Both the position numbers and the translations under genes were made by a program. Shown here piece after piece: positions 1-35,320 of a stretch of DNA of 35,320 nucleotides; positions within the stretch are counted from its first letter, which is position 1; each line of letters opens with the position of its first letter. Below the pieces are notes generated by a model that was given only the letters and a program-made list of their open reading frames with translations, did not search any database and was not told the DNA's origin. The stretch lies in contig JAHDCG010000061.1 of assembly GCA_020629965.1 (NCBI GenBank), positions 1 to 35,320 on the forward strand, given 5' to 3'. Origin of the DNA: Saprospiraceae bacterium (GTDB lineage Bacteria; Bacteroidota; Bacteroidia; Chitinophagales; Saprospiraceae).

Positions 1-108
1 CAAAAAGGATATTTTTCATGTGAGAGTAGTTTTTTTTGATGAGGGTCAAAGGTGCTGATTTTTGTTGGTTTTGGGTGTCTTTCGTTGTACATAAAGCGAG
101 CTTTGCAG

Positions 109-129
109 ACACTTGATACAAGTGTTTTT
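109..129 (+). terminator. Hairpin with T-tract at the left edge
   Basis: A perfect 7-bp inverted repeat (ACACTTG, loop ATA, CAAGTGT) is followed by TTTT on the plus strand. It would end a plus-strand transcript entering from outside the window and converging on the PIN gene. In the minus direction the hairpin sits just past the PIN stop codon but has no following T-tract. Confidence 0.45.
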
Positions 130-547
130 ATTCGCTTCGTAATTTAGCTAAATACTCTCTTGGCGTCAAAACGGAAAGCTCGCTTTCTTTATAGTCTTTG
201 GTATTTCGAGTAATAATTATTTTGTGTCCCGCTTCTGCTGCACAAAAGTTCTGAATACTGTCTTCAAAATCTTTAAACTTAGAATTCAGGACTTGGTCGA
301 TTACGACTTGACCTAAGTTCTCTATACTGATGATTTTTAATATTTTTCTGATTTTAAAGTCAGCTTGATTTTTATCTTCAAGCCTACCGATAATGTAGTG
401 CATATTTGCAACACTCAAGAGAGAAGAGCAAAGTTTAACCTTAGTTTCGATACACTCTTCTATCAAAATTGCTGTGTCATCAGAAAACGGCTTTCTGTCG
501 AGTAAAAAATCAAGCAAAACATCAGAGTCTATGAAGAGTTTTTTCAT
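128..547 (-). CDS. PIN-domain protein, VapC-like toxin
   Basis: A 139-residue protein with PIN-fold acidic positions. The first strand carries D7/D9 (FIDSDVLLD). A central helix carries D93/D96 (KDFEDSIQNFCAAEAG). A late strand ends in TRNTKDY with D118. PIN toxins are Mg2+-dependent ribonucleases that cut tRNA, rRNA or mRNA, and the acidic residues form the metal site. The start ATG overlaps the stop of the upstream ribbon-helix-helix gene by four bases (ATGA), the usual antitoxin-toxin coupling of type II modules. Length fits the family and no residue is obviously lost. The target RNA cannot be predicted. The toxin role is inferred from family and context. Confidence 0.82.
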   Translation of the reverse strand: MKKLFIDSDVLLDFLLDRKPFSDDTAILIEECIETKVKLCSSLLSVANMHYIIGRLEDKNQADFKIRKILKIISIENLGQVVIDQVLNSKFKDFEDSIQNFCAAEAGHKIIITRNTKDYKESELSVLTPREYLAKLRSE

Positions 548-804
548 TTACCTAAATATTTATCAAGCCGAGCATCTTGCAAAATTTCTTCGTAAGAAGT
601 AAAGTTGTCAGGCATTTTGACAGAACCTTTTAGTTCTCGGACAATTGTCAAGGAAGACCTTTTTTCGTCGGATTCTTCTTGCACAGCAAGAGATTTTAAA
701 TACTCTTCTACTATTTTCGATAAGCTTTTCCCACTCGATTTAGCGTAATTCTTAGCATGTTGAATCACGCTTTGATTTATTGATAATGTTAGTTTGTTAT
801 TCAT
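544..804 (-). CDS. Ribbon-helix-helix antitoxin (DUF6364-like)
   Basis: An 86-residue protein. Its N-terminus (LTLSINQSVIQHAKNYA, then SGKSLSKIVEEYL) has the strand-helix-helix pattern of ribbon-helix-helix DNA-binding domains, and it resembles DUF6364 antitoxins that precede PIN toxins in Bacteroidota. The charged C-terminal part, rich in E, K and D, would wrap the toxin. It is the first gene of a two-gene minus-strand operon and is coupled to the PIN gene by an ATGA overlap. A duplicated 13-bp element just upstream is a candidate operator for autoregulation. The family assignment is from memory of the pattern, not from a search. Confidence 0.78.
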   Translation of the reverse strand: MNNKLTLSINQSVIQHAKNYAKSSGKSLSKIVEEYLKSLAVQEESDEKRSSLTIVRELKGSVKMPDNFTSYEEILQDARLDKYLGK

Positions 805-831
805 ACGTGTAAATTTTTACGTGCAAATTTA
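804..831 (-). promoter_or_regulatory. Candidate promoter and duplicated operator of the TA module
   Basis: Two direct copies of TACGTGYAAATTT (804-816 and 818-830) lie 14 bp apart at the antitoxin start. On the minus strand, 831-824 reads TAAATTTG, a match to the Bacteroidota -7 box TAnnTTTG, with a leader of about 10-15 bases. No good -33 TTTG is seen. A repeat covering both promoter and start is the arrangement expected for antitoxin autorepression. Binding is inferred. Confidence 0.5.
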
Positions 832-1017
832 AAATCTTTTATTCGAACTTACTAATCTTTTCGATTTTTAGAATTTGAATACTCGAAATTTGCGATATTA
901 CTAAATCTTACAATCGTCATTCCGTATTCATTTCTCTTTCTTTTTCAATTCCAAAAAAACATCACCCAAAAATATGCGTTATCTACCCTCACCTCATTCT
1001 CTCGTCAAAAACTGACT

Positions 1018-3369
1018 ATGCAAAAAATCCTGACTTTTACAATTTTCCTCCTCACCGCCAGCCTCCTCTCCGCCCAAACCGATAAAATTACCCTCAGCGG
1101 TACGGTCAGCGACGAAGAAACGGGCGAGACGCTCATCGGCGCGACCGTCCTTATTCCCGCCTCCGGCGAGGGAACGGTTACAAACGAATACGGCTTTTAC
1201 TCCCTTTCCGTGCCGCAGTCCGACACGACGAAAACGGTGGTTTTCAGTTACATCGGTTTTCAAAAACAAGAAAAAACCTTTACGCCGAATGCCGACCAAA
1301 CCATCAATACCGCGCTCGGTACGGGTGTGAATTTGACGGAGGTCGTCGTCAAAGCTAACTCTTTTGAAGAGCAACTGAACTCGACCGAAATGAGCGTCGA
1401 AACCGTCACGACGCGCGAAGCCAAATTGCTGCCCGCCCTCCTCGGCGAAAGCGACATTTTACGCACTATTCAACTCAAACCCGGTATTCCCTCGGGCAGT
1501 GAAGGCTCGACGGGACTGTTTGTGCGCGGCGGCGGCAGCGACCAAAATCTCATCGAACTCGACGAAGCCATCGTTTACAATCCCAATCACCTGTTCGGCT
1601 TCTTCAGCACTTTCAATACCGATGCGGTGAAAGATTTGAAACTGTACAAAGGCGGTTTTCCCGCAGAGTACGGCGGGCGACTCTCATCGGTCATCGACGT
1701 AAAACTGAAGGAAGGCAACAACAAAAAATTCTCGGGGCAGGGTGGCTTGGGTTTGATTTCTTCGCGGCTGACTCTGGAAGGTCCGATTGTCAAAGAAAAA
1801 GCGTCCTTTATGGTGTCGGGGCGGCGGACTTACGTGGATATTTTCACGCGACAAATTAACAAAAGCAACGAAGACAATCCGGATGCCAACCTCATTCCCG
1901 ATTACAGTTTTTACGATTTGAATGCTAAAGTCAACTACACTTTGAGCGACAAAGACCGCGTTTATATCAGCGGCTACTTCGGGCGCGACCGGTTCGGTTT
2001 CAGCAATGATTTTTTCAATTTTTCTTTCGATTGGGGAAATGTGACGGGTACGGCGCGTTGGAATCACGTCTTCAATCCGCGCCTGTTTGTCAATACGACT
2101 TTTACGACTTCCGATTATAACTACGACATTCGCAACGAAATTACGGGCTTTTCCTTCGATATCGGCTCACGCATCCGGGACAAAACCTTGAAGTCCGATT
2201 ATTATTTCAACCTCGATAATCAACACACTTTGCGCTTCGGCGGGGCGGTGACTTATCATCAGTTCGAGGTCGGGCGACTCAAAGCCGGCAGCGACGACGG
2301 CGAGGTTTCTTTTACCGCCGGGCAGGACTATGACGGCACCGAGGCGGCGGTTTACATCTCCGACGAGTGGTCGCCCAACAAGCGACTTTCCGTCAACGGC
2401 GGCATTCGCATTTCTTCGTTTTTCAACGACGGCGAGTCTTTTTTTAACATCGAACCGCGCATCGCTTCGCGCTATCGTTTGACCGAAAAAATGACTTTAA
2501 AGGCGAGTTACGCGCGCATGAATCAGTACCTGCACCTCGTCAGTTCATCCGGTTTTGCGCTGCCGACAGACGTTTGGTATCCTTCGACCGCCGCCGTGCA
2601 ACCGCAAAGCAGTGACCAAATCGCGGGCGGTTTTTCGTTGCTGCTCGGTAAACAATTTTTTCTCACCAACGAATACTACTACAAGCGACTCGACAATCAA
2701 GTGGACTTCATCGACGGCGCGAATTTATTTGCCAACGTAGATTTGGAAGGCGATTTTGCCATCGGTAAAGGCTTTGCTTACGGCATGGAAATCAGCATCG
2801 AGAAGAAGGAAGGGAAATTTACCGGTTGGGTTGGCTACACTTTGGCGCGGACGCGCTTGGGCGACTTCAAGACCATCGACCCGCTTGAAACTTTCGGGCA
2901 GGGCAGCTCTTACTTTTCACCGCGCTACGACCGCCGTCACGATATTTCGGTCGTCGGTCTGTACGAAATCAATCGGCGACTTTCGGCAACGGCATCGTGG
3001 GTGTACGGCTCGGGCGATTTGATTTGGCTGCCGACGGGTCGCTTTACTTTACAGGATGTCAGCGGCGCGGATTTTCAGGCGGTCACACCCGTTTACGGCG
3101 ACCGAAATAATGTGCGTCTCGCGCCTTTTCACCGTTTGGATGTCAGTTTGATTATCAAATTTTTTCCGAAATGGGGCGAGAGTGACTTGACGCTGAGCGC
3201 GTTCAATGCTTATGACCGTCGCAATGCGTTTTTTGTATTTTTGGAACCGGAGTTCAGCACGGTCGATACGGGCACGGGGACGAGCATTGAAATCCCCGAG
3301 AGGGTAGCGGCGAAGCAGGTTTCGTTGTTTCCGGTGCTGCCGTCGGCGACATTTAATTTTAAGTTTTAG
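1018..3369 (+). CDS. TonB-dependent outer-membrane receptor with carboxypeptidase-like N-terminal domain
   Basis: 783 residues. Residues 1-19 are a signal peptide ending SLLSAQ. Residues about 25-110 form a carboxypeptidase-regulatory-like domain (SGTVSDEETGETLIGATV, then NEYGFYSL), typical of Bacteroidota receptors. A plug domain follows (about 115-230, with LFVRGGGSDQNLIELDEA and YGGRLSSVIDVKLKEGN). The rest alternates aromatic and polar residues as a 22-strand beta-barrel does, ending in an aromatic-rich strand (ATFNFKF). Such proteins take up large ligands using TonB-ExbBD energy. The substrate cannot be named: there is no SusD partner, and the next gene is a DUF4249 lipoprotein, a recurrent companion. 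The ATG at 1018 gives a proper signal peptide. No clear promoter was found in the 190 bp upstream. Confidence 0.93.
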   Translation: MQKILTFTIFLLTASLLSAQTDKITLSGTVSDEETGETLIGATVLIPASGEGTVTNEYGFYSLSVPQSDTTKTVVFSYIGFQKQEKTFTPNADQTINTALGTGVNLTEVVVKANSFEEQLNSTEMSVETVTTREAKLLPALLGESDILRTIQLKPGIPSGSEGSTGLFVRGGGSDQNLIELDEAIVYNPNHLFGFFSTFNTDAVKDLKLYKGGFPAEYGGRLSSVIDVKLKEGNNKKFSGQGGLGLISSRLTLEGPIVKEKASFMVSGRRTYVDIFTRQINKSNEDNPDANLIPDYSFYDLNAKVNYTLSDKDRVYISGYFGRDRFGFSNDFFNFSFDWGNVTGTARWNHVFNPRLFVNTTFTTSDYNYDIRNEITGFSFDIGSRIRDKTLKSDYYFNLDNQHTLRFGGAVTYHQFEVGRLKAGSDDGEVSFTAGQDYDGTEAAVYISDEWSPNKRLSVNGGIRISSFFNDGESFFNIEPRIASRYRLTEKMTLKASYARMNQYLHLVSSSGFALPTDVWYPSTAAVQPQSSDQIAGGFSLLLGKQFFLTNEYYYKRLDNQVDFIDGANLFANVDLEGDFAIGKGFAYGMEISIEKKEGKFTGWVGYTLARTRLGDFKTIDPLETFGQGSSYFSPRYDRRHDISVVGLYEINRRLSATASWVYGSGDLIWLPTGRFTLQDVSGADFQAVTPVYGDRNNVRLAPFHRLDVSLIIKFFPKWGESDLTLSAFNAYDRRNAFFVFLEPEFSTVDTGTGTSIEIPERVAAKQVSLFPVLPSATFNFKF

Positions 3370-3373
3370 GAGA

Positions 3374-3414
3374 TTTTTTTTACGCTGATTTTTTATGATT
3401 TTTTAAGATTTTCG
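3374..3414. repeat. AT-rich dispersed intergenic motif, copy 1
   Basis: The space after the receptor stop holds ACGCTGATTTTTTATG followed by ATTTTTTAAGATTTT. A similar, shuffled set of words (GCTGATTGATTAAGATTTTTTAGGAT) follows mnmG at 19480-19530. Low-complexity repeats of this kind are common between Bacteroidota genes. The role is unknown. Confidence 0.4.
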
Positions 3415-3454
3415 CTGTTTTTTCTTTTGAATAATTCACTAAACTATGACTTAA

Positions 3455-3508
3455 CCGGACTTCGAGCCCGGAGAAAGTTCCCCCGATTCGGGGGTTAGGG
3501 GGCTGAAG
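3455..3508. repeat. REP-like GC-rich palindromes
   Basis: Two adjacent inverted repeats lie between the receptor and the DUF4249 gene: CCGGaCTtcgAGcCCGG at 3455-3471 (imperfect) and CCCCCGATTCGGGGG at 3480-3494 (7-bp arms, one central base), followed by TTAGGGGGCT. They may be a dispersed palindromic element or an attenuating hairpin between the two genes. No T-tract follows directly. Confidence 0.45.
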
Positions 3509-3549
3509 ACGCTGTTTTTTTCACCCTCTTGGACCTTAAAAATTTAACT

Positions 3550-4398
3550 ATGTTTTATAAATATCTTAGCTTCTTCGCCTTTTGTCTGCTCGCTTTTTCC
3601 GCTTGCAATTTAGAGAAAGAAATCGAACTCGAACTGCCCGACTACGAAACCCAAACCGTGGTCGAAGGCTATTTGCAACCCGGCAAACCCTTCACGCTTT
3701 TGCTGACCGAGAGCGACCCGTTTTTTGCGTCCTTCGGCACTTTGGATAATCAGTATTTGGAAAATCTGCTGAAAGACGACGCGGAGGTGACTATCTCTTA
3801 TAACGGGCAGGATATTTCCTTGCAAAACGGCTTGTTTTTCAATTTACAAACGGGAAAACTTTACAATTATCAAGCGCAAAATTTCTTCGTTCCCGAAGAT
3901 TACGAAGAGGAATTTACGCTGAATATCCGCACCGCCGACGGCGAAATTATTACCGGCAAAACCCGCATCGCCCCGCCGACGGCAATCGACAGTTTGGTCA
4001 TCGAATTTCAGGAAAACAATGACACCTTGGCTCGCGTTCTAACCTACGCAAGCGACGACGTCGATAATGTCAATTTCTACCGCCGCATTTTTCTGACCGG
4101 CAGCGACCGCTTCGTTGACCAAGATTTTGCGGTCGATGACGAACTTTTGGACAGCGAAACTTTCGTCTTCGGAACGGGCTATGACTTTGCGCCCGGCGAC
4201 ACGGTGGCTTCCGTTTTTTCGCAAATCAATGAAGACTATTACCGCTTCATCAACAGCGTCCAAAATGCCGTGGACTCTAACGGAAATCCCTTCGGGCAGC
4301 CGAGTGTCATCATCTCTAATGTGGAAGGCGAAGGAAACCCAATCGGAATTTTTACCGGTTTTGTGCAGGATGAAGTGATAAGAATAGTGCCGGAGTAA
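3550..4398 (+). CDS. DUF4249 domain-containing lipoprotein
   Basis: 282 residues from the ATG at 3550. A TTG 21 bases earlier is in frame, but the ATG gives a clean lipoprotein signal (hydrophobic run, then LAFSAC with Cys as lipidation site). The mature part begins with charged residues, then ETQTVVEGYLQPGKPFTLLLTES, the typical DUF4249 opening, and has beta-rich Ig-like segments further on (TYNGQDI-like and GEIITGKTRIAPPT). DUF4249 lipoproteins regularly follow TonB-dependent receptors and are thought to be accessory surface or periplasmic lipoproteins of the uptake system. The ligand is unknown. The family call is from pattern memory; co-function with the receptor is inferred from adjacency. 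Confidence 0.82.
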   Translation: MFYKYLSFFAFCLLAFSACNLEKEIELELPDYETQTVVEGYLQPGKPFTLLLTESDPFFASFGTLDNQYLENLLKDDAEVTISYNGQDISLQNGLFFNLQTGKLYNYQAQNFFVPEDYEEEFTLNIRTADGEIITGKTRIAPPTAIDSLVIEFQENNDTLARVLTYASDDVDNVNFYRRIFLTGSDRFVDQDFAVDDELLDSETFVFGTGYDFAPGDTVASVFSQINEDYYRFINSVQNAVDSNGNPFGQPSVIISNVEGEGNPIGIFTGFVQDEVIRIVPE

Positions 4399-4403
4399 AA
4401 TTC

Positions 4404-4424
4404 GTTGTCGGTTGTCGATTGTGT
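4404..4424. repeat. Degenerate heptamer repeat A
   Basis: Three period-7 units, GTTGTCG GTTGTCG ATTGTGT, start a few bases after the DUF4249 stop codon. They belong to the group of period-7 intergenic repeats listed elsewhere in this window. Confidence 0.5.
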
Positions 4425-4439
4425 AAAAGGGTAAAAAAA

Positions 4440-4471
4440 CTCTGCGTTTCCGCGCCTCTGCGTTCGCTGCT
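4440..4471. repeat. Degenerate octamer repeat before the DNA ligase
   Basis: Four period-8 units: CTCTGCGT TTCCGCGC CTCTGCGT TCGCTGCT. The first and third are identical. The reading frame of the ligase stays open through this repeat, so a GTG/ATG upstream of 4509 could mislead a gene caller. The translated repeat does not look like protein. Confidence 0.5.
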
Positions 4472-4508
4472 CTTTTGCAACTCTAACCAAAAACTTACAA
4501 ACTCCGAC

Positions 4509-6101
4509 ATGGAAAAATTCGCCCGACTTTTCACCCGTTTAGACCAAACCACCAAGACCAATACCAAGGTCGCCGCCCTCGCCGAATACTTTGCGGAGGC
4601 AGAGGACGAAGATAAAATTTGGACGATTGCCCTGTTGTCGCACCGCCGCCCGCGCCGTACCGTTAAATCGACATTACTGCGCGAATGGACTTCCGAAATC
4701 AGCGGCATCCCCGGTTGGTTGTTTGAAGAAAGTTATTACACCGTGGCGGATTTGGCGGAGACGATTGCTTTGGTTTTGCCGGAGGCGGAAAGAGAAAGTG
4801 ACGAGAGTTTAAGCTATTGGATAAACTATGTGCGCGACCTCGGCAATTTGGACGACGAGGGCAAAAGAGAAGCCGTTTACGACGCTTGGAACATGCTGGA
4901 CACCACGGAGCGTTTCGTGTTTAACAAACTCATCACGGGCAGTTTTCGGGTCGGTGTCTCACAAAAATTGATGGTGCGTGCCCTTGCCAAATACTCCGAA
5001 ATCGAAGAAAATATCTTGGCGCACCGCCTCATGGGAGACTGGACGCCCGACTCGACGACCTTCATGGAGTTGGTTTTTACCGAAAATCCTTCCGATAATA
5101 TTTCCCGCCCTTATCCTTTTTATCTCGCTTATGCTTTGGAGCAAGAACCCGCAGAACTCGGTCCGGTCACCGATTGGCAAGCCGAGCGCAAATGGGACGG
5201 CATTCGCGGGCAGGTTATCGTGCGCGAAGACGAACTGTTTGTTTGGTCGCGCGGTGAAGAATTGGTGACACCGAAGTTTCCCGAATATCATCCGCTCGCC
5301 GATTTATTGCCGAACGGCACGGTCATCGACGGCGAAATTCTGCCTTACCGCGACGGCAGCCCGCTAACCTTTAACGACCTGCAAACCCGTATCGGTCGCA
5401 AAAATGTAACCAAGAAAATATTGGAAAGTGCCCCCGTCGTTCTCATGGCTTATGACCTGTTGGAGTACGAGGGCAAAGACATCCGCGAGCTGCCGATGCA
5501 GGAACGCCGCGAACTTCTGGAAAGATTATTAGAAGAAAACGACACGCAGGGCTTGGTCATTTTATCTGAAATCGTACCCGCCGAAAATTGGGAAGACCTC
5601 GCCGCCGCCCGCGCGGAAAGTCGGGCTTTTCTCAGTGAGGGTTTGATGTTGAAGCGCAAAAATTCTCCTTATCGCTCGGGTCGAAAACGCGGCGACTGGT
5701 GGAAATGGAAAGTAGAACCGCTGACTATCGACGCAGTAATGATTTACGCGCAACGCGGCTCCGGCAGACGCGCTAATCTGTACACTGATTACACTTTCGC
5801 GGTGTGGGACGGCGATAAATTGGTGCCGTTTACCAAGGCTTATTCAGGATTGACGGACAAAGAATTTCGCCAAGTTACCGCTTACGTGCGCAAGAACACC
5901 TTAGAACGTTTCGGTCCCGTGCGCTCCGTCAAACCCAAGCACGTTTTTGAAATTGCCTTTGAAGGCATCCGAGAATCGACACGCCACAAATCGGGCGTCG
6001 CCCTCCGTTTCCCGCGCATGCTCCGCTGGCGACATGATAAGCCGATTGAAGAGGCAAATACTTTGGATGATTTGAAGCAATTATTGAAGCAATACGGGTG
6101 A
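4509..6101 (+). CDS. ATP-dependent DNA ligase (damage-response type)
   Basis: 530 residues from the ATG at 4509. The open frame extends 30 codons upstream through repeat DNA, but family members begin like MEKFARLFTRLDQTTKTNTK, so this start is preferred. Order: N-terminal alpha-helical DNA-binding domain (about 1-200); adenylation domain with motif I KWDGIR (K228 takes the AMP), a later DGEIL and motif V-like LMLKRKNSPYRSGRKRGDWWKWK; C-terminal OB fold ending RFPRMLRWRHDKP. It seals nicks through ligase-AMP and DNA-AMP intermediates. The length and start match the bacterial group named for cisplatin damage response, whose usual partners are an MBL-fold exonuclease and a DEXH helicase. Neither is in this window. 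Confidence 0.92.
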   Translation: MEKFARLFTRLDQTTKTNTKVAALAEYFAEAEDEDKIWTIALLSHRRPRRTVKSTLLREWTSEISGIPGWLFEESYYTVADLAETIALVLPEAERESDESLSYWINYVRDLGNLDDEGKREAVYDAWNMLDTTERFVFNKLITGSFRVGVSQKLMVRALAKYSEIEENILAHRLMGDWTPDSTTFMELVFTENPSDNISRPYPFYLAYALEQEPAELGPVTDWQAERKWDGIRGQVIVREDELFVWSRGEELVTPKFPEYHPLADLLPNGTVIDGEILPYRDGSPLTFNDLQTRIGRKNVTKKILESAPVVLMAYDLLEYEGKDIRELPMQERRELLERLLEENDTQGLVILSEIVPAENWEDLAAARAESRAFLSEGLMLKRKNSPYRSGRKRGDWWKWKVEPLTIDAVMIYAQRGSGRRANLYTDYTFAVWDGDKLVPFTKAYSGLTDKEFRQVTAYVRKNTLERFGPVRSVKPKHVFEIAFEGIRESTRHKSGVALRFPRMLRWRHDKPIEEANTLDDLKQLLKQYG

Positions 6102-6105
6102 GGTG

Positions 6106-6133
6106 ATGTACGATTTCAGATGTACGATGTACG
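6106..6133. repeat. Degenerate heptamer repeat B
   Basis: Four period-7 units just after the ligase stop: ATGTACG ATTTCAG ATGTACG ATGTACG. On the other strand the unit is CGTACAT, a variant of the unit seen at 6263-6303. Confidence 0.55.
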
Positions 6134-6262
6134 AGGCGCGTCTCTCTAAAAACGCTCCTAAGATTAACCGCTAAATTTGATTTTCTCTCTCAAAGAAAAA
6201 ACGTGACAAGAGGCTTCAAAAGAAACAAAACTGCCCCCCAATTCACTCACTCCCCTCAAGCA

Positions 6263-6303
6263 ATCGTAAATCGTACATCGTAAATCGTATATCGTAAATC
6301 GTC
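6263..6303. repeat. Degenerate heptamer repeat C
   Basis: Six period-7 units of ATCGTAN: ATCGTAA, ATCGTAC, ATCGTAA, ATCGTAT, ATCGTAA, then ATCGTC running into the CapA stop codon (6304-6306 on the minus strand). The same unit in reverse complement lies at 35108-35135. Confidence 0.65.
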
Positions 6304-7380
6304 TCATTTTTTCCCGATAAACCCGTCTTCCGTTATTTCCAACATTGTTTCCGGAAAATCTTCGTTCGTCAGTTGAATGAGTTTTTTGGTAGCGCGCGCC
6401 TCCGGGTCTATTTTCGGACCGTGTGTCTTTCCTTGATAAATCGGCGTAACCTCGCCGTACACAAAGCCGCCGTTTTCGTCCAAGTATAACTTTAAAATAG
6501 GAGCGATGCCCGCCGCGCCGCGCAGATTGAAGCGACCATAGGTGCAAAAATTTCCGAGACTGTAAATGATGAAGCGATTGTTGTAAAGTTCCGCTGCACG
6601 GGTAACGTGCGGGCCGTGACCCAAGATGAGGTCTGCACCGGCGTCAATCATGGCGTGAGCGAAATTGTACACATTTCCGCGATTTTCGCCGTAGTAAGTC
6701 TCCGTTTTACGCGTGACGTGTTGGTTCTTTTCGCCCTCGGCGCCGCCGTGGAAAGAGACGATAACGATGTCGTTTTCCGCCGCTAATTTTTCCACGATTT
6801 GCTTGCCGCGTGAGATATTGCGCACATCTACCGTGCCGCTGTTGGGTGCGAATGCCGCAAAGCCGTAGCGGATGCCGTCCTTTTCCCACGAGGCGGTTTC
6901 GTCGGTGCCGGCGAGTCCGGCGTATTGAATACCCGCTTCGCGCAGCAGTTGTTTGGTTTTGGTTCTGCCCGTCGGGCCGAAGTCGCCCGAGTGGTTATTT
7001 GCAATACTCAACACATCGAAACCGGCGTTGACGTAATGCTGCATGTAGCTTTCCGGCGAGCGGAAAACGTAACAGACTGCAGGATTTTTACAGCGTTTGG
7101 CGGTGCCGCCGCTGTCTAATATCGTGCCTTCGAGATTTCCGAAAGTAACGTCTGCGTTTTGCAAAATCGGAGTGACCTCCGACAATAAGTCTTTTCCGCC
7201 GTTGGCAGGTAAATACGACGCAGAAGGGTAGTTGGTGCCCAACATCATATCGCCCACCGCGACGATGCTGACGAGCTTAATACTTTTTTCTTCTTCCTGC
7301 GCCGTAGCGGAGAGTGAAAAAATTAAAGCAAAAAAAAGACACCCGATAGTGCGGATGCCCGATAGTGTATTATCAAACAT
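6304..7380 (-). CDS. CapA-family (PGA_cap) protein, probably exported
   Basis: 358 residues from the ATG at 7380. A start at 7416 is possible, but the later one places a signal peptide (TIGCLFFALIFSLSATAQ) near the N-terminus. Motifs of the metallophosphatase-like CapA fold appear in order: VGDMMLG, FGNLEGTI, SIANNHSGDFG, SFHGGAEGE, LILGHGPHV and YSLGNFC. Members include the poly-gamma-glutamate capsule protein CapA/PgsA and many exported proteins of unknown substrate. No capB or capC genes lie beside it, so a capsule role is not supported here. The gene stands alone on the minus strand, and a strong hairpin separates it from the M23 peptidase upstream. Confidence 0.85.
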   Translation of the reverse strand: MFDNTLSGIRTIGCLFFALIFSLSATAQEEEKSIKLVSIVAVGDMMLGTNYPSASYLPANGGKDLLSEVTPILQNADVTFGNLEGTILDSGGTAKRCKNPAVCYVFRSPESYMQHYVNAGFDVLSIANNHSGDFGPTGRTKTKQLLREAGIQYAGLAGTDETASWEKDGIRYGFAAFAPNSGTVDVRNISRGKQIVEKLAAENDIVIVSFHGGAEGEKNQHVTRKTETYYGENRGNVYNFAHAMIDAGADLILGHGPHVTRAAELYNNRFIIYSLGNFCTYGRFNLRGAAGIAPILKLYLDENGGFVYGEVTPIYQGKTHGPKIDPEARATKKLIQLTNEDFPETMLEITEDGFIGKK

Positions 7381-7402
7381 AGTTTTTATTTTTATTGAGT
7401 TT

Positions 7403-7490
7403 CCGGTATCAGGCACTTTTTATTTGTAAGACTGCGATAATTCTTTTCTGTTGTACCTTTTGCTTGAGTCAAGTGTCAGACACCTACCGG
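7403..7490. repeat. Intergenic element with GTGTCAGACAC end
   Basis: The right end reads AGTGTCAGACACCTACCGG (7472-7490), preceded by TTTTGCTTGAGTCA. The left end reads CCGGTATCAGGCACTTTTT (7403-7421), a weakened version. The right 30 bases are about 80% identical to 15091-15119. It lies just upstream of capA. Confidence 0.45.
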
Positions 7491-7534
7491 TCATTAGTTT
7501 CATAAATCGGACGAGAATAATCTCTCTAATCCAC

Positions 7535-7579
7535 AAAAAAATACCGTCTTGATATTGAAAATCAAGACGGTATTTTTTT
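7535..7579 (-). terminator. Strong terminator after the M23 gene
   Basis: A perfect 19-bp stem (7535-7553 with 7561-7579) and a 7-base loop, flanked by A-tract and T-tract, so it can work in either direction. Its right arm overlaps the stop codon of the M23 peptidase (7578-7580). It isolates that gene from capA downstream. Confidence 0.9.
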
Positions 7580-8561
7580 AATCCAAAGATTGATTTGCGG
7601 TTTCCGCTAAATTTTTCAACTCATCGTATTCTTTCGGACTCAATCCGTCTAAGCAGTAGTCAATTGGGTTGACCCTGCGACCGTCTTTGATAATTTCGTA
7701 GTGCAAGTGCGGCGCCGTCGAGCTGCCCGTACTGCCTACCAGACCGATAGCCTCTCCCTTTTTCACCTTCTGTCCTTTTTTCACATCGATGCGACTCATG
7801 TGACCGTATAAGGTTTTATAACCGAAACCGTGGTCGATAATCACGTTGTGACCGTAGCCTGTACGAATTTTTTCGACACGTTCTACTACACCGTCGCCGG
7901 TAGATTGAATTGCCGTGCCCTTCGGTGCGGTAAAGTCGATGCCGGTGTGCATTTTTCTCACCTTATGTATAGGATGAATACGCATACCGAAACCGGAAAG
8001 TAATTTGATGTTTCTTGCCAATTTGTCCGAGCGGACGGGCTTGATAGAAGGGATAGAGGCAAATCGTTCCTCTTTTTTGACTGCGGCTGCGGCGATTTCA
8101 TCCAATGACTCGGATTGCTTTGCCATGCGGCGTTTTAAGTTATCGGTTCTTTGTAAGACGTGTGCCATTAGGTCGCCGGACTCACCGAAAGTTCTTAAAT
8201 CTTCGTAGCGGTCGCTACCACCGATACCGCCGTTCCATACATTCTCATCAATCGGATCCATGCCCAAAATCATGCGGTGAATGCCTCGGTCGCGGTCTTG
8301 CATCTTAGCGAGTGTCTCGTCAAATGCGAGCAGTTGCGTTTCCTGTAGGCGTAGTTGCTCTTGCAATTTCGCTATTTCGACCATTTTTGCCTGCTCATTT
8401 GGTGACGGAAGTAAATTCCAAACCATAAGCGTAAAGACGGCACCGGTCAATAACGCTGCACTTGTAAAACCTAAAATGCGTAAAAGACGCTCTTTCAGAG
8501 TTACTTCTACGACTTCGTAGCGCAACGTGTGTTTATTATAGACAAACTTTTCCTTTCCCAT
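7578..8561 (-). CDS. M23 family metallopeptidase (membrane-anchored peptidoglycan hydrolase)
   Basis: 327 residues from the ATG at 8561. An ATG 7 codons earlier exists, but the Bacteroidota family starts like MGKEKFVYNKHTLRYE. One membrane segment (about 31-49) follows a basic cytoplasmic tail, then a short coiled coil (KLQEQLRLQETQLLAFDETLAKM), then the C-terminal LytM domain. Zinc-site residues are visible: H205 and D209 in MHTGIDFTAP, and H285/H287 in PHLHYE, with a further His in YGHMS. The order is N-in, with the hydrolase in the periplasm, where it would cut or regulate cutting of peptide cross-links. No catalytic residue appears lost. A promoter and a 200-base leader lie upstream. Confidence 0.92.
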   Translation of the reverse strand: MGKEKFVYNKHTLRYEVVEVTLKERLLRILGFTSAALLTGAVFTLMVWNLLPSPNEQAKMVEIAKLQEQLRLQETQLLAFDETLAKMQDRDRGIHRMILGMDPIDENVWNGGIGGSDRYEDLRTFGESGDLMAHVLQRTDNLKRRMAKQSESLDEIAAAAVKKEERFASIPSIKPVRSDKLARNIKLLSGFGMRIHPIHKVRKMHTGIDFTAPKGTAIQSTGDGVVERVEKIRTGYGHNVIIDHGFGYKTLYGHMSRIDVKKGQKVKKGEAIGLVGSTGSSTAPHLHYEIIKDGRRVNPIDYCLDGLSPKEYDELKNLAETANQSLD

Positions 8562-8774
8562 GTTATTTAAAAAGTAATTCAAAGCTCAACTTACAGCCCT
8601 CCTGCTTAAAATTTTCTGTCGCAAATAAAGATAAAATCCTTAGTTTTGACAGGTTGAGATAAATGTGTTGTTAGTAAAAAATTTTCTCATTTGTGTTTGC
8701 TCTTAAATCTTTAAGTCAGGGATAAAAAATTCGTAAACGGCTGATAATCAACGGGTTTCGGTAAAATCAGGACT

Positions 8775-8805
8775 CAAAGGTAATACAGAATCTTTAGATT
8801 CCAAA
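8775..8805 (-). promoter_or_regulatory. Bacteroidota-type promoter of the M23 gene
   Basis: Read on the minus strand: TTTG (8805-8802), 19 bases, TACCTTTG (8782-8775). This matches the TTTG-N19-TAnnTTTG consensus of the primary sigma factor in Bacteroidota. It implies a transcript start near 8768 and a leader of about 200 bases before the ATG at 8561. Confidence 0.7.
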
Positions 8806-9145
8806 TATTTCCTCATTTTTTTAAACTGCCGGAGTCCGGCTTACCAAAAAGCTTTGCAAATTGTTTTGTGTAGATTTCTCAAGTTCAGGGAGTTTAAGCA
8901 TACGTTTTTCGCTGAATTTGTTCGATAAAAACCCAATCTTTTTTTATTCAGCGTGCAAATATGGTAATAAAAATTGAACTTTCAAGTATTCTTAATAGTT
9001 TTTAACAATTTCATATTTTTGAAATGTAATCTTTTTACGGATTCCTAAGTCTTTGTTTTTCAGAAAGTAAGGAACTTTTCGCTTTTTCTTGACGATAATT
9101 TTAAAGACAAAACTACTCCTCGCAGGTTGCTTTGCGGCGGGTTAT

Positions 9146-9172
9146 TTTGTATGCGAAAAACGTTTACTTTTG
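9146..9172 (+). promoter_or_regulatory. Candidate promoter of alaS
   Basis: TACTTTTG (9165-9172) matches TAnnTTTG. A TTTG lies at 9146-9149 with a spacer of 15, shorter than usual. The predicted transcript start is about 120 bases before the alaS ATG. Confidence 0.5.
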
Positions 9173-9301
9173 CGGGCGTTTGAGCGAACTTATGATTTGA
9201 ATTTAACGTAAAAATTTGCATCGCATTCAAACTAAAATCAGAAAAGCCGAGAAGAACACAACGCGCAAAATTACCGCAAACTTCTCCGGAAAATAATAAT
9301 T

Positions 9302-11929
9302 ATGACCTCTTCCGAAATACGCTCCCGGTTCTTGGATTTTTTTAAATCAAAAGACCACAAAATCGTAGCCTCCGCGCCGATTGTCAACAAAAACGACCCG
9401 ACTTTGATGTTTACCAATGCGGGGATGAATCAGTTCAAAGATTACTTTTTGGGTAATCAGGTGCCGGACAGCCGCCGGATTGCCGATACGCAAAAGTGTC
9501 TGCGGGTCAGCGGTAAGCACAACGACTTGGAGGAAGTGGGGCGCGACTCTTATCACCACACCATGTTCGAAATGTTGGGCAACTGGTCGTTCGGTGATTA
9601 TTTTAAACAAGAAGCGATTGACTGGGCTTGGGAATTGCTGACGGAGGTCTATAAACTGCCTAAAGACCGCCTGTACGTGACGGTTTTTGAAGGCGATAAG
9701 GAGGACGGCTTGGATGCGGACAACACGGCGGCGGATATTTGGAAAAAACACGTACCCGAAGACCGCATTTTGTGGGCGAACAAAAAAGATAATTTTTGGG
9801 AAATGGGGGAGACCGGTCCCTGCGGGCCTTGCTCGGAAATTCATATCGACATCCGCGACGACGAGGCGCGTGCGAAACTGGACGGCGCGGAATTGGTCAA
9901 CATGGACGACCCGCTGGTGATTGAAATTTGGAACCTCGTTTTCATTCAATTCAATCGCAAAGCGGACGGTTCTTTGGAGGCATTGCCCGACCGACACGTC
10001 GATACGGGCATGGGTTTCGAGCGGTTGTGCATGGCAATTCAGGGCAAAAAATCGAACTACGATACGGACGTTTTTTCGCCTTTCGTAGCGATGATTGAAA
10101 AGGAAAGCGGTGTGAAATATACCGGCAGTTACGCTTCGGATGCAAAGACGGATATTGCGATGCGAGTGATGGTGGACCACATCCGAGCGGTGAGTTTTAC
10201 GATTGCCGACGGACAACTGCCGGAGAGTAACGGCGCGGGATACGTCATTCGTCGCATTTTGCGCCGGGCGGTGCGGTATTACTATTCCTTTTTGGATATG
10301 AAAAAGCCGTTTTTGCACAAAATGGTGCCGCTGCTCGCTGATACTTTTAAAGATGTTTTTCCGGAATTGAAAGCACAAGAAACGCAGGTCGCGCGCATCG
10401 TGGAAGGGGAGGAAAAAGCATTTTTGAATACGCTCGAAAACGGCTTGCGTCGCTTTGACTCTTTGGAAATTAAAGACGGCATCATCAACGGACAAGACGC
10501 TTTTGAACTGCTCGATACTTTCGGTTTTCCGATTGATTTAACGCGACTTTTGGCAGAAGAAAAGGGGCTGAAAGTCGATGAAAAAGGTTTTGAAGCAGCT
10601 ATCGAAGAACAGAGAACGCGCTCCCGCAAAGATGCGGAAAAATCGGTCGGTGATTGGGTGACTGTTCACAACGATGAGGAAACGGAATTTATCGGTTACG
10701 ACAATTTGACGGTCGAAGGCGCGCGTATTTCCAAGTATCGCATTGTCGAAATTAAGAAAAAACATCAGTACCAAGTCGTGCTGAACAAAACGCCGTTTTA
10801 TGCGGAAAGCGGCGGGCAGCACGGCGACACGGGACTGCTGTATGTGGGTGAGGAGAAAATTCCCGTACTCGACACACAGAAGGAAAACGATTTAATTATT
10901 CACATCGTCAAAAAGTTACCGGAAAAACCGGAAGCGGCGGTGCGCGGCGAGGTCAATACGACAAAACGCGCGGCGACTTCCAAAAATCACACGGCGGTAC
11001 ACCTGATGCACGCGGCTTTACACGAGATACTGGGTAAAAACGCACTGCAAAAAGGGCAGGATGTGGACGACCGTCGTCTGCGTTTTGACTTCTCGCATTT
11101 TCAAAAAGTGACTCCGGAAGAAGTCGCAAAAATCGAGGCGCGGGTGAATGAAAAGGTTCTGGAAAATATTGCGCTCGAAGAAAATCGCAACATGGCAATC
11201 GAAGAGGCAAAAGAAGCGGGTGCGCTGATGCTTTTCGGCGAAAAATACGGCGACACGGTGCGCATGGTGACTTTTGACAAAGACTTTTCGCAGGAGCTGT
11301 GCGGCGGTACACACGTCGGCGCGACCGGCAAAATCGGTCTGTTCAAAATACTGTCGGAAAGCGGGGTAGCGGCGGGCGTTCGTCGCATCGAAGCGGTGAC
11401 CGGAGACCGCGCAAAATCATTTGTCGATAAGGAGCTGCAGGAACTGAACGCGGTGCGTGACTTGTTGAAAAATCCGAAAGATTGTGTTAAAAGCGTAGCT
11501 TCTTTGCAAGACGAAAATAAAACGCTGAAAAAGCAAATCGAGCAACTGATGAACGAGCAGGCGAATGCACTGAAAAAAGACTTGCTGCAACAGTTTAAAG
11601 AAAAAGACGGCTACAAACTCTTAGCGGCAAAACTGCCGCTGACGGACAGCACGACGATTAAAAACCTTGCGTACCAAATTGAAAAAGAAGCGGGGCAAGT
11701 CGTTATTGTATTCGGCGCGGAGGTCAACGGCAAGCCGCAACTGACGGTGGTCATTTCGAAAGAATTGACGGAAAGTAACAAAGATTTACACGCCGGAAAT
11801 ATCATCCGCGAGTTGGCGAAGTCGATTAAAGGCGGCGGCGGCGGTCAGCCGTTTTTTGCGACGGCGGGCGGTAAAGATGTGAGCGGGTTGGATGCGGCGA
11901 TTGCGCGAGCGGAAGAGATGATAAAATAG
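9302..11929 (+). CDS. alaS: Alanine--tRNA ligase
   Basis: 875 residues, the usual full length. The class II catalytic core opens with MTSSEIRSRFLDFF, then FTNAGMNQFKDYFLG, KCLRVSGKHNDLEEVG (motif 2) and GAGYVIRRILRRAVRY. The editing domain has the zinc set HTAVH (H563, H567) and CGGTH (C667, H671), used to deacylate Ser- or Gly-tRNA(Ala). A coiled coil leads to the C-terminal C-Ala/DHHA1 domain with KGGGGGQPFFATAGG. It charges tRNA(Ala) using the G3:U70 base pair as identity element. It is monocistronic: its own promoter lies upstream, and a period-7 repeat starts directly at the stop codon, followed by a terminator. Confidence 0.98.
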   Translation: MTSSEIRSRFLDFFKSKDHKIVASAPIVNKNDPTLMFTNAGMNQFKDYFLGNQVPDSRRIADTQKCLRVSGKHNDLEEVGRDSYHHTMFEMLGNWSFGDYFKQEAIDWAWELLTEVYKLPKDRLYVTVFEGDKEDGLDADNTAADIWKKHVPEDRILWANKKDNFWEMGETGPCGPCSEIHIDIRDDEARAKLDGAELVNMDDPLVIEIWNLVFIQFNRKADGSLEALPDRHVDTGMGFERLCMAIQGKKSNYDTDVFSPFVAMIEKESGVKYTGSYASDAKTDIAMRVMVDHIRAVSFTIADGQLPESNGAGYVIRRILRRAVRYYYSFLDMKKPFLHKMVPLLADTFKDVFPELKAQETQVARIVEGEEKAFLNTLENGLRRFDSLEIKDGIINGQDAFELLDTFGFPIDLTRLLAEEKGLKVDEKGFEAAIEEQRTRSRKDAEKSVGDWVTVHNDEETEFIGYDNLTVEGARISKYRIVEIKKKHQYQVVLNKTPFYAESGGQHGDTGLLYVGEEKIPVLDTQKENDLIIHIVKKLPEKPEAAVRGEVNTTKRAATSKNHTAVHLMHAALHEILGKNALQKGQDVDDRRLRFDFSHFQKVTPEEVAKIEARVNEKVLENIALEENRNMAIEEAKEAGALMLFGEKYGDTVRMVTFDKDFSQELCGGTHVGATGKIGLFKILSESGVAAGVRRIEAVTGDRAKSFVDKELQELNAVRDLLKNPKDCVKSVASLQDENKTLKKQIEQLMNEQANALKKDLLQQFKEKDGYKLLAAKLPLTDSTTIKNLAYQIEKEAGQVVIVFGAEVNGKPQLTVVISKELTESNKDLHAGNIIRELAKSIKGGGGGQPFFATAGGKDVSGLDAAIARAEEMIK

Positions 11930-11958
11930 TTGGTGGGTGGTGGTTGGTAGGTGGTTGG
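11929..11958. repeat. Degenerate heptamer repeat D
   Basis: Four period-7 units overlap the last base of the alaS stop codon: GTTGGTG GGTGGTG GTTGGTA GGTGGTT, then GG. Confidence 0.6.
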
Positions 11959-12012
11959 AAAAAATTCATGACTGCACGTTATCTTTCTATCTGACTGATT
12001 GTCACTATACAG

Positions 12013-12053
12013 AAAAAAGGAGTACGGAATTTGGTTTTCGTGCTCCTTTTTTT
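12013..12053 (+). terminator. Terminator after alaS
   Basis: AAAAAAGGAGTACGGAA and TTTTCGTGCTCCTTTTTTT form an imperfect long stem rich at the base in A-T pairs and ending in seven T. It separates alaS from the ATPase gene. Confidence 0.8.
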
Positions 12054-12111
12054 GATTAAAAATGCAGCGTAATTGAAATGTGTTTATCTTGCGGTAAATA
12101 AATTGAAGTTT

Positions 12112-13314
12112 ATGAAAATAACGTTGAAAGATTTCGGTCCGATACACCGGTTCGATTTTGATTTGAATAAGGACTTGCATTTGATTTACGGTGAAAATAA
12201 CATCGGGAAGTCGTGGGCGGTTAATGTAATTTATTGTTTTTTGAAGGGGTTAAAAGATGGTGCTCAAGACGTTGAAATTAACATTGGTCGTAAAAGCGAA
12301 CAGAAAAAAGAAAATTCTATAAACCGCAATTTGTCCGACTATATCGAAAATCTTATTTCATCAAATTTTATAAATAATTTTCATGGCTTTTTAGAAAATA
12401 CTTATACCAATCCTACCGGAAAAATTGAAATAAAAACTTTCGAGGGCTTGTTAATTCACGAAATTTCAAACAAAATCAGTATTAATTTAAAGCTGTCAAA
12501 AGAAGAGTATAATTTCCCTTTAAAAATATCAAAATATGCAGGAACCTTTATTTCCTTGAAGAAAAACGGCATCAGCAACATAGACTTCCTCCCCGCCTCT
12601 CGCTCGGGCCTATACGCGCCCCTCAGCGGCATGGGCGAAATCATGGCGGAGCTTTCACAAAAAAATCTCAAATCTTCTTTCAAATTACCGCGATTGTCAC
12701 AAGCGGTTTCCGATTATTTTTTAGATTTAATGTCCGAAGAAAAGAGCGATTTCGACTCTTTTCACACGACGAGTACGCAGGTAGAAGAAAAAATTCTCGG
12801 CGGTAAAATTTCGCTCGACCCTGCCACCAAGCGTATCTTTTTTACGGATAAAGCGGGCAGAAAATTTCCCGTTACCGAGACGGCGTCTATGATTTCGGAA
12901 TTGGCTCCTTTGGTGCTTATTTTGAAAAAAATCGAACGCAGGAATCTGCAAGAAAATGGTTTGAAATCTTTGTTGATTATCGAAGAACCGGAAGCGCATT
13001 TACACCCGAAAGCACAGGTTTTGCTTATGGAAATTTTCGGCGAATTGATAAAACACAATGTCAAAATCGTGATGACTTCGCACAGCAATTATATGTTTAA
13101 TAAGTTGAGTAATCTGCTGTTAGCGGGCGAGGTAAGCGCGGAGCAAACAGCTATTTACCATATGGAAATGACGGAAAAGGGCAGCGTAGTCAGAGACGAT
13201 ATGCAGGCAACGGCGGAAGGTGCGGAAGACCATAATTTTGCGGACACGGCGGCAGATTTATACGAAGAGCGCATAGAATTATATGACCGTTTAAACGCCG
13301 AAAATGCTGATTAA
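12112..13314 (+). CDS. AAA (ABC-type, RecF/OLD-like) ATPase, putative defence protein
   Basis: 400 residues from the ATG at 12112 (MKITLKDFGPIHRFDFDL, the usual opening of AAA_15/AAA_21 ATPases). An upstream in-frame start at 12073 adds 13 residues without family character. Walker A is GENNIGKS (27-34). LPASRSG (160-166) is a motif common in this ATPase group. Walker B is LLIIEEPEAHLHP with E291/E292, followed by an H-loop-like MTSHSNYMFNKL. No TOPRIM domain follows, unlike OLD nucleases. The next gene starts inside this one (11-bp overlap) and looks like a small nuclease, so the pair probably acts together. The first 450 bases are clearly more A+T-rich than the rest. A defence role is inferred; a DNA-repair role is possible. 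Confidence 0.82.
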   Translation: MKITLKDFGPIHRFDFDLNKDLHLIYGENNIGKSWAVNVIYCFLKGLKDGAQDVEINIGRKSEQKKENSINRNLSDYIENLISSNFINNFHGFLENTYTNPTGKIEIKTFEGLLIHEISNKISINLKLSKEEYNFPLKISKYAGTFISLKKNGISNIDFLPASRSGLYAPLSGMGEIMAELSQKNLKSSFKLPRLSQAVSDYFLDLMSEEKSDFDSFHTTSTQVEEKILGGKISLDPATKRIFFTDKAGRKFPVTETASMISELAPLVLILKKIERRNLQENGLKSLLIIEEPEAHLHPKAQVLLMEIFGELIKHNVKIVMTSHSNYMFNKLSNLLLAGEVSAEQTAIYHMEMTEKGSVVRDDMQATAEGAEDHNFADTAADLYEERIELYDRLNAENAD

Positions 13315-13828
13315 AGAACTGCGCGAACATCCGGAATTGCTCGATTTTATCGCCGACCGTTGCTGTGATGAGAAGGAAGAATTACGGGTTGATTTTTCCG
13401 GTGAAATTCCTGCTGAAGACTATTTGATTATCAAACCGGATGAATTTTACGCCTCGCTGAACTTAGGAACGGCAACGCCTAAATCTCCGGACTGCTTCAT
13501 CGTACAACGCTGCGCGGAAGGAAATTTTCACATTTATCTGATTGAATTTAAAAACTTTTCCAAACGGCGCAGTAGTTTGAAAGACGAAATTTTTGCAAAG
13601 TTCGAAACCTGTCTGCATGACTTTATGAGCGACCGATTTCGTGAGCAGTTTTATAACTTGGACTATGCCTTCAAAATTCAACCGATACTCGTTTTGGCGA
13701 ATGTGAACGACCGAAAAATCCGCAACTTTAAATTTGATTTTTTGTTGGCGTTGCCGCCGTTAAAATTCGGCAGCAAACGTTATGCAATTCGCGGAGAAGA
13801 ACCTCATCCGATGATAAATTCTTGTTAA
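13304..13828 (+). CDS. Small PD-(D/E)XK-like protein, putative nuclease partner of the ATPase
   Basis: 174 residues, not recognised as a named family. The central part has the layout of a PD-(D/E)XK core: SPDCFIVQR with D63, then a strand HIYLIEFKN with E81 and K83 (D-x17-E-x-K), then a long helix SLKDEIFAKFETCLHDF, and a hydrophobic strand KIQPILVLANV. The N-terminal 50 residues are acidic and helical (IKELREHPELLDFIADRC). The ATG overlaps the ATPase gene by 11 bp, so the two are translationally coupled. No signal peptide or membrane segment. By analogy with ATPase-nuclease defence pairs it would be the effector, but activity is inferred from one motif only. Confidence 0.6.
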   Translation: MLIKELREHPELLDFIADRCCDEKEELRVDFSGEIPAEDYLIIKPDEFYASLNLGTATPKSPDCFIVQRCAEGNFHIYLIEFKNFSKRRSSLKDEIFAKFETCLHDFMSDRFREQFYNLDYAFKIQPILVLANVNDRKIRNFKFDFLLALPPLKFGSKRYAIRGEEPHPMINSC

Positions 13829-13853
13829 AAACGTGATTTATCCACCAACTTCC

Positions 13854-14996
13854 TCACACTCTGTTAATATCTTTCTCCACCATTTGATAATTGATAAAAA
13901 GCAACAGCACCAACAGCAATAATGCACCCGCCTGATGCAGTGAACCGTACAAAACCGGCACTGAACCAAAGCAATTTATCACCGTCAAAACACCGAGTAA
14001 AAACTGAATTCCTAACATAATTATCAACAGTGTGTTAGCAGTTTTCAACTTAGCGGAAATATTATTCTTGCGCAAGCGTACAAAAAACCAAATAATTAAA
14101 CCCGACAGCAAATAAGCCGTCACACGGTGCACAATGTGTACCATTCCCTTGACATAACCCGACGGCTCGTAATTGACAAAATCCTGTAAATTCACATCCG
14201 TCGTAATCGCATTAACCAAACGTTCGCCCTCTACGGGCAGCGGGAAATAGGGATGCAGCAAACCCGCACGCATACCTGCCATCAGACCGCCAAAAATGAT
14301 TTGTACGCCGAGTACAAGCAAAATACCCCACGAAAATCTGCGCAGACGCGGCAAGTGTGTATCTGCTGTGACGGGTTGTTGTGCTTTAAGATAAGTCCAA
14401 AAAAGATAAGCAAACAGCGTGGTGGCGATAGACAAATGAATGACCAATTTGTACGCACTGACCCAAGTCCGGGTGTTGTCATTCAGACCGCTCGCCACCA
14501 TTATCCAACCGAAAGTCGCCGCCGCAATCGCCAATAAAATGACCACACCCAAGCGGCGCGCCAACCAACCCGGCATCCACTGTTTGTTTCTTCCGTTACC
14601 GGTAAAACGTTTTGCGACGAAAAACAGGAAAGGAAAAATGAAAACAAAACCCATTGTCCGCGCCCACAGCCGGTGAAAATATTCCCAAAAGAAAATAACC
14701 TTAAACTCGCTCATCGTCATGTCCGCGTGCAGCGTCTCGAATTGCTTTTTAGCGGCGACTTTGTACAGTTCAAAAGCCTCGTTCCACTCCGCAGCATTCA
14801 GCGGCGGCAGCGTGCCCTGAATGACCGCCCACTCGGTAATCGACAGACCGCTGTCCGTCAGCCGCGTCACACCGCCGATAACGACCTGAAAGAAAACCAT
14901 GACCACGCCGATGAGCAACCAATAGCGCACGGCTTTCGGAATGCGTCCGGGTGCAACGGTCGGACGGTCGATTTTTTCTCTTTGTAAAGTTTCCAT
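13854..14996 (-). CDS. ctaA: Heme A synthase, COX15/CtaA family
   Basis: 380 residues with about eight membrane segments. COX15-type motifs are in order: VVIGGVTRLTDSGLSITEW (39-57), FWEYFHRLWARTMGF with H108, KLVIHLSIATTLFAY, GMVHIVHRVTAYLLS and YGSLHQAGALLLL. These give the conserved histidines that bind the two hemes. The enzyme oxidises the C8 methyl of heme O to heme A for aa3-type cytochrome oxidases. The form with a long loop between helices 1 and 2 is the COX15-like type found in Bacteroidota and Proteobacteria. The gene stands alone and converges on the nuclease gene 25 bp away. The window holds no other oxidase gene. Confidence 0.95.
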   Translation of the reverse strand: METLQREKIDRPTVAPGRIPKAVRYWLLIGVVMVFFQVVIGGVTRLTDSGLSITEWAVIQGTLPPLNAAEWNEAFELYKVAAKKQFETLHADMTMSEFKVIFFWEYFHRLWARTMGFVFIFPFLFFVAKRFTGNGRNKQWMPGWLARRLGVVILLAIAAATFGWIMVASGLNDNTRTWVSAYKLVIHLSIATTLFAYLFWTYLKAQQPVTADTHLPRLRRFSWGILLVLGVQIIFGGLMAGMRAGLLHPYFPLPVEGERLVNAITTDVNLQDFVNYEPSGYVKGMVHIVHRVTAYLLSGLIIWFFVRLRKNNISAKLKTANTLLIIMLGIQFLLGVLTVINCFGSVPVLYGSLHQAGALLLLVLLLFINYQMVEKDINRV

Positions 14997-15037
14997 TTTT
15001 TAAAAATTTAGATTTTCAATCGGAAATTGTAAATACT

Positions 15038-15119
15038 TAGGTGTCAGACACTTTTGCTCATAAAATCTCAACCAAGAGTAATTTTTTCGTCATTTGCTCG
15101 GGTTGGTGTCAGACACCTA
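15038..15119. repeat. 82-bp element bounded by inverted GTGTCAGACAC copies
   Basis: TAGGTGTCAGACAC (15038-15051) and GTGTCAGACACCTA (15106-15119) face each other as terminal inverted repeats differing only at the central base. The interior carries TTTGCTC twice. A related sequence lies at 7403-7490. It sits in the leader or promoter region of the heme A synthase gene. It may be a REP- or MITE-like non-autonomous element. Confidence 0.55.
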
Positions 15120-15130
15120 AACGCTTGCCG

Positions 15131-15166
15131 CAAATTTACATTCAATAAACCACGCTCGCTCGCAAA
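15131..15166 (-). promoter_or_regulatory. Candidate promoter of the heme A synthase gene
   Basis: On the minus strand, TAAATTTG (15138-15131) matches the TAnnTTTG -7 box. The nearest TTTG (15166-15163) is 24 bases further up, somewhat far. The implied leader of about 130 bases contains the GTGTCAGACAC element. Confidence 0.4.
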
Positions 15167-15284
15167 AGATGTGAGCGGCACAGGGCTTTGACAATAGTGT
15201 TGCATTTTACAAAAAATCGCAAACCGCGACCGGAAAAAACGCAAATTGTTTAATCGCCTTTTCTCAACCGATTTTCCGCTTAGG

Positions 15285-15725
15285 TAGTAATAAAAGATGA
15301 TTCAATAAATTTTAAAATAGATTCTTCATCATTAAGAGTGTTAATTCGTGGAGATAAAAATCGGAGAATCTTTTGATTCGTCGGTACTAAGATTCCCACA
15401 GCTTTTATCCACAGTTATTGCACCGCAGGAATCGCACAGAATCAAGCGAATCCGGACTTATACACAGTGCGTTAGCTTCTTTTTCAGAGCATAACTTTCC
15501 TTTTCCACAGCCCGAAGTTACCGGTTTCGGGTGTCGATAACGGGTGTTGATTTCCACGATTTCGGCGAAGGCGAACCGTGTTTCGATTTTCTTCGCAGCG
15601 GAATCTTAGTAACTGTGCATAACTCTCCTCGTCATCAACAAGTTGTTGTCACCGGAGCGTTGAGAAGTGATTCTGCTGAATCGCTGATTCCGAGTGCTTT
15701 TAAGTATGGTGATTTTTTATAATGT
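15285..15725. other. oriC: Probable chromosomal replication origin (oriC)
   Basis: Four matches to the DnaA box TTWTNCACA fall within 218 bp: TTATCCACA (15405-15413), TTATACACA (15458-15466), TTTTCCACA (15501-15509) and TGTGCATAA, the complement of TTATGCACA (15614-15622). A one-mismatch site TGTCGATAA lies at 15532-15540. By chance about one match per 16 kb is expected. An AT-rich stretch at 15285-15350 (TTCAATAAATTTTAAAATAG and flanks) could be the unwinding element. No credible gene covers the region. mnmG, a known oriC neighbour, starts 2 kb away, parS-like sites lie 15 kb away, and all genes from 16.1 to 33.4 kb point away from it. Skew was not calculated. Confidence 0.75.
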
Positions 15726-15838
15726 TTATAAGTTTTTGCACGGATTTGTTTCGGTCGGGCTGATATTTGGTGACTGCTTTTGTTTTTGTAAATAAGCACA
15801 TTAGATTCGCAAAAAATGCGCTATTTGGCGATTTATGG

Positions 15839-15876
15839 CGAAGTTAGTACACTTGACTTAGCTAACTTCGGCGTTT
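15839..15876 (+). terminator. Hairpin downstream of the DnaA-box cluster
   Basis: CGAAGTTAG (15839-15847) pairs with CTAACTTCG (15862-15870), with a 14-base loop, followed by GCGTTTTT. It resembles a terminator that would shield the next gene or the origin. A 10-bp direct repeat AAATAAGCAC (15790-15799 and 15883-15892) brackets it. Confidence 0.45.
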
Positions 15877-16040
15877 TTGCTCAAATAAGCACCAAAACGG
15901 AATCTGAATGTGCTTAATTGCTAAAGTTGATTTGCCGTCATTTTTCGAAAAGCACACCTTATATACATGACCGAGACAGGAGCCTTTGTTACCAAAATGT
16001 GATTAAAGCAAGGAAACAAGCGGATGTGCGATTTTCGCTG

Positions 16041-16048
16041 TATTTTTG
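16041..16048 (+). promoter_or_regulatory. Possible -7 box of the YhcG gene
   Basis: TATTTTTG fits TAnnTTTG and lies 50 bases before the ATG at 16098. No -33 TTTG is seen at the right distance, so this is weak. Confidence 0.3.
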
Positions 16049-16097
16049 TGTTAAGGAAAGCAGTCGTCTGCAAAAATCTCTCGGAAATTTCAAAACT

Positions 16098-17135
16098 ATG
16101 AGTAACGAACCCACACCTTCCGAATATGCAATTTGGATAAAAAGTTTGAAAATGAAAGTTCAGAATGCTCAAAATAAAGTTGCTTTTACTATCAATTCTC
16201 AATTGTTGGAATTGTATTGGGAGTTGGGGCGGGAGTTGACTTCGCGTCAAAAAGACAGAGATTGGGGCAGTAATTATATCGACGCTGCGGCAAAAGATTT
16301 GCGGGAGTCTTTTCCGCACATCAAAGGATTTTCGAGAAGGAATTTATACGCAATGCGGCAGTGGTATCAGTTCTATGCGCAGGAATTTGAATTTGTGCCA
16401 CGCCGCGTGGCACAAATTCCGTGGGGACACAATCGGCTCATTATTTCAAAAACCAAAGACTTACAAGAGGCTGCTTTTTACGTTTCGGAAGTCATCGAAA
16501 ATGCGTGGGACAGGGATACTTTAGAAATTCAAATTGAAAACGACCTGTACCGAAAAGTCGGAAGAGCGGTCACTAATTTTGACCGAACCCTACCCGAAAA
16601 ACAATCGGAGTTGGCGAGTCAAGTATTGAAAGACCCTTACAATTTTGATTTTTTAGGTTTGGAAAACGATGCTTTAGAGAAAGCGGTGGAAGATGAATTG
16701 GTAAAAAATATCACGAAATTTCTGCTTGAATTGGGCAAAGGTTTTGCCTTTATGGGGCGACAGTACAAAATCGAAATCGGCGAAACAGATTACTTTATCG
16801 ACTTGTTATTTTACCATGTCGATTTGAGATGTTTTGTGGTAGTAGAGTTAAAAGCCGGAAAATTTAAACCCGAATACGCCGGTAAGCTGAATTTTTATCT
16901 GTCCGCAGTCGATACGCAAATCAAAAGTCCGACGGATAACCCGACTATCGGCATTCTTTTATGTAAAAAGAAAAATAAAATCGAGGCGGAATATTCTCTG
17001 CGTGATATGACCAAACCTATGGGCATAAGCGAATACAAATTGACGGAAATTATTCCCGAAAAAATTAAATCGAAACTGCCTTCGATTGAAGAATTGGAAA
17101 GGAAATTAGAGGAGAGCGAAACGGAGGAAGAGTAA
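16098..17135 (+). CDS. YhcG-family (DUF1016) PD-(D/E)XK nuclease
   Basis: 345 residues from the ATG at 16098. The open frame runs 60 codons further upstream, but that part lacks family features and lies in the origin flank. The N-terminal helical DUF1016 domain shows LYWELGRELTSRQ, WGSNYIDAAAKDLRESFP, FSRRNLYAMRQWYQFY and VAQIPWGHNRLIISK. The C-terminal nuclease domain has D235 (DYFIDLLFYH) and E250/K252 (FVVVELKAGKF). Members are predicted DNA nucleases linked to mobile and restriction loci; their role is not settled. A 31-bp perfect palindrome at 16389-16419 encodes the stretch before PWGHN, and a second copy lies just after the stop, inverted. This gene and the next make a small accessory block between the origin and mnmG. 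Confidence 0.9.
   Translation: MSNEPTPSEYAIWIKSLKMKVQNAQNKVAFTINSQLLELYWELGRELTSRQKDRDWGSNYIDAAAKDLRESFPHIKGFSRRNLYAMRQWYQFYAQEFEFVPRRVAQIPWGHNRLIISKTKDLQEAAFYVSEVIENAWDRDTLEIQIENDLYRKVGRAVTNFDRTLPEKQSELASQVLKDPYNFDFLGLENDALEKAVEDELVKNITKFLLELGKGFAFMGRQYKIEIGETDYFIDLLFYHVDLRCFVVVELKAGKFKPEYAGKLNFYLSAVDTQIKSPTDNPTIGILLCKKKNKIEAEYSLRDMTKPMGISEYKLTEIIPEKIKSKLPSIEELERKLEESETEEE
16382..16419. repeat. 38-bp palindromic element, copy 1, inside the YhcG gene
   Basis: GAATTTGTGCCACG, CCG, CGTGGCACAAATTC form a perfect 14-bp stem (16389-16419), preceded by GGAATTT. In frame it encodes part of EFEFVPRRVAQIP. The reverse complement of 17152-17189 matches all 38 bases except two. Confidence 0.8.
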
Positions 17136-17151
17136 GTTTTTTGGTGGAAAT

Positions 17152-17189
17152 GAATTTGTGCCACGCCGTGTGGCACAAATTCAAATTCC
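17152..17189. repeat. 38-bp palindromic element, copy 2, after the YhcG gene
   Basis: An inverted copy of the element at 16382-16419, with 36 of 38 bases identical. Its stem is 13 perfect base pairs (17152-17182). It lies 16 bases after the YhcG stop and extends the open frame of the next gene upstream, where it would encode MPRRVAQIQ. It could act as a hairpin between the two genes. Confidence 0.8.
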
Positions 17190-17241
17190 AAAATATTTAC
17201 GGAAAAACCGCATTTTACCTGTCTTTTTAAAACCTAAAATA

Positions 17242-17487
17242 ATGGGACAAGAAATAATCGTATCTACCGAATTTTTAGAAAAAGCAAAAATGTCTGCTTC
17301 CGAGTTGACCTTAGAAGTCGCGGTATATCTCTACGACAAAAAAAAGCTGACCATGGGGCAGGCGAAGAGATTAGCGGGTTTAGACCAAATTGCTTTTCAG
17401 AAAGAATTGGGGAAGAGAGGAGTTTATATTCATTATGAGATGAGTGATGTGGAGAAGGATTTGAGGAATTTGAATGTTCAATTATGA
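17242..17487 (+). CDS. UPF0175 family protein, orphan antitoxin-like
   Basis: 81 residues from the ATG at 17242 (MGQEIIVSTEFLEKAKMSASELTLE). The frame opens 28 codons earlier in the palindromic repeat, which is not part of the gene. The core LTLEVAVYLYDKKKLTMGQAKRLAGLDQIAFQ is the UPF0175 pattern: a helix, then a helix-turn-helix-like AxxLAGLxxxxFxxxL. UPF0175 proteins commonly precede a PIN-domain (DUF3368) toxin and are taken as DNA-binding antitoxins. Here no toxin follows; the next gene is mnmG. It may be a remnant, a solitary regulator, or act in trans. The family call is good, the function uncertain. Confidence 0.8.
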   Translation: MGQEIIVSTEFLEKAKMSASELTLEVAVYLYDKKKLTMGQAKRLAGLDQIAFQKELGKRGVYIHYEMSDVEKDLRNLNVQL

Positions 17488-17568
17488 AGTACGCATAACT
17501 ACCTCAACCCCATGATAAAATTTGACGAGCAAAACGGAAAATAGATTTCGTGATGTAAAAGCAGGTAC

Positions 17569-17603
17569 ACCCGTCCACCGTCAGTCGTGTACCGTCAACC
17601 GTA
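17569..17603. repeat. Degenerate heptamer repeat E
   Basis: Five period-7 units directly before mnmG: ACCCGTC CACCGTC AGTCGTG TACCGTC AACCGTA. The mnmG frame stays open through it, so starts upstream of 17612 are artefacts. Confidence 0.6.
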
Positions 17604-17611
17604 AAAAAATT

Positions 17612-19477
17612 ATGTTCCAAAAATACGACACCATAGTAGTAGGCGCAGGTCACGCCGGTTGCGAAGCCGCAGTCGCCGCTGCCAATATGGGCAGCAAGGT
17701 TTTGTTGGCAACGATGAACATGAATACCATTGCCCAAATGTCCTGCAACCCCGCCATGGGCGGCGTGGCAAAAGGGCAAATTGTGCGTGAAATCGACGCG
17801 CTCGGCGGCTATTCCGGTATTGTGACCGACGAGACGATGATACAGTTTCGGATGCTCAACCGCTCTAAAGGACCGGCGATGTGGTCGCCGCGCGCGCAAA
17901 GTGACCGCGTGCGTTTCGGCGAAAAATGGCGCATGATGTTGGAGGCGCATCCGAATATTGATTTTTGGCAGGAAATGGTGACGGGGCTGATTGTCAAAGA
18001 CGGTCGCTGCTGCGGTGTGCGCACCGGATTGGGCTTGGAAATCGAAAGTAAATCCGTCATTTTGACCAACGGCACCTTTCTCAACGGACTTATCCACATC
18101 GGTGAAAAACAGTTTGGCGGCGGACGTGCGGGTGAGCGGGCAGCCACCGGCATCACCGCGCAACTTGTCGAATTGGGCTTTGAAGCAGGACGCATGAAAA
18201 CCGGAACGCCGCCGCGTGTGGACGGTCGATCCCTCGATTGGAGTGCCATGGAAACGCAGCCCGGCGACGAAAATCCGGTCGGTTTTTCTTACACCAAAAC
18301 TCCGGAGTTGACCGACCAAATTCCCTGTCACGTCACCTACACCAACGAAGAAGTGCACGACATTTTGCGCACGGGTTTCGACCGCTCGCCGATGTTTAAC
18401 GGTCGCATTCAGGGACTCGGACCGCGCTACTGTCCGAGTATCGAGGACAAAATAGAGCGTTTTTCCGACCGCAATCGCCACCAACTTTTTGTGGAGCCGG
18501 AAGGTCGCAATACCTGTGAAATTTACGTCAACGGCTTCTCTTCTTCCTTACCGGAAGATGTGCAGTTTAAAGCGATGCGTAAAATTCGCGGCTTTGAAAA
18601 TGCCAAGATGTTTCGTCCCGGCTACGCGATTGAATACGACTTTTTTCAACCGACCCAACTGCGCGCTAATTTGGAAACGCGCCTGATTGATAATCTCTTT
18701 TTCGCCGGTCAAATCAACGGCACCACCGGCTACGAAGAGGCGGGCTGTCAGGGACTCATGGCGGGCATCAATGCGCATCTGAAAATCAACGAAGATGACC
18801 CTTTCATCATCAAACGCTCGGAAGGTTACATCGGTGTTTTGATTGATGATTTGGTGAATAAAGGCACCAAAGAACCCTACCGCATGTTTACCTCGCGGGC
18901 GGAATATCGCATCTTGCTGCGTCAGGATAATGCAGACATTCGCCTTACGCCTTTGGCAGTCAAGCTGGGTATGCAGGGCATGGAAAAGCGGATGCAGCGC
19001 GTGGAAGAAAAGCAGGCGGCGGTGAAAGAAATCGCGCGTTTTTTCCGTGATTTCAGCGTCGAACCCGATTTGATTAACAGTTATTTAGCGGAAAATAAAT
19101 CGGCGACTATTTCGCAGAAAGTCAAGGCAAAAAGCATTCTCGGCAGACCTCATATCGACATGGAAGGTATGAAAAATGTGCTGCCGGACCTGCATACTTT
19201 CTTAGAAAAATACGACCCGGAAACGCAGCTCCTCGCCGAAACCAATCTGAAGTACGAAGGCTACATTCGCCGCGAAAAAGAAATGGTGGATAAAATGAAC
19301 CGCTTGGAGCAAGTGCGTTTGCACGAGAATTTTGATTATAAAGGATTGGGTTCACTGTCGAATGAGGCGCGCGAAAAACTGACGGCACTGAAGCCGCGCA
19401 CGGTGGGTCAGGCGAGTCGGATATCGGGGGTTTCGCCTTCGGATATTTCGGTTTTGTTGGTGCATGTGGGGCGGTGA
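17612..19477 (+). CDS. mnmG: tRNA uridine-5-carboxymethylaminomethyl modification enzyme MnmG
   Basis: 621 residues, full length. The ATG at 17612 gives the family start MFQKYDTIVVGAGHAGCEAA, whose GxGxxG binds FAD. GGVAKGQIVREIDALGG, TGTFLNGLIHIGEKQ, GTPPRVDGRSLDW, GQINGTTGYEEAGCQGLMAGINA and the C-terminal helical ISGVSPSDISVLLVHV follow. With MnmE it installs the cmnm5 (or nm5) group on the wobble uridine of several tRNAs, using FAD, NADH and a folate donor. In many bacteria this gene, formerly gidA, borders the replication origin, which agrees with the DnaA-box cluster 2 kb upstream. No mnmE is present here. Confidence 0.97.
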   Translation: MFQKYDTIVVGAGHAGCEAAVAAANMGSKVLLATMNMNTIAQMSCNPAMGGVAKGQIVREIDALGGYSGIVTDETMIQFRMLNRSKGPAMWSPRAQSDRVRFGEKWRMMLEAHPNIDFWQEMVTGLIVKDGRCCGVRTGLGLEIESKSVILTNGTFLNGLIHIGEKQFGGGRAGERAATGITAQLVELGFEAGRMKTGTPPRVDGRSLDWSAMETQPGDENPVGFSYTKTPELTDQIPCHVTYTNEEVHDILRTGFDRSPMFNGRIQGLGPRYCPSIEDKIERFSDRNRHQLFVEPEGRNTCEIYVNGFSSSLPEDVQFKAMRKIRGFENAKMFRPGYAIEYDFFQPTQLRANLETRLIDNLFFAGQINGTTGYEEAGCQGLMAGINAHLKINEDDPFIIKRSEGYIGVLIDDLVNKGTKEPYRMFTSRAEYRILLRQDNADIRLTPLAVKLGMQGMEKRMQRVEEKQAAVKEIARFFRDFSVEPDLINSYLAENKSATISQKVKAKSILGRPHIDMEGMKNVLPDLHTFLEKYDPETQLLAETNLKYEGYIRREKEMVDKMNRLEQVRLHENFDYKGLGSLSNEAREKLTALKPRTVGQASRISGVSPSDISVLLVHVGR

Positions 19478-19479
19478 TT

Positions 19480-19530
19480 TTTTTGATGCTGATTGATTAA
19501 GATTTTTTAGGATGGGGTTATGATTTTTTT
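19480..19530. repeat. AT-rich dispersed intergenic motif, copy 2
   Basis: TTTTGATGCTGATTGATTAAG and ATTTTTTAGGAT followed by TATGATTTTTTT after mnmG share words with 3374-3414 after the TonB-dependent receptor. Function unknown; it could be a remnant of a dispersed repeat. Confidence 0.35.
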
Positions 19531-19573
19531 CCTTTCTTGCTTGAAATCAAAATGTGAATCTAAAATTTAGTTT

Positions 19574-19758
19574 ATGCTCGATAAGGAAAAGGTGTTGAAA
19601 ATGGTTGACGGGATGCCGGATAGATTTACGTTGGACGAGCTTGTTGAAAATCTCATTTTGCTCGAAAAACGGAAATCGGTTTGCGCCAAGCGCAGCAAGG
19701 AAAGGTGATGAATACCGAAGATGCTAAAAAAAAACTCGGGCGCCGGTTGAAACAGTAA
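19574..19758 (+). pseudogene. Frameshifted small antitoxin-like gene
   Basis: From the ATG at 19574 the frame reads MLDKEKVLKMVDGMPDRF, then TLDELVENLILLEK, and then changes character and stops at 44 residues. Adding one A to the A5 tract at 19665-19669 restores a continuous 61-residue protein that goes on LEKTEIGLRQAQQGKV, then MNTEDAKKKLGRRLKQ and ends at 19756-19758. The restored protein resembles small antitoxins (FTLDELxExLxxLEKxExGLxQxxxGKV) that pair with RelE/ParE toxins in Bacteroidota. No toxin gene follows; a terminator comes immediately after. It is either a real one-base deletion or a homopolymer sequencing error. Confidence 0.72.
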
Positions 19759-19799
19759 AAAGCCTTCGTTGAAATCTAATTTTCAGTGAAGGTTTTTTT
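19757..19799 (+). terminator. Terminator after the antitoxin-like pseudogene
   Basis: AAAAAGCCTTCGTTGAAA pairs imperfectly with TTTCAGTGAAGGTTTTTTT, closing on a 5-base loop and ending in seven T. It overlaps the restored stop codon. Confidence 0.75.
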
Positions 19800-19911
19800 C
19801 TGTTTTAAATAAAGAAAATCCTCTAATCCTGCTTGCCTCTCAAGGTCAAAAGAAATCTAAAATCCTTTCCCGTTCAAAAAGACAACTTCATCTTTGCGCC
19901 CAATCAAAAGT

Positions 19912-21369
19912 ATGAATCGCGAATTTCTCATCAACATCGGTCTGCTGCTCGGACTGAATCTCATCATCAAACCCTTCTACATTTTCGGGATAGAACGCGA
20001 GGTGCAAAACACGGTCGGCACCGAGGCTTTCGGCGAATACGCGACGCTGTTTACCTTCACTTTTTTGCTGCAAATCATCAATGATTTCGGTCTGCAAAAT
20101 TTTAATAATCGCGCGATTTCCCGCCGTCCGCGCCGCCTGACCAACTACTTTTCCAATATACTTTTTTTAAAATTACTGCTCGGTCCGCTGTTTATTTTAG
20201 TCAGCTTCATCGCCGGTTATTTTTGGGGGCTGACCGATAAATCGTTGTGGTACATTTTCGGTTTTTTCTGTGTGAATCATATTTTATTGTCCCTCAATTT
20301 ATACCTGCGTTCCAATATTTCCGGCATCGGTTTGTACCGCACCGACAGCCTTATTTCGGCTTTAGATAAGACGCTTTTAATAATTTTTTGCGCCGTTTTA
20401 TTGTGGGGAAACATCGTGTCCGATTTCAGAATCGAATACTTTGTTTATGCACAAACGCTGTCGCTTTTTCTGACCGCAGTGACCGCCTTTTTTATTGTTT
20501 TTCGGCGTACCGAAAATTTTATTTTTCGTCCGAATTTTCGCTTTTTGCGCTCCGTTTTGCGCAGCAGTTTTCCCTATGCTTTGGTCATTTTTCTGATGAC
20601 GATTTACACGCGCATCGACATTATTATGCTGGAAAAAATGCTGCCCGACGGCGATGTGCAAACCGGAATTTACGCCGCCGCCTTCCGTCTTTTAGATGCC
20701 TGCAATATGATAGGTTTTCTTTTCGCCGGAATACTGATGCCCATGTTTTCACGTCTGCTGACGGATGCAAAAAACACCAAAAGCGAACTGCAATCTTTGG
20801 TAGAAATGAGTTTTCAAATTGTGTGGTCGGGGGCACTTGTTTTGGCGATTTCCGTCTTCTTTTTTCGCGTCGAAATTATGCAGTACCTCTACGATTTCGC
20901 CACCCCGTTTTGGGGCGAAACTTTGGGTTGGCTCATCCTCAGTTTTATCGCGATGAGCGGCACTTACATCTTCGGCACGTTGCTGACTGCCAACGGCAGC
21001 ATGAAAAAAATGAACCGACTCTTCGCGGCGAGCATAGTTATTAACATCGTGTTGAATGTGCTGTTGATTAAATATAATCGAGCGGCGGGCGCGGCGGCAG
21101 CAACCTTTTTTACGCAGTTTTTTGCCTTGCTGATGCAAATTTATTTGACGCACACGGAGTTGTCGATTAAACTGCCCGGAGCAATTATCGTAAAGTTTCT
21201 CACCTTGGCCGGGCTGCTGATTTTGTTGAATTTCAGCGTTTCCGGAATGACTTTTTTGGATTGGCGCATTTTGTTCATAAGCTGTTTGGCGGTCGGTATC
21301 GGGCTGTCATTTTTGCAGCGATTGATAAATGTGAAAGACTTACTTAATTTATTGCGCGAGAAAGTTTGA
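19912..21369 (+). CDS. Oligosaccharide flippase family membrane protein (Wzx/MATE-like)
   Basis: 485 residues from the ATG at 19912; a TTG six codons upstream is less likely. About 12-14 hydrophobic segments span the protein, beginning FLINIGLLLGLNLIIKPFYIFG, then TVGTEAFGEYATLFTFTFLL, typical of the polysaccharide biosynthesis (MOP) flippase family, and RIDIIMLEKMLPDGDVQTGIYAAAFRLLDACNMIGF, a well-conserved central part. It would move lipid-linked sugar units, for O-antigen, capsule or exopolysaccharide, across the inner membrane. No glycosyltransferase genes adjoin it, so the substrate is open. CATCTTTG just upstream (19889-19896) is one mismatch from a -7 box. Confidence 0.88.
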   Translation: MNREFLINIGLLLGLNLIIKPFYIFGIEREVQNTVGTEAFGEYATLFTFTFLLQIINDFGLQNFNNRAISRRPRRLTNYFSNILFLKLLLGPLFILVSFIAGYFWGLTDKSLWYIFGFFCVNHILLSLNLYLRSNISGIGLYRTDSLISALDKTLLIIFCAVLLWGNIVSDFRIEYFVYAQTLSLFLTAVTAFFIVFRRTENFIFRPNFRFLRSVLRSSFPYALVIFLMTIYTRIDIIMLEKMLPDGDVQTGIYAAAFRLLDACNMIGFLFAGILMPMFSRLLTDAKNTKSELQSLVEMSFQIVWSGALVLAISVFFFRVEIMQYLYDFATPFWGETLGWLILSFIAMSGTYIFGTLLTANGSMKKMNRLFAASIVINIVLNVLLIKYNRAAGAAAATFFTQFFALLMQIYLTHTELSIKLPGAIIVKFLTLAGLLILLNFSVSGMTFLDWRILFISCLAVGIGLSFLQRLINVKDLLNLLREKV

Positions 21370-21381
21370 CTTATCAACGGG

Positions 21382-21402
21382 TGTGGAAAATGGTGTGGAT
21401 AA
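21382..21402 (-). other. Pair of DnaA boxes
   Basis: Two overlap-free matches on the minus strand, 12 bp apart: TGTGGAAAA (21382-21390, complement of TTTTCCACA) and TGTGGATAA (21394-21402, complement of TTATCCACA), just after the flippase stop. They could be a titration or accessory DnaA site belonging to the origin region, or regulate the competence genes downstream. Confidence 0.5.
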
Positions 21403-21516
21403 AGTGCTGTTTTTACGATTTCTTTCCACTAATCTTAGTGCGTAACATTGCTCTTTCTTGAAAAGATTCCGTTCGTTTAAATTCCTTATTTCATTTATAT
21501 TAAAACAAAAAATTCG

Positions 21517-21544
21517 TTTGGTTTAAATTTTCTTCCTAAATTTG
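21517..21544 (+). promoter_or_regulatory. Candidate promoter of the competence cluster
   Basis: TTTG (21517-21520), 16 bases, TAAATTTG (21537-21544), close to the Bacteroidota consensus though the spacer is short. The predicted leader to the ATG at 21620 is about 70 bases. Confidence 0.5.
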
Positions 21545-21619
21545 ATGTGCACGAGAAACACATCAGCGTAATATTCTGTCGCTGTCACCCAATTTTAAGA
21601 ACCAACACTACACACAAAA

Positions 21620-22783
21620 ATGAAAATCGGCTACCCAATCAAGGAGTATTTTTACTTCGCCAAACGCGAACGCCAAGGGTTCGTGTATTTCTCTGCGCTT
21701 TGCATTTTCTTTGCTTTCCTGCCGCTCATCTATCCGCTTTTTTACGATAATACAACCGTTGATTTTTCGGAATTTAACCGAGAAATCGAGGCTTTTTATG
21801 CAGATGACGAAAACGATAATCCGCAAATCGCGGATAATATCCGTGAGCAGGAGAAAGAAATTATCCTGTTTGATTTTAATCCGAATACGGCTTCGAAGGA
21901 AGATTTTGAAAACTTAGGTTTCTCTTCCAAAGCTGCGCAAACCATTCTCAATTACCGCGACAAAGGCGGAAAATTTCGTAAAAAAGAAGACTTTAAAAAG
22001 AGTTATTCGGTGACGGATGAGATGTACAAAAAGTTGGAAGATTACATCGTCATTCCCGAAGAAAACAAAGCGTTTCCGAATAAGAAAAGAGGTAAAAAGT
22101 TTGAAGAAAATTTACCCGCCGAAGAGTTTTTATTCGACCCGAATACGGCTTCGCTCGATGACTTAATCCGCTTAGGTATTTCGAAAAGAACCGCGAAAGG
22201 TTTGGTCAAATATCGAGAAGCGGGTGCGGTTTTTAAAAAAAAATCGGACTTGCAACGGGTGTACAATTTTCGGGAAGCGGACTATCTGCGTTTGGAAAAA
22301 TTTATCGACCTGCCGGATTCTTTGGCGCGCCGCCAAAATAATTTCCCGCCGCCCAAATTTGTCAAAAAAGAAAAGCCCGTCGTCTATATCGACATCAACG
22401 CCGCCACCGCCGAAGAGTGGACGCAACTGCGCGGTATCGGTCCGAGTTACGCCCGCCGCATCGTCGAAATTCGCGAAAAATTAGGCGGCTTCGCCGATGT
22501 CTCGCAGGTCGCCGAAGCCTACAAACTGCCCGACAGTACCTACCAAGCTATCCTGCCTTTTCTGACCAACGAAAACCCGACGGTCACACGCATTCCAATC
22601 AATAAAATGTCTAAAGACGAACTGGGAAAACATCCATACATCACATGGAAAGAAGCCAAGCGCATCACCGCTTATCGCAGCGCAAACGGGATATTTAAAA
22701 GCATGGACGACTTTCGCAAACAGCACGTTTTTACCGAAGAATTTTATCGAAAAATCGAGCCGTATTTGAGTTTTGAATACTGA
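21620..22783 (+). CDS. ComEA-like protein with four helix-hairpin-helix modules
   Basis: 387 residues. A membrane segment lies at about 20-41 (GFVYFSALCIFFAFLPLIYPLF), then an acidic linker. Four helix-hairpin-helix modules follow at about 84-145, 171-232, 256-316 and 324-385. Each begins with an FDFNPNTAS- or IDINAAT-like turn, has a GIG-like hairpin (NLGFSSKAA, RLGISKRTA, LRGIGPSYA, HPYITWKEA) and a GxFxxxxDF segment. ComEA proteins bind incoming double-stranded DNA at the periplasmic face during transformation. Classical ComEA has one such domain; four copies is common in Bacteroidota relatives. It lies 43 bp before comEC, which supports a role in DNA uptake. Confidence 0.85.
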   Translation: MKIGYPIKEYFYFAKRERQGFVYFSALCIFFAFLPLIYPLFYDNTTVDFSEFNREIEAFYADDENDNPQIADNIREQEKEIILFDFNPNTASKEDFENLGFSSKAAQTILNYRDKGGKFRKKEDFKKSYSVTDEMYKKLEDYIVIPEENKAFPNKKRGKKFEENLPAEEFLFDPNTASLDDLIRLGISKRTAKGLVKYREAGAVFKKKSDLQRVYNFREADYLRLEKFIDLPDSLARRQNNFPPPKFVKKEKPVVYIDINAATAEEWTQLRGIGPSYARRIVEIREKLGGFADVSQVAEAYKLPDSTYQAILPFLTNENPTVTRIPINKMSKDELGKHPYITWKEAKRITAYRSANGIFKSMDDFRKQHVFTEEFYRKIEPYLSFEY

Positions 22784-22826
22784 TTTTTAGTCCGAATTGA
22801 GAAACAAAAACTACTAACTACACTGC

Positions 22827-24938
22827 ATGAAAAGCCTGCGTCCCGTTCCGTTTTTTCGTCTGATTTTGCCTTTTATCGGCGGCATTTTGTGCGCGATGTA
22901 TGCGGGCGTAAAAGTGGAATTTCTGCTGTGGACGTTGCCGATTATTTTCGTTATTTCTATTTTAATTTCTCGCCTTAAAGGTCACTTTTCCAAACGTTGG
23001 ATGTACGGCGTGCTCCTGACTTTGCTCTTTTTTCTCTTAGGTTTTATCCGCTACAATCAGACCTACGAATTAAACTCCGCACAGCATTTTTCTCATCAAA
23101 TTCTCTCCAAAACCTCGGTATTTGAAGCGGAAATAACCGACATGCCCGTCGTGAAAAACGAGCGGCTAAAGGTGCAATTAAAAATCCTCAAAACGGGAAG
23201 TGAAAATAAAGAGTCCGTACCCGCAGACGGCAACCTTTTAGCCTACCTCGACCTCGACTCTCTCAGCCAAAATCTCTCCTACGGCGACCGCATATTCTTC
23301 CGAGGAAAACCGACGCAAATCAGACTTCCGGGTAATCCCGTTGCTTTTGATTATCGAAAATATCTGCACACGCAAAATATTCATTATCAACTGTTTATCT
23401 CGGAAAGCGATTGGGTGAAAAGTGCCGAAACCGGCGGTTATTACGTGCAGCGACAAGCATTTAAAATGCGGAAAAAATTTCTCAAAATATTGCGAAAATA
23501 CTTGTCCGACAGCGAGACTTTTTCTGTCGGTTCGGCTCTGATTTTAGGCTATAAAGACGAAATGAATGAAGACATCCGCACCGCTTACGCGCAGACCGGG
23601 GCGATGCACGTTTTGGCGGTTTCGGGTCTGCACGTCGGTCTGATTTATTTGATAATTTCCAAGCTTTTCGACCTGCTTTTCGGCACTTATCGCCGTAAAA
23701 TGCGCTTCATTAAAGCCCTCACCTGCCTCTTCGGTTTGTGGCTTTTTGCGATGCTGACCGGTATGTCGCCCTCGGTCATGCGCGCCTCCGTAATGTTTTC
23801 GGTCATCATCGTCGCCGGTTTGGTGCGGCGTAATAATCGGATTTATAACTCGCTTTGTATCTCCGCCCTTTTTCTGCTGTTACTCAATCCGTTCATGCTC
23901 TTGAGCGTCGGATTTCAACTTTCCTATCTTGCCGTCACGGGTATCGTTTACTTTCAGCCGAGGATTTATGCTTTGTTGATTTGTGAAAATAAATTTGCCG
24001 ACTTTCTTTGGCAGTTGTGTTCGGTTTCGATTGCCGCGCAGTTGGTGACTCTGCCTTTGAGTCTGTATTATTTTCATCAATTTCCGGTTTACTTTTGGGC
24101 ATCGGGTTTGGTGGTCGTGCCGGCTGCTTCGCTGATTTTGAGCGGCGGTTTGCTGTTATTTTTCTTTGAAACGCTGTTTTCTGCTTTTGCGCCTTTCATT
24201 GCTGCGGCAATCGGTTTTCTGCTCTATTGGCTCATTTTTACCGTAAATTTTTGCATTAAAGCCCTGCAAATTATTCCCGGCAGCGTCATTGAGGGAATAT
24301 GGATTTCCGCTTTTATGATGTTCATTTTATACGTCATCATGCTTTTTCTCGTCAAAGGCATCAACACCCGCAAAGGAAAATACCTCACGGCAGGAACGGC
24401 AATTTTAGCTTTGGTTTTCATCCTGACGGCGTTTGAAAAAAGTAAGTTTATCAACAATCGGCAGATAATAGTGTACGATGTTTACAAAAATTCGCTGATA
24501 GATTTTATGGGTAACGGGACATCTTACTCCTTGATTAGCAATGACTTAAAAGAAAAAAGCTACGGTTTTGCCGTGAAAAATTATCATTATGCACAGGATG
24601 TGAATAAGTCCGAAGTTGTCAACATCGACATCTCCGATTATAATTCTCCTGCTCTTTTTGTGAAGGAAAATTTCGTACAATTTTTTGACAAAAAACTCTA
24701 TCTGCTTGACAAAATGCCGCAGGGAAATAAAAAGCAAATCGACCTTGATTTCCTTATCGTGCGCAATAACCCTTACTTGAATTTGGAAGAAGTCGGAAAA
24801 TATTTTCGCTGCGATAAGATAATTTTCGATAACTCCAACAGCCGTTATAAAGTCGAGGATTGGAAAAAATATTGTGAGGAAAATGCAATAGATTATCACG
24901 TCGTTTCGGAGAGCGGCGCGTGGATTTTTAAATTCTAA
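22827..24938 (+). CDS. comEC: ComEC/Rec2 family competence protein
   Basis: 703 residues. Several N-terminal membrane helices lead into a periplasmic DUF4131/OB-like domain (about 60-200; VFEAEITDMPVVKNERLKVQLKIL). The Competence domain follows (about 225-500) with ALILGYKDEMNEDIRTAYAQTGAMHVLAVSGLHVGLIY, MLTGMSPSVMRASVMF and VGFQLSYLAVTGI. ComEC forms the inner-membrane channel for single-stranded DNA. The C-terminal 180 residues show no HxHxDH, so the metallo-beta-lactamase nuclease domain seen in Gram-positive ComEC is absent or degenerate, as is usual in this phylum. It is 5 bp from dprA and 43 bp from the ComEA-like gene. Confidence 0.93.
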   Translation: MKSLRPVPFFRLILPFIGGILCAMYAGVKVEFLLWTLPIIFVISILISRLKGHFSKRWMYGVLLTLLFFLLGFIRYNQTYELNSAQHFSHQILSKTSVFEAEITDMPVVKNERLKVQLKILKTGSENKESVPADGNLLAYLDLDSLSQNLSYGDRIFFRGKPTQIRLPGNPVAFDYRKYLHTQNIHYQLFISESDWVKSAETGGYYVQRQAFKMRKKFLKILRKYLSDSETFSVGSALILGYKDEMNEDIRTAYAQTGAMHVLAVSGLHVGLIYLIISKLFDLLFGTYRRKMRFIKALTCLFGLWLFAMLTGMSPSVMRASVMFSVIIVAGLVRRNNRIYNSLCISALFLLLLNPFMLLSVGFQLSYLAVTGIVYFQPRIYALLICENKFADFLWQLCSVSIAAQLVTLPLSLYYFHQFPVYFWASGLVVVPAASLILSGGLLLFFFETLFSAFAPFIAAAIGFLLYWLIFTVNFCIKALQIIPGSVIEGIWISAFMMFILYVIMLFLVKGINTRKGKYLTAGTAILALVFILTAFEKSKFINNRQIIVYDVYKNSLIDFMGNGTSYSLISNDLKEKSYGFAVKNYHYAQDVNKSEVVNIDISDYNSPALFVKENFVQFFDKKLYLLDKMPQGNKKQIDLDFLIVRNNPYLNLEEVGKYFRCDKIIFDNSNSRYKVEDWKKYCEENAIDYHVVSESGAWIFKF

Positions 24939-24943
24939 AAAGC

Positions 24944-25888
24944 ATGAAACAACAGTCTGCGGAATATTTTGCTTGGTTTAAATTCTTGTACGTCGAGGGC
25001 TTGAATACGGCAGCCCGCCGATTGATTTACAAGGCGATTTGTGAAAAAAAAATTACGATAGAAGAACTGTTTGTTATCACAGATTTTGAGTTTCGAGAGA
25101 TTTTTTCGGAGTTCGGAACGGAAGATTTTCCCGCCTTGTCCGTCCAAAATTTTCGCGCGACCAACACCAAAAAAATTCAGACCAAATTCGAAGACCTTTA
25201 CGAAGATACTTTTTTCATCCCGCTCGTTTCGCCTTATTATCCGCGCCGCATCCGCCAAAGATTGGGTCCCGCCGCACCGCCCGCTTTTTTCGGTCGCGGT
25301 CATTTGCCTTTAATAAATGTCAGACACATTGCCGTCATCGGCTCCGAAGCTGCGGATGAAAAAGAAATAAAATTGACGTGGCGATTGTGTACTCATTTTG
25401 CGCGTATGGGCTACGATGTTTTGTCGAACCACTCGTGGGGCGTTTCCGAACACGCACATAAATCCGCCTTAGTTGCCGACGGCACTACGACCGGTTTGAT
25501 TGCCTGCGGTTTTAACGATTTTTGGGTGCGCACCAATATTCAAAAACGCGGTTACGAAGTAAATTCCCTTTTTATCTCTGCCGTTTTACCCAACAAACTT
25601 TTCACGAAAAAAACCATACAAGAGCGCGCAAAACTGCTCGTCGCTTGGGCGGAAGCCGTGGTCGTGGTCAAGTCCGATTATTTTAAAGACGAAAATACCG
25701 ACGCGCACGGACACATTGCCGCCGCGCGTTATGCCCTCGAAAATAATATTCCCGTTTTTATTCCGCACAAAAAACTCGTCAATCGCTACTCTCTCGGCAA
25801 TGCCGAGTTGTCCGTCGCCGGCGCAATCGAATTTACCCACCCGCGTGAAATCACCGCATTTTTATACCACCGCAGCAAACCGGCGTAA
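24944..25888 (+). CDS. Divergent DprA/Smf-like DNA-processing protein
   Basis: 314 residues. The N-terminal helical part (WFKFLYVEGLNTAARRLI) is followed by YYPRRIRQRLGPAAPPAFFGRGHLPLIN, which matches the YPxxLRxIxDPPxxLFxRG approach of DprA. A Rossmann-like domain (about 127-290) then has HIAVIGSEAADEKE, YDVLSNHSWGVSEHAHKSALVADGTTTGLIACGF. DprA loads RecA on incoming single strands. Key DprA signatures are altered: GSR becomes GSE, SGxARGID becomes SNHSWGVSE, and GGTT becomes DGTT. Its place right after comEC supports a transformation role. A generic SLOG-fold nucleotide-binding protein is the alternative. Confidence 0.78.
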   Translation: MKQQSAEYFAWFKFLYVEGLNTAARRLIYKAICEKKITIEELFVITDFEFREIFSEFGTEDFPALSVQNFRATNTKKIQTKFEDLYEDTFFIPLVSPYYPRRIRQRLGPAAPPAFFGRGHLPLINVRHIAVIGSEAADEKEIKLTWRLCTHFARMGYDVLSNHSWGVSEHAHKSALVADGTTTGLIACGFNDFWVRTNIQKRGYEVNSLFISAVLPNKLFTKKTIQERAKLLVAWAEAVVVVKSDYFKDENTDAHGHIAAARYALENNIPVFIPHKKLVNRYSLGNAELSVAGAIEFTHPREITAFLYHRSKPA

Positions 25889-25975
25889 TATTAGCTTTTA
25901 AGATAATTTGAATTTACTGAACGATTCGCAGCATCGACTTTATCCGATAGGCTGTTTTGAATTTTTACAAAAATA

Positions 25976-26004
25976 GCAGGTCCCGACTTCAGTCGGGACG
26001 CTGC
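25976..26004. repeat. REP-like hairpin before thrA
   Basis: GTCCCGACT (25980-25988), TC, AGTCGGGAC (25991-25999) form a perfect 9-bp stem, with GCAG and CTGC extending it at the base after a two-base mismatch. There is no T-tract. It probably belongs to a dispersed palindrome family. It also separates the dprA and thr transcripts. Confidence 0.6.
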
Positions 26005-26077
26005 GATGCTCACAAATCTCGAATTTAGAAAACGGTTTTAACTCAATTTGAAACCGCAGATTCACTTGACAAAATTT

Positions 26078-26085
26078 TACTTTTG
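26078..26085 (+). promoter_or_regulatory. -7 box of the thr operon
   Basis: TACTTTTG matches TAnnTTTG and sits 86 bases before the thrA ATG. The nearest TTTG (26047-26050) is 27 bases up, longer than consensus. No Thr- or Ile-rich leader peptide was found in 25889-26170, so E. coli-type attenuation is not supported. Confidence 0.5.
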
Positions 26086-26170
26086 TCGCACATATTAAAT
26101 CCTTCGATAATTTAACTTTGAAGGAATTTTTTCGTAAGAAATCCCAAGATACATCACGTAAAAAGTAAAA

Positions 26171-28627
26171 ATGAGAGTATTAAAATTCGGCGGCTCTTCG
26201 GTAGCCAAGCCTGAACGCATCGAAGGAATTATCGAAATTCTGAAAGACTACTATACACGCGGCGAAAAATTTACGGTCGTTTTTTCTGCTTTCGGCGGCG
26301 TGACGGACAGCCTCATCGACATGAGCAAACGTGCCGAAAAAGGCGACGATTCTTACTTAGATATTTTCCGCGATTTTACCGAACGCCACCAAGCTGCCGC
26401 CAAAGAACTGCTGCACGAAAACCAACTCAAGGAGGTTTTGCCGATTTTGCAAAATAACCATGAGGTACTAAAAAATTTACTCTACGGCATTTTTTTAGTC
26501 CGCGAAGCCTCGGCACGTACCATGGACTACGTGTTGAGTTTCGGAGAACGCAACTCGGCGTTTCTCATATCTCACGCGCTGACCAAACACGGTATCAATG
26601 CCTCTTACCTCGATGCGCGTCGCGTCATCAAGACCGATAAAAATTTCGGCTCGGCGATTGTCGATTTTTCGACGACCAATAAAAAAATCAAAGAACATTA
26701 TAATTCTCACCCGGAAGTGCAAATCGTCACCGGTTTTGTGGCTTCGGCCAAAGGCGGGCTGACCACTACCCTCGGGCGCGGCGGTTCCGATTATACGGCG
26801 GCGATTTTGGCGGCAGGATTGGAAGCGACGCAAATTGAAATTTGGACGGATGTGGACGGCGTACTGACTGCCGACCCGCGTAAAGTCAAAAAGGCATTCA
26901 CCATTCCGCGTATGACTTATGCCGAGGCAATGGAAATGTCGCACTTCGGCGCGAAGGTAATTTATCCGCCGACTCTGCAGCCGGCTTTGAAAAAAGGCAT
27001 TCCGATTTATATCAAAAATACTTTTAATCCTGATTTTGCCGGCACTTACATTTCGGATGAGTCCGACCGCGAAGGTCATGCGGTGAAGGGTATTTCGTCA
27101 ATTGGTCACGTGGCTTTGCTCACGCTGTCGGGCAGCGGAATGTTCGGAGTGCCGGGTACGGCGGGCAGATTGTTCGGTGCTTTGGCGCAGGCGAATATCA
27201 ACATTATTTTGATTACGCAGGGTTCTTCGGAGCATGCAATTTCTTTTGCGGTGCAACCGACGCAGGCGGAAAAAGCAAAGAAGCACGTCGAAAAAGCATT
27301 TGAATACGAACGCAGTATGGGCGTGGTGAATGATGTGAAGGTAGAAGAAAATTTGAGCGTCGTTGCCATTATCGGTGAAAATATGCGCTACCGTCCGGGT
27401 ATTTCGGGCAGACTTTTTCGGGCTTTGGGCGAAAACGGAATCAATGCCGTCGCCATTGCGCAGGGTTCGTCGGAGTTAAATGTGTCGGTTGTTATTCCGA
27501 AAACAGACGAAGCCAAAGCTTTGAACGCACTACATGAAGCCTTCTTTTTGTCGGACACCAAGGAGCTGCACATTTTCATGGTCGGTGTCGGTTTGATTGG
27601 TACGGAATTGATTCAACAAATAAAAAAGCAATCCGATTTTTTGCGCGAAAAGCGAGGTCTCGAAATTAAAGTCGTCGGTATGGCGAATACCAAAAAGATG
27701 TTATTTGTCGAAGACGGAATTGATTTGAAAAACTGGAAGAAAGATTTGACGGCGAGCGAAGTAAAATCGGATTTACCGGTTTTCATCGGTCGTATGAAAG
27801 AATTGAATTTATCGAATACGATTTTTGTCGATAACACTGCCGACCCGAAAGTCGCCGGTTACTACGAAAGCATTTTGGATAACAGCATTTCGATTTCTAC
27901 GCCGAATAAAATTGCCACCTCTTCCGGTTATTTGCAGTATCAGCGTTTGAAAAATATCGCACTCAGTCGCGGCGTACAGTTTTTATACGAAACCAACGTC
28001 GGTGCCGGATTGCCGGTGCTTTCTACTCTGACCGATCTCATCAACAGCGGCGACCGTATTTTGAAAATTGAAGGGGTGCTTTCCGGTTCACTTTCTTACA
28101 TTTTTAATTCTTTCGACGGCTCGCGGTCTTTCAGTGAAATTGTCAAAAAGGCGAAAGAAAAAGGATTTACCGAACCCGACCCGCGCACCGATTTGAACGG
28201 AATCGACGTCCGCCGAAAACTCATTATTTTAGCGCGCGAAACCGGTTTGCCGTTAGAAGCGGCCGATGTAGAAATCGAAAATATCTTACCGCAAGCCGTA
28301 CAGGACGCAAAAACGGTCGAAGCGTTTTTTACGGAATTAGAAAAGCAAGACAGTTATTTTGAAAAACTGCGCACCGAGGCGGAAGCGGAGGGAAAAAAGC
28401 TGCGCATGATCGCAAAATTGGACGGCGATAAAGCGGTCATCGGTTTGCAAGCCGTAGCGAATGAAAATCCGTTTTTCACTTTGAGCGGTAGCGATAATAT
28501 GATTGTCTTCACCACCGACCGCTACAAGGAAAGACCGCTCGTAGTACGCGGCCCGGGTGCGGGTGCGGCGGTGACGGCGGCGGGTGTTTTTGCGGAAATC
28601 ATCACAATCGGAAATTTATTGACTTAA
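26171..28627 (+). CDS. thrA: Bifunctional aspartokinase / homoserine dehydrogenase
   Basis: 818 residues. The aspartokinase domain (1 to about 300) begins MRVLKFGGSSVAKPER and has VTGFVASAKGGLTTTLGRGGSDYTAA and EIWTDVDGVLTADPR. Two ACT-type regulatory regions follow (about 310-455; GMFGVPGTAGRLFGALAQANINIILITQGSSE and its repeat GENGINAVAIAQGSSELNVS). The homoserine dehydrogenase part (460-818) has the NADP-binding MVGVGLIGTELIQQI, EGVLSGSLSYIFNSF and the catalytic-region DLNGIDVRRKL. It catalyses the first and third steps from aspartate to threonine and methionine. The ACT domains predict feedback control by threonine. It heads thrA-thrB-thrC. Confidence 0.97.
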   Translation: MRVLKFGGSSVAKPERIEGIIEILKDYYTRGEKFTVVFSAFGGVTDSLIDMSKRAEKGDDSYLDIFRDFTERHQAAAKELLHENQLKEVLPILQNNHEVLKNLLYGIFLVREASARTMDYVLSFGERNSAFLISHALTKHGINASYLDARRVIKTDKNFGSAIVDFSTTNKKIKEHYNSHPEVQIVTGFVASAKGGLTTTLGRGGSDYTAAILAAGLEATQIEIWTDVDGVLTADPRKVKKAFTIPRMTYAEAMEMSHFGAKVIYPPTLQPALKKGIPIYIKNTFNPDFAGTYISDESDREGHAVKGISSIGHVALLTLSGSGMFGVPGTAGRLFGALAQANINIILITQGSSEHAISFAVQPTQAEKAKKHVEKAFEYERSMGVVNDVKVEENLSVVAIIGENMRYRPGISGRLFRALGENGINAVAIAQGSSELNVSVVIPKTDEAKALNALHEAFFLSDTKELHIFMVGVGLIGTELIQQIKKQSDFLREKRGLEIKVVGMANTKKMLFVEDGIDLKNWKKDLTASEVKSDLPVFIGRMKELNLSNTIFVDNTADPKVAGYYESILDNSISISTPNKIATSSGYLQYQRLKNIALSRGVQFLYETNVGAGLPVLSTLTDLINSGDRILKIEGVLSGSLSYIFNSFDGSRSFSEIVKKAKEKGFTEPDPRTDLNGIDVRRKLIILARETGLPLEAADVEIENILPQAVQDAKTVEAFFTELEKQDSYFEKLRTEAEAEGKKLRMIAKLDGDKAVIGLQAVANENPFFTLSGSDNMIVFTTDRYKERPLVVRGPGAGAAVTAAGVFAEIITIGNLLT

Positions 28628-28683
28628 AGTGTTGAAATTCAGTTGGTTAAGATGAATATGTGATTATGTTTACATGTAAATAA

Positions 28684-28704
28684 CTGATTATCAGCAACTT
28701 ATAA
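28684..28704 (-). repeat. TGATAATCAG motif before thrB
   Basis: On the minus strand it reads TTATAAGTTGCTGATAATCAG, 18 of 21 bases identical to 33493-33513. It lies directly before the thrB ATG. The role is unknown; it may be a regulatory site or part of a dispersed repeat. Confidence 0.35.
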
Positions 28705-28712
28705 TATTTTTT

Positions 28713-29645
28713 ATGCGAGCAGGAATAAAGGTATTTGCTCCGGCATCCGTCGGAAATGCAGCGGTAGGCTTCGATACTATCGGTTTTTGTCTGGAAAAAC
28801 CGGGCGATGAAATCATCGCGCGTTTTTCCGATAAACCCGGTTTGCGCATTACTAAGATTAAAGGTGCGGACGGAAAATTGCCGACCGACCCGGAAAAGAA
28901 TACGGCGGGTGTGGCAGCTTTGCGCCTTTTGGAGCATTTGGGTGAAACGGGAAAAGGTATCGAATTTGAATTACATAAAAAGATGCCCTTCGGTAGCGGA
29001 CTCGGTTCGAGTGCGGCGAGTGCCGTAGCGGGTGCCATGGCGATTAACGAACTTTTTCGCCGCCCGTTGACTAAGCGCGAACTCCTACCCTTTGCGATGC
29101 AGGGTGAGCAGTTAGCTTCCGGCGGTTATCATGCAGATAATGTCGCGCCCTCGATGTTGGGCGGCATGATTGTCGTTTGTGACAATGCGACTTTGGATAT
29201 GCACAAAATGCCGATACTCATGGGTATGTACGCAACGGTTATTTATCCGCACGTAGAAATTTTGACAAAGGATGCACGCGAAATTTTGAGCGATACCATT
29301 CCGTTGAAAAAACACATCGAGCAATCCGCAAATATGGCGGGTTGGTTAATCGGCATGTTTCGCTCGGATATTGATACGTGCAGTAAATATTTGAAAGATG
29401 TCATCATCGAGCCGCAGCGCGCAAAACTCATCCCTCATTTTTACGCAGCAAAAGAAGCTGCGTTGAATGCGGGAGCAATGGGTTGCAGTATTTCGGGTGC
29501 GGGTCCTTCAATTTTTGCTTTGAGTAAAAATAGTTTGATTGCCGAGGATGTAGGAAATGCTATGCAGAAAATTTACCATGATGCTAAAATAGAAAGCACG
29601 GTCTATGTGTCAGGCATCAATCACGAAGGCGCGGTGCTACGCTAA
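28713..29645 (+). CDS. thrB: Homoserine kinase
   Basis: 310 residues, typical GHMP kinase. It opens KVFAPASVGNAAVGFDTIGF (substrate side), carries the ATP-binding motif MPFGSGLGSSAASAVAG (91-107) and ends with the third motif MGCSISGAGPSIFAL. It phosphorylates homoserine to O-phosphohomoserine, the substrate of the next enzyme. It lies 85 bp after thrA and 17 bp before thrC on the same strand, so all three are probably one operon. The ATG at 28713 gives the expected N-terminus. Confidence 0.97.
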   Translation: MRAGIKVFAPASVGNAAVGFDTIGFCLEKPGDEIIARFSDKPGLRITKIKGADGKLPTDPEKNTAGVAALRLLEHLGETGKGIEFELHKKMPFGSGLGSSAASAVAGAMAINELFRRPLTKRELLPFAMQGEQLASGGYHADNVAPSMLGGMIVVCDNATLDMHKMPILMGMYATVIYPHVEILTKDAREILSDTIPLKKHIEQSANMAGWLIGMFRSDIDTCSKYLKDVIIEPQRAKLIPHFYAAKEAALNAGAMGCSISGAGPSIFALSKNSLIAEDVGNAMQKIYHDAKIESTVYVSGINHEGAVLR

Positions 29646-29662
29646 AAAATAAAAAATAATTC

Positions 29663-30961
29663 ATGATACTATACTCAACCAAAAACAGAGAAAATACTGC
29701 TGATTTAAAAACGGCGGTAATGAAAGGCTTACCCGACGATAACGGTCTGTATATGCCGAGCGAAATACCGCAACTACCGCAGGAATTTTTAGACAATTTA
29801 AGCGATTTTTCTTTTCAGGAAATCGCTTTTACTGTTTCTAAGCATCTGCTGCAAGGTGCAATACCCGAGGAGGAATTACAGAAAATCATTGAAAACAGCA
29901 TCACATTTCCCGCGCCCGTAGTTTCGCTCGACGACAAAATGTCCGTTTTAGAATTATTTCACGGCCCTTCTTTAGCTTTTAAAGATTTCGGTGCGCGTTT
30001 TATGTCGCAGTTGATGAGTTATTTTAACCGTGAAGAAGAGAAGGAGTTAGTTATTTTGGTAGCGACATCGGGAGATACAGGCGGCGCGGTTGCTGCGGGA
30101 TTCTACAAAACTCCGGGTATCAAAGTCGTTATCCTCTACCCTTCGGGCAAAGTCAGTCATTTGCAGGAAAAACAATTGACTACTTTAGGTTATAATATTA
30201 CTGCTTTAGAAGTGGACGGAACCTTTGATGACTGTCAAGCATTGGTGAAAAAAGCATTTTTGGATAGGGAATTGAATGAAAAAATCAGGTTGAGTTCCGC
30301 TAATTCTATCAACATTGCGCGTTTAATTCCACAATCCTTTTACTATTTTGAGGCTTTTAAGCAGTTGAAAAATAAGGAAAACGTAGTATTTTGTATTCCT
30401 TCGGGCAACTTTGGTAACTTGACCGCAGGCATTTTGGCTAAAAAAATGGGCTTACCCGTACATCAATTCATTGCTGCTACCAACGCAAATGATATTGTTC
30501 CGAGTTATTTAAAGTCAGGAAAGTACGAACCGCGCCCTTCCGTACCTACCTTGAGTAATGCTATGGATGTCGGGAGTCCTTCTAACTTTGCCCGCATGAA
30601 TAATCTGTATAGTTCCACGTGGAACATTATGAAGGATGACATTCAAGGCTTTGCTTATGACGATGCGACGACTGAAAAGGCAGTTTTGGAAGTTAAAAAT
30701 AAATTCAATTACACGATCGACCCGCACGGCGCAGTAGGCTATTTAGCCTTAAAAGAGTACCAAAACGACTATCCAAATACGCACGGAGTCATTTTAGAAA
30801 CGGCGCATCCTGCTAAATTTTTGCCCGATGTCGAGCGAATTTTGGGTAGAAAGATAGAAGTACCGCAACGATTGGCTGAATTATCCGATAAAAAAAAGGA
30901 GTCAATCGAATGCAATACCGAATACAAACCCTTTAAAGAGTGGCTTTTGAGCCATCATTAA
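29663..30961 (+). CDS. thrC: Threonine synthase
   Basis: 432 residues, the long PLP-dependent type (TS of E. coli and fungi). N-terminal MILYSTKNRENTADLKTAVMKGLPDDNGLYMP. The PLP lysine is K107 in GPSLAFKDFGARF, followed by VATSGDTGGAVAAGF (phosphate loop) and later IPSGNFGNLTAGILAKKMGLP. It converts O-phosphohomoserine to threonine. Last gene of the thr operon, with a terminator directly after. A parS-like palindrome lies within the coding region at 30612-30626, encoding SSTWNI at residues 317-322. Confidence 0.97.
   Translation: MILYSTKNRENTADLKTAVMKGLPDDNGLYMPSEIPQLPQEFLDNLSDFSFQEIAFTVSKHLLQGAIPEEELQKIIENSITFPAPVVSLDDKMSVLELFHGPSLAFKDFGARFMSQLMSYFNREEEKELVILVATSGDTGGAVAAGFYKTPGIKVVILYPSGKVSHLQEKQLTTLGYNITALEVDGTFDDCQALVKKAFLDRELNEKIRLSSANSINIARLIPQSFYYFEAFKQLKNKENVVFCIPSGNFGNLTAGILAKKMGLPVHQFIAATNANDIVPSYLKSGKYEPRPSVPTLSNAMDVGSPSNFARMNNLYSSTWNIMKDDIQGFAYDDATTEKAVLEVKNKFNYTIDPHGAVGYLALKEYQNDYPNTHGVILETAHPAKFLPDVERILGRKIEVPQRLAELSDKKKESIECNTEYKPFKEWLLSHH
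30612..30626. promoter_or_regulatory. parS: parS-like site inside thrC
   Basis: GTTCCACGTGGAAC (30612-30625) plus a following A: 15 of 16 bases of the palindrome TGTTCCACGTGGAACA. The core CACGTG with flanking GTTYC/GRAAC is the chromosomal ParB-binding site. It lies 385 bp from a perfect copy. Confidence 0.75.
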
Positions 30962-30964
30962 ATG

Positions 30965-30994
30965 AAAAAGCTGCTTATATGAGCAGCTTTTTTT
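30965..30994 (+). terminator. Terminator of the thr operon
   Basis: AAAAAGCTGCT (30965-30975) pairs with AGCAGCTTTTT (30982-30992) over a 6-base loop, ending in seven T. It starts three bases after the thrC stop codon. Confidence 0.9.
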
Positions 30995-30995
30995 A

Positions 30996-31011
30996 TGTTC
31001 CACGTGGAACA
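30996..31011. promoter_or_regulatory. parS: parS site, perfect 16-bp palindrome
   Basis: TGTTCCACGTGGAACA is fully palindromic and matches the chromosomal parS consensus TGTTTCACGTGAAACA except for the symmetric T-to-C/A-to-G change, a known variant position. ParB binds such sites, loads as a CTP-dependent clamp, spreads, and recruits SMC for origin segregation. It lies between the thr terminator and the M1 peptidase promoter, 15 kb from the putative oriC. parA and parB are not in the window. Confidence 0.85.
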
Positions 31012-31058
31012 GGTGCTCAAATATCGGTTGGAAGACGACTTATGTAACCTTAAATCAC

Positions 31059-31066
31059 TAACTTTG
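31059..31066 (+). promoter_or_regulatory. -7 box of the M1 peptidase gene
   Basis: TAACTTTG fits TAnnTTTG and lies 43 bases before the ATG at 31109, giving a leader of about 35 bases. A -33 element at normal distance is not obvious. Confidence 0.45.
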
Positions 31067-31108
31067 GACACTCATTTTAATCACTCACATTACAATATTC
31101 ATCAAAAA

Positions 31109-33430
31109 ATGAAGCAATTTTATCTTTCAATAGTGTTTTTATTGAGCACAATCACCCTGTTTGCACAAGACCCGAACGTAAATAACAACCCTTTTCGACA
31201 ACTTTACAATGAGCTACCGACACCCAATGTGTACCGCACGGCAAGCGGCGCGCCCGGTCACCGGTATTGGCAGCAGCAGGCAGACTATAAAATGTCGATA
31301 GAATTAAATGATGATAATCAGCGCATCTACGGCGAAGAAGAAATAAAATACTATAATAATTCGCCTGATGCTTTATCCTATTTGTGGGTACAATTAGACC
31401 AAAATCGACGCGCAAAAGACAGCGATACTTACAAAATATCAGAGTCTTCGCTCGATGACGAGATGTCATTCGACCGAGTCAAGAACTTAGAACCGTGGTT
31501 TGACGGTGGATTTAAGTTGGATTACGTGCAAACTACGGACGGAAAACCGCTGAAATACATGGTAAATAAGACTATGATGCGCGTCGATTTGCCTAAAATA
31601 TTGAAAACGGGCGAAACTTTTTCTTTCAAAATCAAGTGGTGGTACAACATCAACGACCGAAAAAAAGGCGGCGGACGCTCGGGCTTAGAGTATTTTCCGG
31701 AAGAAGACAACTATATTTACACCATTGCACAGTTCTTTCCGCGCATGGCGGTGTACATTGACAACGAAGGTTGGCAGAATAAACAATTTCTCGGGCGCGG
31801 TGAGTTTACCTTACCTTTCGGAGATTATGAAGTGGACATCACCGTACCCGCTGACCACGTGGTAGCAGCGACGGGAATGATACAAAATACAAGCGATGTT
31901 TTGAGCAAAAAACAACGCGACCGACTCGAAAAAGCAAAGACTTCTTACGAGCAGCCGGTCTTCGTCGTTACGCCCGAAGAGGCGGAAAAGGCAGAAAAGG
32001 GCAGAGCAAAAGACAAAAAAACGTGGAAATTTAAAGCCGAAAATGTGCGTGATTTCGCTTTCGCTACCTCTCGTAAGTTTATGTGGGATGCAATGGGCGT
32101 CAAACAGAGCGACGGAAGTACGGTAATTGCCGCTTCTTTATTTTCAAAAGAAGGTAATCCGCTGTGGGAACGCTACTCTACCAAAGCCGTGGCGCACACC
32201 GTAAAATGGTACTCGCATTACACATTTGACTATCCTTATCCGATTGCGTGGTCTATTCACACTGACCGTATCGGTATGGAATATCCGATGATTTGCTTTA
32301 ACGGCGGTCGCCCGGAAGCAGACGGTACTTATACCGAACGCACTAAGTACGGATTAATCAGCGTAATCATTCACGAAGTCGGTCACTTTTATTTCCCGAT
32401 GATTGTTAATTCCGACGAAAGACAATGGACATGGATGGACGAAGGGCTGAATACTTATTTACAATATTTGACGGAGCAGCAATGGGAACGAGACTATCCT
32501 TCGCGGCGCGGACCGGCGGCAAAAATCGTAAACTACATGAAAGGCGACAAACACCGCATTTCTCCGATTATGACCAACTCGGAAAGTATTTTTCAATTCG
32601 GAAACAATGCCTACGGTAAGCCGGCAACCGCGTTGAATATTTTACGCGAGACAGTGGTCGGACGCGAAAACTTTGATTTTGCTTTTAAAAATTATTCTAA
32701 GCGTTGGATGTTAAAGCATCCGTCGCCCGCAGATTTTTTCCGTTCGATAGAGGATGCGACCGCCGTGGATTTGGATTGGTATTGGCGTGCATGGTTCTTT
32801 ACCAATGACCACGTAGATTTAGCGATTGAAAAGGTAAAACACGCACAAATCAGTTCGGGTAATCCGGATGTGGAGGCACCTTTGGCGCAACAAATGCGCG
32901 ACAAAGAACCGCGCGGTATCGGTTCAATTCGTAACGAAAAAGAAATCAAACAAACCCAAGCGGAAATCGACCCGAGTCTCAATGATTTTTATAACAACTA
33001 CGACCCCTTGGCTGCTGACGCAATCGACCGTAAGGAGTACCGCGAAAAGATTAAAGATTTGACGGCGGAAGAAAATGCCATGCTCGGTAGTACCAAGCAT
33101 TATTACGAAATTACTTTCCGAAAAATCGGCGGCGTACCGATGCCGTTGATTGTCGATTTTGAATTTGCGGACGGTACTACACAGTCTGAATATGTGCCCG
33201 CCGAGATTTGGCGATTTGACCAAGAAACGGTGACGAAAGTTTTTGTAACAGAGAAAGAAGCGGAGCAAATTATCTTAGACCCGCGTTTGGAAACCGCCGA
33301 TACCGATACTTCCAATAATTATTATCCGCAGAAATCCGCGCCGACCAAGTTTGAATTGTACAAGCGCAAAAATCGGAACAGCGAAAATCCGATGCAGCGG
33401 GCACAACGTGCAGAAAAAATGAAAAATTGA
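31109..33430 (+). CDS. Secreted M1 family metallopeptidase (aminopeptidase N-like)
   Basis: 773 residues from the ATG at 31109, which gives a signal peptide (FYLSIVFLLSTITLFAQ). The frame is open back to 30995 through the parS palindrome, but that extension is not protein-like. An N-terminal beta domain (MSIELNDDNQRIYGEEEIKYYNNSPDALSYLWVQLD) leads to the gluzincin catalytic domain: GMEYPMICF (equivalent of GAMEN), HEVGH (H422-H426) and the third zinc ligand E445 in WMDEGLNTYL, at the HExxH-x18-E spacing. A long C-terminal part (about 560-773) is charged and ends in a basic tail. It would trim N-terminal residues from peptides in the periplasm or outside. Monocistronic with a strong terminator. 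Confidence 0.93.
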   Translation: MKQFYLSIVFLLSTITLFAQDPNVNNNPFRQLYNELPTPNVYRTASGAPGHRYWQQQADYKMSIELNDDNQRIYGEEEIKYYNNSPDALSYLWVQLDQNRRAKDSDTYKISESSLDDEMSFDRVKNLEPWFDGGFKLDYVQTTDGKPLKYMVNKTMMRVDLPKILKTGETFSFKIKWWYNINDRKKGGGRSGLEYFPEEDNYIYTIAQFFPRMAVYIDNEGWQNKQFLGRGEFTLPFGDYEVDITVPADHVVAATGMIQNTSDVLSKKQRDRLEKAKTSYEQPVFVVTPEEAEKAEKGRAKDKKTWKFKAENVRDFAFATSRKFMWDAMGVKQSDGSTVIAASLFSKEGNPLWERYSTKAVAHTVKWYSHYTFDYPYPIAWSIHTDRIGMEYPMICFNGGRPEADGTYTERTKYGLISVIIHEVGHFYFPMIVNSDERQWTWMDEGLNTYLQYLTEQQWERDYPSRRGPAAKIVNYMKGDKHRISPIMTNSESIFQFGNNAYGKPATALNILRETVVGRENFDFAFKNYSKRWMLKHPSPADFFRSIEDATAVDLDWYWRAWFFTNDHVDLAIEKVKHAQISSGNPDVEAPLAQQMRDKEPRGIGSIRNEKEIKQTQAEIDPSLNDFYNNYDPLAADAIDRKEYREKIKDLTAEENAMLGSTKHYYEITFRKIGGVPMPLIVDFEFADGTTQSEYVPAEIWRFDQETVTKVFVTEKEAEQIILDPRLETADTDTSNNYYPQKSAPTKFELYKRKNRNSENPMQRAQRAEKMKN

Positions 33431-33432
33431 TG

Positions 33433-33513
33433 TAAGTGATTGATAATCAGAAGGTTATAACAAAAGCCCGTTGTGTGAACAACGGGCTTTTGTTATAAGT
33501 GTTTGATAATCAG
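33433..33513. repeat. Direct repeat TAAGTGNTTGATAATCAG flanking a hairpin
   Basis: TAAGTGATTGATAATCAG (33433-33450) and TAAGTGTTTGATAATCAG (33496-33513) differ at one base of 18 and bracket the terminator. A related copy precedes thrB at 28684-28704 and a partial one (CTGATAATCA) is near 8739. Role unknown. Confidence 0.6.
33455..33498. terminator. Bidirectional terminator between convergent genes
   Basis: A perfect 20-bp stem (33455-33474 with 33479-33498; TTATAACAAAAGCCCGTTGT) and a GTGA loop, with A/T-rich arms both ways. It lies between the plus-strand M1 gene and the minus-strand gene ending at 33523. Confidence 0.9.
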
Positions 33514-33522
33514 TCGATTAAG

Positions 33523-34311
33523 TCAGAGTGTATAGATTGCAATAACTCCGTCCGTCTCCGCAAAAAGATAACCGGTTTCGTATCTGATTTTTCCCGTGGC
33601 ACTAAAATTTTCGGGCATCTTCAGCGGAGAAACCAACAGACTTTTTAAATGATATTTTTGTAGAACGCCTGCCTCATCCCGAAAAATGATGAAATCCCGA
33701 AAAACCTGAAATTCCTCTAAACCCTTAAATTCCAAAGTCTTGATGTATTGACCGAAAAAATCAAAAACCAAAATGCCGACTTCGGGGTCATTGACAAAAA
33801 CCTTTTGCTCGCGCTCCGTGATAAAATTAGGTTTAAAGTCTTTGCGCAGCAGCAAACTCAAATCGTCACTCTCCTGCATGACTTCTCCGTTGCGGTCGAT
33901 TTTTTTCAGACGAAAATTCAACTCATCATAAATCCACAATTTATTATCGCTCGACACGGCAACGGCATTAATATTGAAAAAATCAAAATCAATCAAATTC
34001 AGCACGGCAGTTTCCGTCATCGTTCTGTCCAATAAAATGACGGTTTGATAATCGGGATAGAAAACTAAGATATTGAACGGGTCGGTGGCGTCGATAAATT
34101 CCGGCGCGTCGAGTCGAGTATTGCTGTACCGAAAATTTTCGAGACCCTTCGCGTTGTATTTGGTAATTTCGTATGCTTTATTTACTGAATATAAATTGGC
34201 AAGACCGTCGGTGGTGAAATAGAGACTTTTTTCGGGTAGTAAAAACTGACCGAACAAAAAAACGGGTAAGAGCAGAAACAGGAAAAGCGCAGAGATATTT
34301 TTTGAGAGCAT
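33523..34311 (-). CDS. Secreted protein of unknown function, beta-propeller-like
   Basis: 262 residues, not recognised. A signal peptide is clear (ISALFLFLLLPVFLFGQ). The rest is nearly all beta, with repeats of about 40 residues such as KLWIYDELNFRLKKIDRNGEVM, KVFVNDPEVGILVFDFFGQYIKTLEF and DFIIFRDEAGVLQKYHLKSL, the pattern of NHL/6-bladed propellers in which each blade reads a value and refers it to a variable. The first part (SLYFTTDGLANLYSVNKAYEITKYNAKG) fits blade one. It begins 9 bases after the stop of the LpxH-like gene, so the two are one operon, and a link to envelope biogenesis is possible. That link is inferred from position only. Confidence 0.75.
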   Translation of the reverse strand: MLSKNISALFLFLLLPVFLFGQFLLPEKSLYFTTDGLANLYSVNKAYEITKYNAKGLENFRYSNTRLDAPEFIDATDPFNILVFYPDYQTVILLDRTMTETAVLNLIDFDFFNINAVAVSSDNKLWIYDELNFRLKKIDRNGEVMQESDDLSLLLRKDFKPNFITEREQKVFVNDPEVGILVFDFFGQYIKTLEFKGLEEFQVFRDFIIFRDEAGVLQKYHLKSLLVSPLKMPENFSATGKIRYETGYLFAETDGVIAIYTL

Positions 34312-34320
34312 AATAGTTAT

Positions 34321-35088
34321 TTACGGAAAAACGCGGTGGTCTTCAGAGTCGAAAAATTCGTGGCGCAGAGTCTCGCCGTCAAAGACGATATACGAAGTTT
34401 GCGTCATCCACTCGCCGGTGTTAATATAACGTGTGCGCCCGTTTTTTAGCGTGTAGTCAATCGGTAAATGCCGGTGCCCGAAAATGAAAAAATCGAGCCC
34501 GGGAATTTCCTGAATTTTCCGCTCGGCATACTGCACCAACCATTCCTTATCCGCGCCTAAGAAAATATCGGGGTCATCCCCCGCTTCCCGACTTTTACCG
34601 GAGAAAAAAGTCATCAGTGCAAGACCGATGTCCGGATGCAGCAATCCGTACAGCCATTGACAAAAGCGATTATTGAAAACGGATTTAATAAATTTGTAAC
34701 CGAAATCGCCCGGTCCTAAACCGTCGCCGTGTCCGATGAAAAACTTTTTGCCCCGAATTTCTTTGACAATCGGTTTGCGCAAAATCGGGATTTGTAATTC
34801 CTCTTCCAAGTAGCGAAACATCCACATATCATGATTGCCGGTGAAAAAATAAATTTTCACGCCGGCGTCGCGCAAGTCCGCCAATTTTCCCAAAAAACGA
34901 ATGTAACCCTTCGGCACTACTTTTCGATATTCAAAATAATGGTCGAAAATATCACCGATAAGATAAATTTCCTCCGCGTCGTTTTTAACACTTTCCAGCC
35001 ACGCGACTATCAACCGCTCGCGCTCCGCACTGCTGTGGCGTACGTCGATACCCAAATGAAAGTCTCCGGCGAAGTAAATGTTTTTCAT
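34321..35088 (-). CDS. UDP-2,3-diacylglucosamine diphosphatase (LpxH-like metallophosphoesterase)
   Basis: 255 residues with the full calcineurin-like metal set: D9-x-H11 (FAGDFHLG), GDIFDHY with D46, GNHD (84-87), GHGD with H120, and GHRH near 209. The spacing and a C-terminal insertion rich in aromatic residues (NNRFCQWLYGLLHPDIG) match the LpxH group, which hydrolyses UDP-2,3-diacylglucosamine to lipid X in lipid A synthesis at the inner membrane. No other lpx gene is nearby. The family contains relatives of unknown substrate, so the exact reaction is likely but not proven. First gene of a two-gene minus-strand operon. Confidence 0.88.
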   Translation of the reverse strand: MKNIYFAGDFHLGIDVRHSSAERERLIVAWLESVKNDAEEIYLIGDIFDHYFEYRKVVPKGYIRFLGKLADLRDAGVKIYFFTGNHDMWMFRYLEEELQIPILRKPIVKEIRGKKFFIGHGDGLGPGDFGYKFIKSVFNNRFCQWLYGLLHPDIGLALMTFFSGKSREAGDDPDIFLGADKEWLVQYAERKIQEIPGLDFFIFGHRHLPIDYTLKNGRTRYINTGEWMTQTSYIVFDGETLRHEFFDSEDHRVFP

Positions 35089-35107
35089 CGCGGCGAAGAT
35101 AGGTAGG

Positions 35108-35135
35108 ATTTACGATTTACGATGTACGATATACG
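35108..35135. repeat. Degenerate heptamer repeat F
   Basis: Four period-7 units before the LpxH-like gene: ATTTACG ATTTACG ATGTACG ATATACG. The reverse complement is CGTAAAT, the unit of repeat C at 6263-6303 in another rotation. Confidence 0.65.
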
Positions 35136-35266
35136 ATTTGGCACGGAAGTTCTTGACCTTGTCAGGAAAGAATGTAAATTAGTGGTTCTTTGTAAAAATA
35201 TAAATTTGCCTTTTTCTCTCAAAAATAAATCGTGACATTACGTTTATTTCTAAAGTTGAATATTTT

Positions 35267-35320
35267 AATTCGTAATTCGTAATTCGTAATTCGTAATTCG
35301 TAATTCGTAATTCGTAATTC
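35267..35320. repeat. Perfect heptamer tandem repeat G, cut by the window edge
   Basis: AATTCGT is repeated without a mismatch for 54 bases (7.7 units) up to the last base, so the true length is unknown. It is the most regular of the period-7 arrays here and the likeliest to vary in copy number. The stretch 35136-35266 before it shows no gene; its 35211-35237 part (TTTTTCTCTC, then CGTGACA) resembles 6181-6208, also beside a heptamer array. Confidence 0.85.

Follow-up and report, generated by a model that had tools for sequence, protein, structure and literature searches.

The question raised by this locus is whether a tight group of DnaA boxes, on a contig that does not carry dnaA, marks the chromosomal replication origin of Saprospiraceae bacterium. 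The window, meaning the whole stretch of DNA that was analysed, is 35,320 nucleotides long and makes up the entire contig C157 of a draft genome of 291 contigs and 6,522,079 bp. Our answer is that oriC very probably lies here, at about 15284-15622. The four exact matches to TTWTNCACA that the original prediction had reported are found exactly as placed and span 218 bp (Table 1). Given that this pattern occurs 734 times in the genome, 0.025 matches are expected per 218 bp, where 0.015 had been put forward earlier. At the genome's own density about 0.002 four-box clusters this tight are expected in the whole 6.5 Mb (Poisson). The window as a whole holds 15 matches against 3.8 ± 2.3 in shuffles, and none of 100 shuffles reaches 15. 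Similarly, this 35-kb contig carries three of the 32 perfect TTATCCACA sites in the genome, where 0.17 would be expected, and every other contig has at most one. The cluster, which is thus beyond chance, lies in non-coding DNA as had been claimed: there is no open reading frame of at least 80 amino acids from the start of ctaA (14996) to 15918, the upstream limit of the next frame, whose likely ATG is at 16098, and an Rfam scan and a tRNA scan of the window found nothing. The AT-rich flank adjoining the boxes was also seen correctly, but the trio-like element that overlaps it had not been singled out.

Table 1. Genes and sequence features at and around the DnaA-box cluster, in window coordinates.
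Feature	Position	Strand	Remarks
ctaA/COX15, heme A synthase	13854..14996	-	PF02628, E 1e-76; transcribed away from the origin
AT-rich stretch, putative DNA unwinding element	15284..15326	.	84% AT; AT-rich in relatives too
Conserved unwinding-like element, whole model match	15298..15367	+	just left of the boxes; R1, 36 bits
Three DnaA-trio-like triplets, CAT CAT TAA	15327..15335	+	central adenines 15328, 15331, 15334
Trio-proximal degenerate DnaA box TGTTAATTC	15339..15347	-	4 mismatches to TGTGGATAA; aligned with canonical TGTGGATAA of G057
Second, tandem degenerate box GTGGAGATAA	15348..15357	-	3 mismatches; aligned with GTGGATAA of G057 and G126
DnaA box TTATCCACA, perfect consensus	15405..15413	+	pattern match
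DnaA box TTATACACA	15458..15466	+	pattern match
DnaA box TTTTCCACA	15501..15509	+	pattern match
DnaA box TTATGCACA	15614..15622	-	pattern match
DUF1016/YhcG PDDEXK nuclease gene	16098..17135	+	PF06250, PF17761
mnmG	17522-19477		
Single perfect DnaA box TTATCCACA within mnmG	18090..18098	+	pattern match
Satellite DnaA-box pair (TTTTCCACA, TTATCCACA)	21382..21402	-	12 bp apart
Satellite DnaA-box pair in comEC-like ORF	24587..24607		12 bp apart, opposite strands
parS-like site	30611..30626	+	one mismatch
parS-like palindrome TGTTCCACGTGGAACA	30996..31011	+	perfect

Which of the neighbouring genes belongs to the origin becomes apparent when related genomes are compared. The proximity of mnmG had been offered as evidence, but none of about 110 related mnmG loci has a DnaA-box cluster beside it, and we therefore rejected mnmG as the conserved neighbour. 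In one relative (G057) mnmG is 1.3 Mb from the box cluster. It was correct that dnaA is not beside the cluster; it is located on contig C271, and the surrounding 2.9 kb there contain no DnaA boxes, for which reason we rejected the dnaA locus as the origin. The conserved neighbour of the origin is ctaA. In a survey of 53 ctaA loci of the family, boxes are densest in the 500 bp immediately upstream of ctaA (3.8/kb) and fall to 1.6/kb in the 500 bp after that. Elsewhere the density is mostly 0.05-0.3/kb, and at a distance of a few kb roughly 0.1-0.2/kb. Control patterns give no comparable peak, the reversed pattern reaching only 0.3/kb. At least one box is found within 700 bp at 48 of the 53 loci and at least two at 33. 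A lack of conservation in relatives had been named as a refutation of the origin; instead, clusters upstream of ctaA occur throughout the family. A second density peak (2.4 and 1.5/kb) appears in the opposite direction, between 1500 and 500 bp, which places it inside and just behind ctaA. This second group, which is absent from the window, often consists of two boxes 12 bp apart, and pairs with this spacing, which the satellite pairs of the window share, adjoin ctaA in many relatives. The boxes within ctaA fall at variable residues (the numbers are small), so that conservation of the protein is no obvious reason for their presence. G057 (4,345,237 bp) has 15 boxes upstream of ctaA and 10 further ones about 6 kb off on the other side. 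That second cluster, some 6.5-6.9 kb beyond ctaA at locus L195, adjoins a perfect parS-like palindrome TGTTCCACGTGGAACA.

The most diagnostic part of the locus is the trio-like unwinding element at 15298-15367. It was found by aligning ctaA upstream regions by eye, followed by an iterated position matrix, and is present without gaps in nearly all the ctaA upstream loci that were aligned. Its consensus is made up of an AT-rich stretch, TATCATCATCAG, 3 bp and TGTTAATTTGTnGATAAAAA. Columns 35, 38 and 41, which follow one another at an exact 3-nt spacing, have an adenine in 43, 46 and 48 respectively of 48 distinct related elements, and G47 and T48 are kept in all of them. The trio-proximal box of G057 is canonical and tandem (TGTGGATAAGTGGATAA); it is degenerate in most other relatives, and the window counterpart of the G057 tandem box is TGTTAATTCGTGGAGATAA, with the trios CAT CAT TAA. 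Twelve of the 48 distinct elements have a proximal box with at most two mismatches to TGTGGATAA, for example G057 with 0. Another trio-like run, TAG-TAA-TAA at 15285-15293, was dropped, because no box lies nearer to it than about 110 bp and the alignment with relatives falls on the other element.

The position of the element was followed with R1, a sequence model for which 34 relatives were used and the window was left out. In the bacterium's own genome R1 gives a single significant match, the one in the window (E 2.6e-8), the next having an E-value of 0.2. At E 5e-4 or better it matches 98 of 150 family genomes. Linkage can be assessed in the 91 comparable family genomes with a ctaA match in the ctaA search. 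The element lies 12-489 bp upstream of ctaA, always in the same orientation, in 88 of these, and on another contig than ctaA in the remaining three. R1 derives from ctaA loci, which makes its training genomes circular evidence for this linkage; 55 of the 88 linked genomes are independent of the training. Most elements in genomes that lack a ctaA match adjoin a diverged COX15 gene, as seen by Pfam in the four that were tested and by eye in others. Neither ctaA nor the element was found in G015, a genome of the same genus that is 89% complete. Outside the family, within the same class, the element stands next to other genes, several times with DnaA boxes nearby. Two loci of the same order (L271 and L273, family f2) have an origin-like element between nadA-like and PpiD-like genes, and another (L270, family f16) has one beside an acyl-CoA synthetase-like gene, all these names being read from sequence. 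Since its neighbours change from one family to another, it is the origin, not ctaA, that the element marks. R1 matches in other families weaker than about E 0.01 were left out, as most resemble chance AT-rich matches.

The skew had been expected to turn at the cluster. This is the case in a relative, G062, whose 7.5 Mb are in one contig with a five-box cluster directly upstream of ctaA: in the 420 kb sampled, the cumulative G-C minimum is at 2,349,196, within the box cluster (2,349,010-2,349,377). The skew is -0.030 on its left side and +0.029 on its right, with p 0.00005 by permutation. Within the window itself, a 35-kb contig of a 291-contig draft, neither GC skew nor third-position skew turns at 15.4 kb. 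The coarse skew of G057, flat and rearranged, does not point to the box cluster in particular. The oriC reading of the original prediction is strongly supported, with the boxes at ctaA across the family and the minimum in the homologous cluster of G062 both in its favour.

Other readings of the same data have to be weighed. The boxes and the element could form a DnaA-dependent regulatory region for transcription of ctaA, and so of heme A synthase, with no origin at all. That the element stays so close upstream of ctaA in 88 genomes is promoter-like, but up to 15 boxes in one cluster, the trio periodicity next to an AT-rich stretch, the skew minimum of G062 at the same place, and the elements with boxes beside unrelated genes in other families all speak against it, and we find this reading highly improbable. 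There is likewise very little chance that the locus is a secondary DnaA-binding site of the datA or DARS kind, which titrates or reactivates DnaA while the true origin is elsewhere. The window does have only four boxes in its cluster, two satellite pairs of boxes (21.4 and 24.6 kb), and a skew of its own that gives no support to an origin. However, any other contig carries at most one perfect box, the genome has the element at this place alone, and the homologous locus of G062 is the skew minimum.

A further alternative keeps the locus as oriC and questions the element, in that unwinding would do without trios and a degenerate box and the element would be kept for something else, such as the binding of another protein or helicase loading. 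The degeneracy of the proximal box in most relatives, with only a quarter of the distinct elements (12/48) within two mismatches, could be taken in this sense. Against this, the near-invariant adenines keep their exact spacing, and they adjoin a spacer and a box site, the latter being fully canonical in G057, so that we think another role of the element unlikely. The preferred reading, a chromosomal oriC with an unwinding-like element, rests on what is observed: the boxes, the element, which is unique in the genome and is linked to ctaA across the family, and the skew minimum of G062.

Comparison with known origins helps to place this element. The basal unwinding system (BUS) comprises a DnaA box, a spacer and trios of the form 3'-NAN-5' with a conserved central adenine, and the published rule asks for at least three such trios and for a DnaA box with at most two mismatches within 16 bp of them (PMC8287927). 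The window has the three trios, CAT CAT TAA at 15327-15335, but its boxes have four mismatches at 15339-15347 and three at the tandem site. Because no box there comes within the two mismatches of the rule, we describe the element as working like a BUS and do not file it as one. The AT-rich stretch, the run of at least three trios, the short spacer, the tandem box position and the further boxes are shared with BUS origins such as that of Bacillus subtilis (PMC8287927), and the box-adjacent trio in most relatives is 3'-GAT/GAC-5', as in the BUS (PMC8287927). In contrast, the trio-proximal box in Saprospiraceae is mostly degenerate while that of the BUS is near consensus, the distal trios are mostly 3'-TAC-5' in place of GAT, and the origin adjoins ctaA and not dnaA. 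Bacteroidetes origins are usually far from dnaA (PMC4755523), and predicted Bacteroidota origins, such as that of Prevotella intermedia (PMC4755523; DoriC), likewise have a box cluster at a skew transition with dnaA elsewhere. What goes beyond these in Saprospiraceae is the ctaA neighbour together with an unwinding-like element conserved across the family. We found no earlier link of ctaA to oriC, and no family-wide conserved unwinding-like element, in the open-access papers that were searched.

The wider surroundings of the cluster also agree with the original prediction in that the forward strand carries all the main genes between 16.1 and 33.4 kb, which point away, and parS-like sites, one of them perfect, lie 15 kb off. 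On the side of the origin opposite ctaA, the usual genes in relatives are one for SRAP (abasic-site protein), present at 22 of 43 loci, and one for a D-Tyr-tRNA deacylase. The YhcG-type nuclease gene of the window occupies the place of the SRAP gene, and the bacterium's own SRAP gene is on contig C127. Directly behind ctaA, at 12073-13828, there is an AAA_15/OLD-like ATPase gene, with a weak match to the retron Eco8 effector, and after it an ORF of 174 aa that belongs to no family. The two occupy the site of the second box group of relatives and resemble a defence-type insertion next to the origin. At one related locus (L229) a comEC-like gene adjoins the box pair beside ctaA, and its position there compared with that in the window suggests that the surroundings of the origin in the window may have been rearranged.

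From the layout of the oriC and from the published BUS we infer how initiation might proceed, from DnaA binding and the order of assembly through melting to the loading of helicases and ParB. DnaA would bind the four boxes at 15405-15622 and extend to the left over the tandem low-affinity site (15339-15357), from where its filament would capture the single strand with the trio repeats at 15327-15335. The AT-rich stretch at 15284-15326 would then melt, helicases would load there and two forks would leave, the leftward one first passing ctaA and the rightward one the YhcG/mnmG side, while ParB would load at parS 15 kb to the right. A more specific possibility, which we consider rather unlikely, is that Saprospiraceae have a lineage-specific unwinding module, with the proximal box replaced by a conserved sequence of about TGTKRATTYGT, and a bipartite origin enclosing ctaA, whose second box group would lie inside and behind ctaA in many members and would have been lost in this genome.

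The element, a sequence of about 70 bp that usually matches once in a genome, and the gene ctaA can serve as markers for the origin of a large and mostly uncultured family. With them origins can be placed in draft or fragmentary Saprospiraceae genomes, and growth rates can be read from coverage. The series from canonical to degenerate proximal boxes in relatives is also a natural test of which parts of the module DnaA needs.
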